A stretch of DNA of 64,000 bases, taken from Natronobeatus ordinarius (GTDB taxonomy: Archaea > Halobacteriota > Halobacteria > Halobacteriales > Natrialbaceae). A model generated the notes under the pieces. The model was not told where the DNA came from. It did no database searches and worked only from the letters and a program-made list of their open reading frames with translations. Where the stretch lies: the NCBI RefSeq assembly GCF_024362485.1, contig NZ_CP101456.1, positions 434,001 to 498,000 on the forward strand. The letters are read 5' to 3'. This document shows, piece by piece, positions 1 through 64,000 of this stretch (within the stretch, counting starts at the first letter, position 1; each line of letters starts with the position of its first letter). The translations under genes and the position numbers were made by a program.

Positions 1-57
1 TTCTTCGACGTGGCAGACGCGACGCTCGAGGAGACCTGGGCTCGCTGTAAGGCGTAA
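1..57 (+). CDS. C-terminal end of an unidentified protein (partial)
   Basis: An open frame enters from the left edge and ends at a TAA at 55-57, giving 18 residues (FFDVADATLEETWARCKA). This is too short to name a family. It reads toward the acyl-CoA dehydrogenase that follows 81 bp downstream, so a shared fatty-acid or CoA pathway is possible but unproven. Confidence 0.5.
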   Translation, partial: FFDVADATLEETWARCKA

Positions 58-138
58 CGTGCGAACCGGGACGGAGGTGGACCGGTTTAGTGGCTGTCGA
101 GGGGGTTACATTAATGATCGTTCGTCGTAGACACTCAC

Positions 139-1299
139 TTGATGAACGATCTCTCCAACGTCGTTCTCTCGGACGAACATCGGTTGTTCCGCGATGAGAC
201 CCGTCGATTCGTCGAGAACGAGGTCGTCCCCGAGGCCAGGGAGCGAGACCACCGCAAGGAGCCGATGTCCGACGAGCTGATCGACCAGCTCGGCGAGCTG
301 GGCTTTTTTGGCATCCTGATCGACGAGGAGTACGGCGGGCTCGGGCTCGACCTCAAGGCGTACGCGGTGATCGCCGAGGAGCTCTCCCGCGGCTGGCTCA
401 GTGTCGGCAGTATCATCGCGCGCGGCCAGAGTCTCGCGGGGGCGACCGAGGAGCAAAAGGAGACGTACCTGCCGAAGATGGCCCGTGGCGAGCTGTTGAA
501 ATCGATCGCTATCAGCGAACCGGACGCCGGCAGCGACGTTTCGAACATGCGGCTGCGCGCCGAGCGCGAGGGGGACGAGTACGTCCTCAACGGCCAGAAG
601 ATGTGGTGTACGTACGCGAAGGGATCGGACTTCATCCTCACCTACGCCGTCACCGACCCCGACGCGGAGCCCGCCTACCGGGGCATCTCGGGGTTCATCG
701 TCGAGAAACCGGCCGGCACGTTCGACCGCGAGGGGCTTAGCGGGAGTCCGATCGACAAGATCGGCTACCACGGCTGGAAGACCTGGGAGGTCAACTTCGA
801 CGACGTTCGCGTGCCCGCGGATAAACTCGTCGGCGGCGAGGAGGGCCAGGGCTTCTACCAGATCATGGACTTTTTCGAGGAGGGACGGGTCCACACGGCC
901 GCCCGCGCCGTCGGGCTGGCCCAGGCGTCGCTCGAGGACTCACTGACGTACGCCCAGGAACGCGTTCAGTTCGACCAGCCGATTTCGGACTTCCAGGCGA
1001 TCCGCTTTTCCCTGGCGGAGATGGCGACCAAGGTCGAGGCCGCCCGGGCGCTGACGCTGTTGGTCGCCGACGCGGTCGACGAGGGCGAACGGGCGAGCGC
1101 GGAGGCAGCGATGGCGAAGCTGTTCGCGAGCGAGATCGCCGAGGAGGTGACGAGCGAGGGGATCCAGATCCACGGCGGCTACGGCTACACCACCGAGTTC
1201 GACGTCGAGCGCTACTGGCGGGACGCCCGGCTCACCCGCATCTTCGAGGGGACGAGCGAGATCCAAAAGAAGATCATCGCCGACGACCTGCTCTCGTGA
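139..1299 (+). CDS. Acyl-CoA dehydrogenase family protein
   Basis: 386 residues, the usual length for a soluble FAD-dependent acyl-CoA dehydrogenase, which oxidises an acyl-CoA to the enoyl-CoA and passes electrons to ETF. The helical N-terminal domain is followed by the FAD-binding middle strand region (AISEPDAGSD, then MWCTYAKGSD) and a C-terminal helical domain. The C-terminal motif IFEGTSEIQ carries Glu370 at the position of the catalytic base in many members. IHGGYGYTTEF is the conserved glycine-rich FAD contact. The substrate (short-chain, branched or glutaryl-type) cannot be read from the sequence. It is probably monocistronic, because leuS starts 156 bp later with its own promoter-like region. 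Confidence 0.93.
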   Translation: MMNDLSNVVLSDEHRLFRDETRRFVENEVVPEARERDHRKEPMSDELIDQLGELGFFGILIDEEYGGLGLDLKAYAVIAEELSRGWLSVGSIIARGQSLAGATEEQKETYLPKMARGELLKSIAISEPDAGSDVSNMRLRAEREGDEYVLNGQKMWCTYAKGSDFILTYAVTDPDAEPAYRGISGFIVEKPAGTFDREGLSGSPIDKIGYHGWKTWEVNFDDVRVPADKLVGGEEGQGFYQIMDFFEEGRVHTAARAVGLAQASLEDSLTYAQERVQFDQPISDFQAIRFSLAEMATKVEAARALTLLVADAVDEGERASAEAAMAKLFASEIAEEVTSEGIQIHGGYGYTTEFDVERYWRDARLTRIFEGTSEIQKKIIADDLLS

Positions 1300-1455
1300 G
1301 TCGGTCGGTAGCTCGGGGTGGAACACCCGACTCGAGGCCTGACAGGCTCGAGCGGTGACCTTTCGTCGAGACGACGACGCGTCGATCGAACGTTTCACGA
1401 CTGCCGCCGCGTCGATGTGGTAGTTCTTTTACCCCGTCCCGAACAATGAGCGGGC

Positions 1456-4305
1456 ATGAGCTACGACCCGCAGGAACTCGAGGCCGAGTGGCGCGCCCGC
1501 TGGGCCGAGTCGGGACAGTACGAGGCTGACCCCGACGGCCGAGACGACCCGACGTTCGTGACGGTGGCCTACCCGTATCCGAGCGGCGGCATGCACATCG
1601 GCCACGCCCGAACGTACACCGTACCGGACGTCTACGCCCGCTATCGCCGCCAGCGCGGTGACAACGTCCTCTTCCCGCTGGGCTGGCACGTCACCGGCAC
1701 GCCGATCGTCGGCGCCGTCGAGCGGCTGAAGAAAGGCGACGAAGAGCAGATCGAGAGCCTCCAGACGGCGTTCGAGGTCCCCGAGGAGGACCTGACCGAC
1801 CTCGAGACGCCGATGGGCTACGCCCGCTACTTCATCGAGGAGGCCGACTGCAGCTACAAGAAGGGGATGCAAGAGCTCGGCCTGTCGATCGACTGGCGCC
1901 GGGAGTTCACGACGAACGACGAGCGCTACCAGCGCTTTATTACCTGGCAGTACGAGACGCTCAGAGCGCGCGGCCTGCTCGAGAAGGGACTGCACCCGGT
2001 CAAGTACTGTACGGTGCAGGAGAATCCGGTGACGACCCACGACTTACTCGAGGGCGAGGAGGTCGAGTTCCAGGAGTACACGCTGGTGAAGTTCGAGGGC
2101 GACGGGACGGTGTTCCCGATGGCCACGCTGCGCCCGGAGACCGTCCGTGGGGTCACGAACGCCTATATCGACCCCGCGGCCGACTACGTCGAGGCGACGG
2201 TCGACGGCGAGCGCTGGGTCGTCTCCGTCGAGGCCGTCGAGAAACTCGAGTTGCAAGAACGCGACGTCGAGGTCGAACGCGAGACGACGGGCGAAGCGTA
2301 CGTCGGCGAGTCGGTGACCAACCCCGTCACGGGCGACGAGGTGTTGGTCCTCCCCGCGGACTTCGTCGACCCCGACAGCGGTTCGGGCGTCGTCATGTCG
2401 GTGCCGGCACACAGCCCGGACGACTACCTCGCGCTGCAGGAGGCGACGGCGGACGAAGCGCGCCTGCGCGAGTACGGCATCGATCCCGCCGACGTCGAGG
2501 CAATCGAACCGATCCCGATCCTCTCGATCGAGAGCTACGGCGAGATTCCTGCGAAAGACGCCGTCGAGTCGGCGGGCATCGATTCGGCGACCGACTCCGG
2601 CCTGAAGGAGGTCACCCAGGAGGTCTACAACCGCGAGTTCCACCAGGGCGTGCTCTCCGACGAGTACGGCGAGTACGGCGGCGAGGTCGTCGAGGACGTC
2701 CGCGACGACCTGAAGGCCCACTTCCAGTCCCAGGGCGCGTTCGACGCGATGTACGACTTCCCCGAGCCCGTGATCTCGCGGGCCGGCGGCAAGGTCGTCG
2801 TCGCGAATCAGGAGACGTGGTTCCTGCGGTACAACGACGAGGAGTGGAAGGGGAAGACCCGGAAGGCCATCGAGCGCCTCGATGCCATCCCCGAGAACAC
2901 CCGCGAACAGTACGAACACACCGTCGACTGGCTGCAGGAGTGGCCCTGCATCCGCAATTACGGCCTGGGAACGCCGCTGCCGTGGGACGACGAGTTCATC
3001 ATCGAGCCCCTCAGCGACTCGACGATCTACATGTCCTACTACACCGTCGCCCACTTACTCGAGGAGCTCCCCGCCGAGGCGCTCACGACGGAGTTCTTCG
3101 ACACCCTCTTTTTCGGCCCCGAGGCGGTCGCCGAGACCGACGAGCGGGCGCTCGAGCTGCGCGAGGAGTGGGAGTACTGGTACCCCCTCGACTTCCGCTG
3201 TTCGGGTCCCGACCTGATCTCGAACCACCTCACCTTCTTCCTCTATCACCACGCGGAGCTGTTCGAGGAGGCGCAGTGGCCCGAGGGCATCACCGTGATG
3301 GGGATGGGCTTGCTCGAGGGCGAGAAGATGAGTTCCTCGAAGGGCCACGTCGTGTTGCCCAACGACGCCGTCTCCGAGTACGGCGCGGACACCGTCCGCT
3401 TTTTCCTGCTCAACAGCTCCGAGCCCTGGCAGGACTTCGACTGGCGGGCCGAGGAGGTCGGCGCGACCCGCAACCAGCTCGAGCGGTTCTGGAACCGGTC
3501 GCTCGAGGTCATCGAGGCCGAAGCCGGCGAGCGCGACCTCGAGCGGATCGACCGCTGGCTGCTCGCTCACCTCCAGCGGACGGTGCGGGAAGCCACCGAC
3601 GCGATGGAGCGCTTCGAGACGCGCACGGCGAGCCAGACTGCCTTCTACCGTTTCGAAGAGTATCTGAAGTGGTACCGGCGGCGCACGGACCTCGAGCGCC
3701 CCGGCGCCCGGTGGACGCTCCGGACGGCACTCGAGACGCGCCTGCGCCTGCTCGCGCCCTTTATCCCGTTCTTGGCGAACGAGCTCCACGAGCGCCTGAC
3801 GGGCGAGCCCGCCGAGGACGTCCCGTGGCCCGAACCCGTCCCCGAGTTCGACGACCCGGCCGTGATCGCCGAGGAGGGACTGATCGAGGATCTGGTCGAC
3901 GACGTCCGCGACATCGTCGACGTCACCGACGCCGAGCCCGAGACGATCCGCGTCTACACGGCCGCCGACTGGAAGCGAACCGTCTTCGAAACCGTAGTCG
4001 CGGAGGGGCCGAACCAGGGCGCCGTCATGGGCACGGTCATGCAGGACGAACAGCTGCGCGAGAAAGGTGACGCTGTCAACCAGCTCGTCGGCGACCTCGT
4101 CGAGTTCGTCCGCGAGCGCGACGACGACACGCTCGAGACGCTCGCCGCGGTCGACGAACTGACCGTCTACGAGGACGCCGCCGCGTTCCTCGCCGCGGAG
4201 TTCGACGCCGACGTCGAGGTGTACGCCGAGGACGGTGACCCCGTCGACCCGGCGGAGAAGGCCCGCCACGCGAAGCCGTTCCGGCCGGCGATCCACCTCG
4301 ACTGA
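1456..4305 (+). CDS. leuS: Leucyl-tRNA synthetase
   Basis: 949 residues, typical of archaeal LeuRS. This class I enzyme charges tRNA-Leu in the cytoplasm. The HIGH signature is HIGH at residues 47-50 (GGMHIGHART) and the KMSKS loop is KMSSS at 624-628. A CP1 editing insertion lies between them; the threonine-rich editing segment is around ATLRPETVRG. An anticodon-binding helical domain and an acidic C-terminal extension follow. The start ATG lies after GAGCGGGC, and the first residues (MSYDPQELEAEW) match the usual N-terminus. Confidence 0.98.
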   Translation: MSYDPQELEAEWRARWAESGQYEADPDGRDDPTFVTVAYPYPSGGMHIGHARTYTVPDVYARYRRQRGDNVLFPLGWHVTGTPIVGAVERLKKGDEEQIESLQTAFEVPEEDLTDLETPMGYARYFIEEADCSYKKGMQELGLSIDWRREFTTNDERYQRFITWQYETLRARGLLEKGLHPVKYCTVQENPVTTHDLLEGEEVEFQEYTLVKFEGDGTVFPMATLRPETVRGVTNAYIDPAADYVEATVDGERWVVSVEAVEKLELQERDVEVERETTGEAYVGESVTNPVTGDEVLVLPADFVDPDSGSGVVMSVPAHSPDDYLALQEATADEARLREYGIDPADVEAIEPIPILSIESYGEIPAKDAVESAGIDSATDSGLKEVTQEVYNREFHQGVLSDEYGEYGGEVVEDVRDDLKAHFQSQGAFDAMYDFPEPVISRAGGKVVVANQETWFLRYNDEEWKGKTRKAIERLDAIPENTREQYEHTVDWLQEWPCIRNYGLGTPLPWDDEFIIEPLSDSTIYMSYYTVAHLLEELPAEALTTEFFDTLFFGPEAVAETDERALELREEWEYWYPLDFRCSGPDLISNHLTFFLYHHAELFEEAQWPEGITVMGMGLLEGEKMSSSKGHVVLPNDAVSEYGADTVRFFLLNSSEPWQDFDWRAEEVGATRNQLERFWNRSLEVIEAEAGERDLERIDRWLLAHLQRTVREATDAMERFETRTASQTAFYRFEEYLKWYRRRTDLERPGARWTLRTALETRLRLLAPFIPFLANELHERLTGEPAEDVPWPEPVPEFDDPAVIAEEGLIEDLVDDVRDIVDVTDAEPETIRVYTAADWKRTVFETVVAEGPNQGAVMGTVMQDEQLREKGDAVNQLVGDLVEFVRERDDDTLETLAAVDELTVYEDAAAFLAAEFDADVEVYAEDGDPVDPAEKARHAKPFRPAIHLD

Positions 4306-4516
4306 AGCCGGATCGTTCCCGAAATTCGAGTCACGTCCCGGCGTTCACAGCACCTGAGACGCGTCTTGTCCTTTATCGCCGTGTTCGACGTGTGCCCGGT
4401 ATGGGTCGCGTAAATCGCACACTGCGTGAGTGCCGACCGACGGCGGGCCGACCGACCGCGCCGTCGACTGGGGGACCGGGACGGAACCGAAGCGATCACA
4501 CTGACGGGCGGCGAGG

Positions 4517-7416
<2,900 letters not shown>

Positions 7417-7529
7417 TCGGAACCGGCCTCGAGTGGGCGAGCCGGCGGTGAGCGCGTTCGGCGGTCGGCTATCGGCGGGTTGCGTGCTCCGGGCCGACGG
7501 TTATCCCCCTTCGTCGCCTCGCTCGAGTC

Positions 7530-7820
7530 ATGAGCGACTCCGGCGACGCCGCGCATATGGAACTGACACCCGACGCCTGGCACCAGACCGACGAGGGCCG
7601 CTATTACGTCGACTGTCCGGAGTGTGGGTCGGCTGCGTCGCTTTCGAACGTCGTCACACACGGCCGCTGTAACGGCTATCTCGACCAGCGGGAGGGGGAG
7701 ACGGAACTCGACGAGGAAGCGATGAGCTGCACGGCGCGGCTCTGGTTCGAACTCGGCTACGAGTCTGCTCCCGGCGAGACGGGAGCGGACGAGGCCGTCG
7801 GCGAGGACGCGGCCGACTGA
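7530..7820 (+). CDS. Small zinc-ribbon protein of unknown function
   Basis: 96 residues, strongly acidic. It carries a Cys-X2-Cys (DCPECGS) followed by two more cysteines (GRCNGY and MSCTAR), so one zinc site is plausible. No enzyme motif is seen. A second in-frame Met (MELTPDAWHQ) at residue 10 is an alternative start; the conserved-looking part begins there. It lies alone between ligA and the convergent acetyltransferase gene. Confidence 0.75.
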   Translation: MSDSGDAAHMELTPDAWHQTDEGRYYVDCPECGSAASLSNVVTHGRCNGYLDQREGETELDEEAMSCTARLWFELGYESAPGETGADEAVGEDAAD

Positions 7821-7856
7821 CGGGGCCGTTCACCCACCGCCTCGTTCACTCGCCAC

Positions 7857-8234
7857 TCATCCGCCGCGCTTCCCCTGGTAGCGTCGCTCGTCGATCCGTT
7901 CGATCGAGAACTCGAGTGACTCGTAGAACGGCCTGACGCGCTCGTCGAACCGCGCCGTGAGCCGTCCCTCGCGCTCGAGCGCCCGCTCGATCAGCGCGGT
8001 GCCGATCCCCCGGTCGCGTCGGCGACGCCTGACGGCGACGGCCGAGACGTGTGCGCCGCCTGGCTCCGGCTCGAGGACGATCGTGCCGACCAGCCGGCCG
8101 CTCGAGTCGTCGACTGCCACGAGGACGTCCCCGGCCTCGAGTCGGGCGTCGACGCCCTCGACCTCGAGTAGCGCGGCGTCGAGCAGTCGGAGTACCTCGA
8201 GGCGTTCGTCGGGACGAGCAGCGCGGACGATCAC
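7857..8234 (-). CDS. GNAT-family N-acetyltransferase
   Basis: 125 residues from a GTG start at 8234 (VIVRAARPDERLEVLRLL). Strand beta-4 and the acetyl-CoA pyrophosphate loop are clear: AVRRRRRDRGIGTALIERAL follows the Q/RxxGxG/A pattern. The C-terminal YESLEFSIER is the usual beta-5/6 region. The open frame extends another 28 residues upstream, but that part is rich in Arg/Ser/Thr and looks untranslated. The acceptor substrate is unknown. Confidence 0.85.
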   Translation of the reverse strand: MIVRAARPDERLEVLRLLDAALLEVEGVDARLEAGDVLVAVDDSSGRLVGTIVLEPEPGGAHVSAVAVRRRRRDRGIGTALIERALEREGRLTARFDERVRPFYESLEFSIERIDERRYQGKRGG

Positions 8235-8445
8235 GACCGACGGTTGGCGGGGGGTGGTCAAAACCCTCCGGCTTTCGGTCGACCCGCGTCGGCTGCTGGC
8301 TGTGGGGAAGCGAGTCACGCGTCACGCTCTCGAGACGCGTTTCGCGTTCGGAATCGGTGGTACCGCTTCACGCTGTGCATGGCTCCTCTTACCACTGAAA
8401 CTCGATGCCGTGACATATTTATATACGTGATTCAGAGGGAAACTA

Positions 8446-8916
8446 ATGCCTGAATCCCGCCGAACGTTTATCGCCTCCACGACCGCCCTCACCGCCGTTT
8501 TCGCCGCCGGCTGCCTCGGTGACGGCGACGAAAACGGTGACGAAAACGGCGACGAAAACGGTGACGAAAACGGCAACGAAACCAACGACGAAACCAACGG
8601 CGAGCCGGACCTCGAGATTCCGGACAGAGAGACGTTGACTCTCCGATTCGAAACCGAAGACGGCGAGCCCGTCTCCCACGGCATCGACGGGCGGCTCTCC
8701 GCAGTCGATGGGGGCCGCAACCACTCGTTCGGCGCCGAAATCGAAGCCGGTGTGGTGGAAGTCGCGTTCCCGGTCGGCGACGTCACCGTCACCGTCGAGA
8801 GCACCGAAGGCGAGTTCGAGCCCGTCGAGGAGACGTACACGCTCGACGCCGCCAACACCGAATTCACGATCGAACTCGAGGGCGCCACGAGCGACGCCGA
8901 CCGCGAAGCCGAGTAA
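8446..8916 (+). CDS. Tat-exported lipoprotein with Asn-Gly-Asp-Glu repeats
   Basis: 156 residues. The N-terminus is a twin-arginine signal (SRRTFIAST) followed by a lipobox with the lipidated Cys in FAAGCLG, so the protein is expected to be anchored outside the membrane. A linker of repeated NGDE units (residues about 24-50) leads to a predicted beta-sandwich of about 100 residues. At DNA level the linker is a 12-bp tandem repeat, which could change in copy number. A good TATA box (CATATTTATATACG) lies about 30 nt before the ATG. Function unknown. Confidence 0.85.
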   Translation: MPESRRTFIASTTALTAVFAAGCLGDGDENGDENGDENGDENGNETNDETNGEPDLEIPDRETLTLRFETEDGEPVSHGIDGRLSAVDGGRNHSFGAEIEAGVVEVAFPVGDVTVTVESTEGEFEPVEETYTLDAANTEFTIELEGATSDADREAE

Positions 8917-8990
8917 CCGGGCTCTGGCTCCGCAACTCGAGTCCGCTCCCGGGACGGTTTTCGGACGGATCGAGCGACTCGAGTGCACCA

Positions 8991-9548
8991 CTACGCCTTC
9001 CACAGCCGCCAGAGCGCCCGGTACAGCGTCCATAGCTCACACTCGAACCGGTCGGCGAGCGAGCGACAGCGCTCGAGGTACGTCTCGTACTCCTCGATCG
9101 ACGGCGGGTCGGGGTAGGGTTTCTCGAGTTCGTCGTTCTCCTCGAGGACCGTCCACTCGCGTTCCCCGACGACGACGTACCGCTCGGGGTCGAGGAGAAA
9201 GAGGAAGGCTGAGCCCACAGGGACGTCGACGCCCTCGAGAGTCGTCAGTCGCTCGAGCGCCGCGCCAGCGTCGGCCGCGTCGGCGGCGTCGGTGACCGTC
9301 TCGAGGACGGTTTCGAAGTCGTTGCGCCGGAACCGTTCCTCGGCGGCCCGGCGTTCGTCGTTCGGAATCGCGCCGAGAAAGCGCCGGTAGTACCACCTGA
9401 CGACCCACTCGGCGTCCCGGCGGCCGAACTCGCCCGTCGACAGCGCCGCCGGGAGGGTTTCAACTCCCTCCTGCTCGACGGGATAGAGGGGTTCTTCCTC
9501 GCGGTACGCCTCGGCGGCGCGTTCGACGGTCGACCGAGTGAGTGTCAT
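8991..9548 (-). CDS. Uncharacterised helical protein with a helix-hairpin-helix-like segment
   Basis: 185 residues from the ATG at 9548 (MTLTRSTVERAAEAYREEE); the longer frame to 9665 adds an unlikely basic leader. The central part, LTTLEGVDVPVGSAFLFLL followed by DPERYVVVG, resembles helix-hairpin-helix folds of the DNA-glycosylase type, but no catalytic Lys/Asp pair can be identified. Function unknown. Confidence 0.75.
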   Translation of the reverse strand: MTLTRSTVERAAEAYREEEPLYPVEQEGVETLPAALSTGEFGRRDAEWVVRWYYRRFLGAIPNDERRAAEERFRRNDFETVLETVTDAADAADAGAALERLTTLEGVDVPVGSAFLFLLDPERYVVVGEREWTVLEENDELEKPYPDPPSIEEYETYLERCRSLADRFECELWTLYRALWRLWKA

Positions 9549-9727
9549 CGACGCGCCCACTTCGACGTCCGCGCTGGTGAACGTTTCCCTCCTCGCGGTC
9601 GTCGACTCGGTTCTCGGCCCCGAAACCGCAGTGAAACGGTTCAGTTCCCGAGAGCTCGGGGACACATTATTGTGGCGTGAGCCCGTCTATCACAGACGAA
9701 TGAGCCATCACAGCGAGGGGAGCACCA

Positions 9728-11839
9728 ATGTCCGGTGACGCACAGGATCCCGTCAAGACGATCTGTCCGTACTGTGGCGTCGGCTGCGGCATCCAGGTGA
9801 AACCGGGCGAGGAGCCCGGGGATATGCAGTTCATGCCGTGGGGTGACGCCCCGGTCAACGAGGGGCGGATCTGCATCAAAGGCGGTGCGGCGACCGAAGT
9901 CGTCGACCACGAGGATCGACTCACCGACCCACTGATCCGCGAGGACGACGGCGAACTCCGCGAGGCCAGCTGGGAGGAAGCTTACGAGCTGATCGTCTCC
10001 GAGATGGAGCGCATCCGCGAGGAGCACGGCCCGGACGCCATGGGCTTTTACGGCTCCTCGAAGGTGATGAACGAGGAGAACTACCTCCTCCAGAAGCTCG
10101 CCCGCCGGTACGGGACGAACAACGTCGACAACTGCACGCGGATGTGTCACGCCTCGACCGTCTGGGCGCTGCGCACCAGCCTGGGTGCCGGGGCGATGAC
10201 CAACAGCATGGAAGACCTCCGCGACGCCGCCGACGTGCTCTGGATCCAGGGGGCGAATCCGGCCGAACAGCACCCGATCGCCAACAGCCAGTACTTCCGC
10301 CAGGCGGTGCTCGAGGGGGCGACCGTCATCCAGGTCGACCCACACGCGAACAAGACCACGCGGTCGTTCAAGATCGACGAGACCGACCGCCACCAGCACC
10401 TCCAGGTGAAGCCAGGGACCGACGTCGCCCTGCTGAACGTCGTGCTCAAGACGGTCCTCGAGAACGACTGGATCGACGAGGCGTTCATCGAGGAGCGAAC
10501 CGAGGGCTTTGACCACCTCGTCGAGACACTCGAGGACTTCGACAAGAGATCCGCGGCCGAGGAGTGTGGCCTCGAGCTCGAGGCGATCGAACGCGCCGCC
10601 GAGACGTACGCGACGGCCGAGAACGCGACCATCTTCACCGGGATGGGGATGAGCCAGCACACCAGTGGGGTGGACAACGTCCAGAACGAGATCAACCTCG
10701 CGCTGATCACAGGCAACGTCGGCCGGCCGGGTACCGGCGTCAACCCGCTTCGCGGTCAGAACAACGTCCAGGGAACCTGTGACGTCGGTGCGATGCCGAA
10801 CGTCCTCCCCGGCTACCAGCTCGTCGACGACGACGAGGCCCGCGAGGCCGTCGAGGAGGTCTGGGGCTTCGAGGTACCCGACGAGCCCGGCCTGACGAAC
10901 GTCGAGATCTCCCACGAGTCCGGCAAGTCGGTCCACGGCCTCTACATCATGGGTGAGAACCCGATCATGTCCGAGCCGGACGCCAACGTCGTCGCCGAAC
11001 GGTTCAAACAGCTCGAGTTCGTGGTCGTTCAGGATATCTTCCCGACCGAAACCGCGGAGTACGCCGACGTCATCTTGCCGGCGACGACGTGGGCCGAACG
11101 CGGCGGCACCGTCACCAACACCGACCGACGGGTCCAGCTGATGCGCGGCGTCGAGAAGGTCCACCCGAACACGAAACACGACCTCGAGATTCTCTCGGAG
11201 GTCGGTACCCGACTCTTTGACGAGGGATTCGACTTCGAGGACGTCGAGGCGGTCTTCGAGGAGCTTCGGCAGGTGTGTCCGATCTACCACGGGATGACGT
11301 ACGAGGCGCTGGGTGAGGAGGGGCTGCACTGGCCCTGTTACGAGCCGGGCGACGAGGGCGACCTCTACCTCTACGAGGACGAGTTCGACACCGAGAACGG
11401 ACTGGGCCACATCGAGGGCGTGCGCCACCAGCCGCCCGCCGAGGTGCCCGACGAGGAGTATCCGCTGGTGCTGACGACCGCCCGTCTCGAAGAACACTAC
11501 AACACGGGGACGATGAGCACCCGGTCGCCGACGCTCAACCGGGTCAAACCGGAGAACTTCGTCGACGTCCATCCGAACGACGCGGAACGGTACGGCATCG
11601 AGGACGGCGACGAGGTGACGATCCGCTCCCGGCGTGGGGAGATCACCGTCAAAGCGCAGGTCACCGAGGACATCAAGGAGGGCGTCATCTGGACGACGCC
11701 GCACTTCGCGGCCGCCTCGGCCAACAAACTCACGAACGACGTCCTCGACGAACGGGCGAAGATCCCCGAGTACAAAGCCGCAGCGGCCGAGATCGCGGTC
11801 GACGTCGAGCCGACCGGCGCCGAACCCGCCGACGACTGA
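9728..11839 (+). CDS. fdhA: Molybdopterin oxidoreductase, formate dehydrogenase alpha-subunit type
   Basis: 703 residues. The N-terminal [4Fe-4S] motif is CPYCGVGCG plus a later Cys (GRICIKGG), then the bis-MGD domains. Cys140 (TRMCHAS) sits at the position of Sec140 of E. coli FdhF, and the nearby GAGAMTNS matches too, so this is the cysteine form of formate dehydrogenase. The C-terminal MGD-capping domain ends with EHYNTGTMSTRSPTLN and an OB-like fold. There is no Tat signal, so it acts in the cytoplasm. No beta (ferredoxin-like) or gamma subunit, and no fdhD, is nearby, so its electron partner must be encoded elsewhere or be soluble. Formate is inferred; an assimilatory nitrate reductase is less likely because of the FdhF-type active site. 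Confidence 0.92.
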   Translation: MSGDAQDPVKTICPYCGVGCGIQVKPGEEPGDMQFMPWGDAPVNEGRICIKGGAATEVVDHEDRLTDPLIREDDGELREASWEEAYELIVSEMERIREEHGPDAMGFYGSSKVMNEENYLLQKLARRYGTNNVDNCTRMCHASTVWALRTSLGAGAMTNSMEDLRDAADVLWIQGANPAEQHPIANSQYFRQAVLEGATVIQVDPHANKTTRSFKIDETDRHQHLQVKPGTDVALLNVVLKTVLENDWIDEAFIEERTEGFDHLVETLEDFDKRSAAEECGLELEAIERAAETYATAENATIFTGMGMSQHTSGVDNVQNEINLALITGNVGRPGTGVNPLRGQNNVQGTCDVGAMPNVLPGYQLVDDDEAREAVEEVWGFEVPDEPGLTNVEISHESGKSVHGLYIMGENPIMSEPDANVVAERFKQLEFVVVQDIFPTETAEYADVILPATTWAERGGTVTNTDRRVQLMRGVEKVHPNTKHDLEILSEVGTRLFDEGFDFEDVEAVFEELRQVCPIYHGMTYEALGEEGLHWPCYEPGDEGDLYLYEDEFDTENGLGHIEGVRHQPPAEVPDEEYPLVLTTARLEEHYNTGTMSTRSPTLNRVKPENFVDVHPNDAERYGIEDGDEVTIRSRRGEITVKAQVTEDIKEGVIWTTPHFAAASANKLTNDVLDERAKIPEYKAAAAEIAVDVEPTGAEPADD

Positions 11840-12062
11840 CCCGCTTCCTTCACGTGTTCCCGAGACGACCCGACTCGGAACTCACCTCGAAATCCCTGAC
11901 GTTCAGTCGACGATGGACGCAAACGGTTAAGCGCTGGACTGTGCCAGTTACTAACAGTATGATCGGTGAGAACGTTCACACCCCGCTCGCGTTCGATCGC
12001 TCGGCGGCTGCTCGCTCCGGCTGGTGCGTCCCGCCAGCGTCCGGCAGTCGAGGCGACCGACC

Positions 12063-12707
12063 GTGAGCCTCGTCGCCATCGCCGACGTCGCCCATCCGGA
12101 GCTCGCGCTGGCGCCGACGATCCGTCGCTGTCCCGACGTCTCAATCGAGGTCGTCTCTCACACCACGACGGACCCAGAGACGGGGCTGTTCTTCTTCCTC
12201 GTCGAGGGCGCCGACGAGCGGTTCGACCAGGCGCTCGAGCGAGATCAGACGGTCGACAGCTGGGTGCTCGTCGACGACCTCGAGTCGGTGCGCCTCTATC
12301 GGCTCCGCCACACCGAGCAGACGAAGCTCATCTCGCCGAAGACGGCCGCACTCGGTGGGCTGATGCTGAAAGCCGAGAGTACCGATCGGGGCTGGGCCGT
12401 CAGACTCCACCTCCCCGACCGGGAGGCGCTCGCCGACCTGTGGGAGTACTGCGAGCGCGAGGGCATCTCGTTCGAACTCTACCGGATGTTCCGCCAGGAC
12501 GAGTGGACGAACGGCTTCGCTCCGGAGCTAACCGACCACCAGCGTGACGCGCTGGTGGCTGCGTACGAAGCGGGCTACTTCGAGGAGCCCCGTGAGACCT
12601 CACTCGAGGAACTCGCCGAGCGTCTCGGCATCTCGCCGACGGCCGTCGGCGGCCGCATCCGGCGAGGAACCGGCCGGCTCGTCGAGTCGACGCTCCTCGA
12701 AAAATAA
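12063..12707 (+). CDS. HTH-10 (bacterio-opsin activator type) regulator
   Basis: 214 residues from a GTG at 12063 (VSLVAIADVAHPELAL). The N-terminal 150 residues are the alpha/beta module found before bat-type HTH domains in haloarchaea. The C-terminal 55 residues are the HTH-10 domain: LTDHQRDALVAAYEAGYFEEPR, then SLEELAERLGISPTAVGGRIRRGTGRLV. Such proteins are transcriptional activators. The inducer and targets are not evident; neighbours are formate dehydrogenase upstream and a coiled-coil gene downstream on the other strand. Confidence 0.93.
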   Translation: MSLVAIADVAHPELALAPTIRRCPDVSIEVVSHTTTDPETGLFFFLVEGADERFDQALERDQTVDSWVLVDDLESVRLYRLRHTEQTKLISPKTAALGGLMLKAESTDRGWAVRLHLPDREALADLWEYCEREGISFELYRMFRQDEWTNGFAPELTDHQRDALVAAYEAGYFEEPRETSLEELAERLGISPTAVGGRIRRGTGRLVESTLLEK

Positions 12708-12718
12708 GGTAGGGCGGG

Positions 12719-13039
12719 CTATCCGACGATCGGGAGCAGTCGACGGAGTCGAGGGAACATCTCGTCGGAGTTGGCTCGTGACTCGCTCGGGGAACGCTTC
12801 TCGTGGACGCAGTCGTCGAGGACCAGTTCGTACTGGTCGACGATGGCCTGTCGGCGACGCTCGCTCTCGGCCAGCGAGCGCTCGAGGGCGGCGATTCGCG
12901 CCTGTAACTGCAGGCGTTCGACGCGGTCGGGAAGGTCGGTCTCAGCAGGGGTGATTCGACTCGAAGGGGTCGCCGCTCGAGTCGGCTCGTCGGGCGGCGA
13001 TCTGGGTGGGTGGTCAGCGGGACGATGCTGGGTGGACAT
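12719..13039 (-). CDS. Small coiled-coil protein of unknown function
   Basis: 106 residues. A Pro/Arg-rich N-terminal tail precedes a heptad-patterned helix (ERLQLQARIAALERSLAESE, RRRQAIVDQYELVLDD) and a short basic tail. Similar small proteins with a central RRQAIVDQYE-like helix are common in haloarchaea, but no role is established. It ends 12 bp from the convergent HTH-10 gene. Confidence 0.7.
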   Translation of the reverse strand: MSTQHRPADHPPRSPPDEPTRAATPSSRITPAETDLPDRVERLQLQARIAALERSLAESERRRQAIVDQYELVLDDCVHEKRSPSESRANSDEMFPRLRRLLPIVG

Positions 13040-13166
13040 CGCAGACAGGACTAGTACGTGAGCCGGGAAAAAGCTCAGTCAGTCGCGCGTCAGACGTGTC
13101 AGACACGAGTCGTGCGTGCGTCAGCGACCGGTTCAGTGTTGCAGGTGCTCGCGCACGCCGTCGGAG

Positions 13167-14444
13167 CTATTGATCCGACGAGCGCTCGCTCGCGAGGCTC
13201 GCGAGCACGCCGTCCGTGCTCGCGGGAACGGGTTCGGGTTCGTTACCCGCGTTGGCGGCTGCGTCGGGGTCTTTGAGCAGGTGACCGGTGGTGAGACAGA
13301 CGACCTGCTCGTCGGCTGAGACGACGCCCTCCTCGCGGAGTTTCCGCAGGCCGGCGACGGAGGCGGCGGAGGCGGGTTCGACGCCGACGCCCTCCGCGGC
13401 GAGCTCGCGCTGGGCGTCGGTGATCTCCTCGTCGGTGACCGAGACGGCGGTGCCGCCGGTTTCACGGATGCCGGGGAGCGCCTTCGGGGCGTTCACCGGG
13501 TTGCCGATCCGGATCGCGGTTGCGATCGTCTCGACCTCTTCCCAGCGCCGGACCTCGTCGGCGCCGTTCTCGATGGCTTCGACCATCGGCGCCGCGCCCT
13601 CGGCCTGGACGCCCGTGAGTTTGGGCACCTCCTCGGGCTCGAGTTCGCCCGCCTGGACGAGTTCGCGGAAGGCCTTGTACAGCGCCGAGGTGTTGCCGGC
13701 GTTGCCGACGGGGAGGACGATCCGGTCGGGCCAGGTGCCGTAGTCGGCCTGGAACGCTTCGAGAATCTCGAGGCCGATCGTCTTCTGGCCCTCGAGCCGG
13801 AAGGGGTTCAGCGAGTTGAGCAGGTAGACCTCCCCGCGGTCGGCGAGATCGCGGACGATGTCGAGACAGGCGTCGAAGTTGCCGTCGACCTCGAGGATGC
13901 GCGCGTCGTGGAGGGCGGCCTGGCCAACCTTGCCGGCGGCGACCTTGCCGGCCGGCAGGAGGACGAGCACCTCCGCGCCGCCGCGGGAGCCGTAGGCCGC
14001 CAGCGCAGCGCTCGTGTTCCCCGTCGAGGCACACGCCAGCCGGTCAACGCCGAGTTCGCGGGCGACGGCGACGCCGACGGTCATGCCGCGGTCCTTGAAC
14101 GAGCCCGTCGGGTTCATCCCCTCGTGTTTGATCCGCAGGGCCTCGACCCCGACGTCGGCCTCGAGCCGGGGGACCTCGTACAGCGGCGTCGCCCCCTCCT
14201 GAATCGAGACGCCTTCGTCGAGCGGCAGCGCTGCCGAATATCGCCAGACGCCTTCGCCCTCGAACTCGGAAAACGTCGCCGGCTCGGCGTAACGGACCTC
14301 GAGTAAGCCGTCGCACTCGTCGCAGGTGTAGCGGATGTCCTCGAACGGGGCGTACGTTTCGCCACACTCGATACACTCGAGCCAGACGCCGTCGACCGCG
14401 TCGGCCGACACGTCGGGCGTCTCGGCGGAGAGACTGAGACTCAT
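13167..14444 (-). CDS. thrC: Threonine synthase (paralogue 1)
   Basis: 425 residues, PLP-dependent; converts O-phosphohomoserine to threonine. The N-terminal zinc-ribbon-like region (LECIECGETY and TCDECDGLL) is typical of archaeal ThrC. The PLP lysine is in NPTGSFKDRGMT, and the phosphate-binding loop follows as PVGNAGNTSALY. The frame runs on upstream to 14963 through a repeat element and the next gene, so the ATG at 14444 is used. A second threonine synthase lies at 37452. Confidence 0.95.
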   Translation of the reverse strand: MSLSLSAETPDVSADAVDGVWLECIECGETYAPFEDIRYTCDECDGLLEVRYAEPATFSEFEGEGVWRYSAALPLDEGVSIQEGATPLYEVPRLEADVGVEALRIKHEGMNPTGSFKDRGMTVGVAVARELGVDRLACASTGNTSAALAAYGSRGGAEVLVLLPAGKVAAGKVGQAALHDARILEVDGNFDACLDIVRDLADRGEVYLLNSLNPFRLEGQKTIGLEILEAFQADYGTWPDRIVLPVGNAGNTSALYKAFRELVQAGELEPEEVPKLTGVQAEGAAPMVEAIENGADEVRRWEEVETIATAIRIGNPVNAPKALPGIRETGGTAVSVTDEEITDAQRELAAEGVGVEPASAASVAGLRKLREEGVVSADEQVVCLTTGHLLKDPDAAANAGNEPEPVPASTDGVLASLASERSSDQ

Positions 14445-14491
14445 TAGCCGCCGGGAGGTCCTCGAGGGGGAAAAGTGGGCGGGTTCCGCGC

Positions 14492-14869
14492 TCACTCCTC
14501 GTCGAACTCGTCGATCACGTCGTGGACCGTCGCCGTCCAGGCGTCGAGTGCCTCGTGGAGCGCTTCTTTCGCCTCCGGTAGCGCGATCGCGGTGTACTGG
14601 TAGACGTAGCCACCGCCGTCGAGCAGTCGTCGGTCGCGCTGGACGAGTCCGCGATCGCACAACGTCGCCAGCGAGCGGTTGACTGTGCTCCGGTCGCGCT
14701 CTAAGACCGCCGCGAGTTCCTCGATCGTGCTCCCCGGGTAGCCGAGCAGGACGAGGTAGGTCCTCGTCTCGTGTTCTTCGATCCCGAAGACGCAGCTCAT
14801 CACGGTTTCGAACGACGGATCTGACTCCTCCATCAACTCCCCGAGTCGATGCCGAGGGCGCTCGTCCAT
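14492..14869 (-). CDS. Winged-helix transcriptional regulator (TrmB/MarR-like)
   Basis: 125 residues from the ATG at 14869. The recognition region is STIEELAAVLERDRSTVNRS followed by LATLCDRGLVQRDRR and a wing ending in YVYQYTAI. This family recurs in haloarchaea as a compact regulator. A 124-bp palindromic repeat begins only 9 bp upstream of its start codon, so its promoter must lie inside or beyond that repeat. It is transcribed toward thrC with a 47-bp gap. Confidence 0.88.
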   Translation of the reverse strand: MDERPRHRLGELMEESDPSFETVMSCVFGIEEHETRTYLVLLGYPGSTIEELAAVLERDRSTVNRSLATLCDRGLVQRDRRLLDGGGYVYQYTAIALPEAKEALHEALDAWTATVHDVIDEFDEE

Positions 14870-14877
14870 GAGGGGTA

Positions 14878-15001
14878 CTATAGTAGCCACTGAAAGTCAT
14901 TGCACACCTGCTCGCGATCAAGCGGCCAGAACTGGCAGAATAAGCCAGTTCTGGCCGCTCCACTACGAGCAGTGTGTAAACCGTTTCAGTTGTTACTATA
15001 G
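14878..15001. repeat. 124-bp palindromic element, copy A
   Basis: The ends are imperfect inverted repeats starting CTATAGTA (18 bp, two mismatches). The centre is a perfect 15-bp stem, GCGGCCAGAACTGGC and its complement, around a 7-nt loop. A 124-bp copy lies in inverted orientation at 19105-19228 with about eight differences, and a diverged relative at 18225-18335. No coding capacity. Size, terminal repeats and dispersion suggest a MITE; the mobilising transposase is not evident in the window. Confidence 0.85.
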
Positions 15002-15047
15002 CACGTGGCGGTCAAAAGGTTACGCGCTCGAGGCAGTCCGCAGTCGA

Positions 15048-15302
15048 TCACGCGCCGTCCGTCGCCGCCTCCTTCCCGTACCCCATCCGTCGGATGCAGG
15101 TCCGCATCTCCGCCTCGCTCTCGTGGCGATGGAGTCGCGTCGGCGTATCGCAGTAATACGTCGAGCCATCGTGTCGAAGCGTCACCTCGTGTTCCTCGCC
15201 CATGACCGTCGTCGTGACGACGACCCATCGCCCCTCGTGGAGCACCTCCAGGATCGCGTCGGCCTCGAGTTCGCCTTCGCCGATCCGGAGCGGGTTCGCC
15301 AT
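15048..15302 (-). CDS. Small haloarchaeal protein of unknown function
   Basis: 84 residues from the ATG at 15302 (MANPLRIGEGELEADAILEV). It is predicted to be a small beta-rich domain (GRWVVVTTTVMGEEHEVTLR, STYYCDTPTRLH). The further upstream Met would add a basic leader and is unlikely. It is divergent from the membrane gene at 15422. No function known. Confidence 0.75.
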   Translation of the reverse strand: MANPLRIGEGELEADAILEVLHEGRWVVVTTTVMGEEHEVTLRHDGSTYYCDTPTRLHRHESEAEMRTCIRRMGYGKEAATDGA

Positions 15303-15421
15303 GGCGTGTGAATCGGTGGACCGAGGAAAAGAACTTTTGCCCGCTCGGTGCCGGCTGCGGTCGTGCATCGCTCACACACCTCCGCGCCAGTGATACACAC
15401 GCCCATGGTGTGTCGGACGGT

Positions 15422-15877
15422 ATGGCATCGGAAACGGCGAGCCAACGAGAGGTAGCAACTGAAACTGGACTCGAAGCGTGGCAGGCGGGCGTCGTCGGCG
15501 GCATCCTCGGCAGCGTCGCTTTCGGCGTGTTGATGATCGCGACGGCACCCGAGATGCTCGAGATGATGATTCCCTCCATGTACGGCCTCGAGGGCGGGAT
15601 CGCCGGCTGGATTGTCCACGTCTCCCACGGAGCGATCCTCGGCGTCGTCTTCGCGGCCGTTCTGGCCGGCGTCGGCCGATCCGACCTTGGCGTCGGGGCT
15701 GCGGCGGGCGCTGGTCTCGGGTACGGCCTCATCGTCTGGGCGACGCTCGCGGTCGTCGTCATGCCGATCTGGCTCGGGATGCCGGAGATGGTCCCGAACC
15801 TCGACGTGGGGAGCCTCGTCGGCCACGCCGTCTACGGACTGATCCTGGGCGTGGCGTACGGTGCTCTCACCCAATAG
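15422..15877 (+). CDS. Four-helix membrane protein (DUF6789-like)
   Basis: 151 residues. Four hydrophobic segments: GVVGGILGSVAFGVLMIA, HVSHGAILGVVFAAVLAG, GAGLGYGLIVWATLAVVVMP and SLVGHAVYGLILGVAYGAL. Small glycine-rich helices and histidines next to helix starts are typical of a haloarchaeal family sometimes labelled histidine kinase by error; there is no kinase domain. Function unknown. Confidence 0.8.
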   Translation: MASETASQREVATETGLEAWQAGVVGGILGSVAFGVLMIATAPEMLEMMIPSMYGLEGGIAGWIVHVSHGAILGVVFAAVLAGVGRSDLGVGAAAGAGLGYGLIVWATLAVVVMPIWLGMPEMVPNLDVGSLVGHAVYGLILGVAYGALTQ

Positions 15878-15897
15878 GGGCCGACCGGGGGCCGGAC

Positions 15898-17001
15898 TCA
15901 GTCCACCGTCGGCTCCCCTGACTCGACGGGTTCAGGCGCGTCGGGCTGCTGGCGTCTGAGATAGAGGGCGACGGCGAGCGCGCCGAGCCCGAGCAGGAAG
16001 ACGAGGAAGTTGACCAGTCCGCCGATGAACGGCACCTGCGTGAGAATCGCTCCACCGAGGAGGCCGACGACGAGCGCGAGCCAGCGGTTGTCGACGTCGG
16101 CCTGCTCGAGGAGCCACGCGGCGACGGCGAACCGGCCGTAGACGACCCCGATCCACACGACGAACGCGAACGCGAACGCGCCGACGATCGAGAACGGGAT
16201 GCCGATGATCGTGATCGCGACTGCGAGCAACAGGACCGGCACGCCTACGAGGACCGCGAGGCCCGCCAGGCCGCTCCGGACGGGATCGGTCGCCACGCGG
16301 TCGGCGACGTCTGCGGAGAACCGGGGGAACAGCGCGAGCAGGGCCGCACCCAGGACGAGGTTCAGGAAGAAGGCGTAGACGGCCGACAGCACAGTGGTCA
16401 GCGGCTCGAGCGACGGCACGATCTCGATTCCCGGGCCGGTAATGCTGAAGCCGGTGGGGCCGAGCGACTCGTCGCGGGTCACCTCGCCCGCGACGGCGTC
16501 CGTCTCGCCCTCGAGGTCGCCGTCGTAGGTCAGGTCGCCGCCGATCGACGCCTCCTCGCCGAGCGTGATGGTGTCTGCGGCGATCGAGGCGTCGCCGTCG
16601 ATCGTCCCCTCGATGAGGACGGTGCCCGCCGCGAGATTCACCTCGCCGCCGACCGTCGCCCCATCGGCGATCACGACGTTGCCCACTGCGCCATTGACGT
16701 CGCCGCCGACGGTCCCGGTGATCTCGACGTTGCCGCCAAAGGTGTCGACGTTGCCGCCGACGTCGCCGGTGACGTAGACGTTGCCGGCGACGCCGCTGAC
16801 GTCACCCGTGACGGTTCCGTCGACGATCACGTTGCCCGCGATGCCGCTGACCTCCTCGACCGTTTCACCTTCCTCGACGACGACCGTGCCGGCGATGCCG
16901 GATTCGGACTGGGCCGCGACGGCGCCGGGAGCCATCCCGAGGACGACCACGGCGACCACCGCGAGCGCGAGCGCCGCTCGACGCGCGCGTTTCGAGTGCA
17001 T
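15898..17001 (-). CDS. Secreted bactofilin-like beta-repeat domain fused to four membrane helices
   Basis: 367 residues. A signal peptide (ALALAVVAVVVLGMAPGAVA) precedes about 130 residues of a repeated GNV-x-GTV-x-GDV pattern, the short right-handed beta-helix type seen in bactofilin/polymer-forming proteins. Four transmembrane segments follow (about 200-350), and the tail is acidic and cytosolic. Such proteins in haloarchaea are thought to be envelope components, but their role is not established. It lies convergent with the preceding gene and divergent from rfcS. Confidence 0.82.
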   Translation of the reverse strand: MHSKRARRAALALAVVAVVVLGMAPGAVAAQSESGIAGTVVVEEGETVEEVSGIAGNVIVDGTVTGDVSGVAGNVYVTGDVGGNVDTFGGNVEITGTVGGDVNGAVGNVVIADGATVGGEVNLAAGTVLIEGTIDGDASIAADTITLGEEASIGGDLTYDGDLEGETDAVAGEVTRDESLGPTGFSITGPGIEIVPSLEPLTTVLSAVYAFFLNLVLGAALLALFPRFSADVADRVATDPVRSGLAGLAVLVGVPVLLLAVAITIIGIPFSIVGAFAFAFVVWIGVVYGRFAVAAWLLEQADVDNRWLALVVGLLGGAILTQVPFIGGLVNFLVFLLGLGALAVALYLRRQQPDAPEPVESGEPTVD

Positions 17002-17114
17002 ATCGGAACAGAGACCCGCTGACGGCTTAAAGGTACAGTGGTCAGACAGGTGTCTGGAGGACTCGAGCGAACGACGTCGGTCGTTTTATCTTCGGCCTCC
17101 CCCTTAGCCCGGCT

Positions 17115-18098
17115 ATGAGCGAGGCCGACGCCGAGACTGCGGCACCGACGGGCCGGACCGAGGTCTGGATCGAGAAGTACCGCCCGGAGCGACTCGCGGA
17201 CGTCAAGGGCCACGACGACATCATCCCCCGGCTCAAACGGTACATCGAACGGGACGAGGTCCCCCACCTCATGTTTGCCGGTCCAGCAGGTGTGGGGAAA
17301 ACCGCCAGCTCCGTCGCGATCGCACGTGAAATTTATGGCGACGACTGGCGCGAGAACTTCTTAGAGCTCAACGCCTCCGACCAGCGCGGTATCGACGTCG
17401 TCAGAGATCGGATCAAGAACTTCGCGCGCTCTTCGTTCGGCGGCTACGACTACCGGATCATCTTCTTGGACGAGGCCGACGCGCTCACGAGCGACGCTCA
17501 GTCCGCCCTGCGCCGGACGATGGAGCAGTTCTCTCACAACACCCGCTTCATCCTCTCGTGTAACTACTCGAGTCAGATCATCGATCCTATTCAATCTCGG
17601 TGTGCCGTCTTCCGGTTCACCGAACTCGGCGACGAGGCCGTCGAGGCCCAGATCCGCGAGATCGCCGCCGAAGAGGGGATCGAACTCACCGACGACGGCG
17701 TCGACGCCGTCGTCTACGCCGCCGCAGGCGACATGCGCAAGGCGATCAACGGCCTGCAGGCTGCGGCCGTGATGGGCGACGTCGTCGACGAGGAGTCGGT
17801 CTTCGCGATCACCTCGACCGCCCGTCCCGAGGAGGTCGAGGCGATGGTCGAACAGGCCATCGACGGCGACTTCACCGCCGCCCGCGCGGCCCTCGAGACG
17901 CTGCTCACCGACCGCGGGCTCGCTGGCGGCGACGTCATCGACCAGCTCCACCGCTCGGTCTGGGAGTTCGACCTGCCAGAGCAGGCGACCGTGCGACTCC
18001 TCGAGCGTCTCGGCGAGGTCGACTACCGGATCACGGAGGGCGCGAACGAACGGCTCCAGCTCGAGGCGATGCTGGCGTCGCTCGCGCTCGAGGAGTAG
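17115..18098 (+). CDS. rfcS: Replication factor C small subunit
   Basis: 327 residues. It is an AAA+ clamp-loader subunit that loads PCNA at primer ends. Walker A is GPAGVGKTA, Walker [11 protein letters not shown], and the SRC arginine-finger motif is IQSRCAVF; sensor 2 is in [11 protein letters not shown]. Length and N-terminus ([19 protein letters not shown]) match the family. A TATA-like TTTTATC lies about 25 nt before the ATG, fitting a leaderless transcript. No intein is present. Confidence 0.98.
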
Positions 18099-18224
18099 CG
18101 GTTTCGAACCGATTTCGAACCAGCCGAGCAGTCAGACGAATTTCGGTACCAGGTACTTTACGAGCAGTGACCGACTTTTCGAGAACGACTCGCCTCGCCT
18201 TCGATCCAGACGGCCGTTGAGGCC

Positions 18225-18335
18225 AATAGTCGTCATTGAAACGATTTACTCACCGCTCGCACTCGAGCGGCCAGCAGCGTTCGTGCTGGCCGCTGGTTCG
18301 CGATCGGGGGTGCAATGACGTTCAACGATAGCTAC
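18225..18335. repeat. Diverged relative of the 124-bp palindromic element (copy C)
   Basis: It aligns in the orientation of the 19105 copy: a left part like GTCATTGAAACGATTTACTC, a central GCGGCCAGCAGCG/GTGCTGGCCGC hairpin, then GGTGCAATGACGTTCAACGA and GATAGCTACC. Its right end overlaps the last codons of the membrane-protein gene at 18322, so that gene's stop codon lies in the repeat. Confidence 0.65.
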
Positions 18336-18750
18336 CGACCACTGTCGTTGCCTGTGTGAGCAGGACTACGACAGCAAGGATCACTCCAAACGCAACCGAG
18401 AGGAGGTGCCCGACCACTATCCCGCCACTGCCGAGCAAGAAGTACAGGGTCCAGGAGCCGAGAACGCCAAGCAGCGCTACCGTCGCGACAGCCCCAGCCA
18501 GATACGAGCGAACGGTCGATTTTGCCAAGACTGCAGAAAGTAACGAGACGATGGCGAGCCCCAGCGGAAGGAAAAAGAGTACCCCAAAGAACAGGCCTGC
18601 GCCCAGGAGTTCGTTGTCGAGGACGACACCAGAGAGATCGACGGTACGGAACAGTACGGCGAACAGAAGGATCAGGATCGCCAGTGCAAGCTCTACCCTA
18701 CGGACCCACTCAACACTGTTTGCATTGCCCATGTTCTCAGTCATCTGCAA
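18322..18750 (-). CDS. Four-helix membrane protein of unknown function
   Basis: 142 residues with four hydrophobic helices (RVELALAILILLFAVLF, LGAGLFFGVLFFLPLGLAIV, YLAGAVATVALLGVLGSW, IVVGHLLSVAFGVILAVVVL). No motif is recognised. The 3' end overlaps a diverged palindromic repeat, so the last residues may not be original. An alternative start is the Met at residue 3. Confidence 0.7.
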   Translation of the reverse strand: MQMTENMGNANSVEWVRRVELALAILILLFAVLFRTVDLSGVVLDNELLGAGLFFGVLFFLPLGLAIVSLLSAVLAKSTVRSYLAGAVATVALLGVLGSWTLYFLLGSGGIVVGHLLSVAFGVILAVVVLLTQATTVVGSYR

Positions 18751-18881
18751 GTCATTTCACTAGGCTATAGTGTTTTCTATGCCAATATTCCTTCACAGAG
18801 CACTAGTGTGTTAGCATATTTAAATAAGGTGAAAAAGAGTAATTTTAGTGCTACAATAACTGAAACAAGAGTTGAAGCGAC

Positions 18882-18913
18882 ACGAGAGAAGACGTTCAGA
18901 ACTCTTCTCTCGT
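18882..18913. repeat. Strong hairpin
   Basis: Perfect 11-bp inverted repeat ACGAGAGAAGA/TCTTCTCTCGT around a 10-nt loop. It is preceded by CTACAATAACTGAAAC, which resembles the terminal sequence of the 124-bp element, so this may be a relative with a different centre. No gene ends near it, which argues against a terminator. Confidence 0.6.
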
Positions 18914-18952
18914 ATAGTTCCCACAGGGTTTGATATCGAAATTGAGTGCTAT

Positions 18953-19102
18953 CAGGGTGTCATAGAATACGTCTCACACCCCCTATCTGGTGATTATAGG
19001 GGACTCATTCTGCACCTCACTTCCTGAAAACGCCGTATCGGGGTTCAATTTGCAGCCTAAAGGCTGGAATTATTTGCTTGAGAACTATTGTATGACACCC
19101 TC
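18953..19102. mobile_element. 150-bp MITE, copy 1
   Basis: Terminal inverted repeats begin AGGGTGTCATA (right end TATGACACCCT). The sequence is the same as the copy at 29275-29424 except for one base (149/150). TGCTAT flanks both sides. The right flank is exactly the edge of the 124-bp element at 19105, so this MITE inserted at or in the end of that element. Confidence 0.88.
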
Positions 19103-19104
19103 TG

Positions 19105-19228
19105 CTATAGTAACAACTGAATTAGTTTACACACTGCTCGCAGTGGGGCGGCCAGAACTGGCTTACACTGCCAGTTCTGGCCGCTTGATCGCGAGCAGGT
19201 GTGCAATGACTTTCAGTGGCTACTATAG
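19105..19228. repeat. 124-bp palindromic element, copy B
   Basis: Inverted relative to the copy at 14878-15001 and of identical length, bounded by CTATAG on both sides. The central 15-bp stem GCGGCCAGAACTGGC is perfectly conserved between copies, while the loop differs. It directly abuts the 150-bp MITE. Confidence 0.85.
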
Positions 19229-19429
19229 GTACACGACGGTGGAAGCGGCACGACAGACTTGTTTAACTTCGGCCGTCTTGGCCATAGCCACCCTACCAGC
19301 AACGCCGCAAATTAGGTTCGGCGTCTACTGTTTACGCCGGGGAGGATGTCATACAATCGAAGACTGCGGTTCGCCGGAAGCGCTCATATGCAACTTGATT
19401 TCCTGAGAACACTTTGTGAAAAGCTGATA

Positions 19430-20989
19430 TTAGACACCGAAGACGAACTCTTCTGCTCGTTTCGCGTCGTCGTCCGCGTTCTCGTCGCTGGCGAGCACCT
19501 GAACGTCGTCGAGGAGTTCACACAGTCGTTCGTGGGCGTCCTCGATCTCGGCGTAGTGCTCGGGATCGTCGGTCTCCGTGACGATCTCGAGGTACGCCCG
19601 GGCGACGTTCAGCGGGGGACGGAGCTCCTCGTTCACGAACTCGGCGAGTTCCTCGAGTCGGTCGTCCCGGTCGGCGAGTTCCTCCTCGAGCCGATCCTGC
19701 TCGGTGACGTCGGTACAGATGGCGACACCCCGCGAACCGTCTGCGAGCGGGACGGAGTGGACGACGAACGGTCGGCTTTCGGTTCCGGCCGACTGGCGAG
19801 CGACGACCCGCTGGGACTCGCCAGCGAGCAGGCGGTCGTTCAGGTCGGTCGCCTCGCCCGCGCCCGCCGGCGGGGCGAGGACGTCCTCGAGGGGCGTTCC
19901 ACCGTTCGTCGCTCGCTCGTCGCAAAAGACTTCCTCGAACCGCTCGTTGCCCTCGCTGACGACCGCCGTCCCGTCGACGACCTCGTACCGAACGACGGGG
20001 GCCGGGACGGCGTCGAACGCCGTCTCGAGTCGCGCACGCGCTGTGGCGAGCCGGGCGACGTCTTCCTCGAGGTCTGTGACGGTTTCCTCGAGTTCGGCGA
20101 CGTCCTCCTCGAGTCTGGTTGCGTCTCTGTGTCGGTTTCGAAGTTGCTCCTCGAGCCGGAGGCGGTAGAGCGCCGTGAAGACGTGGGTGCCGAGTCGCTC
20201 GGCGAACGTGAGATCGGCTTCGCCGAACGCGTCCGATCGCTCGGCGACGGCCAGGAAGACGCCGAACTCGGCGATCGGGACGGCGATCACCGACTGGTAT
20301 GGCTCGCGTTCGCCGACGACCATTTCGTCGGCGTCGTCGACGCGGTACGCCTGTCCCTCTCGGAACGCCCTCCCGGTCACGCCCTCGTCCGTCCGTCGGT
20401 CCCGGACGTCGTCAGTCGACGCCTCCGTCGAGACCACCGCCGGGACGAGCCAGTCGCCGTCCTCGCGAGACTCGCACAGAAAGGCCACCCAGGCGTCAGC
20501 TTCGACGACCTCTCCGGCGGTCTCGATCGCCGCCTCGAGAACGGCGTCCTCGTCCCGACAGTTCCGCAGCCGGCTGGCCAGTTCGTGCAGCTGGTCGATT
20601 GCCGGCTCCGCCGACGGTGGCCGGTCCGGAGCGGAGCACACCCAGGCGATCTCGTCGGCGAGGTGGGATACCGACGCGTCGCCCTCGCGGCGCACGTACC
20701 CCTCGACGCCGTCGGTCGATCGGGCGACCGCCGGCCCGAACGCCGCGTCGGTGTAGAGCACGACCGGCGTCGACCCGCAGGCTTCGAGCACCTCGAGGAG
20801 GTGTGCGCCCTCGGGCGTCGTCGGCGTCTCGGCGAAGACGACGCAGTCCACGCTGCGGGCGTATCCATGGATCTTCTCCATGTCGACGGCCGGCTCGACC
20901 GCGAGACTCGAGCCGGCGCGCTCGAGTTCTGCCGCTCCGTCGTCGGCTGCCGCGTTGGACGCGGCGACGTACAGCACAGTGTCGATCAT
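19430..20989 (-). CDS. GAF/PAS sensor protein with a degenerate, truncated histidine-kinase end
   Basis: 519 residues. Residues 1-130 resemble a receiver-like or HalX-style alpha/beta module. GAF is at about 145-290, a coiled coil (RNRHRDATRLEEDVAELEET) at about 295-330, PAS at about 335-440 and a dimerisation helix at about 450-500. The helix has FVNEELRPPLNVA where active kinases have an SHDLRNPL-type H-box, so the phospho-accepting His is missing. The HATPase domain is absent and the protein ends in FVFGV. The gene's 3' end faces a repeat cluster, so truncation by rearrangement is likely, though a signalling role by dimerisation is possible. Confidence 0.85.
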   Translation of the reverse strand: MIDTVLYVAASNAAADDGAAELERAGSSLAVEPAVDMEKIHGYARSVDCVVFAETPTTPEGAHLLEVLEACGSTPVVLYTDAAFGPAVARSTDGVEGYVRREGDASVSHLADEIAWVCSAPDRPPSAEPAIDQLHELASRLRNCRDEDAVLEAAIETAGEVVEADAWVAFLCESREDGDWLVPAVVSTEASTDDVRDRRTDEGVTGRAFREGQAYRVDDADEMVVGEREPYQSVIAVPIAEFGVFLAVAERSDAFGEADLTFAERLGTHVFTALYRLRLEEQLRNRHRDATRLEEDVAELEETVTDLEEDVARLATARARLETAFDAVPAPVVRYEVVDGTAVVSEGNERFEEVFCDERATNGGTPLEDVLAPPAGAGEATDLNDRLLAGESQRVVARQSAGTESRPFVVHSVPLADGSRGVAICTDVTEQDRLEEELADRDDRLEELAEFVNEELRPPLNVARAYLEIVTETDDPEHYAEIEDAHERLCELLDDVQVLASDENADDDAKRAEEFVFGV

Positions 20990-21207
20990 GCGATCCGAAG
21001 GGGGTTTTTTGGGCGGTCGGCAAACGCCGTACCGTACGTAGATGGCGCATAACCCGGATAAATATCTAATGGATATGTGACTTACATGTGGCTGGAACAG
21101 ATCGAACTATGACATGATCGAGTTCGGCCGACGCCGCCGACGGTGGGGCCAGAACTCGGCTCTCGACGAGGACAATCCTTATTTCGAACGTTTGGAAATA
21201 AGAGCGC

Positions 21208-21945
21208 ATGAACGAGGAGGCTGCCGGTGACGCCGTCGACGCGAGCCGCGACGACGAACCGTCGACGAACGACTCGAGTGACCCCGGCGCGAGCGACGTC
21301 GACGCCGACGAGGATCCTGGCGCGAACGACGCCGACGAGGACCCCGGCGCGAGCGACGCCGACGAACGAGCCGGCGGTGGCGGCCCAACGACGAACGATG
21401 GGCCGATGCCGGGCGTTCCCGATCCCGACGCCGTCGACGAGGCCGACGAGGTACCGGAAGACGTGCGAAAGTACGCCCGATTCAAGAAGATGGACGGCGC
21501 GCAGTACGACCGGGTCAACGAGTTCCTGCGTGATCGGACATACGTCACGGCCCGGGAGTGGGCCATCGCCCGCCTTTGCTCTGATTTCCGGACCGAAACG
21601 GGCGTCGAGATGACCAAGATCGGCGAGAACCTGCCCGAACTCGTCCCGTTCATGACCGACACCTACACCCCGCAGGCGGTCAACCAGGCCCGGTCGAGTT
21701 TCGAGGACAAAGTCCGAAAATCCGGCGCGACGTTCCTCTACGGCGCGATGTGTGACTTCTTCACCGCCGAGGAGCTCGACGACGTGATGTACGAGGCCAC
21801 CGAGGTCGCCAAATTCCTCCTCGAGGTCGAGGGCGTCGACCTCACCGTCGAGGAGGAACTCGAGGCCGAAGAGCGCATCTCGAGCGTGATGCGAGAAGTT
21901 CGGGAGGCGAGCCGGGAGTTACGCGAGCGCGAGGACGACGAGTAG
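21208..21945 (+). CDS. DUF5806 family protein
   Basis: 245 residues. The first 85 residues are a disordered acidic tail with repeated DPGASDADE-like units. The conserved part begins at VPEDVRKYARFKKMDG and continues with AREWAIARLCSDFRTETGVE and PELVPFMTDTYTPQAVNQAR, ending in acidic helices. The family is confined to haloarchaea; function unknown. A cytosolic protein is expected. Confidence 0.88.
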   Translation: MNEEAAGDAVDASRDDEPSTNDSSDPGASDVDADEDPGANDADEDPGASDADERAGGGGPTTNDGPMPGVPDPDAVDEADEVPEDVRKYARFKKMDGAQYDRVNEFLRDRTYVTAREWAIARLCSDFRTETGVEMTKIGENLPELVPFMTDTYTPQAVNQARSSFEDKVRKSGATFLYGAMCDFFTAEELDDVMYEATEVAKFLLEVEGVDLTVEEELEAEERISSVMREVREASRELREREDDE

Positions 21946-21954
21946 TTCGGCTCG

Positions 21955-22437
21955 TTACCGTTCGAGCTCCTCAGCGTCGACGAACAGCGTTGGATCGGCG
22001 TGGGAGAACGACACCCAGGCGTCGACCGACGGCGGGCGGACGTGGACCGGCAGGTGTCCTTCCTCGAGCGCGGTCTCGAGGACCGCACTGGCGTGCTCGA
22101 GCGAGTACGCGAGCGGGACGGCCACGACGGTCTCGGTCGGCTCGTCGAGTTCGACCGCGAGGACGTACGTCGTCTCCTCGACGGTCCGTCGGTAGACGTC
22201 CGCTCGGTCGAAGGTCGACCCGTCGTGCTCGACCGCCATTTCGACGGGCTCGTAGGCGTCCTCCGGAACGAACGCGTTGATCCCGGCCCGTTCGCCCTCG
22301 GCGACGAACGCCGTCTCCGCCGTCGGGACGACGAGGGCGTTCCAGCCGTACTCGCGGTACTCCGCGGCGATCGACTCGGCGTCCTCGAGCAGTTCTGCCC
22401 AGGGATCGGCCGCTCCGTGCTCCTCGACGTCGGTCAT
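21955..22437 (-). CDS. Uncharacterised haloarchaeal protein
   Basis: 160 residues, acidic. The pattern is an N-terminal helix, YGWNALVVPTAETAFVAEG, then ADVYRRTVEETTYVLAVELD and an alpha/beta end (VRPPSVDAWVSFSHADPTLF). It seems to be a small alpha/beta protein found widely in haloarchaea; no catalytic motif is seen. Convergent with the DUF5806 gene, 9 bp apart. Confidence 0.78.
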   Translation of the reverse strand: MTDVEEHGAADPWAELLEDAESIAAEYREYGWNALVVPTAETAFVAEGERAGINAFVPEDAYEPVEMAVEHDGSTFDRADVYRRTVEETTYVLAVELDEPTETVVAVPLAYSLEHASAVLETALEEGHLPVHVRPPSVDAWVSFSHADPTLFVDAEELER

Positions 22438-22531
22438 CTACTCCCCCCGCACCGAACCCCTTCGGGCCCCCGTCGCGTGTCCATACTCGAACCGGGGAGC
22501 CTCGGCCGGAAAAGGGTTCCCCCGAGTGTCC

Positions 22532-23281
22532 TCACTGACGACCGTCGGTGCGGTCGTCGGCGACCTCGCCGCGGCTGTCGACGAGTCGACGACCGATGCG
22601 TTCTTCGACCATCGGTCGGCCGCCGACGAGGGCGGCCTCGAGTACCTCGCGAACCCGGGTCGGGTCGGCGGGCCCGCCGGCGGCCGCGACGCACCCGACC
22701 GACTGCGGGTCGAACGGTACGTCTAGTTCGCCGTAGACGGGCTCGAGCACCGCCGCGAGGTCGGTCGCCGCGTCGACGAGCAGGATGCCCGAGACGAGGG
22801 CGGCGTCGCTGCGAACGCGCTGGGCGATGCCGACGAGTTTGCCCCCGCCCGCCGACGCGCTCGCCTGCAGCGAGTGCGCCCCGGGGCAGAACGAGTGATC
22901 GGGTTCGCCGCGGGAAACCGCGACGCCGAGGGCGGCGAGCGCTCGTTCGACGTCGGCCGTGAGCCGCTCGTAGCGCTCGTCGGTCCCTCGTCGGAAGTCC
23001 GCGATCGGTTCCGCGCGGGCGAACGCCAGCGCCGTCTCGCCGTCGTAGGCCACCGCCCGCCCGCCGACGCTGCGCTCGATCGGCGGAAAGCCACGCTCTC
23101 GGGCAGCGTCCCGGGCGCGCTCGTATCCCTCGAGTCTGGCGTCGCGCCGACCGAAGGCGACCTGCCGGTGGGGGGCCCAGACCCGAACCGCGGGTTCGCC
23201 GGCCGCGGCGACCTCGAGCAGTCGCTCGCTCGCGGCGCGGTCGGCCTCGATCGTTCCGGCCCGGCCCCTGAAGACGCGCAT
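22532..23281 (-). CDS. Lipoate-protein-ligase-like protein
   Basis: 249 residues of the biotin/lipoate transferase fold. Matching elements are RVWAPHRQVAFGRRDARLEG, IERSVGGRAVAYDGETALAF (the usual RRxxGGGxVxHD region, with GGR instead of GGG) and GGGKLVGIAQR, which carries the lysine typical of lipoyl transferases. The canonical His/Asp of the loop is replaced by Ala-Tyr. A role in lipoate or octanoate transfer is inferred, with reduced certainty because of these changes. Confidence 0.8.
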   Translation of the reverse strand: MRVFRGRAGTIEADRAASERLLEVAAAGEPAVRVWAPHRQVAFGRRDARLEGYERARDAARERGFPPIERSVGGRAVAYDGETALAFARAEPIADFRRGTDERYERLTADVERALAALGVAVSRGEPDHSFCPGAHSLQASASAGGGKLVGIAQRVRSDAALVSGILLVDAATDLAAVLEPVYGELDVPFDPQSVGCVAAAGGPADPTRVREVLEAALVGGRPMVEERIGRRLVDSRGEVADDRTDGRQ

Positions 23282-23335
23282 GGCCGGCCGTTGGAGCCGA
23301 CGGGGCTAAACCCTCCCGGCACCGACCGACGGCCG

Positions 23336-24268
23336 ATGGCCGTCACCCTCGGCGACGAGCTGCTCGACAGGTACGCCCGCTTTACGCTGTACAACTCGCC
23401 GTACCCCGCCCACGACGAGGGGTGTGCGATCGACCTCTACCCGGGGACCGGCCGGGACGGGCGGACGACCGCCGCGCCGAGCCCCGTCTCGGGCACCGTC
23501 CTCGAGACGCGGACCGTTCGCGCGCCCCCGAAACCCTACGCACCCGACCACGACCACCTGATTCTGCTCGAGTGCGACGGCCCGACCACGGTCGAGGGGC
23601 TCGTAGCGCGAATCCTCCACGTCGACCCCGCCGTCTCGGCCGGCGACCGGGTAGCGGCGGGCCAGAATCTCGGCGAACTCGTCCGTGCCGGCTTCTTCGC
23701 CCCCTGGGTCGACAACCACCTCCACGTCGGCTTCCGGAATCCCGCACAGAACCTCCACCGTGCCGCGGGCTCGCTGCCGCTCGCCCTCGAGACGACCGTT
23801 CGCCCGCTCGCCTGGGACGGCACCGGAACGGTCGTCGAGACGGGCGAGACGTACGCCCTCCTCGACGCGCCACGCCACCCGACTCCAGGTGCCGAATTCG
23901 TCGGCATCGCCGCCGACGACGGGGGCGTCCTCGACGGGGGCCTCCCCCACTACGACGGCGGCGGCCTGCTCGAGCGCCCCGGCGGGTCGCTCGAGGGGCC
24001 GAACGAAACGGTCCGGCTGAACGGGGACCGGCTCGGGGTGGCGACGGATCGGACCGTCGCCTGGGACGACGTGACCGTCACCGTCGACGGCGAGGCGATC
24101 ACCGGCCTCTCGTTTTTCTGCGCTCGAGACGCCGACTTCGGGGCGAAGCTGATCTGTCCGGGCCACGACCTGACCGTCGGCGATCGGGTTTCGGTCCGCG
24201 TGCGGCCGACGTCGGATTCAAAAAAGCGTCCGAGGACGCGTAACCGTTCGACCGGGCGTAACGCGTAA
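23336..24268 (+). CDS. M23-like (LytM-fold) protein of unknown function
   Basis: 310 residues from the ATG at 23336. The N-terminal half has the layout of M23 peptidases: PAHDEGCAIDLYP supplies His and Asp, GTVLET and ILHVDPAVSAGDRVAAGQNL match the lysostaphin-type strand-loop, and NHLHVGFR gives the His-x-His. The first motif has six residues between His and Asp instead of three. There is no signal peptide, and archaea lack murein, so a peptidoglycan substrate is unlikely. The C-terminal half is an extra beta-rich domain ending in a basic tail. Confidence 0.75.
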   Translation: MAVTLGDELLDRYARFTLYNSPYPAHDEGCAIDLYPGTGRDGRTTAAPSPVSGTVLETRTVRAPPKPYAPDHDHLILLECDGPTTVEGLVARILHVDPAVSAGDRVAAGQNLGELVRAGFFAPWVDNHLHVGFRNPAQNLHRAAGSLPLALETTVRPLAWDGTGTVVETGETYALLDAPRHPTPGAEFVGIAADDGGVLDGGLPHYDGGGLLERPGGSLEGPNETVRLNGDRLGVATDRTVAWDDVTVTVDGEAITGLSFFCARDADFGAKLICPGHDLTVGDRVSVRVRPTSDSKKRPRTRNRSTGRNA

Positions 24269-24315
24269 CCGCTCGAGAGTCGACAGACTCCAGGTCACGC
24301 GTTCGGTACGATCGG

Positions 24316-24552
24316 TCACGCGACGTGCCGGGTCGGGGACGTGAACCACGAACCGAACAGGACGAAGAGTCCGACGATCCCCAGGATCACCCCGATCGGT
24401 GGATTGAGGAAAAACAGCGGCACACCGGCGAGGAACACGAGCGCGCCGTTCTTTCTCACCGCCCGCTTCGGGGCGTTTCCGCACTCGGGGCAGGCGTAGG
24501 TTCCCGCCTCGAGCGGTTCGCCACAGGCCGCACACGAGTCGGTCGTCGACAT
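24316..24552 (-). CDS. Zinc-ribbon membrane protein
   Basis: 78 residues from the ATG at 24552 (MSTTDSCAACGEPLEAGTYA). Four cysteines as Cys-X2-Cys ... Cys-X2-Cys (SCAACG, YACPECG) form a zinc ribbon. Two short hydrophobic helices follow (ALVFLAGVPLFFLNPP, IGVILGIVGLFVLFGSWF). This is a common small haloarchaeal architecture of unknown role. Confidence 0.82.
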   Translation of the reverse strand: MSTTDSCAACGEPLEAGTYACPECGNAPKRAVRKNGALVFLAGVPLFFLNPPIGVILGIVGLFVLFGSWFTSPTRHVA

Positions 24553-24757
24553 GCACCAATCGATGCTATCGACCGGCTTAACGCTTGCTCCACCGTCCAG
24601 CGTACTCGAGCCGTGCGAAAACGAGGAGCTTCGCGCGGATCCGTCCACACGGCGCGTCACTGCGACAGCCGACACGACTCGACCGGAGACGAGCGCCTCG
24701 ACCGGCTGTGCACCGATCACGTCGACGGCGATCTCGAGAACAGGGGCGTGGGGGCGA

Positions 24758-25852
24758 TCAGCTTTCCTCCGGTGCGACGGTGATGGGTGCGCCGATCAGG
24801 TTCCCCCACTCGATCCACGACCCGTCGTAGTTCGAGACGTCACGGTACTCGAGCAGTTCCGAGAGGACGAACCAGACGACGGCGGATCGTTCGCCGAAGT
24901 GACAGTAGACGATCGTCTCCGTGTCGTCGGTAATCCCGTGGTCCTCGACGATCTGCTCGAGTTCGTCGACGTCCCTGAACTGGCCGTCGTCGTCGACGAC
25001 CTCGGACCACAGGAAGTGGATCGTCCCGGGGATGTGTCCGGCGGTCCGTGCCTCCGGGAGGTCACTCGACGGGCGTGCCCGCCTGCCCTCGTACTCCGCT
25101 GGCGAGCGGACGTCGACGATGGCGATCTCCCGGGACAGCGCCGCCTCGACGTCTCGGCGGTAGCTCCGAATCCGTTCGTCCGGGGGCTGAGCCACGTACT
25201 CCCGGGGAGTCACGTCGGGCTCTTCGGTGGTCAGCGGACAGCCCGACCGCAGCAGGGCGTCCTTGCCACCGTCGAGCAGTCGAACGTCTGTGTGCCGGTA
25301 GTACTTGAACAGCCAGTAGAGGTACGCCGCGAACTGGTTTCCCTCGGTGCTGTAGATCACGACGGTGCTGTCCTCGGTGATGCCGCGCTCGCCGACGAAC
25401 GCTTCGAACGTCGACTGGTCGGCCAGTCCGCAGCCACCGACGTCGACGAGCTCGTTCATGATGTCTATCTGGACCGCTCCCACCGGGTGGCCGCGGTCGT
25501 ACTCGTCGTCGGCCTCGACGAGGACGAGGTCGGGATCGTCCCGTTCGAACGCCGAGAGCCGCTCTCTGACCCACTCGACGGTCACCAGCGATCGGTGGTC
25601 GTGGTCGTCCTCGCCGACCTCGTCGGCGAGTCGGTAACAGGTCTGGCGAGCGTCGTGCAACGCTGGTGACGAGTCGATCAGCCCGGCGTCCTCGAGTTTG
25701 TCGAGGCCGTACCGGGCCGTCCGGGTGGAGAGCAAGGTTTCCACTGACAGGTCTTTGAGCGTCATCGGCCCCTGGAGCGTCAGCGTCTGGTGGATGTACT
25801 TCGAACTGGGCGGCAGGTCGCTGAGTGTCTCCTCGAGTTCGTCCTGATCCAT
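24758..25852 (-). CDS. Winged helix fused to tandem rhodanese domains
   Basis: 364 residues. Residues 1-75 form a wHTH (TLQGPMTLKDLSVETLLSTR, ARYGLDKLEDAGLID). Two rhodanese domains follow. The first has VVIYSTEGNQF, with Ser where the catalytic Cys would be, so it is inactive. The second has VYCHFGERSAV with Cys317 in the active loop and resembles thiosulfate sulfurtransferases. The DNA-binding end suggests a sulfur- or redox-responsive regulator. The gene is divergent from cydA across 269 bp, so cydAB is a plausible target. Confidence 0.88.
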   Translation of the reverse strand: MDQDELEETLSDLPPSSKYIHQTLTLQGPMTLKDLSVETLLSTRTARYGLDKLEDAGLIDSSPALHDARQTCYRLADEVGEDDHDHRSLVTVEWVRERLSAFERDDPDLVLVEADDEYDRGHPVGAVQIDIMNELVDVGGCGLADQSTFEAFVGERGITEDSTVVIYSTEGNQFAAYLYWLFKYYRHTDVRLLDGGKDALLRSGCPLTTEEPDVTPREYVAQPPDERIRSYRRDVEAALSREIAIVDVRSPAEYEGRRARPSSDLPEARTAGHIPGTIHFLWSEVVDDDGQFRDVDELEQIVEDHGITDDTETIVYCHFGERSAVVWFVLSELLEYRDVSNYDGSWIEWGNLIGAPITVAPEES

Positions 25853-26121
25853 TCCTATCTGTAGCGGTAGTTAGCGGCCGTGGCTATACACCTCTTTCGC
25901 CGGTCGGTCACTCGCGGCCGTCTCCGACGGCGAACGGCCCTTGACGTTCGGGGCCATAGCTGCCCGCGTTCGTTCTGCTGAAGCGCCGTAGCTTCTCAAC
26001 GATAGGGGTCCAAGCTTTATCACTCGAGATTGAGTAGACGTCCTGTGAGGTATATGTCATCGATGAACGCTGTCTGCCGGTTTGAACGCAGTCGGCCCGT
26101 CCGCGACCCAGGTGAGACCGC

Positions 26122-27549
26122 GTGATCGAGCCGCTGTTGATCGACCCCGAACTGGGGAGTCGCATCCAGTTCGGCGGCACGCTCTCGGTTCACATCGTCT
26201 TCGCCGCCCTCTCGGTCGGGCTCGCCCCCTACATCGTCTACTTCACGTATAAAGAGATCTCGACGGGTCGTGAGAAGTACGAGCGGTTGCGGTCGTTCTG
26301 GACGAAGATCTTCGCCATCGGGTTCGTGATGGGCACGGCCACGGGCATCCCGATGAGCTTCCAGTTCGGGACCAACTTTCCCGTCTTCGCCGAGTCCGCC
26401 GGCGAACTCATCGGCGGCCCCCTCGCGTTCGAGTCGACGATGGCGTTCTTCCTCGAGGCCGTCTTCCTCGGCGTCCTGTTGTTCGGCCGCGAACGGGTCA
26501 GCGACCGCGTCTACGTCCTCTCGTCGGTGCTCGTGATGGTCGGTGCGTGGCTTTCGGCGCTGTGGATCCTCATCGTCAACTCCTGGATGCAGACGCCCCA
26601 GGGCTACGAACTGATCGAGGAAAACGGCGTGACAGGCCTCGTCCTCACCGATCCCATCGCGGCGTACTTCACCCCGCGGCTGTTCTGGATGTACGTCCAC
26701 ATGCAGAACGCCGCGGTGATCTCCGTGACGCTCTTCGTCGCCGGCGTCGCCGCCTACTTCGTCTGGACGAACCCCGACAGCGAACCCTGGCGCGGGACGC
26801 TCAAGCTCTCGGTCGGCGTCCTCGCGATCACCTCGATCTTCCAGGTGATCCACGGCGACATGTACACCCGTCACGTCGTCCAGACCCAGCCGATGAAGTT
26901 CGCCGCGATGGAGGCGCTGTACGAGACCAAAGAGGGCGCCCCGCTGCACCTCCTCGCGTTCCCACGGAACCTCGCGGACATCACCGACCCGCGGGCCGAG
27001 GAACTGTTCACGGTCAGTATTCCATATCTGGCGTCGTTTCTCGCCGAGGCCGATCCGACCGGGGTCGTCTACGGCCTCGAGGAGTTCGATGTGCAGAACC
27101 CGCCGGTCGCGTACGTCTTCTGGTCGTTCCGGACGATGGTGTTTCTCGGCTTCTGGTTCATCGCCCTCGGCCTGTGGGGCGTCTACCGGATGCGCAAGGG
27201 GACGCTCTTCGAGCGGGGCCGGTTCCTGAAGGCGCTGATGGCGTCGATCCCGCTCGGCTTCGTCGCGACCATCGTCGGCTGGTACGTCACCGAGATCGGC
27301 CGCCAGCCCTGGATCATCCAGGACGTGCAGCTTACGAGCGAGGGCGTCTCCCAGACGCTCACGTCGACCCAGGTGACGATCTCACTTTCCGCCTTCGCGG
27401 TCGCCTACGCCATCCTCGTCGTCATCTTCCTCGTCGTCGTCAGGTGGATCGTCGACGACGAACTCGATCGCGTGCAGACTGACGGCCTCGAGCGCGCCGA
27501 ACGGGAGCGAGCAGCCGACCGGGCGTCCGGTAGCCCGGAGGAGGTGTGA
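26122..27549 (+). CDS. cydA: Cytochrome bd quinol oxidase subunit I
   Basis: 475 residues from a GTG start, with about nine transmembrane helices. It is the haem-bearing subunit that oxidises quinol and reduces oxygen to water. His24 in TLSVHIVFAALSVGL is the conserved early haem ligand. ALWILIVNSWMQTPQGYEL and EIGRQPWII are family signatures. The Q-loop appears short. The C-terminus is an acidic/basic tail. It is followed 3 bp later by cydB. Confidence 0.95.
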   Translation: MIEPLLIDPELGSRIQFGGTLSVHIVFAALSVGLAPYIVYFTYKEISTGREKYERLRSFWTKIFAIGFVMGTATGIPMSFQFGTNFPVFAESAGELIGGPLAFESTMAFFLEAVFLGVLLFGRERVSDRVYVLSSVLVMVGAWLSALWILIVNSWMQTPQGYELIEENGVTGLVLTDPIAAYFTPRLFWMYVHMQNAAVISVTLFVAGVAAYFVWTNPDSEPWRGTLKLSVGVLAITSIFQVIHGDMYTRHVVQTQPMKFAAMEALYETKEGAPLHLLAFPRNLADITDPRAEELFTVSIPYLASFLAEADPTGVVYGLEEFDVQNPPVAYVFWSFRTMVFLGFWFIALGLWGVYRMRKGTLFERGRFLKALMASIPLGFVATIVGWYVTEIGRQPWIIQDVQLTSEGVSQTLTSTQVTISLSAFAVAYAILVVIFLVVVRWIVDDELDRVQTDGLERAERERAADRASGSPEEV

Positions 27550-27552
27550 CCG

Positions 27553-28617
27553 ATGCAGGGTGCGCACGCGTTCGTCACCGCCGTGTTGGGAACGGACTCC
27601 CCGGCATCGTTCGGCCCCGTCGTTCCCGTCGACGAGTACCTGATCCCCGGCCTCCCCGAGTTCTGGTTCGGCGTGTTGCTGTTCACCCTCGGGATGTACG
27701 TGTTCCTCGACGGATTCGACTTCGGGATCGGGATGCTCTACGCGACGCGCGAGGACGAAGAAGAGCGCGAACTGTTACTCGCGGCGTTCGGGCCGGTGTG
27801 GGACGCCAACGAGGTCTGGCTCGTCGCGTTCGGGACGGTACTGCTCGCGGCGTTCCCGCCGGTGTACGCCGCACTGCTCAGCGAGCACTACCTCCTGATC
27901 TTCGCGGTCGTGTTCGCGCTCATCCTGCGCGGGGTGACGCCCGAACTCCGCGAACAGCGGGACGACCCGGAGTGGAAGCGCGCCTGTGGTCGCGGGTTCG
28001 TCGTCGGGAGTTTCCTCTCGCCGCTGTTCATCGGCACCCTCGCGGGAAGCTGGGTGTTCGGGACGGGAACGCTCGGCCTCCCGAGCGTGCTGACCGGCGT
28101 GGCGATCGTCTTCCTGTCGATTTCGGCCGGTGCAGCCTACCTCGGGATGAAGACGACTGGCGACCTCCGCGAGGAGATGGCCACCTACGGGCTGTACGCG
28201 AGCGTCGGCTACCTCGTGACCGTCGTCCTGTTACTCGCCGTCGTGTTCGTCACCGACCCGCTCGGCGTCCGCGGGACGCTGCTTTCGGCCCCCGTCGTGG
28301 CCGTCGTCGTCGCGACAGTGGTCCTGCTGGCCATCGGGGCGGTCGCCGCCGCCCGAGACGCGACGACCGGCTGGTTCGTCGCCACCGGGGGCGTCGCCGC
28401 CGCGCTCGTCGTCCTCGTGGCTCTCTTTCTCTACCCCACCCTGTACCCGGCCACCGGAACGACCGTCCGCGAAGCGGTGATCTCACCGCTCGCGCTCAAC
28501 GTCCTCACGGTCGTCGTGGTTCCGGTGTTAGTGCTCGTGTTGCTCTACTTCCGGTACCTGTACTCGGTGTTCTCCGGGCCGGTCGAGGTCGGCGAGGGGT
28601 ACGGGAGCTCCGAGTGA
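27553..28617 (+). CDS. cydB: Cytochrome bd quinol oxidase subunit II
   Basis: 354 residues with eight to nine helices. LPEFWFGVLLFTLGMYVFLDGFDFGIGML and VWDANEVWLV are typical of CydB: the GFDFG turn and the W(D/E)xNEVW motif. It starts 3 bp after cydA stops and must be co-transcribed with it. No cydX or cydCD is nearby. Confidence 0.95.
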   Translation: MQGAHAFVTAVLGTDSPASFGPVVPVDEYLIPGLPEFWFGVLLFTLGMYVFLDGFDFGIGMLYATREDEEERELLLAAFGPVWDANEVWLVAFGTVLLAAFPPVYAALLSEHYLLIFAVVFALILRGVTPELREQRDDPEWKRACGRGFVVGSFLSPLFIGTLAGSWVFGTGTLGLPSVLTGVAIVFLSISAGAAYLGMKTTGDLREEMATYGLYASVGYLVTVVLLLAVVFVTDPLGVRGTLLSAPVVAVVVATVVLLAIGAVAAARDATTGWFVATGGVAAALVVLVALFLYPTLYPATGTTVREAVISPLALNVLTVVVVPVLVLVLLYFRYLYSVFSGPVEVGEGYGSSE

Positions 28618-28783
28618 CCGAGCCGGGCCACCGTCGGGACACTCGAGTCGCGATCGTCCACGCGAACGAAAACCGCGCGTGAGCGGCCCCTCCCTCGACG
28701 AGAAAGCGCGTGGCTCCCTGAGATAGCAGGCTCCCGGGTTATCCGGGTCGCCTCCTTACCGAGGGACGAAGGTGAGAGACTGA

Positions 28784-28957
28784 ATGAGTCACCGCAGAAT
28801 CGACGACGACGCCGCTGGTGAACACGACGAACGCGACACCGCTACAGAGGGCGACGAACTCTACACGACGGGCCACGGCTCGTATATCCTCGTCGGCGCC
28901 GACCGACCGTCGACGCAGTGGATCGAGAGCGACCTCGCGGTGGAGCTGAAACGATAG
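28784..28957 (+). CDS. Small haloarchaeal protein (DUF7331-like)
   Basis: 57 residues: an acidic leader, then YTTGHGSYILVGADRPSTQW and IESDLAVELKR. This matches a widespread short haloarchaeal family that ends in WI-x-SD-x-x-VEL. Function unknown. It ends 12 bp before a convergent gene remnant. Confidence 0.75.
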   Translation: MSHRRIDDDAAGEHDERDTATEGDELYTTGHGSYILVGADRPSTQWIESDLAVELKR

Positions 28958-28969
28958 AACCGCTACGGG

Positions 28970-29066
28970 TTACTCGAGTTCCGATTCGACGTCGGGCGCC
29001 GACTCCGCAGTCGGCACCGGCGTCTGGCGTAGCTCCTCGAGTTCGCGTTCGACCTTCTCGCGTCCC
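28970..29066 (-). pseudogene. C-terminal remnant of an unidentified gene cut by a MITE
   Basis: An open frame on the minus strand ends at TAA (28970-28972) and encodes about 32 residues, GREKVERELEELRQTPVP followed by an acidic tail. It has the look of a real haloarchaeal C-terminus. The frame runs into the ISH8-type MITE at 29067 and meets a stop without any start codon. No matching N-terminal half is recognisable beyond the MITE. Confidence 0.5.
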
Positions 29067-29448
29067 CATTCGTCTTTAGCTAATACTGCTGGTTATACTC
29101 CGTGGCAGAATTATGCTTAATGGTATTAGTCGAACGAATCTAGCGGCTGAACCGCTGATGCGGCTGAGAGTCAACAGTACAGATAATGCAGAGACTGCTT
29201 TTTCGCCCCGCAGCGGTCGTATACTGACGAAACCCACCTCCAAAACGGTGTTATTCGGTATTACTCTGAGTATTCAGGGTGTCATAGAATACGTCTCACA
29301 CCCCCTATCTGGTGATTATAGGGGACTCATTCTGCACCTCACTTCCTGAAAACGCCGTATCGGGGTTCAATTTGCAGCCTAAAGGCTGGAATTATTCGCT
29401 TGAGAACTATTGTATGACACCCTCCTGAGTATTAGCTAAAGACGGATG
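29067..29448. mobile_element. ISH8-type MITE with a second MITE nested in it
   Basis: The left end CATTCGTCTTTAGCTAATAC and the right end GTATTAGCTAAAGACGGATG form a terminal inverted repeat with one mismatch. The CGTCTTTAG core matches the ends of the ISH8-like element at 55154-56555. Without the inner insertion (150 bp plus 9-bp duplication) it is about 223 bp long and has no transposase, so it is a non-autonomous derivative. Confidence 0.82.
29275..29424. mobile_element. 150-bp MITE, copy 2, with 9-bp target duplication
   Basis: It differs from the 18953 copy by a single base. CTGAGTATT occurs on both sides (29266-29274 and 29425-29433), a clean 9-bp target-site duplication that shows insertion into the ISH8-type MITE. 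Ends CAGGGTGTCA/TGACACCCTC. Orientation is the same as copy 1, 10.3 kb away. Confidence 0.92.
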
Positions 29449-29718
29449 ACGGACAACCCAGGTGACGTCGACGTAGAGGTGGAGGGATACGACGGCGAGA
29501 TCAACTGGGAGGAATCGTCCCGCAACGACCCGAAAGCTCGCACGCTGGGAAGCCCGGTGTACTGCTTCGAACCCGGAAGCGGGGCGATCCTCAGTGCGGG
29601 CGGACAGCCGAACTCGAATACGAATTGCGGCGGACAACACTCGCCGGAGAACTCCGAACCGACGGCCGACGCTGCCGCCCAGACCGAAGAGGGCGAAGAA
29701 CCCGAACCGGAAGCGTAA
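29446..29718 (+). CDS. Hypothetical acidic protein starting inside a MITE end
   Basis: 90 residues, acidic, with YDGEINWEESSRNDP, two cysteines and a disordered Glu-rich tail. Its ATG is the last bases of the MITE's inverted repeat (GGATG), and an in-frame stop lies 9 bp upstream. Either the MITE provided a new start or this is the 3' part of a broken gene. No family recognised; low confidence as a functional gene. Confidence 0.42.
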   Translation: MTDNPGDVDVEVEGYDGEINWEESSRNDPKARTLGSPVYCFEPGSGAILSAGGQPNSNTNCGGQHSPENSEPTADAAAQTEEGEEPEPEA

Positions 29719-29807
29719 CCGGTTCAGAACTGTCCCGGCGTGACCCGACTGTCGCGCCTCCCCTCTCGAACGCGAATTTTTTGCGGCGACGCCGAAATCG
29801 AGTACGA

Positions 29808-29846
29808 CACGTAATCCGCGGGCGCGCTTTCGTCCATCACCACGGC
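29808..29846 (-). pseudogene. Serpin reactive-loop remnant
   Basis: The minus strand encodes AVVMDESAPADYV, nearly identical to AVVMDESAPADHV in the reactive-centre loop of the complete serpin 1.3 kb away (31022-32422). The DNA matches over about 39 bp with few changes. Sequence to either side does not resemble the serpin, so it is a scrap of a former or duplicated serpin gene. Confidence 0.6.
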
Positions 29847-29907
29847 CCTCGAAGACGCGATCGCCGACGATCGCGACCGGTCGTTCTCGGGGAACGACTC
29901 CGGCACA

Positions 29908-30390
29908 CTACCCGGAGTCTCCGTCGACCCCACCGACGCCATCCGGCAGTTCCGGAATCCGTGACTCGAGTTCCTCGAGACACCGCTCGAGGACGGCCAT
30001 CGGATTTGGATCGTCGAAGGCGGCCGGTTCTCGGTGTGACGTGTCCCACCCCTCGTGGTCGACCTGGAAGTGGTTCGGACCGAGGTCGTCGTGGGTACCG
30101 TCCTGGTGCCAGCCGCAGGACCAGGTCGCATCCGCCTCGGTGTACTGGATTCTGAACCAGTCCCGAGCGGGACGGGGCCGCCACTCGACTTCGAGGATCG
30201 CCGTCGGCGCACGGTAGTCCTCGCCGAACCAGACCGTGGTGTCGATCGTCGCCCGAACGCTCGTCGGGCGCATCGGGCTCGGGCGGGCGTCGACCTGGGA
30301 GACGAAGGGCGCGCGCTCGAGTCGGTTGCGAATCCGCTTGTGGATCTCGAAGCGATCGAGGTGGGTCTCTCCCGCGGCGTCGTCCGGCAT
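29908..30390 (-). CDS. Uncharacterised protein paired with a winged-helix regulator
   Basis: 160 residues. It contains HKRIRNRLERAPFVSQVDAR, TTVWFGEDYRAPTAILEVEW and WFRIQYTEADATWSCGWHQD, suggesting a single compact alpha/beta domain with several Trp/His. Such proteins occur directly after DUF7342-type regulators in haloarchaea. It begins 6 bp after the regulator stops, so the two are one operon. Function unknown; a toxin-like or effector role is only a guess from the pairing. Confidence 0.78.
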   Translation of the reverse strand: MPDDAAGETHLDRFEIHKRIRNRLERAPFVSQVDARPSPMRPTSVRATIDTTVWFGEDYRAPTAILEVEWRPRPARDWFRIQYTEADATWSCGWHQDGTHDDLGPNHFQVDHEGWDTSHREPAAFDDPNPMAVLERCLEELESRIPELPDGVGGVDGDSG

Positions 30391-30396
30391 CGTCGA

Positions 30397-30915
30397 CTAC
30401 GCCGTCGACCGCGGGCGACTCGAGTCGGCCGCCTCGAGGGAGTCGTACAGTGCGATCGCCTGCTGGAGCATCGTCGCTCGGCGATCGAAGTACTCCCAGT
30501 CTTCCGCGTCCAGGGTCCGTCGTTCGCGATCGGACGCGTCGAGGCCCTCCTCGCCGAGGCTGATTCGAAGTTCGTCCGGCGAGTCGACGTCGTACTCGCG
30601 TTTCCAGGCGTCGACGTCGTCGCGAATCGCGGCGAGCTCGGCGGTGAGTTCCTCCTTCGTGAACTCCTCCGTGAGCGCGCGCAGCTGGTCGAGGTACTGT
30701 CGCTTCCGGTTCGGCGCGTAGCGAGTCTCCCGACCGACCGTGACGGTCTCGAGGAGGCCGGCGTCGACGAGCTGCTCGAGGTACTTTCGCGCCGTATTGG
30801 GCGCGACGCCGACGGTGTCCGCGAGTTCGCCCGCGTTTCGCGGCTCCCGGACCGTCATCGCCGCCTCGCGCAGGCGGGTGAGCGTCTCCTCGTGGGAACC
30901 GTCTTCGAGGCTCAT
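30397..30915 (-). CDS. Winged-helix regulator (DUF7342-like)
   Basis: 172 residues from the ATG at 30915. The wHTH is at about 15-65 (NAGELADTVGVAPNTARKYL, EQLVDAGLLETVTVGRETRY) and is followed by helices (LTEEFTKEELTAELAAIRDD, EYDVDSPDELRISLGEE) that likely dimerise. The promoter overlaps a dyad (30946-30968), which fits autoregulation. The upstream-extended frame to 31014 is not used, since a TATA box sits in it. Confidence 0.85.
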   Translation of the reverse strand: MSLEDGSHEETLTRLREAAMTVREPRNAGELADTVGVAPNTARKYLEQLVDAGLLETVTVGRETRYAPNRKRQYLDQLRALTEEFTKEELTAELAAIRDDVDAWKREYDVDSPDELRISLGEEGLDASDRERRTLDAEDWEYFDRRATMLQQAIALYDSLEAADSSRPRSTA

Positions 30916-30938
30916 GCGATTCGATACGGGCCGGGTGC

Positions 30939-30968
30939 TATAGTATATTGCGCCTCTAGGCAACATAT
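30939..30968 (-). promoter_or_regulatory. Promoter with overlapping dyad for the regulator-partner operon
   Basis: On the minus strand a TATA box (ATATACTATAG) is centred about 29 nt before the ATG at 30915, fitting a leaderless transcript. Directly upstream is an imperfect inverted repeat with arms ATATTGCGCCT and AGGCAACATAT, covering the BRE/TATA region: a natural place for a repressor. Confidence 0.55.
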
Positions 30969-31021
30969 TGATTTGCAGCGAACCGTAGACGGCCGATACG
31001 CCGACGTCTATCAACCCGTTT

Positions 31022-32422
31022 TCACTCCTCCTGCAACGTCTCCCCGTCCACGACGCGTCCCCAGAACAGCGGCGTCTCCGTCGGCCGGTCCCTGATGTAG
31101 AACAGGAACGGTCGGTCGACGACCATCTCGACGTGATCTGCGGGCGCGCTCTCGTCCATCACGACGGCCGTCGCGGCCGCGGCCTCCGTCCCCTCCTCGT
31201 CGACCTCGACGAAGCTCTGGTGGACGATCTCGCCGATCTCGAGGCCGCCCTCGTCGTCCATCCCGCTGAAATCCCCGGCCAGCGGCATCCCGAGATCGGC
31301 CATCACCTCGAGGAGGCTGAATCGGGACTCGATCCCGAACTTCGGGAACGTGAGATCGACCTCCGGCTGGGACATCTCCTCGAGCATGATCGCGAGTCGA
31401 TCCACCGAGAACCGTTCCTCGAAGGCCTCGAACTCCCCTTCGGCGGGGAGGATGACGACCATGCTGGTGTCGCGGTTCGCGTAGGGGAGCTCGACGAGCT
31501 GGTGACCCTCGACCTCGGCGTACCGGAGCTCCGCCGTCTGGTGCATCAGGTCGACCTCCGTCTCCTCGCCGTCGAGGCCGGTGAACGGCCCCGGCGCCGT
31601 CTCCGCGGGGTCGAAGTCGTGGCGCCACGGCGCGAGGAAGTAGATGGCGTTGGTCAGCACCAGCCGGGTCAGGTCGCTGACGTCTCCTTCTTGAAGGAGG
31701 TCCTCGATCCGATCGTTCGTCTCCGCTTCGACCCACGCGTTGATCTCCTCGCGGGCGGCCTCCGCGTCGCCCGCGAAGTCGACGAGTTGCATCCCCGCGC
31801 CGTAGTACGCCTCGAGCAGTTCGAGGAACGCCTCACGGAAGCCGTACCCCTCCTGGCCCCACAGCGCGTTCGCGGTGTTCAGCTGGAAGGCGGGGCCGTC
31901 GTTCTCGTCGCCGGCGTCGTCGAACGGTTGTTCGACCTCCTCGCCGTCCTCGTTGCGGCGAGCGAACTCGTCCTCGAGTGCGCCGAAGGCGGCGTGGAGT
32001 TCCTCGCCCTCGAGTTCGAACCGGAGGGCGTCGGCCATCCCCTCGGCGGTCTCGCCGCGCGCGCCGGCGTAGGTCATCGCCAGCGCGACCGAGACGCTGT
32101 ACGGCGAGACGAAGAGGTTCTCCGCCGGTTCCTCCTCGCGGAGTCGCTCGAGCAACGCGAGCGTGAACGCGACGTTGCCCCTGACCTGCGCGGCGAGGGC
32201 CGCCTCGTCCACGTCGGGATCGGTGACGAGGTCCAGTTGCGGAAACTCGGGAACGTCGTAGCCGTCGAAGCCGTCGTCGGGCTGGCGTCCGGTTCCGTCG
32301 TCCGCCCCGGATCCGGTGTCGTCGTCGTTCGATCCGTCGTCGTCTCCGGACCCGAGACAGCCGGCGGCTCCCGCCACCAGCGCGCCAGAGAGCGCCAGCA
32401 CGGTTCGCCTGTCGAGCGTCAT
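31022..32422 (-). CDS. Tat-exported lipoprotein serpin (inhibitory type)
   Basis: 466 residues from the ATG at 32422. A twin-arginine signal (LDRRTVLALSGALVAG) with lipobox Cys (GAAGCLGS) and an acidic linker precede a full serpin domain from about residue 100. NLFVSPYSVSVALAMTYAGA and TNAIYFLAPW are family signatures. The reactive-loop hinge at about 409-420 reads EEGTEAAAATAVV, the small-residue pattern of inhibitory serpins; counting from it puts P1 near Ser425 in MDESAP. It should act as an extracellular, membrane-anchored serine or cysteine protease trap; the target is unknown. Confidence 0.93.
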   Translation of the reverse strand: MTLDRRTVLALSGALVAGAAGCLGSGDDDGSNDDDTGSGADDGTGRQPDDGFDGYDVPEFPQLDLVTDPDVDEAALAAQVRGNVAFTLALLERLREEEPAENLFVSPYSVSVALAMTYAGARGETAEGMADALRFELEGEELHAAFGALEDEFARRNEDGEEVEQPFDDAGDENDGPAFQLNTANALWGQEGYGFREAFLELLEAYYGAGMQLVDFAGDAEAAREEINAWVEAETNDRIEDLLQEGDVSDLTRLVLTNAIYFLAPWRHDFDPAETAPGPFTGLDGEETEVDLMHQTAELRYAEVEGHQLVELPYANRDTSMVVILPAEGEFEAFEERFSVDRLAIMLEEMSQPEVDLTFPKFGIESRFSLLEVMADLGMPLAGDFSGMDDEGGLEIGEIVHQSFVEVDEEGTEAAAATAVVMDESAPADHVEMVVDRPFLFYIRDRPTETPLFWGRVVDGETLQEE

Positions 32423-32637
32423 GCATCGACGTCCCTCGGGAACGGATAAACGTCTTCTCCACGGTGAAACGCGCGTTTGAGCTTGCGTAGCCGCCACCGA
32501 CTGACCGAGGATTCCGGACCCGCTCCGTCGTCGAAGTCGGGCTTGGTCGACCGGCGCCGGACAGTCGCATCACTGACTCTGAGTGTCACTCGAACGTCCA
32601 ATAAAATTGATTGATTTCGAAAACGGTAGCGAACACC

Positions 32638-33342
32638 ATGGGAGGGTACGACCGACGCACCTTCCTCGGTCTCGTTGGGGGCGCGGGGGCGACCGTCGTC
32701 GCCAGCGGGACGGGGCAGGCACGAACGGGCGCACAGGTATCGACGAGCGTCACGATCCAGGCCACGAACAGCCCGGTTGGTGCAGGCGACGTCCTCCACG
32801 TCTCGCCGGAGGTCTGGAACCTCGAGTACACCGGGTCGAACGTAGACGTCGTGCTCGAGGTCAGCGACGAGATCGTCGACAGCGAACAGGTGTGGATCGA
32901 ACCCCGTGGGCGGTCGGCCCTCGGCCTCGAGTACGAGACGTACCCGGTCAGGCAGGACGTCTCGTTTCCGGTGACGGTCGAGGCTGGGACCGACTCGGAC
33001 ACGACGACCGTCGAGGTCTACGCGAACGGACCACCGAGCCCGGGGCTCGACGTGTCCATCGTCGGGACGAACGATCCCGTTCACGCCGGCGACTGGCTCC
33101 AGGTGACCGCCGACGTGCAGAACACCGGGACGACGTCGACCAGCGGAACCGCACGGCTCCTCGTCGGGAGCGATCAGGACCAGGTAGACGCCGAGTCGGT
33201 GTCGCTTTCCGGCGGCGCGACCAGGCGGCTCACGTTCCGGTACGAGACGTACCCGGTCAGGCAGGACGTCTCGTTCCCCGTGACGGTCACGACCGGCGAC
33301 GACAGCGACACGCGAACGGTCCGGGTGTGGGGACGGGGTTGA
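32638..33342 (+). CDS. Tat-exported protein with two CARDB-like repeats
   Basis: 234 residues from the ATG at 32638. A Tat signal (YDRRTFLGLVGGAGATVVAS) is followed by two beta-sandwich repeats of about 100 residues, each starting VTIQATNSPVGAGD or VSIVGTNDPVHAGD. Each repeat ends in YETYPVRQDVSFPVTV. The exact repetition suggests internal duplication. This resembles CARDB/adhesion-type modules; an extracellular binding role is inferred. Confidence 0.8.
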   Translation: MGGYDRRTFLGLVGGAGATVVASGTGQARTGAQVSTSVTIQATNSPVGAGDVLHVSPEVWNLEYTGSNVDVVLEVSDEIVDSEQVWIEPRGRSALGLEYETYPVRQDVSFPVTVEAGTDSDTTTVEVYANGPPSPGLDVSIVGTNDPVHAGDWLQVTADVQNTGTTSTSGTARLLVGSDQDQVDAESVSLSGGATRRLTFRYETYPVRQDVSFPVTVTTGDDSDTRTVRVWGRG

Positions 33343-33450
33343 CGACCGACCCGCGGATCGCGGTCGGTCCGCCGGTTTGCGTAAACGCCGTTCAACGGGG
33401 AAAACGAGACAAGCGGTGGACACAAACCCCTGGATCGCCCACTGAGCGGT

Positions 33451-33909
33451 ATGACCGACGAGTACGAGACGATGGCGTCGTACCTCCAGGAGTACATCGA
33501 CGAGTACCACGAGTTTCTCTCGTGGCTCGGGGCGACCGTCGAGGACGTCGGCCCGGGGACGATGACGATGGCGCTCCCCTACGATGACAAACTCACGAAC
33601 GTCCGCCCGGGCGCCAACGGCACGCCGGACATCCACGGCGGCGTCGCCGCGACGCTCGTCGACACCGTCGGCGGACTCGCCCTCCGGACCGACTTCGAGG
33701 ATCCCTTCGCCGGCGGCGTCGCGACGATCAACTTGAACGTCAACTACCTTCGCCCCGCGACGGGCGACCTCACTGCGACGGCGACCGTGGTGCGTGCCGG
33801 CTCGAGCGTCGGCGTGACCGAGATCGTCGTCGAGAGCCCGACGCCCGACGACGGGCCGAAAGCCGTCGCCACCGGCCAGGGTGCGTACCGACTGTTTCGC
33901 GAGGACTGA
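33451..33909 (+). CDS. PaaI-like hot-dog thioesterase
   Basis: 152 residues. It has the hot-dog fold pattern GTPDIHGGVAATLVDTVGGL (the HGG-x-x-x-x-x-x-D catalytic region) and TINLNVNYLRPATGDLTATA. It should hydrolyse an acyl-CoA thioester; which one cannot be told. The ATG follows a short purine-rich stretch. Single gene between a secreted protein and a convergent beta-helix gene. Confidence 0.9.
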   Translation: MTDEYETMASYLQEYIDEYHEFLSWLGATVEDVGPGTMTMALPYDDKLTNVRPGANGTPDIHGGVAATLVDTVGGLALRTDFEDPFAGGVATINLNVNYLRPATGDLTATATVVRAGSSVGVTEIVVESPTPDDGPKAVATGQGAYRLFRED

Positions 33910-33970
33910 TCGTCGCGTCCTCGAGGTCGACGTCCCGCGAGTCGTCACCGACGTGCGTTAGAAGCGGGGA

Positions 33971-36331
33971 TCAGCTGCTCGAGGATTCGATGTCGAACTC
34001 GTCAGTAACGATCTCCTCGAAATTGTAGGCGCCAGGCTGGTGTTGAGCCCCGCCTCCTGGAAGCTCGATAAAGAGCTGGTCGAGTTCGATTTCGTACGCC
34101 AACCCATCACCTGATTCGGCGTCGCTCAGGTCCACGTCGACCATCTCGAAGCTGGACAGTTCGACGGTCCGATCGCCGTCGAGGTCCGCGATTCGAACAC
34201 TGGCTCGTTCGCGATCCGGCCAGACGCCAGTGGGCACGTTAGCGACTGAGTTCGTACCCACGTCGACGTTCTCTAGATCCGCCCCGTCGAGGTCGACGTC
34301 CCGGTCGACCAGCGGCGTCAGATCGACGTTGACCTGAACGGTAGAGACGTCGTCCCGGTTGAGGTCGATCGTCAAGTCTTCCGCGTCGCCGAAGTACTGG
34401 GTTGCGGTTTCGTCGCCAGTCGCGAGCTCGCTCACGTCGAACGCGCCGTCGACCGAGAGCGTCTGCTCGGGGGGGACGATCTCGAACGACTGGGTCTCCG
34501 TCGTCTCCCTGACGTCCGTTACGTCGGTACCGTCGGCGAGGGTGACGTCCGTGAGCGTCACGTCGTAACTGAACTCGTCGCTGGTGACGACGCTCTGGGT
34601 GTCGAGGCCGGTCAGGGAGAACTCCTCGATCGTGACGAACCGATCCTCGACGTCCAGCCAGATGGCCGCCTCGTCGGACCCCGCGATCACGGGAACGTAG
34701 TGCACCTCCGCGTTCGTGATATCGTCGTCGTCGATGTCGACCGACGCCCCATCGAGGATGAATCGGTATTCGTCGTCGATCGTCGCGGGGAGCTCGCTCA
34801 GGTCGACCCGGACGACGGCCGTCGAGACGTCGTGTGGGCCGAAGTCGATCTCGATGGGCTCGCCGCCGTCGACCGCGCCGAGGGTCTGGGTGACACTTTC
34901 CTGTCCCTGATCGAAGTCGGTCGCGCCGACGGCACCCGTGATCGTCTGGCCCGGCTGGGCCCCGAGCCACGGATCGTAGACGACGTTCTCGGTCACCGAG
35001 TCGCCGTCGCCCGGGCCCTCGCCGCTCGGTCCACTCCCGTCACCCCACCAGTTGTCCGTGGCGTCGAGCGTCCCCTCTCCGTGGGTTGCGTTGACACCCT
35101 CACCGTTGCCGGCGATGGTGTTCCAGTGCAGCTCGATGCCGCCGACGTGCTGGTCAGGGAAGTCTGAAACGTAGAACCCGAAATTTGCACCGGTAAAAAC
35201 GTTGTTCGTAATCGTCGCATCGACACTATGGCCATTGTACCGAATCCCGCTACTGGTGGTTTCGAACTCGTTCTCGGTAATCGTCACCACATCGCCGCCA
35301 CTGAGCCAGATGCCGGAGCTCCCGCCATCTATCGAGTTGTTCACGATTTCCTGCGTGCCTGAAATAGTGCGGATGCTCCAGGAGGACACGTCCGTGAAGG
35401 TGTTGTCTTCGACGCGGGCGTCGTTACCGGACGCCCAGACACCCGTACTCGTTTCCGTGAACTCGTTGGCGGCGATCGTCGCTTCGCTGGCGGTCCGGAG
35501 CCGTATCCCAGGTGTATTAGCGGAACCGTCTCCCTCGAACGCGTTGCTTTCGACCGTCGCGTCGGCACCCTCGAGGTAGATTCCCCTGACTCTCGTCGAG
35601 AAGTCCGCTTGTTCCTGCTGGAACGTATTGTCCACGATCGTGACAGCCGTCGCCCCCGTGGTGACGTGGACACCGTCCACTTCGTCGGCCTCTTCGTCGT
35701 CGAGCGCGAAGGTAAGTCCCTCGAGCGTGACCTCGTCGGCCTCGACCGTAATGCCGATTTCGGCGGGATCGATCGTCGATTCACCAGCGTCCGTCCCTCG
35801 GAGGGTCAGCCCGTCGACGTCGACGGTGACGTCCTCGGCGAACGTGGTTGCGCCGAGCTCGAGCGTATTTCCGACCTCGGCCTCGTCGATGGCATCCTGG
35901 AGTGTCACGTGAGTGGTGTCGAGGTCGACGTTCTCGACGGTGACGACGGGCTCGCCGCTTCGCCAGGCGTCGATCACGTCGCGAAGCAGGTCGGTGTCGG
36001 CGTCGCCGTTTCGCCAGTCGTCGATGGCGTCGCGCAGGCCGCTGGTGTCGACGACGCCATCGTCGTCCGTGTAGTCGGCAATCGATCCGGAGTCGCTGGT
36101 GGCGACGCCCTGATCAGTCCCAGCGCTCGCACTTCCCACGGCTCCGACGAGGAGCGCTCCGAACAGCGCGAGTGCGAGGAGGGCGACGGCCGCTCTCCCT
36201 ATCCGTCGACCCCCTGGCCACCCGGGCCGTACCGGCTCACGGATCGATCGGTTACTGGTCGGTCGGCGGTCGGCTCCACCACAGTCGTAATCGTGTGAAC
36301 GACGGGGAGACGTGTACTCGGGATCACTCAT
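33971..36331 (-). CDS. Secreted NosD-like beta-helix protein with dockerin-like segment
   Basis: 786 residues. After a basic N-terminus and a hydrophobic segment (AAVALLALALFGALLVGAVG) comes a dockerin-like pair (LRDAIDDWRNGDADTDLLRD, VIDAWRSGE). PbH1-type parallel beta-helix rungs follow at about 120-440 (LTLRGTDAGESTID, ITENEFETTSSGIRYNG), then two beta-sandwich repeats, each opening with a TLGAVDGG/TLSVDGAF-type strand. The dockerin-like part matches haloarchaeal proteins with GD-DT-L repeats. Probably a cell-surface carbohydrate-binding or structural protein. Its minus-strand promoter region has a CCTTATAGTG box near 36350. Confidence 0.85.
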   Translation of the reverse strand: MSDPEYTSPRRSHDYDCGGADRRPTSNRSIREPVRPGWPGGRRIGRAAVALLALALFGALLVGAVGSASAGTDQGVATSDSGSIADYTDDDGVVDTSGLRDAIDDWRNGDADTDLLRDVIDAWRSGEPVVTVENVDLDTTHVTLQDAIDEAEVGNTLELGATTFAEDVTVDVDGLTLRGTDAGESTIDPAEIGITVEADEVTLEGLTFALDDEEADEVDGVHVTTGATAVTIVDNTFQQEQADFSTRVRGIYLEGADATVESNAFEGDGSANTPGIRLRTASEATIAANEFTETSTGVWASGNDARVEDNTFTDVSSWSIRTISGTQEIVNNSIDGGSSGIWLSGGDVVTITENEFETTSSGIRYNGHSVDATITNNVFTGANFGFYVSDFPDQHVGGIELHWNTIAGNGEGVNATHGEGTLDATDNWWGDGSGPSGEGPGDGDSVTENVVYDPWLGAQPGQTITGAVGATDFDQGQESVTQTLGAVDGGEPIEIDFGPHDVSTAVVRVDLSELPATIDDEYRFILDGASVDIDDDDITNAEVHYVPVIAGSDEAAIWLDVEDRFVTIEEFSLTGLDTQSVVTSDEFSYDVTLTDVTLADGTDVTDVRETTETQSFEIVPPEQTLSVDGAFDVSELATGDETATQYFGDAEDLTIDLNRDDVSTVQVNVDLTPLVDRDVDLDGADLENVDVGTNSVANVPTGVWPDRERASVRIADLDGDRTVELSSFEMVDVDLSDAESGDGLAYEIELDQLFIELPGGGAQHQPGAYNFEEIVTDEFDIESSSS

Positions 36332-36473
36332 CTGCTCGCTAAATTCACTATAAGGTTACTTTACATTTAGCTTACCAGTCGGTGACCGTGCCATTACCTA
36401 TGAGTAACTTACCGGGGAACGGGACCGAACTCGTAGTCGGTCGGTCACTGGCGTTTCCCGTTGGCGACGCCGA

Positions 36474-36971
36474 TCACCGCCGTCCGCTGCTGAGCGCGTC
36501 GGCGAGTTCGTCCCGGTCGAACTCCGATTTCACCTCGAGGTACGATTCGACGAGGGTGGGATACTCGGCGGCGAACTGGTCCATGAGCAGCGCGCGCGTC
36601 GCCTCGGACGTCGACTCGTACTCGCCCGTCTCGACCAGGTACGCCAGTAACGTCTTGAGGTCGCTCGAGCGGGTGTTGACTACGTCAGTGGTCGACTGGG
36701 TCTCCCTGGCACACTGCCGAAGCAGCCGGTCGTCGATCGGTCCCACCTCCCGTTCGGAGAGGAACTCGGCGTACCACTGCTCGCGCTGATTCTCGTGTGG
36801 GCCGCTGACGACGGTGAGCGAAACGGGATCGGATAAGCGTGCCGCCGAGCGGGCGACGCGCGCTTCCGTCCGAAAGATCTCCTTCGTCTCTGCGTCGGTC
36901 ACCTGCAGCGTGATGACCTCGTCACTGTCTTCGGGGAGCTCCGCCTGCGACGTGATGTATTCTCTGGCCAT
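36474..36971 (-). CDS. Uncharacterised protein with ribbon-helix-helix-like segment
   Basis: 165 residues from the ATG at 36971. A beta-rich N-terminal half (EVITLQVTDAETKEIFRTEA, DPVSLTVVSGPHENQREQWY) is followed by a helical half. The segment YESTSEATRALLMDQFAAEY resembles ribbon-helix-helix folds. No family was recognised with certainty; it could be a small regulator. Confidence 0.7.
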   Translation of the reverse strand: MAREYITSQAELPEDSDEVITLQVTDAETKEIFRTEARVARSAARLSDPVSLTVVSGPHENQREQWYAEFLSEREVGPIDDRLLRQCARETQSTTDVVNTRSSDLKTLLAYLVETGEYESTSEATRALLMDQFAAEYPTLVESYLEVKSEFDRDELADALSSGRR

Positions 36972-37022
36972 CCCACTCACGGTCGAGAATCGGAGGTGTG
37001 CCGACTTAAACGTCTGCAGTCT

Positions 37023-37319
37023 TCACTCCCTGACCTGGAATCCGCGCTCGCGAAGCAGGTCGGGCACCCGGTCGCGGTGATCGCCCTGCAGTTCGATTCG
37101 TCCGTCGTCGACCGTGCCGCCGGTTCCCATCGACCGTTTGAGGTCCGAGGCGATCGACTGGACCTCTGAGGGAGGCAGGTCGAACCCCTCGACGATCGTG
37201 ACCGGCTTGCCGTACCGGCGTTTTTCCATGCGGATCGAGAGCACCTGCGCGGCCGTCTCGAGGTCGCCGTGGGCGTCGAGTTCGTCGAGCAGGTCGTCGA
37301 GTGGATCGTCCTCGGGCAC
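37023..37319 (-). CDS. SUI1/eIF1-family translation factor
   Basis: 98 residues from a GTG at 37319, matching the aIF1 length of about 97. The SUI1 core is RMEKRRYGKPVTIVEGFDLP followed by SMGTGGTVDDGRIELQGDHR. This family promotes start-codon selection on the small ribosomal subunit. The longer frame to 37385 adds a Ser/Arg-rich leader that is probably not translated. Haloarchaea have more than one SUI1 paralogue, so this may not be the main aIF1. Confidence 0.85.
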   Translation of the reverse strand: MPEDDPLDDLLDELDAHGDLETAAQVLSIRMEKRRYGKPVTIVEGFDLPPSEVQSIASDLKRSMGTGGTVDDGRIELQGDHRDRVPDLLRERGFQVRE

Positions 37320-37451
37320 AGGAGAACCGAGGAGCGCGACGGACAAAGCGTTGTTCACCCGTCGGCTCGAGTGACTATCGGCCAACCGACAGGTCTCTCG
37401 AGCGGGTTCGTAAGTCGATGGATTCTCGGTCTCTCACTTCGAGTCCCAGGT

Positions 37452-38705
37452 ATGGAACTCCCACACGTCCGCACGCTCGAGTGCACGCTCTGCGGCGAGA
37501 CCTACGACCCCGAGGAGATCATCTACACCTGTCCGGAACACGAGGGGGTCGCGGGGATTCTCGAGGTGAAATACGACTACGACGAGATCCTCGATCGGTT
37601 CGACGAGGAGCTCGACGGCAACATCGACTCCCAGTGGAAGTACCGTGCCTTCCTGCCGGTCGCCGACGACGCCGCGGTCGTCACCCTCGGCGAGGGTGGT
37701 ACCGATCTACTCGAGACGCCGCGGCTGAGCGAGGAACTCGGCGTCGAGATGCGAATCAAAAACGACGGTACCAATCCGACGGGCTGTTTCAAGGATCGGG
37801 CCTCGAGCGTCGCCGTGACGATCGCGCGCGAGCACGGCCGGGACGTCGTCACCTGCGCCTCGACGGGGAACGCCGCCGCCTCGCTGGCCGCCTACGCCGC
37901 CCGCAGCGGGCTCGACGCCCGGATCTTCGTCCCCGGCGACGCCCCGGAGGGCAAGCTGGTCCAGCCGCTGGTCTACGGGGCCGACGTCCTCGCCGTCGAG
38001 GGCAGCTACGACGAGGCGTACGACCTCAGCCTCGAGGTCACAGATGAGTACGGCTGGTACAACCGCAACGCGGCGATCAATCCGTTCCAGGTGGAGGGCA
38101 AGCGAACGGTGGGCCACGAACTCGCGGAACAGACCCGCGGCGAGGTGCCGGACTGGGTCGTCTTCTCGATGGGCGACGGCTGCACGATCGCCGGCTGCTG
38201 GAAGGGCTTTTCCGAGTTCGCTGACCTCGATTTCGTCGAGGAGACGCCGAAGATGCTCGGCGTCCAGGCCGAGGGCGCCAGCGGCATCCACGACGCCTTC
38301 CACGAGCACGACGACGTCGACGAGATCGCCGACACGCTCGCCGACAGCATCGCCGTCGGCCGGCCGCGCAACACCCTGAAAGCCTGCCGTGCGCTCGAGG
38401 AGAGCGGCGGCACCGCGGTCACGGTCACGGACGAGGAGATCCTCGCGGCCGAAACGCTCCTCGGACGCAGTGAGGGGATCTACGCCGAACCGGCGGGCGC
38501 GGCGCCGATCGCGGGGATTCAGCGAGCCGTCGAAGAGGGAATCATCGCGCCCGACGAGACCGTGGTCGCGGTCGTCACCGGCTTCGGCCTGAAAGACACT
38601 GCGAGCGCGAAACGGGCGACCGACGGCGTCACCAGCATCGAACCGACGCTTTCTGCGGTCACGACGCGCTACGACGCCGAGACGGAGTCGGCGTCACAAC
38701 CCTGA
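37452..38705 (+). CDS. thrC: Threonine synthase (paralogue 2)
   Basis: 417 residues. It has the N-terminal zinc-ribbon-like region (LECTLCGETYDPEEIIYTC) and the PLP lysine in NPTGCFKDRASSV (Cys replaces the Ser seen in the 13167 paralogue). CASTGNAAASLAAYA is the PLP ring-binding stretch. VFSMGDGCTIAGCWKGF takes the place of PVGNAGNTSALYKAF in paralogue 1; these active-site changes raise the chance of a different substrate, though threonine synthase is the best family call. Confidence 0.9.
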   Translation: MELPHVRTLECTLCGETYDPEEIIYTCPEHEGVAGILEVKYDYDEILDRFDEELDGNIDSQWKYRAFLPVADDAAVVTLGEGGTDLLETPRLSEELGVEMRIKNDGTNPTGCFKDRASSVAVTIAREHGRDVVTCASTGNAAASLAAYAARSGLDARIFVPGDAPEGKLVQPLVYGADVLAVEGSYDEAYDLSLEVTDEYGWYNRNAAINPFQVEGKRTVGHELAEQTRGEVPDWVVFSMGDGCTIAGCWKGFSEFADLDFVEETPKMLGVQAEGASGIHDAFHEHDDVDEIADTLADSIAVGRPRNTLKACRALEESGGTAVTVTDEEILAAETLLGRSEGIYAEPAGAAPIAGIQRAVEEGIIAPDETVVAVVTGFGLKDTASAKRATDGVTSIEPTLSAVTTRYDAETESASQP

Positions 38706-38772
38706 CCGGGCCACCGCGCGAATCGCGTTGACCCGTGGAATTTTTGCCGTTCAGTCGCGTACAGTCACCTGC

Positions 38773-38946
38773 ATGGGATTCGGTAGTTACGACGAATCCG
38801 AACAGCGCGAACCCGACGCGGATTTTGACGAGGACGACGGGGTGACGGCCGAAGAACACGCCCACGAGGGGACGATCGAGTTCGAAAACGGTGCCTCGAG
38901 CGACGAGCTGATCGAACGCCTCAAAGAGATCAAAGACGAGGAGTGA
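38773..38946 (+). CDS. DUF5786 small protein
   Basis: 57 residues beginning MGFGSYDESEQ, the hallmark of a short acidic haloarchaeal family (DUF5786). It ends in a helix (ASSDELIERLKEIKDEE). Its TGA overlaps the ATG of the DUF99 gene by one base, so they are translationally linked. Function unknown. Confidence 0.88.
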   Translation: MGFGSYDESEQREPDADFDEDDGVTAEEHAHEGTIEFENGASSDELIERLKEIKDEE

Positions 38947-39512
38947 TGAAACCCGGCGTCCGGGCGCTGGGTGTCGCAGAATCCTTTCGCGACGAGCGAA
39001 GCACGCTGGCAGGGGTCGTCGTCCGCGCCGATCGGGTCGTCGACGAGTTCGCCTTCGCGTCGTGCACCGTCGGCGGCACGGACGCGACCGACGCCGTCTG
39101 CTCGCTCACAGACCGGCTCGCACGGGAGGACGTCCGCTACGTCTTTCTCGGGGCCGTCGCTCCCGCGTGGTACAACCTCCTCGACCTCTCGCGGATTCAC
39201 GAACGCGCCGGCCGACCCGTCCTCGCGGTCACGTTCGAGGCGAGCGACGACGGCCTCGAGGCCGGCCTCCGCGACGCCTTCTCCGACGACGAGCTCGCGG
39301 ACCGACTCGAGCGCTACCGCGCCCTGCCGCCCCGCCAGGCGGTCGACGTGGGTGACGAGACGGTGTACGTGCGCGCAGTCGGCCTCGAGGCCAACGAAGC
39401 GGCGACCGTCGTCCGTGCGTTCACGCCCGAGGGCGGCCGTCCGGAACCCCTTCGAGTCGCCCGACTGGCCGCCCGTGCCGGTGACGAGTACCGTCGGGAA
39501 CTCGAGGGGTGA
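38946..39512 (+). CDS. DUF99 (UPF0215) family protein
   Basis: 188 residues from the ATG at 38946. The pattern KPGVRALGVAESF, then FLGAVAPAWYNLLDL and GRPVLAVTFEASDDGL matches archaeal DUF99. Structures of this family show an endonuclease-V-like fold, but activity is not established. Overlaps the small upstream gene by one base. Confidence 0.88.
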   Translation: MKPGVRALGVAESFRDERSTLAGVVVRADRVVDEFAFASCTVGGTDATDAVCSLTDRLAREDVRYVFLGAVAPAWYNLLDLSRIHERAGRPVLAVTFEASDDGLEAGLRDAFSDDELADRLERYRALPPRQAVDVGDETVYVRAVGLEANEAATVVRAFTPEGGRPEPLRVARLAARAGDEYRRELEG

Positions 39513-39625
39513 CGGTCGGTTCGGGGCTCGTGGCGTGCCGGTCGAGATTCGAGGGGTGAGGGCCGGATCAGAATTCGGGGGGCGACAGCCAGGTCGGGAC
39601 TCGAGGGACGACGGAACCGACCTCG
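39504..39625. repeat. Degenerate ~25-bp tandem repeats after the DUF99 gene
   Basis: Four to five imperfect units of the form (C/T)TCGAGGGG(T/C)GACGG(T/C)CGG follow one another from the last codons of DUF99 onward. The first unit encodes the C-terminal EG of DUF99. Probably a decayed minisatellite; no gene is seen in the 239-bp gap. Confidence 0.55.
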
Positions 39626-39751
39626 AGTTGCCCGCCCCTCTCGATTGCTGGTGACGTCTCGACAGCGACGCGACGATCGATCGACTCGCCATCGCTGACG
39701 TTCCGAAAACGGTGAAAAAGACACAACCGGCTCGCCCGGGTACGTCGCTCT

Positions 39752-39895
39752 ATGACCTATCGAACGACGATCGGCTGGTCGCTCATCACGTCGGGAATCG
39801 TCACGCTCGTCCTCACGGTGCTCCCGGGCGATTCGGTCTGGTGGGGAATCGGGCTCCTGGTGCTGGGAATCGCGGTGTTCGTGGTCCGTCGGTAG
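39752..39895 (+). CDS. Two-helix small membrane protein
   Basis: 47 residues, MTYRTTIGWSLITSGIV then two hydrophobic helices separated by LPGDSVWWG and a basic VVRR end (positive-inside C-terminus). ATG and codon use look genuine, and similar tiny membrane proteins are frequent in haloarchaea. Function unknown. Confidence 0.65.
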   Translation: MTYRTTIGWSLITSGIVTLVLTVLPGDSVWWGIGLLVLGIAVFVVRR

Positions 39896-40051
39896 CCGCT
39901 CGCGTTCGCGAATTCCTTCGGGGGTCGCGTCCGGACCTCTCTGTGAAGTCGCGTTAGAACTCCCAAATCTACCACTCTGAACGAGACCGCACGTCGACAT
40001 GAACGCGGGTGAATCCACAAAACCTATTCTGGGGCGCTCGGTTTCCCGCCT

Positions 40052-41191
40052 ATGTTCCGACGCGCTGCCGCTGTCGTCGCCGCGCTCGTCGTCGGCGTGG
40101 CCGTCCTGCTCGGCGGACTGTTCGCTGCGGGCGTGCTCGGCGTTCCCGACGCAGGCCTCGAGGACAATGCCTGGGGCGAGGTAGACGACGAGCGGATCGA
40201 GGTCGTCACGACGGTCTGGATCGACAATCCGAATCCCGGTCTCTCCGCCGGCGACGCCGCCCTCGACTACGCGCTCGCGCTGAACGACGTGCGCCTCGCC
40301 GAGGGATCGAAGGCGGGGATCGACGTCCCCGAGGGGAACCACACGACGACCCTCCACACGGACCTCTACTACGAGCGCATCCCCGTGTGGTGGGTTACGC
40401 ACATCGAGAACGACGAGGTGAGCGACCTCGCGGTCGAGGCACAGACGCACGTGAGCGTCGGCCCACTTTCGGGGTCGCCCACGGGAACCCACACGGACAC
40501 CGTCGAGACCGACCTCGAGGAGCTAATTGCTGACTCGCTGACTGAGATGGAGGGCGAACACACCGCCTCGCCGGTCGAACTCGACGACGGCCCAGTGACC
40601 GAAACGGTCGAACCGAGGGTCGTGATCGAGGACACCGACGCCGAGTGGGGCGCGGTGACCGAGGACGAGACGGAACTCCACGCGACGTTTCACGTCCACA
40701 ACCCGAACCCCTACCCCCTCGCGACGCCCGCCTTCACGGGCGACCTCGAGCTCAACGACGTCCCGGTCGCCGCCTGGGACGCGGGCGACGCCGAGGTGCT
40801 CGAGGGCCCCGACGACGCGATCATCCTGCCGGGCGAGACCGAGGAGCTCACGTTCGCGATCACCCTCGACAACGACCGCGTGGCCGAGTGGTTCGCGACC
40901 CACGTCGACGCCGACGAACGCAGCGTCGTGGCGTTCACCGCCCAGCTGGCCGTGTCGGTCAACGGCCACACCGTGACCGTCCCCGCCGACGGCGAGGCCG
41001 TCCGCTGTACGTACGAGATGCAGACCGCCATCTTCGTCGACCAGGAGTCCGGCCTCGAGCGAGAGGGCTGTGCCCTCGCCCCCTGGTTGCTCTCCGGGGA
41101 GGACCTCGAGCGCGTGGGGGCGACGATCGACCTGCTCGAGACCGACTGGTGGGAGGGGCTGCTGGTCGGCGTCCTCGAGCCGGCGTCCTGA
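40052..41191 (+). CDS. LEA type 2 (WHy-domain) membrane-anchored protein
   Basis: 379 residues. An N-terminal membrane helix (AAVVAALVVGVAVLLGGLFA) precedes two LEA-2/WHy beta-sandwich domains with the signatures TTVWIDNPNPGLSA and ATFHVHNPNPYPLATPAF. These domains in archaea and plants are linked to desiccation or stress protection, but the biochemical role is not known. The N-terminal helix should anchor it outside the cell. Confidence 0.88.
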   Translation: MFRRAAAVVAALVVGVAVLLGGLFAAGVLGVPDAGLEDNAWGEVDDERIEVVTTVWIDNPNPGLSAGDAALDYALALNDVRLAEGSKAGIDVPEGNHTTTLHTDLYYERIPVWWVTHIENDEVSDLAVEAQTHVSVGPLSGSPTGTHTDTVETDLEELIADSLTEMEGEHTASPVELDDGPVTETVEPRVVIEDTDAEWGAVTEDETELHATFHVHNPNPYPLATPAFTGDLELNDVPVAAWDAGDAEVLEGPDDAIILPGETEELTFAITLDNDRVAEWFATHVDADERSVVAFTAQLAVSVNGHTVTVPADGEAVRCTYEMQTAIFVDQESGLEREGCALAPWLLSGEDLERVGATIDLLETDWWEGLLVGVLEPAS

Positions 41192-41247
41192 CGCCTCGAG
41201 GCTGCGAGGAGGCACACAGTTTTGCTGGCGTGTCCCGTCGTGTCACT

Positions 41248-41649
41248 ATGGCATCGATTGGCAACATCACGTTCGCGGCCGACGATCCCGGTGGCCTCGC
41301 AGAGTTCTGGGCCGCGGCGATCGACTACGAGGTGCAGGAGGCTCCGCCGGATCTCCTCGAGGCCATCGAGGCCGAAGGCGGTGACCGCAACGCAGCCGCT
41401 GCGGCCGTCGACCCGACGGGGCGTGGACCGCGGCTGTTTTTCAAGAAGCTGCCACGCTCGTCGCCCGAGCAGCTCCCGATTCACCTCGACCTCGAGACGG
41501 AGGATCGCGAAGCGGAGGTCGAGCGGCTGACCGAACTGGGTGCGACCGTCGTCGAGACGAAGACGGAGACCACCGGCCCCTACACCGAGACCTGGACGGT
41601 CATGCGCGATCCCGAGGAGAACGGCTTCTGCGTCCAGTCCCCACCCTGA
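41248..41649 (+). CDS. VOC-superfamily (glyoxalase/dioxygenase fold) protein
   Basis: 133 residues. The sequence follows the glyoxalase-like pattern: SIGNITFAADDPGGLAEFWA, PRLFFKKLP, QLPIHLDLETEDREAEVERL and VMRDPEENGFCVQ. His in PIHLDLE and Glu in DPEENGF are at usual metal positions, although the first metal site is not clear. Substrate unknown. Confidence 0.85.
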   Translation: MASIGNITFAADDPGGLAEFWAAAIDYEVQEAPPDLLEAIEAEGGDRNAAAAAVDPTGRGPRLFFKKLPRSSPEQLPIHLDLETEDREAEVERLTELGATVVETKTETTGPYTETWTVMRDPEENGFCVQSPP

Positions 41650-41738
41650 CGGGTGGAGTGCCCCTGCCACCGTCGATCAGCGGTGGGAGCGACGCGCGGT
41701 CGAAACCGACCAGCTGAATGCCTATCGTACAACGGTCC

Positions 41739-42611
41739 TCAGAGGTCGGCGGCGGCGAACCGGTAGTAGCCGACGGCGAACGGGACGAGGAGCCAGAGTG
41801 CGAGTACGACGATGCCGACCTCGGGGCTCACGTAGAAGGGGTCGGCTTCGGCCGGCGTGACCTCGACGCCGGCACCGGCCTGAGCCGGGTCAGCGCCGAC
41901 GGCCCCCGCGAGGTCGGGCAGCAGCGCGACGACCGTCGAGAAGTACGCCGACGACGGCGAGAGCTGCGTGATGAGGAACACCCAGTCGGGTATCTCGGCG
42001 GGGAACGTGAACCCCTCGACGACGTAGAGGACGGCCATCGGGACGACGTCCCAGAGGAGTTCGAAGACGACGAAGAAGCCGAGCGCCAGCGTCGTCGCCC
42101 GCGAGGTCGAGCCCGTCGTCGCCGACAGGCCGACCACGATCGCCGCGTAGACGCCAGCGAACGCCAGCGTGACGAGCACGAAGACGAGCATCGGGAGGAA
42201 CTCGAGGTCGCCGAGCATCGCGGATCCGAACCCGAGGCCGACCACGAGCCCGACGCCCAGCCCGAACGCGAGCACTGCCGCGCGTCCGACGACCTTTCCG
42301 ACGAAGACGTTCAGCCGATCGGTCGGGAGTGAGAGCAGGAGTTTGACACTTCCCAGTTCCCGCTCGCCAGCGAGGGACTTGTAACAGACCACGATCGCTG
42401 CGAGCGGCACGAACAGCCCGGTGAGGCCGACCGTGAAGAAGATCAATCCGCCGACGGTCGCCCCCGCAGGCGACCCGAACATCTCGGGGACCTCGACGTA
42501 CGCGTACGTCGAGACGACCGAGAGGACGACGAAAACGCCGACGAGCGCCCACAGCGCCCGCGACTGGACGGCGTCCCGGAAGTCCTTCTTCGCGACGGCG
42601 AGCCACGTCAT
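41739..42611 (-). CDS. ABC transporter permease (ABC-2 type)
   Basis: 290 residues with six membrane helices. It starts MTWLAVAKKDFRDAVQSRAL, a typical ABC-2/NosY-like permease N-terminus, and has CYKSLAGERELGSVKLLLSL, the conserved cytoplasmic ABC-2 segment. It partners with the overlapping ATPase gene; the stop of that gene overlaps this start. Export substrate unknown. Confidence 0.92.
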   Translation of the reverse strand: MTWLAVAKKDFRDAVQSRALWALVGVFVVLSVVSTYAYVEVPEMFGSPAGATVGGLIFFTVGLTGLFVPLAAIVVCYKSLAGERELGSVKLLLSLPTDRLNVFVGKVVGRAAVLAFGLGVGLVVGLGFGSAMLGDLEFLPMLVFVLVTLAFAGVYAAIVVGLSATTGSTSRATTLALGFFVVFELLWDVVPMAVLYVVEGFTFPAEIPDWVFLITQLSPSSAYFSTVVALLPDLAGAVGADPAQAGAGVEVTPAEADPFYVSPEVGIVVLALWLLVPFAVGYYRFAAADL

Positions 42612-43543
42612 GCCCGCACCTCCGATTTCTCGGCCTCACGGTTCTCGGTCGTGTACCGGACGAACAGGTCCTCGAGCGACGACCTGGCCACGGAGAAGTC
42701 CTGGACGGGGGCGACGTCTGCGTCGATGGCGTGTAAGACGGCGAACTTCGAGACGCCGTCGACGGTCACGCGCAGCCGGCCGTCGTCGATCGACGCGCTC
42801 CCGACGCCCTCGAGTCGAGCCACGTCCTCGACGATCCTCTCCTCGAGGGTCGGCACGTAGACGTACAGCGTCTCGCCCGTCTCCGAGGCGTCGCGCAGCC
42901 CGTCGATCGTGTCGACGGCGACGAGCCGGCCCTGGTCGATGATCGCGACGCGGTCACAGACTGCTTCGACCTGCTCCATGATGTGACTCGAAAAGAACAC
43001 CGTCGTCCCGCGTTCGTTCTCCTCGCGGATGATCTCGCGCATCTCGCGGGCGCCGTTCGGGTCGAGCCCCGTCGAGGGCTCGTCGAGCACGAGCAGGTCG
43101 GGGTCGCCGACGAGCGCCATCGCGAGCACCAGCCGCTGGCGCATCCCCTTCGAGTAGCCGCCTGCCTTCCGGTCGGCGGCGTCGGCGATCCGAACCCGGT
43201 CGAGCAGTGCCTCGAGGTCCTCGTCGACGCCTTTCAGCTCGCGGGCGAACTCGAGGTGCTGGCGGCCGGTGAGCCGATCGTAGACGTGGTAGGCGTCCGG
43301 GAGGACGCCGGTCCGCTGGCGGACGGCCTGCCCCTCAGCCTGGGCGTCGTGTCCGAGCACGGTTACGGTGCCCTCGGTCGGCCGGATAAAATCCAGCAGC
43401 GTGTCGATCGTCGTCGACTTCCCCGCCCCGTTCGGGCCTAAAAATCCGAAGATCTCGCCCTCTTCGACGGTCAGGTCGAGCCCGTCCACGGCGACGACGT
43501 CGCCGAACCGCTTCGTCAGGCCGTCGATCTCAATCGCTGCCAT
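42608..43543 (-). CDS. ABC transporter ATP-binding protein
   Basis: 311 residues. Walker A GPNGAGKST, signature GGYSKGMRQRL (degenerate LSGGQ, normal for ABC-2 exporters), Walker B LLVLDEPSTGLDPNGA and switch His in FFSSHIMEQ. The C-terminal 90 residues form the extra domain typical of CcmA/NatA-like ATPases. It overlaps the permease by 4 bp, and the two form an operon with a dyad about 70 bp before the start. Confidence 0.95.
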   Translation of the reverse strand: MAAIEIDGLTKRFGDVVAVDGLDLTVEEGEIFGFLGPNGAGKSTTIDTLLDFIRPTEGTVTVLGHDAQAEGQAVRQRTGVLPDAYHVYDRLTGRQHLEFARELKGVDEDLEALLDRVRIADAADRKAGGYSKGMRQRLVLAMALVGDPDLLVLDEPSTGLDPNGAREMREIIREENERGTTVFFSSHIMEQVEAVCDRVAIIDQGRLVAVDTIDGLRDASETGETLYVYVPTLEERIVEDVARLEGVGSASIDDGRLRVTVDGVSKFAVLHAIDADVAPVQDFSVARSSLEDLFVRYTTENREAEKSEVRA

Positions 43544-43609
43544 CGTCGATCACCATGGTATCGCTCACTGTCTGTCCGTCGTGCATACCGTCGCCTGAAC
43601 GCCGGTGTG

Positions 43610-43622
43610 GATAAGTCTTATC
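43610..43622. promoter_or_regulatory. 13-bp palindrome upstream of the ABC operon
   Basis: GATAAGTCTTATC, 6-1-6 perfect dyad, 67-79 bp before the ATPase start. It is AT-richer than its surroundings and lies where a promoter could be. A regulator site is plausible but not shown. Confidence 0.4.
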
Positions 43623-43760
43623 ACCCTATCTACATTTTGACAACGCTGCTACTCAAATTCGCTTGAGACGGACGTCCTGAGAGACGACCGATCGGACCTG
43701 ACTGATTTGTGACCGATCGCGGACGGACGGCCGACAGGGGGGACCGGTCGCCATCGCCAG

Positions 43761-44645
43761 TTAGGTGGGAGTGATCGTCAGCGTCTCGTCCATCCGCAAT
43801 CGAAGCGTCTCCTCGTCGAGCGTGAGTTCGATCGTCGCAGCCGTCGGATCGACCGACTCGACCTCGGCCGCCAGCGCCCCTGACGTGACGTACTCGAGCA
43901 CCTCCCAGAGCGTCAGATCGAGCAGCGAGACGCCGTGGTCCCAGAAGAATCCGATGGCGGCGGGGTGAAACGCAGCTGCGATCTCGAGGGGCAGCCGGAG
44001 CACCAGCCAGCACTCGGGACACGTGCTGGCGAGCAGGTGTGTCGATCGCCCGTCCAGTTCGTGTTCCTCGAGGACGGTGTCGACCCGGCCGTGACACTCC
44101 GGACAGACGTCGCCCCGGAGCTGCACGGCTGATCCCCAGATCCGGTAGCCGGAGCTGGTGACGATCTCCGACGGGGTACGATTGCGGGCCTGACTTCGGG
44201 AGAGCGAGTCCGTCACGAGCGGCGAGTCACAGGCGGTGCACCGAACGACGAGGAGGTCGTCGTCCTGCGTCGCGACGAGTGACGCCGCCTCACAGAACAC
44301 GCACACCCCAGCCACCTCGACGGTCCCAAAGTCGGGGGCGCTCTCGTAGCTTCCGGAGAGAACCGCCCGAACGACCTTGCTGCCGGCGTACGTGAGGTGG
44401 TAGCCGTCCTCGGTCTCGGCGACGAACCGACCGACGAGTCGCGTGAGGTGATAGGAGAACTGGGACGTACTGTCGACGTCCACCGCCCGGTACAGGTCGG
44501 TGAAACTCATCGCGTACGACTGCGTCCGGTGTTCCCGTTCGGCTTCGGCCAGCGCGAGCATAATCTCGAGTCGCGTCCGGTTCCCGAGCGAGCCGATGGC
44601 GTCGATCACCTCCTGGTCGACGTGCACGTCGTTTGAGTCGGGCAT
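43761..44645 (-). CDS. ArsR-like winged-helix protein with zinc-ribbon domain (DUF7351-like)
   Basis: 294 residues from the ATG at 44645. The wHTH is at about 15-80 (AIGSLGNRTRLEIMLALAEA, SFTDLYRAVDVDSTSQFSYH). A central region holds four Cys pairs (VCVFCE, VRCTACDS, VCPECHG, TCPECW) that form two zinc ribbons, and a beta-rich C-terminus follows. This layout is a recurrent haloarchaeal regulator. The divergent neighbour is tRNA-flanking DNA; targets unknown. Confidence 0.88.
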   Translation of the reverse strand: MPDSNDVHVDQEVIDAIGSLGNRTRLEIMLALAEAEREHRTQSYAMSFTDLYRAVDVDSTSQFSYHLTRLVGRFVAETEDGYHLTYAGSKVVRAVLSGSYESAPDFGTVEVAGVCVFCEAASLVATQDDDLLVVRCTACDSPLVTDSLSRSQARNRTPSEIVTSSGYRIWGSAVQLRGDVCPECHGRVDTVLEEHELDGRSTHLLASTCPECWLVLRLPLEIAAAFHPAAIGFFWDHGVSLLDLTLWEVLEYVTSGALAAEVESVDPTAATIELTLDEETLRLRMDETLTITPT

Positions 44646-45097
44646 GATTCGATGGAGCCGATCGTGATCGGCTCGAGTAGCGTACGTGGTACTCTCAAGC
44701 GTGAGGGGAAAACCCTGTCCACTGTCCGGTGTCCGGCGCGTGATTGCACCATCCGCCCTGTCGTTCCCTGAAAACGTCCTGACGGAGTCCAGCGCGAGTG
44801 AAACGAGCGCTGGGCACGGAAGACGTGAGCGGCAGCGAGCGTCTTCCGGAGATTTGAACTCGTCGAGACGTTCCGGGGTGCTCGCGTCGCTGCGCTCCCG
44901 GGCTGCGACTCGTCTGCTCAAATCTCCGGTATTCCGTTTTCACGCGACGGATACTCGCGCCGCTACGCGGCGCTCGTGAGTTTGTCGCGTGAAAACGTCC
45001 TGACGGAGTTCCACGCGAGCGAAGCGAGCGTGGAGCACGTCAGGACCGAACGCCGAAGCGAGTGCTGAACGACAGTGAAGCACTCGCAAGAAGTGAG
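44646..45097. repeat. tRNA-3'-end fragments in the spacer downstream of tRNA-Arg
   Basis: CGTCCTGACGGAG, which covers the 3' end of the tRNA, recurs at 44775-44787 and 44996-45008 besides the tRNA copy itself. CGGAGATTTGAACTC (T-arm) recurs at 44847-44861, and the same T-arm sequence appears inverted near 44918. The two acceptor-end copies are followed by similar GCGAG...CGAGC palindromes. No gene is seen in the spacer. The scraps look like attachment-site duplicates left by integration at this tRNA. Confidence 0.6.
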
Positions 45098-45170
45098 CGT
45101 CCTGACGGAGATTTGAACTCCGGTCATTGGCTCCGCAAGCCAATAGGATAGTCCACTACCCTATCAGGAC
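45098..45170 (-). tRNA. tRNA-Arg (anticodon GCG)
   Basis: 73 nt on the minus strand. The acceptor stem GTCCTGA/TCAGGAC pairs perfectly with discriminator G. The D-arm is GGGT/ATCC, the anticodon loop TTGCGGA has U33 and anticodon GCG, and the T-arm CGGAG/CTCCG closes a TTCAAAT loop. It reads CGC codons. No CCA is encoded and no intron is present. Confidence 0.95.
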
Positions 45171-45414
45171 TCAACTACACGTAGTGCGGTTCCGGTTAAA
45201 GCCCTTTCGAAAGCCGTCCCGGTACTGTCTGCCGGTTTCACCCACACGTGAACTGCTCACGCTCCTCAGACATTGGCGCCACGCTCGAGTCGTCCATCCT
45301 CGAGTTTACGTACGATGACGGGCCCATCTCCGGCTATGTCACCGAGGGCGACGGGCTCTGAACGACTGGACAACGACAACGTTTATGCGCGGGGTGCTCA
45401 TGCACGAGCATAGA

Positions 45415-46818
45415 ATGAGCGACATCGAGGGTGTCTACGAGGACCTCGAGGCCGACGTCTCCCTCGAGGAGTTTCGCGAGGCCGTCGAGGCGAAAGTCGA
45501 GCAGATGGGCGGACTCGCCGATGAGGAGACGGCGGCGATGCTCGTCGCTCACGAACTCGGCGAGAGCGAGGTCGGGGGCGTCGCGGACGTCGAGCCGGGG
45601 ATGGAGGAGGCGAAGTTCGTCGCGAAGGTGACGGCCATCGGCGAGTTGCGGACGTTCGAGCGCGACGGCGAGGACGAGGACGGCCGCGTCGTGAACGTCG
45701 AGGTGGCCGACGAGACCGGTTCCGTCCGCGCGGCGTTCTGGGACGAGCACGCCGAGGCCGCGATCGAGGAACTCGAGGAGGGACAGGTGCTGCGGATCAA
45801 GGGTCGGCCGAAGGAGGGCTTTTCGGGCGTCGAGGTGAGCGTCGACGACGTCGAGGTCGACGAGGACACCGAGATCGACGTGACGGTTTCAGACACGCAC
45901 CAGGTCGAGGACCTCTCGCTCGGCCTCTCGAACGTCAACCTCGTCGGCCTCGTCCTCGACACTGACTCGATCCGGACGTTCGATCGGGACGACGGTTCTG
46001 AGGGCAAGGTGGCGAACCTCACGCTGGGGGACTCGACCGGGCGCGTGCGGGTGACGCTCTGGGACGAGCAGGCCGATCGCGCCGAGGACCTCTCGGCCGG
46101 CACGACGGTCGAGGTGGTCGACGGCTACGTCCGCGAGCGCGACGGCGCCCTCGAGCTCCACGTCGGCAATCGCGGGGCTGTCGAGGAGGTCGACGAGGAG
46201 GTCGAGTACGTCCCCGACAGTACGCCGATCGAGAGCCTCGAGATCGGCCAGACGGTGGACATCGCGGGCGTGGTCCGGTCGGCCGATCCGAAACGGACGT
46301 TCGACCGCGACGACGGTTCGGAGGGCCAGGTCCGGAACGTCCGGGTGCAGGACGCCACGGGCGACATCCGCGTCGCGATGTGGGGCGAGAAGGCCGACGT
46401 CGACGTCGGCCCGGGTGACGAGGTCGCACTCGCGGACGTCGAGATCAAAGACGGCTGGCAGGACGACCTCGAGGCGTCGGCGGGCTGGCGCTCGACGATC
46501 ACGGTGCTCGACGGTGGCGGGCCAGCCGAGCCTGCGGAGACGGCCGAGGAGTCGGCGGGGCTCTCGGCGTTCGCCGACGGCTCGAGCGGCGACGCGAGCG
46601 CGGACGCATCCGCCGAGGCAGCGAGCGACGACGACCCCGACGACGGCGAGGAACTCGAGTTCACGGGCGTCGTCGTCCAGGCGGGAAGTCCGGTCGTCCT
46701 CGACAACGGCGAGGAGACGATGAGCGTCGAGACCGACGCCGACGTCGGGTTGGGCGAGGAAGTGACTGCCCGCGGGGTCGTCCGGGATGGGCGACTCGAG
46801 GCGAACGACGTCTTCTGA
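45415..46818 (+). CDS. rpa2: RPA-like single-stranded-DNA-binding protein with three OB folds
   Basis: 467 residues from the ATG at 45415. Three consecutive OB folds lie at about 60-160, 170-265 and 280-375, each with the RTFxRDDGxEGxVxNxxxxDxTGxxRxxxWxE signature (for example RTFDRDDGSEGKVANLTLGD). An acidic linker and a fourth small OB-like domain end the protein. It protects and presents ssDNA in replication and repair. Layout matches haloarchaeal Rpa2. Standalone, upstream of the histone gene. Confidence 0.92.
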   Translation: MSDIEGVYEDLEADVSLEEFREAVEAKVEQMGGLADEETAAMLVAHELGESEVGGVADVEPGMEEAKFVAKVTAIGELRTFERDGEDEDGRVVNVEVADETGSVRAAFWDEHAEAAIEELEEGQVLRIKGRPKEGFSGVEVSVDDVEVDEDTEIDVTVSDTHQVEDLSLGLSNVNLVGLVLDTDSIRTFDRDDGSEGKVANLTLGDSTGRVRVTLWDEQADRAEDLSAGTTVEVVDGYVRERDGALELHVGNRGAVEEVDEEVEYVPDSTPIESLEIGQTVDIAGVVRSADPKRTFDRDDGSEGQVRNVRVQDATGDIRVAMWGEKADVDVGPGDEVALADVEIKDGWQDDLEASAGWRSTITVLDGGGPAEPAETAEESAGLSAFADGSSGDASADASAEAASDDDPDDGEELEFTGVVVQAGSPVVLDNGEETMSVETDADVGLGEEVTARGVVRDGRLEANDVF

Positions 46819-46881
46819 GCCGGCTACGAGTCCGATCCCACTAGGAAAACGATTAAGGGTGTCAACTGCACGCGTTACAGT

Positions 46882-47313
46882 ATGAACGTCGAGTTGCCGT
46901 TCGCTCCGGTGGACACGATCATCCGGCGGAACGCGGGGGGCCTCCGGGTGAGCGCCGACGCGTCGAAGGAGCTCGCAAAGCGCATCCAGGAACACGGTGC
47001 CGAACTCGCAGCCGACGCGGCAGAACGGGCGACCGAAGACGGCCGGAAAACGCTGATGGCGGAGGACTTCGGCGTCGAGCTGGTCGTCGACACGGACGAT
47101 CTCGAGTTGCCGGTCGCGCCGGTCGACCGGATCGCACGGATCGACATCGACGGTCGCTACCGCGTCTCGATGGAAGCGCGCGTCGCCCTCGCTGACATTC
47201 TCGAAGACTACGCCGACAACGTCGCCCGAGCGGCGGCGACACTCGCCCGTCACGCCGACCGACGAACCATCAAAGCCGAGGACATCGAGACGTACTTCTC
47301 GCTGTTCGAGTGA
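46882..47313 (+). CDS. hstA: Fused double-fold histone
   Basis: 143 residues: two histone folds in one chain, the haloarchaeal form. Fold 1 begins LPFAPVDTIIRRNAGGLRVS and contains KTLMAEDFGVEL; fold 2 begins LPVAPVDRIARIDIDGRYRV and contains RTIKAEDIETYF. The surface is acidic, as in other halophile histones. The transcript continues into the deacetylase-family gene 3 bp later. Confidence 0.96.
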   Translation: MNVELPFAPVDTIIRRNAGGLRVSADASKELAKRIQEHGAELAADAAERATEDGRKTLMAEDFGVELVVDTDDLELPVAPVDRIARIDIDGRYRVSMEARVALADILEDYADNVARAAATLARHADRRTIKAEDIETYFSLFE

Positions 47314-47316
47314 CCG

Positions 47317-48327
47317 ATGCGATTCGGCTACAGCGACACCTGTCTCGCGCACGATCCCGGCCCCCGCCACCCGGAGACGCCCGACCGGCTCCGGGCGATC
47401 CGTGAGGGTCTGAAGCGCAAGCACGGGGTCGAATACACCGACGCCGATCCCGCCTCCGTCGAAGCGATCGCTGCCGTTCACGACCGGGGATACGTCGAGT
47501 CGGTCCAGGAGTTCTGTGCGGACGGTGGCGGGAACTGGGATCCGGACACGACGGCGGTGCCCCAGACGTGGGATGCAGCCGTCAAGAGCGCCGGACTGGC
47601 CTGCTGGGCCGCAGCGCGCGCACTCGAGGGTGACGACGGCCGGGAGACGCCGTTCTCGCTCGGACGGCCGCCGGGTCACCACGCAGTGTACGACGACGCC
47701 ATGGGCTTTTGTTTCGTCAACAACGTCGCGGTCGCCGCCCAGCACGCCCTCGACGATTTCGACTGTGACCGGGTCGCGATCGTCGACTGGGACGTCCACC
47801 ACGGCAACGGCACCCAGGACCTCTTCTACGATCGTGGCGACGTCTTCTTCGTCTCGATCCACGAGGGTGGCCTCTACCCCGGAACCGGTGACGTCGACGA
47901 GGTCGGCGAGGGAGACGGCGAGGGGGCGACGATGAATCTCCCGATGCCCGCCGGCGCCGACGACGTCGACTATCTGGCGGCATTCGACGACCTGATCTGC
48001 CCCGCCCTCGAGTCGTACGACCCCGACCTCCTGCTCGTCAGCGCGGGCTTCGACGCCCACCGTCACGATCCCATCTCGCGGGTTCGGCTCCCGACGGAAA
48101 CGTACGCACTGATGACCGACCGGCTTCGATCTGCGGCCGAGGCGACCGACGCCGCCCTGGCGTTCGTCCTCGAGGGCGGCTACGCGCTGGACGTACTCGC
48201 CGAGAGTATCGCCCTAGTCCACGAGACGTTCGACGGCCGCGAACCGATCGAGCAGGAGGGTGAGGTGAGAGACGCCGTCGAGGAGATCCTCGCGGACATC
48301 GCGGACGCCCACGACCTCGAGTACTGA
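47317..48327 (+). CDS. Histone-deacetylase/AcuC-family zinc hydrolase
   Basis: 336 residues. RPPGHHA carries the paired active-site histidines, and VDWDVHHGNGTQDLF the zinc-binding Asp and His; ASGFDxH is present as SAGFDAHRHDP. Full-length domain with no extra parts, closest to the class II/AcuC-like bacterial and archaeal group. It could remove acetyl groups from lysine or from small amines. Starting 3 bp after the histone stop, it is co-transcribed with it. Confidence 0.95.
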   Translation: MRFGYSDTCLAHDPGPRHPETPDRLRAIREGLKRKHGVEYTDADPASVEAIAAVHDRGYVESVQEFCADGGGNWDPDTTAVPQTWDAAVKSAGLACWAAARALEGDDGRETPFSLGRPPGHHAVYDDAMGFCFVNNVAVAAQHALDDFDCDRVAIVDWDVHHGNGTQDLFYDRGDVFFVSIHEGGLYPGTGDVDEVGEGDGEGATMNLPMPAGADDVDYLAAFDDLICPALESYDPDLLLVSAGFDAHRHDPISRVRLPTETYALMTDRLRSAAEATDAALAFVLEGGYALDVLAESIALVHETFDGREPIEQEGEVRDAVEEILADIADAHDLEY

Positions 48328-48368
48328 CGACGGCTCCAAAACGCGCTGAATTCGACGGCGAAAGATCG

Positions 48369-49388
48369 CTACAGCCGCTGCAGCGCCCCGATCGCGCTCG
48401 AGAGCGGCGGTGCGTCGAACAGTTCCAGGCCGGTGTAGGCGTTGGTGCCGGCACAGTACATGTCGCGGGCAGTGTCGACGACGTCCTCCTCGAGCGGTTC
48501 CGGTTCGGCCTCACACAGTGCCTTCCAGTCGGCGACGTCGCGTGCTTTCGCCTCGGCTTTCGCAGCTTCGACGGCCTCGACCCACCCGGGCTGGGTTCGC
48601 TTGTGGTACTGGCGGATCACCTCCTTCGAGAGCTGGGTCCCCTCGTAGCTGAAGCGGTTCTCGTCGAACGTACCGACGACGTCGGCGACGCGGATCTCGC
48701 CGTCGTAGTACAGACACTCGATCTTGCCGTCTTCGTGAACCAGCCCCGCCGATTCGGCCTGCTCGGTGACGACTCGGTTCACCTCGCGGGCGATGACCTC
48801 GAGGGCGTCGATCTCCGCCACGCCGGCGATGTAATCGGCTTCCTCACGATCGAGATAGCGGTCGCCCTCCTCGTACTTCGTGGAGAACTCGACGATCGGC
48901 TCCTCGAGGTCGACGGCCTCCGCGGGCCACGTCTCGAAGTCGAGGCCGTGGTCGGCTGGCTCGGTCCGTCGCCGCAGACTCGAGCCCACGGGCACGCGAT
49001 TGCGGAAGACGATCTCGAGGGGGACGAGGTAGTTCTCGCCCGCCGCGGCGTGGTAGGCGTCGTAATCGTACGCCCGGCCCTCGTGTGGGAGGTCGGGAAC
49101 CTGCGTGAGGTCGATCGCCATCTCCCAGGGCGGACGGGACGCGTCCTCGAGCGAGAGGACGTCTCCGTTCTCGACAACGCCGCGGTAGTGCGTTGGGATT
49201 CCGGACTCCTCGAGTCGCTCGAAATTGAACGCACCCATCGTACAGAGGCTCGCGCCCTTGTCCGGAATCTGGTCGGGCATCTGTCCCCAGTCGAACACCG
49301 AGTAGGCGTCCGTAAAGACGAACGATCCCCGACCGACCGAATCAGCCGTCGCCTCCTCCTCGATCCGGAACTCCTTGACACTCGTCAC
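48369..49388 (-). CDS. purC: SAICAR synthetase (purine biosynthesis)
   Basis: 339 residues from the GTG at 49388 (VTSVKEFRIEEEA); a second GTG 9 nt upstream gives three more residues. It joins aspartate to CAIR. SVFDWGQMPDQIPDKG and VPLEIVFRNRVPVGSSLRRR are PurC signatures, and the protein is longer than the bacterial form as in other haloarchaea. A TATA-like TATGTAT lies 27 nt before the upstream GTG, so the exact start is uncertain. Confidence 0.95.
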   Translation of the reverse strand: MTSVKEFRIEEEATADSVGRGSFVFTDAYSVFDWGQMPDQIPDKGASLCTMGAFNFERLEESGIPTHYRGVVENGDVLSLEDASRPPWEMAIDLTQVPDLPHEGRAYDYDAYHAAAGENYLVPLEIVFRNRVPVGSSLRRRTEPADHGLDFETWPAEAVDLEEPIVEFSTKYEEGDRYLDREEADYIAGVAEIDALEVIAREVNRVVTEQAESAGLVHEDGKIECLYYDGEIRVADVVGTFDENRFSYEGTQLSKEVIRQYHKRTQPGWVEAVEAAKAEAKARDVADWKALCEAEPEPLEEDVVDTARDMYCAGTNAYTGLELFDAPPLSSAIGALQRL

Positions 49389-49526
49389 GCGAAACACCTC
49401 GCCGGGCGGCCGCCACGATACATACTCGAGTTGCCGGGGCGACGGGTCAAGAAGGTTTCAGTCTCGGATCGGAAACCGACGACTGTCGCCGCGCAGGAGC
49501 GCGGGTGAGTCGGGTCGAATCCTGGG

Positions 49527-49844
49527 ATGGAGACCCACACTGGATTTTTCCGACGCAGTGTCGTACGCTCGGTTTCCGAGGTGAGACTTATAGACGAGTC
49601 CCTGCTCGGTCGTCACGGCAGTAGCCGAGACCAGCTGGAGACGCTGGCCGACGGCCTCGCCGCGACGACACGGTACGACGTCGCACTCGCGCTCATCCCG
49701 CTCGCGTTCGCGGTTGCACTGCTCGGTGCGTACGCACTCGGCGCTGGGCTGCTCACGGCGATCGTTCCGTCGACGCTCGTCGCGCTCTTCGTGATCGTCG
49801 ACGTCTGTTACCGGAATCCGCCAACCGAGGAGCCCCCGTCGTAA
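49527..49844 (+). CDS. Two-helix membrane protein
   Basis: 105 residues. The basic N-terminus (FFRRSVVRSVSEVRLIDE) is followed by two helices (YDVALALIPLAFAVALLGAY, GLLTAIVPSTLVALFVIVDV). Similar small membrane proteins of unknown role occur in haloarchaea. It is divergent from purC; sufU/iscU follows on the same strand after 180 bp. Confidence 0.72.
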   Translation: METHTGFFRRSVVRSVSEVRLIDESLLGRHGSSRDQLETLADGLAATTRYDVALALIPLAFAVALLGAYALGAGLLTAIVPSTLVALFVIVDVCYRNPPTEEPPS

Positions 49845-50024
49845 GTCGGCCGAGGAGCGATCGCGGGCGGTTCGAGAGCGTCGTGTCGTAACCAGATGTG
49901 CTAGCTCATCGCCGACTCGTCGGAATTTTTCCCCGCTCCAACCGCAACTCGTAACCGATCGTGGTAACACTGGTCGAACAGCCCCGGAACCCTTTTACAG
50001 CACACTTCCGTATCCGAATACAAC

Positions 50025-50444
50025 ATGGGACTGGGCTCGGATATGTACCGACAGCAGATCCTCGACCACTACAAGAACCCCCGAAACTACGGGGAGCTCG
50101 AGGATCCCACGTTTTCCCACGTCGGTGAGAACCCGATGTGTGGTGACGAGATCCGGATGGACGTCCGCCTCGAGGAAGACGGCGAGACGATCGAACAGGT
50201 TGCGTTCACCGGCGACGGCTGTGCGATCAGCCAGGCGTCGGCGAGCATGCTCTCGTCTGCACTCCGGGGCAAGACCGTCGACGAACTGCTCGAGATGGAT
50301 CGCGACGACGTCGTCGACATGCTCGGCGTCGAGATCTCGCCGATGCGGATCAAGTGTGCCGTTCTGGCCGAGAAGGTCGCTCAGGACGGCGCCGAGATCT
50401 ACCGCGGCGAACTCGAGTCGGAGAAGACGACAACCGAAGACTAA
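50025..50444 (+). CDS. sufU: Iron-sulfur scaffold protein, SufU/IscU type
   Basis: 139 residues. The three conserved cysteines are Cys39 (PMCGDE, with the following Asp41), Cys66 (GDGCAIS) and Cys111 (IKCAVL). The start MYRQQILDHYKNPRNYGEL is characteristic of SufU/NifU-N scaffolds, which assemble Fe-S clusters or act as zinc-bound sulfur acceptors for SufS. Monocistronic; the IS-rich island begins right after it. Confidence 0.95.
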   Translation: MGLGSDMYRQQILDHYKNPRNYGELEDPTFSHVGENPMCGDEIRMDVRLEEDGETIEQVAFTGDGCAISQASASMLSSALRGKTVDELLEMDRDDVVDMLGVEISPMRIKCAVLAEKVAQDGAEIYRGELESEKTTTED

Positions 50445-50639
50445 TACTGGATAACTGGTCTGTTCGGGTCGTTCGTCATAGGACTTCGTCCAGCTTCTGG
50501 GCTCTTTGTCTCCATCAGTTGGTCGGCTCGCTGTTTCCGTACTTTTCTGTCAGTATGGATCGGATCAGTTATCATGGAGTTTCAGATCGAGTCTGTCGAG
50601 CTCGTCGAGGTATGGATCATGTCGCAGTTGTCCCGTGGT

Positions 50640-50815
50640 TTCAACCCACATACGATGGCCGATGCTTTCCGGACGCTGTACGAGCAGTGTGTGCCCAGCT
50701 TCTTCATGCGTTTGCCTATTTTGGACGTAAATGACAGTCGCGACAATCTCCCGTGAGCGTCGTAGAATACGTTCGTTGTAGAAGCCACGATCAGCCAAGA
50801 GCAACTCTATTTGGT
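50640..50815 (-). pseudogene. ISH3-type transposase relic
   Basis: Minus-strand translation gives IELLLADRGFYNERILRRSR, closely matching IDLLLADRGFYNERILRRSR of the complete ISH3 at 53525. The match then shifts frame to KIGKRMKKLGTHCSYSVRK (compare KKGKRMRKKLDTHCSYMTTY). Both ends are missing. The remaining part of the 476-bp gap shows no gene. Confidence 0.8.
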
Positions 50816-50920
50816 CCCGAAAACAAAGACTTCGTATTGCGAGAATAGAACGTATCGTAGACAAGTAACAGTATCTCAATCTGTAGATGGGAAATTGCAC
50901 GATGGTTACGTTGGAAGAGA

Positions 50921-51856
50921 TTACGTCTCGAAAACCAGTGTTACCTCACCATCGTGATCAAGAAGTTGGTTTCCATCAGGATCTTCGGCATTATTGGCAT
51001 CGTAGTGGTTAAAGCTGGATTCCATGAAGCTGTCGATCCGCTCTTCAGACTCTTTATATGAGACTGCTTCGTGAGGAACCCAATTGTCTTCATGTGCTGC
51101 AATAAGCACTTGGCTGCTCGAATTCCACAACCGCCCGTGCGTTCTTCCAGTAATTCCGAGTGGACCTGAAGCGACAGATGACTCATGAGCCTGGAACTGA
51201 AGGCCAGTCAGGGCGTACCGAGTTGCATCAGCTACTGATGTAGTCCAGGTATAACTCCCAGTCCCATTACTTGCGATGTTACTTGCACAATGATCGGCAT
51301 CATCAAATTGGACACTACCAATCAGATTGATCGGTCCACTGAGGACAAAGGTGTTATCTTCGTTGTTATGGTAGTATTTCGGGTGTTCGTCTGGGTAATT
51401 CACTTCGATATCGCTCTCATTCTTTTCTTCGGGCGAGAACATCAACTGATCAGCATTGTCTGATTCGGCCAGGGTGACCCACTCATCCTCTTTTGCGACG
51501 AACCCTCTCCACATTCCCGTCTCAACGATAGTATCTTCTTGAGGAAGATCGTCCCTTTCCGGCTCAGGGCGTTCATAAGTTTCAATATTCTGTATTTTAT
51601 CGTCTCCGTACCGCTCTTTGAGTTCTGGGCTTTGCTTTATCGTTTTGACGACCACCTCTTCTGGCCTGATTTCGACGGTCGTGCTTTTTCGACCACCCAC
51701 AGCAAAATCTTTCATGTCTACGCTTGGCCCTGATTTCGCGACAACAGTCCCTAAACCAAAGCCAGCGAATCCGACACTCACTGCAACAGTTCCAAGGAAT
51801 GTTCGGCGGGTGTTATCTACACTTCCGGGGTCAGTATTGTCGTTTCTGCCCGACAT
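50921..51856 (-). CDS. Tat-exported protein of unknown function
   Basis: 311 residues from the ATG at 51856. The Tat signal is NTRRTFLGTVAVSVGFAGF. The mature part has alternating charged and beta segments (TTVEIRPEEVVVKTIKQSPE, GMWRGFVAKEDEWVTLAESD) and a C-terminal block GITGRTHGRLWNSSSQVLIA plus APHE-like WVPHEAVSYKESEERIDSF. No enzymatic motif is recognised. Lower GC and different codon use than flanking core genes point to recent acquisition. The broken regulator gene lies 56 bp upstream on the same strand. Confidence 0.82.
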   Translation of the reverse strand: MSGRNDNTDPGSVDNTRRTFLGTVAVSVGFAGFGLGTVVAKSGPSVDMKDFAVGGRKSTTVEIRPEEVVVKTIKQSPELKERYGDDKIQNIETYERPEPERDDLPQEDTIVETGMWRGFVAKEDEWVTLAESDNADQLMFSPEEKNESDIEVNYPDEHPKYYHNNEDNTFVLSGPINLIGSVQFDDADHCASNIASNGTGSYTWTTSVADATRYALTGLQFQAHESSVASGPLGITGRTHGRLWNSSSQVLIAAHEDNWVPHEAVSYKESEERIDSFMESSFNHYDANNAEDPDGNQLLDHDGEVTLVFET

Positions 51857-51879
51857 ACATCTCAAAGTGTCCTTGTATA

Positions 51880-51893
51880 ATTATATATTTAAC
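51880..51893 (-). promoter_or_regulatory. Promoter core shared with the Cys-rich cassette
   Basis: On the minus strand, GTTAAATATATAAT is centred about 30 nt before the ATG at 51856, so the transcript is expected to be nearly leaderless. The same 14 bases occur at 57764-57777 in front of the Cys-rich Tat precursor. Confidence 0.65.
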
Positions 51894-51912
51894 TAATTGA
51901 TTTAAATACTCT

Positions 51913-51989
51913 TCACAAAACATTTTCACTGGATTTTATATAATACAGTTGATTGAGGAACCCATAATGAACGACTGCAGCAAATTCTC
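51913..51989 (-). pseudogene. 3' piece of a regulator split by ISH6 and ISH3
   Basis: Minus-strand frame EFAAVVHYGFLNQLYYIKS then SENVL and TGA at 51913-51915. It begins at the ISH6 target duplication AAATTCTC (51982-51989). Joined to 53435-53524 and 54964-55082 after removing one copy of each duplication, it completes a 90-residue winged-helix protein with no frame break. Confidence 0.85.
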
Positions 51990-53434
51990 GGTCGTGTCCC
52001 AAACTCGTCTAGAGTCGTAACTGACTCCTGTGGAAACAGGGTCACCTCTGGTATCCAGCCCGAAGTGACCCATGCACGCCACAATCGACGCGCAAGTCAC
52101 GGTTAGCATCGACTTAGACAAAACGCTACCGCTTGCCACTCTCGCTGAATCTTTCACAGAGCTTCACCTCGAGGCGACGATCCTCGAGGAGCTTGTCAAA
52201 AGCCTCGACGAGCGCCTCGTCGAGGCGTACTGTGGGGAGAAGCACGCGCGCGGAAACGGCGATCGCCGTTTCCAGCGCGCCGGAACCACAACACGAACAG
52301 CTGTGACAACCGCAGGAGAGCACGAATTTTCCCTTCATCACGTCAAAGACACCGCTGCCACCGGTGACGATCCTACCTACTTCCGCCCTCTCGAAGATCT
52401 CATCGAATTCGACGGGCAGCGCATCTATCAAGAGGATATTTCGCTCCAGAGTACCGAACTCGCTACGTCGCTCAGCTTTCGTGATGCCGTCGCCCACGGC
52501 GACGGCTTCACTCCGATGCCTTCGAGAACGACGATCAACCGCCGAGTCCGTGAGTACGGCAGCAAACTCGGTGACTTCGTTCGTGATCGGCTTCCTGGGA
52601 CGAACGCAGACACTGTCGTTCCTGACGGAACGAAGTGTCATAGCCAGCAGGACCACTGCACGCACCACGACGTCAACGTCACCCTCGGACAGATCACCGA
52701 GGGTGACGACACGGAAACCACGCTCTTAGACGTCAATGTGGACGAACCGTGGGCTGAGACAGCAGAAGATCTCAAGGAAAAGGAAGCGGTCACTGACGAC
52801 GCTGCGGTCGTCAGTGACAGCGAAAACTCCCTCGTTGATGCGTTCGAAGCCAGTTATCGATCTCACCAGCTCGATCTTGTTCACGTTGGTCGAACGCTCA
52901 AGTACAAGCTGTGGAAGGACGGTACTTTCCCACTTGAAAAGCGGAAAGAGATCGCCTCAGACGTCACTAACGACCTGTTTCATCTGAAGAACTCAGTTGC
53001 GCTTCACGCACCGAAGAATGAGCGTTTGGCGATCCGCGAGCGGATCGACCAAACGCTCGAAAACCTCACGAAGGAGGCGTGGCGCTTAGAGCAACAGGAC
53101 TCTCCAAAAGCAGCGGCGTACCTCCGAAAATGGGCACAAGCAACCGTGACATTCGCCGAACTCGCGCTCGAGGGACAAGAGATACCGTGGACATCGAACG
53201 TGGTTGAACGAGCCATGGGAGAAATCTCGAAACGGTGTAAAAACCAGTGGATGCGATGGACAGAATCCGGCCTAGAATCGCTCCTCTGGCTTAATCTCGT
53301 GAGATATGCCGATCCTGAGCAGTTCGCGGCGTTCGCCGACGAACTGCTCGAGCGATCAGCCAAAACAGCCATCACAATGGAGGTGTCAGTTGACGCTACC
53401 AGAGGCGAACTCTAGACGAGTTTGTGACGGGACC
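51990..53434 (+). mobile_element. ISH6-family insertion sequence, complete
   Basis: 1445 bp. Terminal inverted repeats of about 26 bp start GGTCGTGTCCCAAACTCG on the left and GGTCCCGTCACAAACTCG on the right, read inward. A perfect 8-bp target duplication AAATTCTC flanks it (51982-51989 and 53435-53442). One transposase gene fills it. Confidence 0.95.
52072..53415 (+). CDS. ISH6-family transposase
   Basis: 447 residues beginning MHATIDAQVTVSIDLDKTLP, identical in style to the haloarchaeal ISH6 transposase. Acidic residues suitable for a DDE triad are present (for example VPDGTKCHS, VVSDSENSLV, TSNVVERAMGEISKR). The frame is intact, so the element may be active. It carries no passenger gene. 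Confidence 0.92.
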   Translation: MHATIDAQVTVSIDLDKTLPLATLAESFTELHLEATILEELVKSLDERLVEAYCGEKHARGNGDRRFQRAGTTTRTAVTTAGEHEFSLHHVKDTAATGDDPTYFRPLEDLIEFDGQRIYQEDISLQSTELATSLSFRDAVAHGDGFTPMPSRTTINRRVREYGSKLGDFVRDRLPGTNADTVVPDGTKCHSQQDHCTHHDVNVTLGQITEGDDTETTLLDVNVDEPWAETAEDLKEKEAVTDDAAVVSDSENSLVDAFEASYRSHQLDLVHVGRTLKYKLWKDGTFPLEKRKEIASDVTNDLFHLKNSVALHAPKNERLAIRERIDQTLENLTKEAWRLEQQDSPKAAAYLRKWAQATVTFAELALEGQEIPWTSNVVERAMGEISKRCKNQWMRWTESGLESLLWLNLVRYADPEQFAAFADELLERSAKTAITMEVSVDATRGEL

Positions 53435-53524
53435 AAATTCTCCTTGTTTCGTCAGCGTATATTTCCCACTTCTTTTTGTGACTAAATTATGTGTTTCGAG
53501 CTGCTTGTGCGCGTTATACACAGT
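53435..53524 (-). pseudogene. Middle piece of the split regulator
   Basis: Thirty codons, TVYNAHKQLETHNLVTKRSG then KYTLTKQGEF, between the ISH6 right duplication and the ISH3 left duplication (ACAGT, 53520-53524). It is the recognition helix and wing of the winged-helix domain; the pieces on both sides continue it in frame. Confidence 0.85.
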
Positions 53525-53598
53525 CGGTACTTCCCGACCGGTGTGAGAGCCGAAGCTAAAGCGTTGCTCTGATTGGGAGAATGTCCGGTTGAGAGAAT

Positions 53599-54771
53599 GT
53601 GTTCACCATACCTCAACCAGACGGTGTTCTTTCGGATTCGGACGTCAAAGACTTAGCGAAAGACGTCATCTGTCAGCTCCCGCTGCCGGGAATCGAGGGC
53701 TCGCCCCTCGATCCCGGCGAGATCTGGGCTGTCGTCATTCTTGCAGCGGTCAACCAGACGTCCATCTGGGAGACGTGCAAGGACAACGACAACGCCCCCT
53801 GTGATGACACTGTCATGGACTGGCTCCATACGCTCAACCGGGAGTGGCTTGAGCGGGTTGCTAACCGCCTTCTCATGCAGTTAGCGATGACGATCCTCGA
53901 CCCTGACCGGTCGAGGATCGTCTCCATCGACTTCGTCGATAACCCCTATCATGGAACGCACGCCGATGAAGAAGGTGAACTCTGTCGCATGCACGCGAAA
54001 GACGGAACAACGACGTGTCACCGGTACTGTACCGCGTATCTCGTCTCGAACGGGAAGCCGGTGACGTTGGCCATGACGTACGTCCGGAGCGATGAGAAGG
54101 AAGCCGACGCGGTCGAGCGCGTTCTCGACCGCGTCGAAGCCTATCCCTTCGAGATAGACCTTCTCTTGGCTGATCGTGGCTTCTACAACGAACGTATCCT
54201 GCGTCGTTCGCGGGAGATTGCTGCGACTGTCGTACCCGTCCAAAAGAAGGGCAAGCGCATGAGGAAGAAGCTGGATACGCACTGCTCGTACATGACGACC
54301 TATCGGATGTACAAAGGCCGCGAGCGGGAATTCCAGTTCCCGCTCGCGGTCGCTGTCTCCTATCACGCCGGAGATCGCGGGAAAAGCGGCGAAGTCGTTC
54401 GAGGCTATGTAGCGTGCGATCTGGCCGATCGCACGCCGAAACAAGTCGAACGACTCTATCGGAAACGGTCAGCGATCGAAACGAGCTACCGTGTATTTCG
54501 CCAAGCACGGGTGGTAACGACGACACAAGACCCAATCATCCGCTTTGCGTTCGTCCTGGTTGGATTCCTGTTGGAGAACCTCTGGCTTGTGCTTCGATGG
54601 GCGGTCGTCGCCCGCCCCCGGCGGGGCGGGCGCGACCTGCCCGAGGAATTCACGTTCAAGACCTTCTCTGACTGGATCAGACACGCATTAGAGGAAGAGC
54701 TAGAGCGGACCTGGGAGATCGAGATGAACGGAACAGGTGTGCCAGAAGCGTACGCATCGGCCGCGGGCTGA
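53599..54771 (+). CDS. ISH3-family transposase
   Basis: 390 residues from a GTG start (FTIPQPDGVLSDSDVKDLAK). DDE candidates are in SIDFVDNPYHGT, LLADRGFYNE and RKRSAIETSYRVFRQ, the last giving the Y/R-x-x-x-E pattern of IS4-like catalytic cores. The frame is intact. A strong hairpin covers its stop codon. Confidence 0.92.
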   Translation: MFTIPQPDGVLSDSDVKDLAKDVICQLPLPGIEGSPLDPGEIWAVVILAAVNQTSIWETCKDNDNAPCDDTVMDWLHTLNREWLERVANRLLMQLAMTILDPDRSRIVSIDFVDNPYHGTHADEEGELCRMHAKDGTTTCHRYCTAYLVSNGKPVTLAMTYVRSDEKEADAVERVLDRVEAYPFEIDLLLADRGFYNERILRRSREIAATVVPVQKKGKRMRKKLDTHCSYMTTYRMYKGREREFQFPLAVAVSYHAGDRGKSGEVVRGYVACDLADRTPKQVERLYRKRSAIETSYRVFRQARVVTTTQDPIIRFAFVLVGFLLENLWLVLRWAVVARPRRGGRDLPEEFTFKTFSDWIRHALEEELERTWEIEMNGTGVPEAYASAAG

Positions 54772-54786
54772 CGCCAGCCCGCGGCC
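54759..54786. terminator. GC-rich hairpin at the end of the ISH3 transposase
   Basis: Perfect 12-bp stem GGCCGCGGGCTG/CAGCCCGCGGCC with a 4-nt loop. It encodes the last residues SAAG and the stop. It may end transcription or hinder readthrough within the element; no T-run follows. Confidence 0.55.
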
Positions 54787-54963
54787 TTGGGCAAGCCTCC
54801 AATGAGCAACAGCATTCGCCTCGAACAGCGTAGCTCAGCTTTCTCACCCCGGACTTCTTCACCCAAGAGCTCTATTTCGTCCTTCGCTCAGCTACCACAC
54901 CAGCGTTTGCCCCAGTTGACCGTAACTCAGCACAACTCACGAAGCGATCGTCGGGAAGTACCG

Positions 54964-55082
54964 ACAGTGCTCTTTGAAACCCCCATCTCTTCTGCCAATT
55001 CTCGCTTATACATTAGATTCTTGTAAAGTAGATGGATCATTTCAGAGTTTTTCACAACAGCTTGAGCCACCTCATACGACAT
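54964..55082 (-). pseudogene. 5' piece of the split regulator
   Basis: From the ATG at 55082: MSYEVAQAVVKNSEMIHLLY, KNLMYKRELAEEMGVSKSTV, which is the first helices and turn of a winged-helix domain. It stops at the ISH3 target duplication. An AT-rich block CATATTATATAGATAT sits directly before the start and may be the old promoter; an in-frame ATG at 55151 is the alternative start. Confidence 0.82.
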
Positions 55083-55153
55083 ATATCTATATAATATGTG
55101 GTTGGATTTAAGTCTTTCTTTTCCACCAACTAATACTTGTCTGTGTGCCATAC

Positions 55154-56555
55154 ATTGGTCTTTAGTTAGGCCTCAGCAGCCGGTTTGATGGCGGTAGCGA
55201 GCTGTTCTTGGAGAACCGGCCGTTGTTTGTGGATCTTCTGCGCGTCGGCGATCAGCCGATCAAGCAGTGGCGGTGGAGAGTACCCGAGGTAGTCACTCAA
55301 CCGGTAGAGAATGAGCTGGGCGTGCGACCAGAAGGTCGCCGCCCAGCGTTCCGGCGGGAACACGAGCTCATCATCTGCGTGTTCGATGACCAGACTGAGC
55401 AACTCACGGCTCACAACCAAGGACAACAGCGCCGCGTACAGCAGAATCTCTACGACGTGCTTCTTCGTCGTATCGAACTCATCCAGCCTGTACTGCGTCT
55501 TCAGCTCCCGAAACAGTAGTTCTACTTCCCACCTACACCAGTAGATCGTCGCTAGATCCTCCGGCAGGAACTCTTCGCGTGAGAGATTCGTGATGTACAG
55601 GTGGTAGTCGTCGGCGTCCTCGTTGCGGACGCCGACGACGCGGAACCGTTTCGTATCGCGTGACTGCGTGCCCGCGTACTCTCTCCGGTCAAACTCGATC
55701 TCAACTTCGACGTCGATGTATTTGCGACAGAGATCGTCCACGACGTCGTAAATTTTCTTCCTTTCCAAGGAAATGGCGCGGCCGCGCCATTCCCGAAGTT
55801 CGTCGGTCACAACCGGGTTAGAGCTGCGTTTCAGTCGACTCACAAAGTAGCCGTCGTTCTCGTCGATCAACGCGAACCGCCGGTACTTGAAATAGGCCAG
55901 ATCAAGGATCGCTAGCCGACCTTCGAGCCACGATCCTGTCTCGAACTGCGTGCTGTCGTGTCTTTTCTCATCTGTGACGCTGAACCGGTCGATCGTCTGC
56001 TCAGTGACGTTGTGGAGCAGGTGGAGCCGTGCTCCAGCCTGCTCATCACGGCGACCTTCGTACTCCTCAGCAAGCAACTCATGGAGCCGGAGAACCGTTC
56101 CATCTGCGATTATCACGTCTCTGAATCGGTTGAACTCCTCTGAGACGGTGTGAGGAACAGCGACCTCGTCGAGCCCGTACTCGACGAGGTCGCAGAGGTA
56201 CTCTGCGAGAGTCGGCGTCAACCGCTGATAGAAGCCTCCTGCGGACAATGTCTTGTCTGCAGTCGAGTTGTAGCTTCGTCTGAAGTTGGCGAGCGTTCGG
56301 CTTGCGCCACCAGCGAAGCCGAACGCAAATGACCAGACGAGCGGTGGAATCTGCAGCTTCCGATCGCGCTCGACCACGCCGACGGCATCGGCGTGGTCTT
56401 CGAGCGCTTCAGATGGAAGGAAGTTAGTGAGATGGCGTTCCACTTCCTGTGAGGAGGGGTTAGACTGCACATCTTCCGCCTCCTCATTCCTTCGAAAAAG
56501 CAACTCCGATAAGCCGACGCTATCGTGCGGTTTTGCGCCTAACTAAAGACGGATG
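55154..56555 (-). mobile_element. ISH8-like (IS4-family) insertion sequence
   Basis: 1402 bp. The ends CATTGGTCTTTAGTTAGGC and CATCCGTCTTTAGTTAGGC (inverted) match with two differences. The flanks do not form a target duplication. The right flank is an ISH6 end and the left flank is regulator upstream DNA, so one side was lost by deletion or recombination after insertion. Confidence 0.88.
55166..56503 (-). CDS. IS4-family (ISH8-group) transposase
   Basis: 445 residues. DDE residues: Asp in VIIADGTVLRL, Asp in LAILDLAYF and the Y-x2-R-x3-E-x6-K signature in YWCRWEVELLFRELKTQYRL. The N-terminal part (NFLPSEALEDHADAVGVVER, RKLQIPPLVWSFAFGFAGG) is typical of ISH8 proteins. The frame is intact. 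Confidence 0.93.
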   Translation of the reverse strand: MLFRRNEEAEDVQSNPSSQEVERHLTNFLPSEALEDHADAVGVVERDRKLQIPPLVWSFAFGFAGGASRTLANFRRSYNSTADKTLSAGGFYQRLTPTLAEYLCDLVEYGLDEVAVPHTVSEEFNRFRDVIIADGTVLRLHELLAEEYEGRRDEQAGARLHLLHNVTEQTIDRFSVTDEKRHDSTQFETGSWLEGRLAILDLAYFKYRRFALIDENDGYFVSRLKRSSNPVVTDELREWRGRAISLERKKIYDVVDDLCRKYIDVEVEIEFDRREYAGTQSRDTKRFRVVGVRNEDADDYHLYITNLSREEFLPEDLATIYWCRWEVELLFRELKTQYRLDEFDTTKKHVVEILLYAALLSLVVSRELLSLVIEHADDELVFPPERWAATFWSHAQLILYRLSDYLGYSPPPLLDRLIADAQKIHKQRPVLQEQLATAIKPAAEA

Positions 56556-56681
56556 AAGTCGATGCTAACCGTGACTTGCGCGTCGATTGTGGCGTGCATG
56601 GGTCACTTCGGGCTGGATACCAGAGGTGACCCTGTTTCCACAGGAGTCAGTTACGACTCTAGACGAGTTTGGGACACGACC
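56556..56681 (-). mobile_element. ISH6 left-end fragment, recent
   Basis: 126 bp that read, on the minus strand, like bases 1-125 of the complete ISH6 at 51990 without visible differences, including the terminal GGTCGTGTCCC and the first codons of the transposase. The element is cut off by the ISH8-like element right after GCATCGACTT. The rest of that ISH6 copy is absent. Confidence 0.9.
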
Positions 56682-56702
56682 AATGAATTACAACAGACCG
56701 TA

Positions 56703-57053
56703 TCAATCACTCTTGTAATTCATTTGGCTGGTAATGAGATCGAAGAAGGAGCTAACAACTACACTGATAAGGTAGAAATAAACCAGGATCGTAATAAACC
56801 CAATCGCTCCCTGGAAACGTCCTTGGCTAACTAGAGGGGTTGATTCGAGGGGTGGGGCTAAGATGCTAAGTAGAAGGTTTACTGGGTATAGTACTAGTTC
56901 TGTGAGGTTATCCAATACAGATCTGACTGTTGCAAGTCCTCCGTCGGGGAAAAGTAGTATGAACACGAAATACTGAATAGGTAATGCTAGTAGTGCGAGG
57001 AATACTATTACCGTTACTTTGTCTGGGTTGGTAAATCGCTTTTGTATAGTCAT
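56703..57053 (-). CDS. Three-helix membrane protein coupled to the Cys-rich precursor
   Basis: 116 residues from the ATG at 57053. Hydrophobic helices: VTVIVFLALLALPIQYFVFI, LYPVNLLLSILAPPL and IGFITILVYFYLISVVVSSF. It starts 2 bp after the precursor gene stops, so it is made from the same transcript. An immunity, anchoring or export role is a reasonable guess by comparison with peptide-antibiotic loci, but no family is recognised. Low GC. Confidence 0.75.
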   Translation of the reverse strand: MTIQKRFTNPDKVTVIVFLALLALPIQYFVFILLFPDGGLATVRSVLDNLTELVLYPVNLLLSILAPPLESTPLVSQGRFQGAIGFITILVYFYLISVVVSSFFDLITSQMNYKSD

Positions 57054-57055
57054 TC

Positions 57056-57742
57056 TTAGTAACAATCTCCCCAGCAACTAGGATTAGTGTACTGACAGCA
57101 GTTGCATCCGTATGTGTATACAGGTGTACAACTTTCGTTGCAGCAGCTGACACACTCTTCGACACATTCGCAGCATTCATCATCTGTCGGACAGGTTATT
57201 GGGCAGTCGTAACCAATATCTGGAGATGACTCCTCAGGTAGATGTTTTGTGGATTTTTCGATTTCGACTCCACTGTCCGCTTCTTTACTTATCGTGAACC
57301 GTTCTAGTTCGTCTTCTTTTTCGACAGTTCGTGTTGCGAAAGGATCGTCGTCTGAATCTGGGTATAGTACAATGTTGAGTGGGCCGCTAGCCGTTTTTCT
57401 GATCAGATTCAGTTGAGGAACGGTTTCTTCTCCGCTTTTTCTCTTTGTTATGATCTCTCCCTCTCCAAATTCATCTGGTTTAGAGACTGTATCGACGTAT
57501 CGATCGAACTCGTCACACTTTCCATCGATGAACTCGAGAAGTGCGTTAATGAATTCCTCTTCTTCGTCGATCGCATTGTTAAAACTATTGGCTGATTTAT
57601 ACTTTTCGCAAATGTTCTCATCATCCGCCCTAGCAACGCCGCTAAGAGCACTCGCACCCACTGTAGATGTAGTTGCCACTGATTGAAGTACTCTCCTACG
57701 CGACACACCTGGCCTGTTTGTCTGGGTAGGGTTGTTACCCAT
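57056..57742 (-). CDS. Tat-exported Cys-rich precursor, microhalocin (HalC8-like) candidate
   Basis: 228 residues. The Tat signal is SRRRVLQSVATTSTVGASAL, ending near ARADDE. A hydrophilic region of about 130 residues follows. The last 54 residues (175-228), starting DIGYDCPITCPTDDE, hold 14 cysteines (DECCECVEEC, VSCCNESC, GCNCCQ). Halocin C8 has the same order: Tat signal, an immunity part (HalI) and a Cys-rich mature peptide released from the C-terminus. Cysteine number and spacing differ, so it would be a divergent relative. A metal-binding or structural secreted protein is the main alternative. It is leaderless with a strong TATA element, and its GC is low. Confidence 0.72.
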   Translation of the reverse strand: MGNNPTQTNRPGVSRRRVLQSVATTSTVGASALSGVARADDENICEKYKSANSFNNAIDEEEEFINALLEFIDGKCDEFDRYVDTVSKPDEFGEGEIITKRKSGEETVPQLNLIRKTASGPLNIVLYPDSDDDPFATRTVEKEDELERFTISKEADSGVEIEKSTKHLPEESSPDIGYDCPITCPTDDECCECVEECVSCCNESCTPVYTYGCNCCQYTNPSCWGDCY

Positions 57743-57763
57743 ACTTCGAAGTTTATCTATACT

Positions 57764-57777
57764 ATTATATATTTAAC
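57764..57777 (-). promoter_or_regulatory. Promoter core of the Cys-rich cassette
   Basis: On the minus strand GTTAAATATATAAT is centred about 27 nt before the ATG at 57742, the spacing of a haloarchaeal leaderless promoter. It is identical over 14 bases to the promoter of the Tat-exported protein at 50921-51856. Confidence 0.7.
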
Positions 57778-57929
57778 CCACTATTTTATGTGTGGTCTAA
57801 CTCGCAATCTCTCGGTGCAACGTGTTCAAAAACCACACCCCCAAATCGTTCGGATCGCCGCCTCGAACTGAATCACAGTGAGAGACAAAGCGAGTGTGAC
57901 AGACGGTGACGTTTTGTCTGGGTCGAGAC

Positions 57930-58045
57930 TAACTGTGAACTGCGCGTCGATTGTGGCGTGCGTGGGTCACTTCGGGCAAGGTATCAGAGGTAACTCCGTT
58001 TCCACAGGGATTAGTTCCGACTCTAGACGAGTTTGGGATACGACC
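57930..58045 (-). mobile_element. ISH6 left-end fragment, older
   Basis: About 116 bp resembling the ISH6 left end on the minus strand (GGTCGTATCCCAAACTCG...CACGCCACAATCGACGCGCA), with roughly one change in ten. It has nearly the same extent as the 56556 fragment and the same orientation. It ends 14 bp from the radA stop codon. Together the two fragments bracket the Cys-rich cassette. Sequence between 57743 and 57929 holds only the promoter and no gene. Confidence 0.82.
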
Positions 58046-58058
58046 TAGAGTTTTGTCG

Positions 58059-59090
58059 TTACTCGGGTTTCAGCCCCGCGTCCTGGACGCGCATGACGGC
58101 CTCGCCGTCGGCGAGGTTCGGCGCGTCGACGAGGCGGACGATCCGCTTGTCGCCTTTGGATTTGCGGAGGTAGATCCGGAACGTCGACTTGTGGCCCAAG
58201 ATGTTGCCACCGATCGGCTTCGTCGGGTCGCCGAAGAAGGCGTCGGGGTTCGAGGAGACCTGGTTGGTAACGATGATGGCGGCGTTGTAGAGGTTGCCCA
58301 CTTTGTCGATGTCATGGAGGTGTTTGTTGAGCTTCTGCTGGCGGTTCGCGAGTTCGCCACGGCCGACGTACTCCGCGCGGAAGTGGGCGGTGAGCGAGTC
58401 GACACAGAGCAGGCGGACGGGGTACTCCGAGTCTTCGTGCTCGCTCGCGAGCTCTTTCGCCTTTTCGGCGAGCAGCATCTGGTGGTTGGAGTTGAACGCC
58501 TTTGCAACGTGGATCTTCTCGAGCATCGAGTCGACGAGTTCGTCGAGTGTCTCCTCGTCGTCCGGGGAGCCCTCGATCTCGCGGTCTTCGAGAGCGGCCT
58601 CGATCGCTTCCTCGGGAAGCCCGCGGACCATGTCGTCGATCCGCTCGGGCCGGAACGTGTCCTCTGAGTCGACGAAGATGACGCGACCGTGGAGGCCGCC
58701 GGCCTCCTTGGGGAGCTGGACGTTGACGGCCATCTGGTGGGTGACCTGGGACTTGCCGGCACCGAACTCGCCGTAGACTTCGGTGATCGACTGGGTCTCG
58801 ACGCCCCCACCGAGGAGGTCGTCGACCTCGTCGATGTGCCAGGAGAGCTTGCCGATCTCGTTGCGTCGCTCGAGTACCGTCGTGCCGGTCTCGAAGCCAC
58901 CGATGTCGGCCGCGTCACGGGCCGCACGGACGATGTCACCCGCCGTGGAGTCACCGATGTCGGCCGTGTTCGACAGTTCGGCGGGAGCCGCGACGGCCAG
59001 ACTCTCGAAGGAGTCGTAGCCAGCGTCTTTGAGTTTGTCTGCGGTCGCCGGTCCAACGCCGGGGAGGGTTTCGAGGTCTACGTCTGCCAT
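58059..59090 (-). CDS. radA: DNA repair and recombination protein RadA
   Basis: 343 residues from the ATG at 59090 ([20 protein letters not shown]). The N-terminal helix-hairpin-helix domain is followed by the RecA-fold core with Walker [10 protein letters not shown] and Walker B LLCVDSL. It forms filaments on ssDNA and carries out strand exchange. No intein. The 3' end lies next to IS debris, but the C-terminus ([12 protein letters not shown]) is normal. Confidence 0.98.
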
Positions 59091-59223
59091 GCTCTGGCCT
59101 TGCGCCGGATCCCTCATAAACCCTCGTTAACAGGAGAGTGAAAGTGAAAGTGGTGGACGGCGACCGGGTGAGTCGAGCGCCGAGCCACGGGTTTATGCGA
59201 GAAGACGAGTTTCGGGTCCGCGG

Positions 59224-59829
59224 TCACTCCCACGGGCGGCGGCCGCTCTGGCTCGGCCACAGCGGATACCAGTACTCCTTTTCGCGTTCGAGCTCGAGTT
59301 CGCCGTCCAGCGCCGCCTCGAGGGTGAACTCGGTGCTCGAGTCGCGTTCGCGGCCGGAGCGGGGGGCGAAGGGGTAGTAGGCGCCCCGGCGAAAGGAGTA
59401 GATCCAGTAGGCCGGACCCTCGTGGTCTTCGTAGCCGAAGACGGCTGCGAGCAGGCGCGAGCCGTAGCCGTGTTCGATGAACGTGTCGGCGGCGAAGTGC
59501 AGGCTCGTGATCAGGTCCTCGGGATCGGAGTCAGACAGGATCACCCAGTGGTAGCCGTGATCGTCCTCGGTGACCGAGAAGTCGGTGCCGGTCTCCTCGC
59601 GGCCGGCCTCGAGGATGGCCTCGACCTCGTCGACGGCGTCGCGAAAGCGACGGGAGTCGACGCCGGCAAAACAGAGCGCGCCCTCGTTCATCGACTCGTA
59701 GCCGAGGTCGGCCTCCATCGTGAGGTAGGCGGTGCTCATCCCGAAGAGGTCGTCGGGGTGGGCGTCGCGTTTCGCGTCGGCCTCGGCGCGGAGGCCGAGG
59801 ACGGCGCGGAGTCCGTCGAGTAGTCCCAT
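59224..59829 (-). CDS. pspAB: PspA-associated protein PspAB
   Basis: 201 residues starting MGLLDGLRAVLGLRAEADAK, DDLFGMSTAYLTMEADLGYE, characteristic of the haloarchaeal PspAB family, which is encoded near htpX and linked to PspA membrane-stress systems. The exact biochemical role is not known. htpX lies 2.1 kb away on the same strand. Confidence 0.9.
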   Translation of the reverse strand: MGLLDGLRAVLGLRAEADAKRDAHPDDLFGMSTAYLTMEADLGYESMNEGALCFAGVDSRRFRDAVDEVEAILEAGREETGTDFSVTEDDHGYHWVILSDSDPEDLITSLHFAADTFIEHGYGSRLLAAVFGYEDHEGPAYWIYSFRRGAYYPFAPRSGRERDSSTEFTLEAALDGELELEREKEYWYPLWPSQSGRRPWE

Positions 59830-59883
59830 GCGTCGAAAAGCGGTGGCAGTCCTCTTTAACGTCCCCGTCCGCCGGTGAGGTGG

Positions 59884-60888
59884 CTACGGCGCCAGCGCCT
59901 CGAGGGTCCGTTCGCGCTCTGCCTCGCTCATCCCGCCACAGAAGCCGATCTGGACGGCGTCGACGCCGTCGATCGATTCGAACCGTTCGACCTGTGTGCG
60001 AACCTCCTCGGGCGTCCCGGCGGCGACGACCGCCTCGAGTAAGTCGTCGGTGACCGCCTCGACGGCGGCCTCCCGACCCGACTCGTGCCACCGATTTTTG
60101 ACCGTCTCGGTGAGATCAGCCCAGCCGGCGTCGGCGATTGCTCCCCGGTAGTAGGGGCCGTAGATCGCGATCATGAACGCCAGCTGGGAGCGGGCGTACT
60201 CGCGGGCGCGCTCGCCGTCCTCGAGGGCACAGCAGCGCAACAGCGGCGCGACGCGGAGTTCGTCGGGGTCCTGGCCGCCGAGTTCGGCCCCGCGCTCGAG
60301 GTCCTCGAGGCGCGCCTCGAGTTGCTCGTACGGCAACAGCTGGGGCACCCAGCCGTCGGCGAAGCGGCCGGCGAGTTCCGTCGCCTTCGGGCCGAGGGCA
60401 GCGACGTCGACCGGAGCCGGCTGCGCTGGGGGTTCACACTCGAGTGTCAATCCACTGGGGGAGAACATCTCGCCGTCGTAGTCGAGTCGCTCGCCGGCCT
60501 GGACCTGGCGGACGATCTCGACGGCCTCGCGCACGCGCCGGAGCGGGCGGTCGAAGTCGACGCCGTGCCACCGTTCGGTCAGCGCGGGCGAGGAGGCCCC
60601 CAGCCGGAGACGGAAGCGCCCGCCGCTTATCTCCTGGAGCGTGACGGCGGTCTGGCCGAGAAGGGCAGGCGAGCGGGCGAAGGGCGAGAGGACGTCGTCG
60701 GCGATGCCGATCTCGTCGGTGCGCTCGGCGATCACGCTCAACACGAGCGGGACGTTCCGGCCCGCCGTCTCGCCGATCGAGACGTATCCGTACTCGAGGT
60801 CCTCCGCCCGCCGGGCGAGTGAGACGGCCTCGTCGATGCTGTCGTACTCGTTGAGCGGCAGGACGACGTCGCGGCTATGTGCTGGCAT
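59884..60888 (-). CDS. F420-dependent luciferase-like oxidoreductase (TIGR04024 type)
   Basis: 334 residues from the ATG at 60888. The TIM-barrel pattern of luciferase-like monooxygenases is clear: ARRAEDLEYGYVSIGETAGR, GGRFRLRLGASSPALTERWH, ALGPKATELAGRFADGWVPQ and a final FESIDGVDAVQIGFCGG. Haloarchaeal members use coenzyme F420. Substrate unknown; the position between pspAB and htpX is conserved-looking but has no known link. Confidence 0.88.
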   Translation of the reverse strand: MPAHSRDVVLPLNEYDSIDEAVSLARRAEDLEYGYVSIGETAGRNVPLVLSVIAERTDEIGIADDVLSPFARSPALLGQTAVTLQEISGGRFRLRLGASSPALTERWHGVDFDRPLRRVREAVEIVRQVQAGERLDYDGEMFSPSGLTLECEPPAQPAPVDVAALGPKATELAGRFADGWVPQLLPYEQLEARLEDLERGAELGGQDPDELRVAPLLRCCALEDGERAREYARSQLAFMIAIYGPYYRGAIADAGWADLTETVKNRWHESGREAAVEAVTDDLLEAVVAAGTPEEVRTQVERFESIDGVDAVQIGFCGGMSEAERERTLEALAP

Positions 60889-60987
60889 GTGCACCGATGG
60901 CGCGCTCGAGGTAGTAAAGACCGGGGTCACGCGACGGACTGGGGTCACGCGATGGGTATCGATCGCTCGAGCAGCGGCGGCGGGGGG

Positions 60988-61260
60988 TTAGGAGAGTCCG
61001 AGCGCGAGTCGCGCCGCCAGCGTCCCGATCCACGCGAGCGCGACACCGACGAGCAGGTACGTCGTCGGACCGTACTCGGTGACGATCGGCTCGGTCTCGT
61101 ACCGAACGGCCGCGTAGAGGCTGGCGACGACGAGCGCCACGCCGCCGAACAGCCGCCACCCGTGCTCGAGATCGAGTTGGAACGATCCGACGGCAGTCTG
61201 AGAGACGAAGAGGACGCCGACGCCAGCACAACACAGCGACACCAGCCGGGAGGGATGCAT
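60988..61260 (-). CDS. Three-helix membrane protein
   Basis: 90 residues from the ATG at 61260. Helices: LVSLCCAGVGVLFVSQTAV, LFGGVALVVASLYAAVRY and TTYLLVGVALAWIGTLAARL. The longer frame upstream is not supported. Function unknown. Confidence 0.7.
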   Translation of the reverse strand: MHPSRLVSLCCAGVGVLFVSQTAVGSFQLDLEHGWRLFGGVALVVASLYAAVRYETEPIVTEYGPTTYLLVGVALAWIGTLAARLALGLS

Positions 61261-61487
61261 GTGACGTGATAACGGGCGGGTCACAATCAAATATAGCTGT
61301 CGCCATCTATGTGAGCCCTCGAGCGCGGCCGCTCTCGGCAGCGACCGAAGACAGGCACGAATCGGTCGACAGACGGTCGGAATCGCAACCGTGCGTCGAC
61401 GGGGCGACACGAATCGCAAGCGGGAACGCCGTAAGACAGACCGCGGACGAAAACCCACACCCCGCGAGAGATCGACATTATTTTGTG

Positions 61488-61527
61488 AGACAAATGAGTG
61501 GAATTTGTCTGACGGGGTTTTATAGTA
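61488..61527 (+). promoter_or_regulatory. Promoter with inverted repeat before the HalOD1 gene
   Basis: AGACAAAT and ATTTGTCT form a perfect 8-bp inverted repeat with a 7-nt spacer (61488-61510). A TATA-like TTTTATAGTA follows directly. A second, looser dyad CCCTGTC/GACAGGG lies between the TATA box and the ATG at 61593, so the mRNA has a short leader. The rest of the 332-bp gap shows no gene. Confidence 0.55.
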
Positions 61528-61592
61528 TCCACTGTGGTAGCAGTGTATCCCTGTCAGCACACCAGAGACTCACACGCGACAGGGTGTTCCGC

Positions 61593-61904
61593 ATGAACGC
61601 AACCAGTAACAACTCTCACACGTGCCCAGAGCCGCCCGCCAGTACGACTCACTTCCACCACGACTGGGACGGCGACCGATCGCTGGCCGCCGCCATCGTC
61701 TCCGCCGTCGCCGACTGCTCCCGGAAGCCCCCCACGGAGCTCGAGGTGCTCTACGAGGTCGTCGACCCGGACGCGCTGGACGAACTGTTCGAACCCCGCA
61801 GCGACGACGCCCGGCGGAACGGAGGCCACCTGTGGTTCCAGCTCGACGAGTGCGCCGTGACCGTCTCTGGTGACGGATTCGTCACCGTCCGCCGACTCGA
61901 GTGA
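61593..61904 (+). CDS. HalOD1 output-domain protein
   Basis: 103 residues from the ATG at 61593. The core is DRSLAAAIVSAVADCSRKPP, TELEVLYEVVDPDALDELFE and HLWFQLDECAVTVSGDGFVT, the standard HalOD1 fold. It is thought to be a signal-output module of haloarchaeal two-component systems; this standalone form is common. Partner not in the window. Confidence 0.92.
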   Translation: MNATSNNSHTCPEPPASTTHFHHDWDGDRSLAAAIVSAVADCSRKPPTELEVLYEVVDPDALDELFEPRSDDARRNGGHLWFQLDECAVTVSGDGFVTVRRLE

Positions 61905-61949
61905 TCGGCCTGGCTCCTCACTCGAGCGATGGGACTCGAGCAATGGTGG

Positions 61950-62834
61950 TTAGATGGTGGTCATCTCTCGCTCGAGGCTCCGGAGCTGCTCGATCCGCTT
62001 TTCGGTGGGTGGGTGGGTGCTGAACAGCTTTCCGACGACGCCCGACTTTAGCGGGATGATGAAGAAGGCGTTCATCTCGGCCTCCTCGCGCAGGTCCCTG
62101 TCGGGGACCTTGTCGACCTCACCCGAGATTTTCATGAGCGCCGAGGCGAGCGCCGACGGGTTACCGGTGATCGCGGCAGCCCCGCGGTCGGCGGCGTACT
62201 CGCGGTAGCGCGACAGCGCCCGGATGAGGAGGTAGCTGATGATCCAGACGAGCAGCGAGACGAGGATCGCGACGGCGATGCCGCCGCCGCCGCGACCGCC
62301 CCGACCGCGACCACCGCCGAAGATCGCGCCCCAGCGAACCATCATGAACGCGATCGTCGAGAGGAACGATGCGATCGTCATCACCATCATGTCCCGGTTT
62401 TTCACGTGGGCGAGTTCGTGAGCGATCACGCCGTCGAGCTCCTCGCGGTTCAGCGTCCGCATGAGTCCCACCGTCACCGCAACGGCGGCGTTCTTCTGGT
62501 TTCGACCCGTGGCGAACGCGTTGGGAACTTGCGAGTCGATCACGGCGACTTTCGGCTTCGGAAGGTCGGCCTGCTGGGAGAGGCGCTCGACCGAGGCGTG
62601 GAGCTGTGGATACTCCTCGGCCGAGACCGTTTTCGCACCCATACTCTTGAGGGTGAGCGTGTCGCTGAAGTAGTACTGTACGAGCGAGAAACTCGCGAAG
62701 AGCACGATGAAAAGCGACGGTCCGCCGCCGACGTAGGCGGTGATCACGCTCGCGAAGACGATGTAGAGGACGAACAACAGGAACATCGTGACGAACATCC
62801 GGAACCGTAGTCCCCAGTCCGGCTTCCAGTCCAT
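61950..62834 (-). CDS. htpX: Zinc metalloprotease HtpX homologue
   Basis: 294 residues. M48B membrane protease for quality control of membrane proteins. Two N-terminal helices, then zinc motif HELAH at 139-143 (VIAHELAHVKNRD), two more helices around a Gly/Arg-rich loop (GGGRGRGGRGGGG) and the third ligand in EYAADRGAA. STHPPTEKRIEQL is the family C-terminal signature. Its neighbour pspAB fits a membrane-stress response. Confidence 0.96.
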   Translation of the reverse strand: MDWKPDWGLRFRMFVTMFLLFVLYIVFASVITAYVGGGPSLFIVLFASFSLVQYYFSDTLTLKSMGAKTVSAEEYPQLHASVERLSQQADLPKPKVAVIDSQVPNAFATGRNQKNAAVAVTVGLMRTLNREELDGVIAHELAHVKNRDMMVMTIASFLSTIAFMMVRWGAIFGGGRGRGGRGGGGIAVAILVSLLVWIISYLLIRALSRYREYAADRGAAAITGNPSALASALMKISGEVDKVPDRDLREEAEMNAFFIIPLKSGVVGKLFSTHPPTEKRIEQLRSLEREMTTI

Positions 62835-63275
62835 GGTCGACTAGAGGCGGCCCGACGAGTTAAGTGCCACCGGCGTGCTCTACGCGAAACCGGGGCCTGT
62901 GAGTCGATCACTCGAGCGCGCCGGACCCCCTCGTTTCGCATGGAAACCGGGCGACTGAAACACGTCTGACACGACCTGTCTCGCGATCGTCTGACGGCCG
63001 TCAGACCTGCGGGGGAGCGTTCCACTCGAGAGGAAGGTCCAGCCGGTGTGGCTCGTCCTCGCATGGACGTTCGAAACACCGGAAGCCTGCCGAAACCACT
63101 CAACGGAGGCTGATTGAACGGAGTGTGGTCCAGCACTGCTCCAGAACGTGCCTGAATAATCGTTCGGAAACCAACCCCTCGATTTCGTGTGGAGTTCTCA
63201 CGTGGTGAAATCGAACGCGGGAGCCGGGAAACGACGAACGCACCGCTTAACTCGGTCTGCCTCAAAGTGGGGGGC
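62835..63275. other. Intergenic region between htpX and nmd3
   Basis: 441 bp without a supported gene. The only clear element is a perfect 18-bp palindrome GTCTGACGGCCGTCAGAC at 62989-63006. The final 40 bp before the nmd3 start contain a TTAACTCGG box but no standard TATA. Confidence 0.55.
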
Positions 63276-64000
63276 ATGACCGATACGCGTGCGTTTTGCC
63301 CCCGCTGTGGGGCACCGGTGCCCGACCGGTCCGAGAGCGACGCGTCCGATCCGCTCAGGCCGGGGGCGGAGGTCGATCTCTGTGATGCCTGTTACTTCGA
63401 CGACTTCGAGTTCGTCGACGCTCCGGACCGGATCGACGTGCGCGTCTGCTCGCAGTGTGGGGCGGTCCACCGCGGCCGACGGTGGGTCGACGTCGGGGCG
63501 AAAGACTACACCGACGTCGCCATCGATGAAGTGAGCGAGGCGCTCGCGGTCCACGTCGACGTCGAGGACGTCGCCTGGCAGGTCGAACCCGAGGAGGTCG
63601 ACCAGAACACGATCCGGATGCACTGTTACTTCACCGGGGTCGTGCGGGGAACGCCGGTCGAAGAGCAGGTGACGGTTCCCGTCAAGATCTCCCGGCAGAC
63701 CTGTACCCGGTGTGGCCGAATCGCCGGCGACTACTACGCGAGCATCGTCCAGATTCGCGCCGAGGATCGGACGCCCTCGAGCGAGGAACTCGAGCGAGCG
63801 AAAGAGATCGCAGAGCGCATCGTCGCCGACATGGAAGCGACGGGCGATCGCAACGCGTTCATCACCGAAACGAACGAGACACCCGACGGGCTGAACATGC
63901 GGGTCTCGACCAACAAGATCGGGAAAAAGATCGCGAACAAGATGGTCGAGGAGTTCGGCGGCACCGTCACCGACGCGGAGACGCTCGTGACCGAAGACTC
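63276..64000 (+). CDS. NMD3-family ribosome-associated protein (partial)
   Basis: At least 241 residues; the gene runs off the right edge. The N-terminal four-Cys motif (FCPRCGAPV, LCDACYF) and further Cys pairs (VCSQCGAVH, TCTRCGRI) are the zinc-binding hallmark of NMD3. In eukaryotes NMD3 escorts the large ribosomal subunit; the archaeal protein is thought to act in large-subunit maturation. Confidence 0.92.
   Translation, partial: MTDTRAFCPRCGAPVPDRSESDASDPLRPGAEVDLCDACYFDDFEFVDAPDRIDVRVCSQCGAVHRGRRWVDVGAKDYTDVAIDEVSEALAVHVDVEDVAWQVEPEEVDQNTIRMHCYFTGVVRGTPVEEQVTVPVKISRQTCTRCGRIAGDYYASIVQIRAEDRTPSSEELERAKEIAERIVADMEATGDRNAFITETNETPDGLNMRVSTNKIGKKIANKMVEEFGGTVTDAETLVTED

Follow-up and report, generated by a model that had tools for sequence, protein, structure and literature searches.

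In H. volcanii, a doublet histone gene, hstA (HVO_0520), is coupled to hdaI (HVO_0522), a gene for a class II-type histone deacetylase (HDAC); the hdaI gene overlaps the histone gene and both are co-transcribed, as reported in a 2010 review (PMC2946573). According to the same review, HdaI (Hvo_0522) could not be deleted, and the histone was proposed as its substrate with proof missing at that date. Haloarchaeal histones of the HpyA/HstA kind are doublets, as is the histone of Methanopyrus kandleri (1f1e), which holds two folds in one chain. HDAC6, the bacterial HdaH and the lysine deacylase 5zmp are solved representatives of the enzyme fold and its zinc site. An archaeal chromatin protein under deacetylase control is also described in Sulfolobus (Alba-Sir2); unlike the pair analyzed here, that system joins a different chromatin protein to an NAD-dependent enzyme.

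The window, a 64,000-nucleotide stretch of the Natronobeatus ordinarius genome (contig NZ_CP101456.1, positions 434,001 to 498,000), likewise carries a doublet histone gene coupled to an HDAC gene. Direct reading of the open reading frames gives the + strand order RPA, histone, HDAC-family gene, all three intact, among the following features.

45097-45170: tRNA-Arg, upstream of the RPA gene
45415..46818, + strand: RPA-type single-stranded DNA-binding protein, 467 aa, several OB folds (NF005551, PF01336, PF16900)
46844..46856, + strand: BRE/TATA-like box ahead of the histone-deacetylase unit, spanning -38 to -26 relative to the histone ATG; the unit would be near-leaderless
46882..47313, + strand: doublet archaeal histone, 143 aa, stop TGA (PF00808, two stretches)
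47047..47049, + strand: codon of K56, loop L2 of fold 1 (R-K-T), K in 173/173 histones
47263..47265, + strand: codon of R128, equivalent L2 position of fold 2 (R-R-T), R in 171 and K in 2 of 173
47317..48327, + strand: HDAC-superfamily zinc deacetylase, HdaI type, class II-like, 336 aa (PF00850)
48369-49397, - strand (opposite): purC, downstream of the HDAC gene

The histone and HDAC genes form a bicistron of the hstA-hdaI kind, adjacent, on the same strand and nearly overlapping: a gap of 3 bp (CCG) precedes the HDAC ATG at 47317, which bears out the tight spacing claimed in an earlier note on this DNA. Whereas the H. volcanii pair overlaps, the window pair has this short gap, and whereas cca is the usual downstream gene in hstA-hdaI loci, purC follows in the window; orthology with the H. 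volcanii pair rests on synteny and a class-wide clade. The window histone is taken as the HstA/HpyA orthologue, by synteny and by its doublet kind, and its best solved fold match is the M. kandleri histone, at 27% identity. The window HDAC has fold and zinc site in common with HDAC6, HdaH and 5zmp, at ~29-36% identity. Pairing of histone and HDAC is the norm in the class and was known before from H. volcanii; added here are its near-universality, its losses, a promoter-like box, an older neighborhood and a narrowing of the histone lysines to K56.

The gene preceding the histone encodes a single-stranded DNA-binding protein, as the earlier note had stated (783 bits against NF005551, cut-off 575), and its start at 45415 is consistent with a TATA-like stretch ~30 bp upstream, seen by eye. 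Aligned on the histone ATG across 178 loci, the box ahead of the histone is A-rich from -36 to -33 and reads TTAA from -29 to -26, with A or T at -28 and -27 in 178/178 loci and G at -37 in 88%; no comparable box was found ahead of the HDAC gene in the 178 loci. The distance between RPA and histone ranges from 39 to 2212 bp (207 loci). Because a conserved BRE/TATA-like box sits before the histone, the RPA gene probably lies outside the unit, and the variable RPA distance together with this box indicates that the unit consists of histone and deacetylase, with RPA as a neighbor. RPA as an operon member is thus not supported, and the proposal of one operon stands for the histone and HDAC genes without extending to RPA. 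We infer that the two genes are co-transcribed in N. ordinarius as they are in H. volcanii.

PF00850 and PF00808 are each present in all of 194 evenly drawn Halobacteria genomes (194/194), and histone and HDAC are linked in 191/194, with 3 unlinked; gene order, whose loss the earlier note would have counted against its reading, is conserved. Both domains appeared among the matches listed for 112 genomes. In 108 of these they lie 68-99 bp apart on the same strand, an assignment made by domain coordinates, with part of the loci also read gene by gene; they are on the same strand 233 and 692 bp apart in G172 and G131, and unlinked in G007 and G021. On reading, the 36 genomes listed for HDAC only proved to be 35 with adjacent genes and one, G001, with unlinked genes, and the genes are adjacent in all 38 listed for the histone only and all 8 listed for neither domain. 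Both genes are carried by 215 of 226 loci, some of them repeats of one genome, which reduce to 180 distinct pairs. Overlaps of 1 or 4 bp occur in 40 of them, gaps of 0-10 bp in 129 and gaps of 11-40 bp in 5, leaving 6 of other kinds. The gap therefore falls between -4 and 40 bp in 174/180 pairs, and the many close or overlapping pairs indicate that the close spacing is no accident. The six odd pairs comprise gaps of 137, 144 and 158 bp, a gap of 605 bp seen twice in one genome (G131), and one apparent fusion.

The three unlinked genomes keep the family. G001 and G007, from one genus, retain RPA followed by the histone, without an HDAC gene after it; in G007 a gene for a CCA-adding enzyme follows the histone on the opposite strand. 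In G021 the histone lies ~3.7 kb from RPA on the opposite strand, and in G194 (72% complete, of the G007 genus) there is no HDAC within 3.2 kb around the histone. G001, G007 and G021 each have an HDAC elsewhere, ~39-40% identical to that of the window, and these unlinked enzymes form their own clade (100/100), joined by the second HDAC of G093, a genome that also has a linked copy; the program flagged long branches in this tree, and where the outgroup joins it is unsure. That the enzyme moved in the loss lineages, instead of being replaced, is not supported, since the unlinked copies are a separate clade. Because the three unlinked genomes each retain an HDAC, the class, as sampled in 194 genomes, keeps the family and can forgo the linkage, and the presence of PF00850 in every genome, loss genomes included, fits an essential function independent of the histone locus. 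Identity to the window proteins is 55-59% for the histones of G001, G007, G194 and G021 and 54-64% for their RPA. These histones (loci L142, L144, L235, L246; genomes G007, G021, G001, G194) are among the most diverged found. We do not claim faster histone evolution after loss of the linked enzyme: only two lineages are involved, and the histones of the linked genomes G093 and G002 stand at 63% and 59%.

Outside the class the two genes can be found in a looser arrangement. A phylum sample of 148 genomes, 24 of them Halobacteria, contains HDAC in 136/148 and the histone in 145/148. At least 81 non-Halobacteria genomes have both genes, at least 26 of them on one contig among the matches listed; in 8 of these 26, from four families, a stretch of 0.8-4.5 kb that holds other genes separates histone and HDAC, the two being always on the same strand and the histone first. 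A ninth similar locus, in G257, lies at a contig end. The cca gene stands beside the HDAC gene or one to two genes off in all five outgroup loci read gene by gene (calls confirmed by Pfam in 3/5, along with the class query), and it follows the HDAC gene in 57/69 full-length class loci. The linkage looks like an old neighborhood of histone, HDAC and cca that was tightened to a bicistron in the ancestor of Halobacteria. Outside the class, loci L249-L256 combine the histone and HDAC genes with cca and thpR-like (LigT) genes, and what lies in between varies.

The window HDAC matches PF00850 (Hist_deacetyl) over the whole domain at 294 bits (cut-off 27.9); it is the one PF00850 copy in the source genome, which also has one Sir2, away from the locus. 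Residues H121, H122, D159, H161, D246 and Y289 are invariant in 178/178 aligned rows, and we take them to supply the His-His dyad, the zinc ligands D-x-H and D, and the catalytic Tyr. The catalytic site is intact. An AlphaFold2 model (mean pLDDT 92) has the HDAC fold, with 448 PDB matches at E<=0.001 and 5zmp at the top (6.6e-30). The leading solved matches are the lysine deacylase 5zmp, bacterial HdaH, HDA15 and HDAC6, the best matches by sequence among solved structures are HDAC6 chains, and the solved relatives also include acetylpolyamine amidohydrolases, propanil hydrolase and dimethoate hydrolase. We predict a lysine deacetylase whose substrate is not readable from motifs, model or structural relatives.

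The essentiality of hdaI goes back to one 2009 study. A companion claim of that study, the lethality of pat2 elp3, was later revised, as described in PMC12323606. The histone gene hstA is reported to be readily deleted, with an area under the growth curve of 84% of the parent (PMC10128011), and HstA is described as being of low abundance (PMC10626798, PMC11894787). Because hstA is deletable and hdaI reportedly is not, lost histone function cannot explain the essentiality of HdaI. This mismatch speaks for vital substrates other than the histone. The alternative is a toxic acetylated histone, which would make its deacetylase essential although the histone itself is dispensable.

The window histone matches PF00808 in two stretches (97 bits), and its AlphaFold2 model (mean pLDDT 95.4) accommodates two histone folds in 143 residues, with R-(K/R)-T in the L2 loops of both (R55-K56-T57 and R127-R128-T129). 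The earlier note had described acetylatable lysines in the histone as few and had pointed to some by sequence. They are few indeed: K29, K33, K56 and K131 in the window, and a mean of 2.5 per histone among 173 unique linked histones. K56 is a lysine in 173/173, the sole invariant one, and in the 40/173 histones with a single lysine that lysine is always K56; K131 is a lysine in 46/173. The lysines that the note had named thus part ways, K56 being invariant while K29 and K33 are poorly conserved, at 34/173 (20%) and 17/173 (10%), and we reject the latter two as acetylation sites. On this alignment K56 would be the only plausible conserved acetylation site in the histone. In the model it falls within the loop that joins the long helix of fold 1 (25-52) to the last helix of that fold (from 60), and by the R-K-T motif it would correspond to K53 of HMfB, which forms a salt bridge with E18 as reported in PMC8775648. 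The equivalents of E18 are L21 in fold 1 (L in 172/173) and Y/F93 in fold 2, so the salt-bridge reason for keeping a lysine is absent here. A lysine retained for reversible modification would likewise be consistent with the strict K of fold 1 and the near-strict R of fold 2. The position is, however, lysine well beyond the linked enzyme: in all 27 of 30 outgroup histones readable by pattern, among them 4/4 from genomes without PF00850, used as a negative control, and in the loss lineages. It is R in three outgroup loci that also hold an HDAC (L251, L252, L258). Because K56 is kept in genomes without PF00850, its conservation does not show acetylation, and the invariance is weakened as evidence for it.

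We consider it probable that the window holds an hstA-hdaI pair expressed as a two-gene message, whose enzyme is a general, essential protein-lysine deacetylase with vital substrates that are not (or not only) the histone. One message carrying histone and HDAC would start from a promoter of its own, placed directly downstream of the RPA gene, so that a doublet histone, low-abundance and transcription-factor-like in studied relatives, would be made alongside a zinc-dependent lysine deacetylase. The histone would be at most one substrate of this broadly acting enzyme. If the histone is a substrate, K56 in the DNA-contacting loop L2 would be the sole site conserved enough, and its acetylation may weaken DNA binding that deacetylation would then restore. 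Possible, though on balance doubtful, is that the genes share a neighborhood and no substrate, kept together by descent and by common expression with DNA-housekeeping genes while the enzyme acts on unrelated proteins. The spaced histone and HDAC genes and nearby cca of outgroup loci agree with this, as do cca after HDAC within the class and the wide gaps there (137-158 bp in three Halorussus-type loci, 605 bp in G131); the overlaps in 40/180 pairs and the retention in 191/194 genomes nonetheless exceed usual neutral drift.

The earlier note had suggested that the enzyme acts on the histone or on chromatin-bound proteins. The class-wide linkage, the catalytic motifs and the co-transcription published for H. 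volcanii lend this partial support, but the histone as substrate is not borne out: K29 and K33 are rarely lysine, K56 is kept without the enzyme, and the histone is dispensable. A dedicated histone switch, in which coupled translation matches enzyme to histone and deacetylation of K56 lets loop L2 of fold 1 grip DNA while the unmodifiable R128 holds on at the far end, strikes us as unlikely. It would account for an invariant K56 despite so low a mean lysine count, for the R at the paired fold 2 position in 171/173, and for a lysine kept where the HMfB-type E18 partner is absent; yet K56 is ancestral and outlives loss of the linked enzyme, R replaces it in outgroup loci with HDAC nearby, the histone is deletable where the enzyme reportedly is not, and an acetylated haloarchaeal histone was not found in the literature searched. 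We hold it quite unlikely that a one-site form of this switch applies, with DNA contact at one end of the doublet toggled by K56 acetylation and its removal by the translationally coupled HdaI, the other end locked by arginine and the acetyl-histone toxic without the enzyme, although it would, if true, explain an essential enzyme beside a non-essential histone. Very unlikely, in our view, is that the key substrate is the neighboring RPA or another replication or repair protein: RPA has more conserved sites than the histone (K71 invariant in 149/149, five more lysines above 92%) and the enzyme's best sequence matches are HDAC6 chains, but conserved lysines are expected anyway in DNA-binding OB folds, and RPA stands at a variable distance from the histone and ahead of a separate promoter-like box. 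That the enzyme works on small molecules, deacylating polyamines or other amides and not proteins, we regard as highly improbable; the amidohydrolases and hydrolases among its solved relatives favor it, whereas the top matches are 5zmp, HdaH, HDA15 and HDAC6, and a second-hand report describes trichostatin A sensitivity of H. volcanii.

In vivo acetylation of a histone lysine is reported in Thermococcales (PMC8775648), so archaeal histone acetylation exists. The literature searched, which covered few subscription papers, contained neither a haloarchaeal histone described as acetylated nor a strain lacking both hstA and hdaI, and the main text of an H. volcanii acetylome paper makes no mention of HstA, HVO_0520 or HdaI (PMC10294847). 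Whether acetylation controls archaeal histones matters for how eukaryotic chromatin control arose, and the locus is a strong genomic hint of such regulation in Halobacteria; should the HDAC not act on the histone, its essential target would be another one.

The odd spacings have features of their own. The apparent fusion (L058, from the metagenome-assembled genome Halobacteriales archaeon SW_6_65_15) joins a histone with a truncated end and the HDAC in one in-frame ORF on one metagenome contig; as a natural fusion it was rejected as probably an assembly fault, given the single contig and the shortened histone end. The 605-bp spacer of L146 (G131) resembles, by eye, an insertion element remnant. 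The Halorussus-type loci L056, L069 and L147 (gaps 137-158 bp) have a TTAAATTCC box in common, which may serve the HDAC as a separate promoter. In the window, purC occupies the position where cca stands in most relatives, and its place beside the HDAC gene is a local change.

Follow-up and report, generated by a model that had tools for sequence, protein, structure and literature searches.

A family of Tat-exported precursors with diverse cysteine-rich ends in Halobacteriales, with a member in Natronobeatus ordinarius

Haloarchaea, and Halorussus above all, may carry a large and uncatalogued arsenal of Tat-exported, disulfide-rich peptides built on one pro-domain, with dozens of cysteine frameworks and many copies per genome. 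One precursor of this kind is encoded in the window, by which we mean the whole stretch of 64,000 nucleotides of Natronobeatus ordinarius that was analysed. The wider proposal is put forward tentatively: the peptides would be a new class of archaeocins or else effectors acting between cells, comparable in design to the families of venom peptides and defensins. A survey by Makarova et al. (2019) reportedly expanded the halocin C8 family and proposed further candidates, and a prior listing there is possible. The anatomy taken by itself, that of a secreted and disulfide-rich precursor, is very probable.

Characterisation at sequence level exists for few archaeal antimicrobials. The family described here occurs in about 15% of the sampled Halobacteriales genomes and is labelled 'hypothetical' where an annotation was seen, thus providing dozens of candidates. 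It makes testable whether archaea deploy disulfide-rich peptides against each other, and raises the question of how proteins fold with as many as 11 disulfides, and pass through the Tat system, at high salt.

The precursor gene and its surroundings

The features of the locus are collected in Table 1. The precursor frame reads as the first-pass annotation had described it: a Tat signal, a middle part and a cysteine-rich C-terminus with 14 cysteines. The middle part measures about 135 amino acids. The Tat motif SRRRVLQ occupies residues 14-20, two cysteines (45 and 76) belong to the middle part, and the remaining 14 fall within residues 180-227. The TATA-like stretch lies immediately 5' of the start codon. 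Neither the precursor nor the membrane protein matched a Pfam, NCBIfam, PHROG or PADLOC family, and a structure prediction of the precursor alone, made without a usable alignment, reached a pLDDT of 38.

The gene of the membrane protein does start 2 bp past the precursor stop: its best start is the ATG at 57053, and the ORF 56703-57077 extends this frame to an upstream TTG. The AT-richness claimed for the locus is also confirmed, with a G+C content of 43-47% in the region of the two genes versus 61-70% just outside. The pair adjoins a radA-like gene (58059-59117, identified by reading its translation), and the window comes from a 4.08-Mb contig in a genome of 4.21 Mb; the pair thus lies on the chromosome, not on a small replicon.

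Table 1. Features of the precursor locus, in positions of the window
Feature	Position	Strand	Basis and remarks
Second Tat-exported protein, "Tat-B", ~311 aa	50921..51856	(-)	E 7.4e-70 to G031 and Natrialba hulunbeirensis pair; alignment A7
Insertion sequence (IS), transposase 52072-53415	51975..53436	(+)	Terminal repeats
Regulator gene, 3' part (VYNAHKQLETHNLVTKRSGKYTLTKQGEFG), runs into next IS	53430..53518	(-)	Remainder of the cut gene
IS, transposase 53599-54771, inside regulator gene	53519..54969	(+)	20-nt terminal inverted repeats, 95%; one at 54950-54969
Winged-helix regulator gene, 5' part, cut by IS	54970..55151	(-)	43% over 40 aa to G031 HTH
IS, transposase 55166-56503, between regulator and membrane gene	55153..56555	(-)	19-nt terminal repeats
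124-bp IS-end remnant 3' of precursor/membrane pair	56558..56681	.	Direct repeat D1
Small membrane protein, 116 aa, hydrophobic helices	56703..57053	(-)	Homologues in G031, G082, G042, G109
Tat-exported Cys-rich precursor, 228 aa	57056..57742	(-)	Stop within coordinates; ORF and homologues
C-terminal putative disulfide-rich domain, residues 175-228, 14 Cys	57059..57220	(-)	Start of any released peptide putative
Pro-domain, residues ~41-174	57221..57622	(-)	Kept across precursor family (alignments A1, A2)
Tat signal region, residues 1-40 (SRRRVLQ...ARA)	57623..57742	(-)	Sequence; exact cleavage site predicted
TATA-like box 5' of precursor (ttaaatatataa)	57760..57775	(-)	Read in sequence
124-bp IS-end remnant 5' of pair, 85% to other remnant	57922..58045	.	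Direct repeat D1

The cluster in the window consists of four genes on one strand, for the precursor, the membrane protein, the regulator and Tat-B, separated by three insertion sequences. The regulator and Tat-B, like the wide precursor family described below, had escaped the first-pass annotation. These elements had been reported around the precursor, and they are real, having both terminal repeats and transposases. Their interpretation as the mark of a mobile bacteriocin locus found no support: one of them splits the regulator gene and a second cuts its 3' end, so that the elements, which break up the cluster, look like decay rather than cargo mobility. Nor did the precursor gene show relatives on plasmids or viruses. 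Plasmid searches returned no relatives of the window precursor, of the membrane protein or of two other family members, while a third family member matched two Halorussus replicons; viral contigs gave none. The two replicons, one from Halorussus aquaticus and one from Halorussus limi, have a member annotated as 'hypothetical protein'.

It could be conjectured that the cluster of Natronobeatus ordinarius is decaying and no longer working, which would be compatible with every other reading given below. The split and truncated regulator, together with the several elements between the cluster genes, points in this direction. However, the frames of the precursor, the membrane protein and Tat-B are intact, and the C-terminal framework is kept with respect to the homologue in genome G031 (69% identity): we consider such decay rather unlikely.

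A common pro-domain and many cysteine-rich ends

A search with the precursor sequence alone over 125 genomes of the taxonomic family yielded homologues in G031 (35% identity, E 7.5e-40) and in G045, which is Natrialba hulunbeirensis JCM 10989 (36%, E 2.2e-28), followed by a weak third match with a different cysteine-rich end. The window precursor and the homologues in G031 and G045 have in common the framework CPxDxxCCEC-CV-CC-SCT-V-Y-C-C-PxCWxDCY. Since two other genomes hold homologues with this framework, the gene is beyond chance.

Searching 392 genomes of the order with a profile of four rows brought in the wide precursor family. With a profile of 25 rows, the family is found in 58 of the 392 Halobacteriales genomes at E<=1e-9. 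When 295 genomes were sampled across the phylum, matches at E<=1e-9 came only from Halobacteriales, to which the family is confined within the genomes sampled. Tat signals alone reach at most about 19-30 bits, hence only stronger full-length matches were counted. The copy counts are lower bounds, several genomes having at least seven copies each. The window precursor combines the Tat signal, the pro-domain and the even-cysteine end of a family member, and matches the family profile A2, which was built with it included, at E 7.1e-42.

The spread of the family is patchy, and tandem copies are present. Its 54 different full-length members have a Tat signal region, a pro-domain of about 112-169 residues and a cysteine-rich end whose median length is 50 residues. 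Signal and pro-domain are shared; the ends differ, with 45 distinct cysteine spacings in the 54 members, and they are hydrophilic and enriched in Trp, Tyr, Gly and Asn. The genes mostly stand alone: the loci of the family have no processing gene in common, and no dedicated immunity gene was found at them.

Some loci are worth recording for themselves. Three different family precursors stand in tandem in G299 (L085 5266-7499). At L079, L080, L081, L097 and L099, the precursor or its site adjoins secDF in related genomes, with different cysteine-rich ends at the same site; at L086, L093, L095 and L105, the precursor is near tatC in two distant genera, perhaps by chance or synteny. The tatC and secDF neighbours may be due to synteny and were left out of the evidence. 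Members with 6 cysteines at L098, L103 and L104, in Halorussus-type genomes, occupy a conserved neighbourhood beside thiC, with shared neighbours.

The number of cysteines after the signal, which ranges from 6 to 22, is even in all 54 members, and in every one of the 36 clusters that they form at 40% identity. Neighbouring genes with at least 6 cysteines, taken as a control, split into 11 even and 11 odd. In the window protein, the two cysteines of the middle part keep the total even, at 16, and the same holds in G031. On this parity, the cysteines of the family are almost certainly paired in disulfides, and are not metal-binding or redox residues. Dense cysteines and CC and CxC motifs might suggest a metal-binding or electron-carrying protein, akin to metallothioneins or ferredoxins. 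However, an even count in 54 of 54 members over the whole range fits disulfides and not metal sites, the protein is exported, and no such family was matched by it, which makes this reading highly improbable.

The cysteine-rich end usually changes less than the pro-domain between the members of a close pair. Where dN/dS is measurable for both domains of such a pair, it is lower for the end than for the pro-domain, examples being 0.08 versus 0.19, 0.06 versus 0.16, and 0.07 versus 0.48. Three pairs show the reverse trend in identity: L025/L026, L041/L063 and the tandem pair at L102. A comparison of the window gene with G031 gives 69% identity for the end and 26% for the pro-domain. This contrast suggests that the cysteine-rich end is probably the active part, the one that matters.

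Neighbouring genes and the possible role of the peptide

The membrane protein had been proposed as a dedicated partner of the precursor. A single-sequence search of 125 genomes of the taxonomic family gave one other match, in G031, beside the precursor homologue: there, Tat-B and a winged-helix regulator (HVO_A0261-like) adjoin the membrane gene, and regulator and membrane gene are oriented divergently to the precursor. Natrialba hulunbeirensis has Tat-B beside its precursor (44% identity). On the other hand, no member of the trio of Tat-B, membrane protein and regulator is near about 40 other precursor loci, and in G082 the trio occurs without a precursor alongside. The partnership thus gives way to a different picture: judged from these neighbourhoods, the membrane protein is part of a separate module, formed with Tat-B and the regulator. 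Among the 11 genomes that match Tat-B best, four (G000, G031, G045 and G047) have a precursor of the family beside it, a co-occurrence that is hardly chance, but the link is loose. Tat-B itself has invariant His and Asp residues, and many haloarchaeal proteins share its C-terminal part, which has no Pfam match. A structure prediction of the Tat-B pair, without a usable alignment, gave a pLDDT of 29.

The account that we favour is the following. A preproprotein would be exported via the Tat pathway. The last 50 residues or so would form a small disulfide-crosslinked domain, with seven bridges in the window protein, carried by a faster-changing pro-domain. An extracellular protease would probably free the C-terminal peptide, as in halocins C8 and H4; until release, the pro-domain would hold it folded and harmless. 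The free peptide would most likely be an antagonist of neighbouring haloarchaea. We rate the release of such an antagonistic peptide just short of probable, on the grounds of its design, copy number, framework diversity and patchy spread and of the analogy with halocins, to which can be added that the genes mostly stand alone without a dedicated immunity gene, as for halocin C8. The strongest points against it are the hydrophilic ends, the lack of immunity genes and the conserved positions of some members: those at L098, L103 and L104 have conserved chromosomal positions and are under purifying selection, unlike fast-evolving toxins.

The low dN/dS of the ends, and the presence of some members at conserved positions, would also suit a signal or recognition molecule exchanged between cells of the same kind, like a pheromone, whose variable frameworks give specificity. 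In the subfamily of the window, the regulator, membrane protein and Tat-B would then be the sensing side, in agreement with the divergent regulator and membrane gene of G031 and with the four genomes in which precursor and Tat-B occur together. However, the trio is also found without an adjoining precursor, in G082, and most family members are without a receptor-like neighbour, so that we hold a signalling role to be distinctly unlikely. The cysteine-rich end might also never be released: the whole protein would be a stable envelope or secreted protein, in which the disulfide module serves adhesion, protease inhibition or stability. This has a modest chance at best: hydrophilic, disulfide-rich ends with much Trp, Tyr, Gly and Asn resemble binding modules, and the loci share no processing gene, but the diversity of frameworks and the number of copies seem greater than a structural role would require.

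Comparison with halocins and other known systems

A peptide freed to act on neighbours calls for comparison with halocin C8, whose precursor arrangement had been recognised in the window gene. We searched with the mature peptide of halocin C8 (HalC8), its sequence confirmed by a 100% match in genome G051. Matches were found in 13 of the 125 genomes, the window's genome not among them, and 16 HalC8-type precursors were retrieved for comparison; the mature peptide has 10 cysteines in 15 of them. ProC8 leaves the cell through the Tat system and is cleaved into HalI and a peptide of 76 aa, a single gene serving production and immunity (PMC11509114).

Of the supposed arrangement, the layout of Tat signal, pro-region and cysteine-rich end stands and the kinship does not. 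When the pro-domains of the family and of HalC8 were compared as profiles, with the Tat signal removed, the hhalign score was 18.5 against 18.2 for the reversed-profile control: there is thus no detectable kinship between them. For the mature ends, the profile comparison gave P 0.8 and the ends do not align, which agrees with the earlier remark that the cysteine pattern is unlike that of halocin C8; the profile check therefore detects homology neither in the pro-domain nor in the end. Matches of profile A2 to HalC8 precursors, at E 1e-5 to 1e-8, were rejected as a sign of kinship: they rest largely on the Tat signal and are gone once it is removed. The GRAVY computed without cysteines is -1.26 for the window end and -1.17 for the family ends, versus a median of +0.60 for the HalC8 type. 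True membership of the halocin C8 family, the peptide having diverged, would explain the same layout, the Tat export and the ten cysteines of most HalC8-type peptides, but with pro-domains scoring no better than the control, ends unaligned and hydropathy opposite, it is very improbable indeed.

The resemblance to halocin C8 is, as far as sequences tell, one of layout only. The window family is likewise Tat-exported, with a pro-region, an even-cysteine C-terminal end and mostly stand-alone genes, but its ends are hydrophilic and acidic where HalC8 is hydrophobic, and its frameworks vary, with 6-22 cysteines instead of 10. According to a review, every halocin described so far is hydrophobic (PMC11509114). 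Nearer to HalC8 in character is a Tat precursor of G311 (L042 1477-2355) with a hydrophobic 10-cysteine end (CFIGCVLAQGASIGRICYN...), a genome beyond the taxonomic family that the HalC8 search covered. Several Natrialbaceae (G024, G025, G026 and G065) have two or three diverged HalC8-type precursors per genome, at L122-L138.

In halocins H4 and C8 an active C-terminal fragment is freed from the precursor, other haloarchaeal precursors are activated by secreted proteases, and HapP (HFX_0892) frees an N-terminal helical part (PMC12893001). The likeness of the window family to Halocin H4/HlyR4 activation and to HapP, one of description only, lies in the secreted precursor, which there is activated by an extracellular protease; the word cysteine is absent from the main text of that article (PMC12893001).

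Searches of protein families and of the PDB gave no homology to a known toxin or antimicrobial; the PDB matches, conotoxin-like Pmag-02 and nasonin-1 among them, are weak and not significant. The design is nevertheless that of the secreted conotoxins, defensins and knottins of eukaryotes, in which a common precursor ends in a small disulfide-rich unit whose framework shifts. Apart from the lack of homology, the difference lies in what is conserved: in conotoxins the pro-region is better conserved than the end, whereas between close relatives of the window family the end is usually the better conserved of the two.
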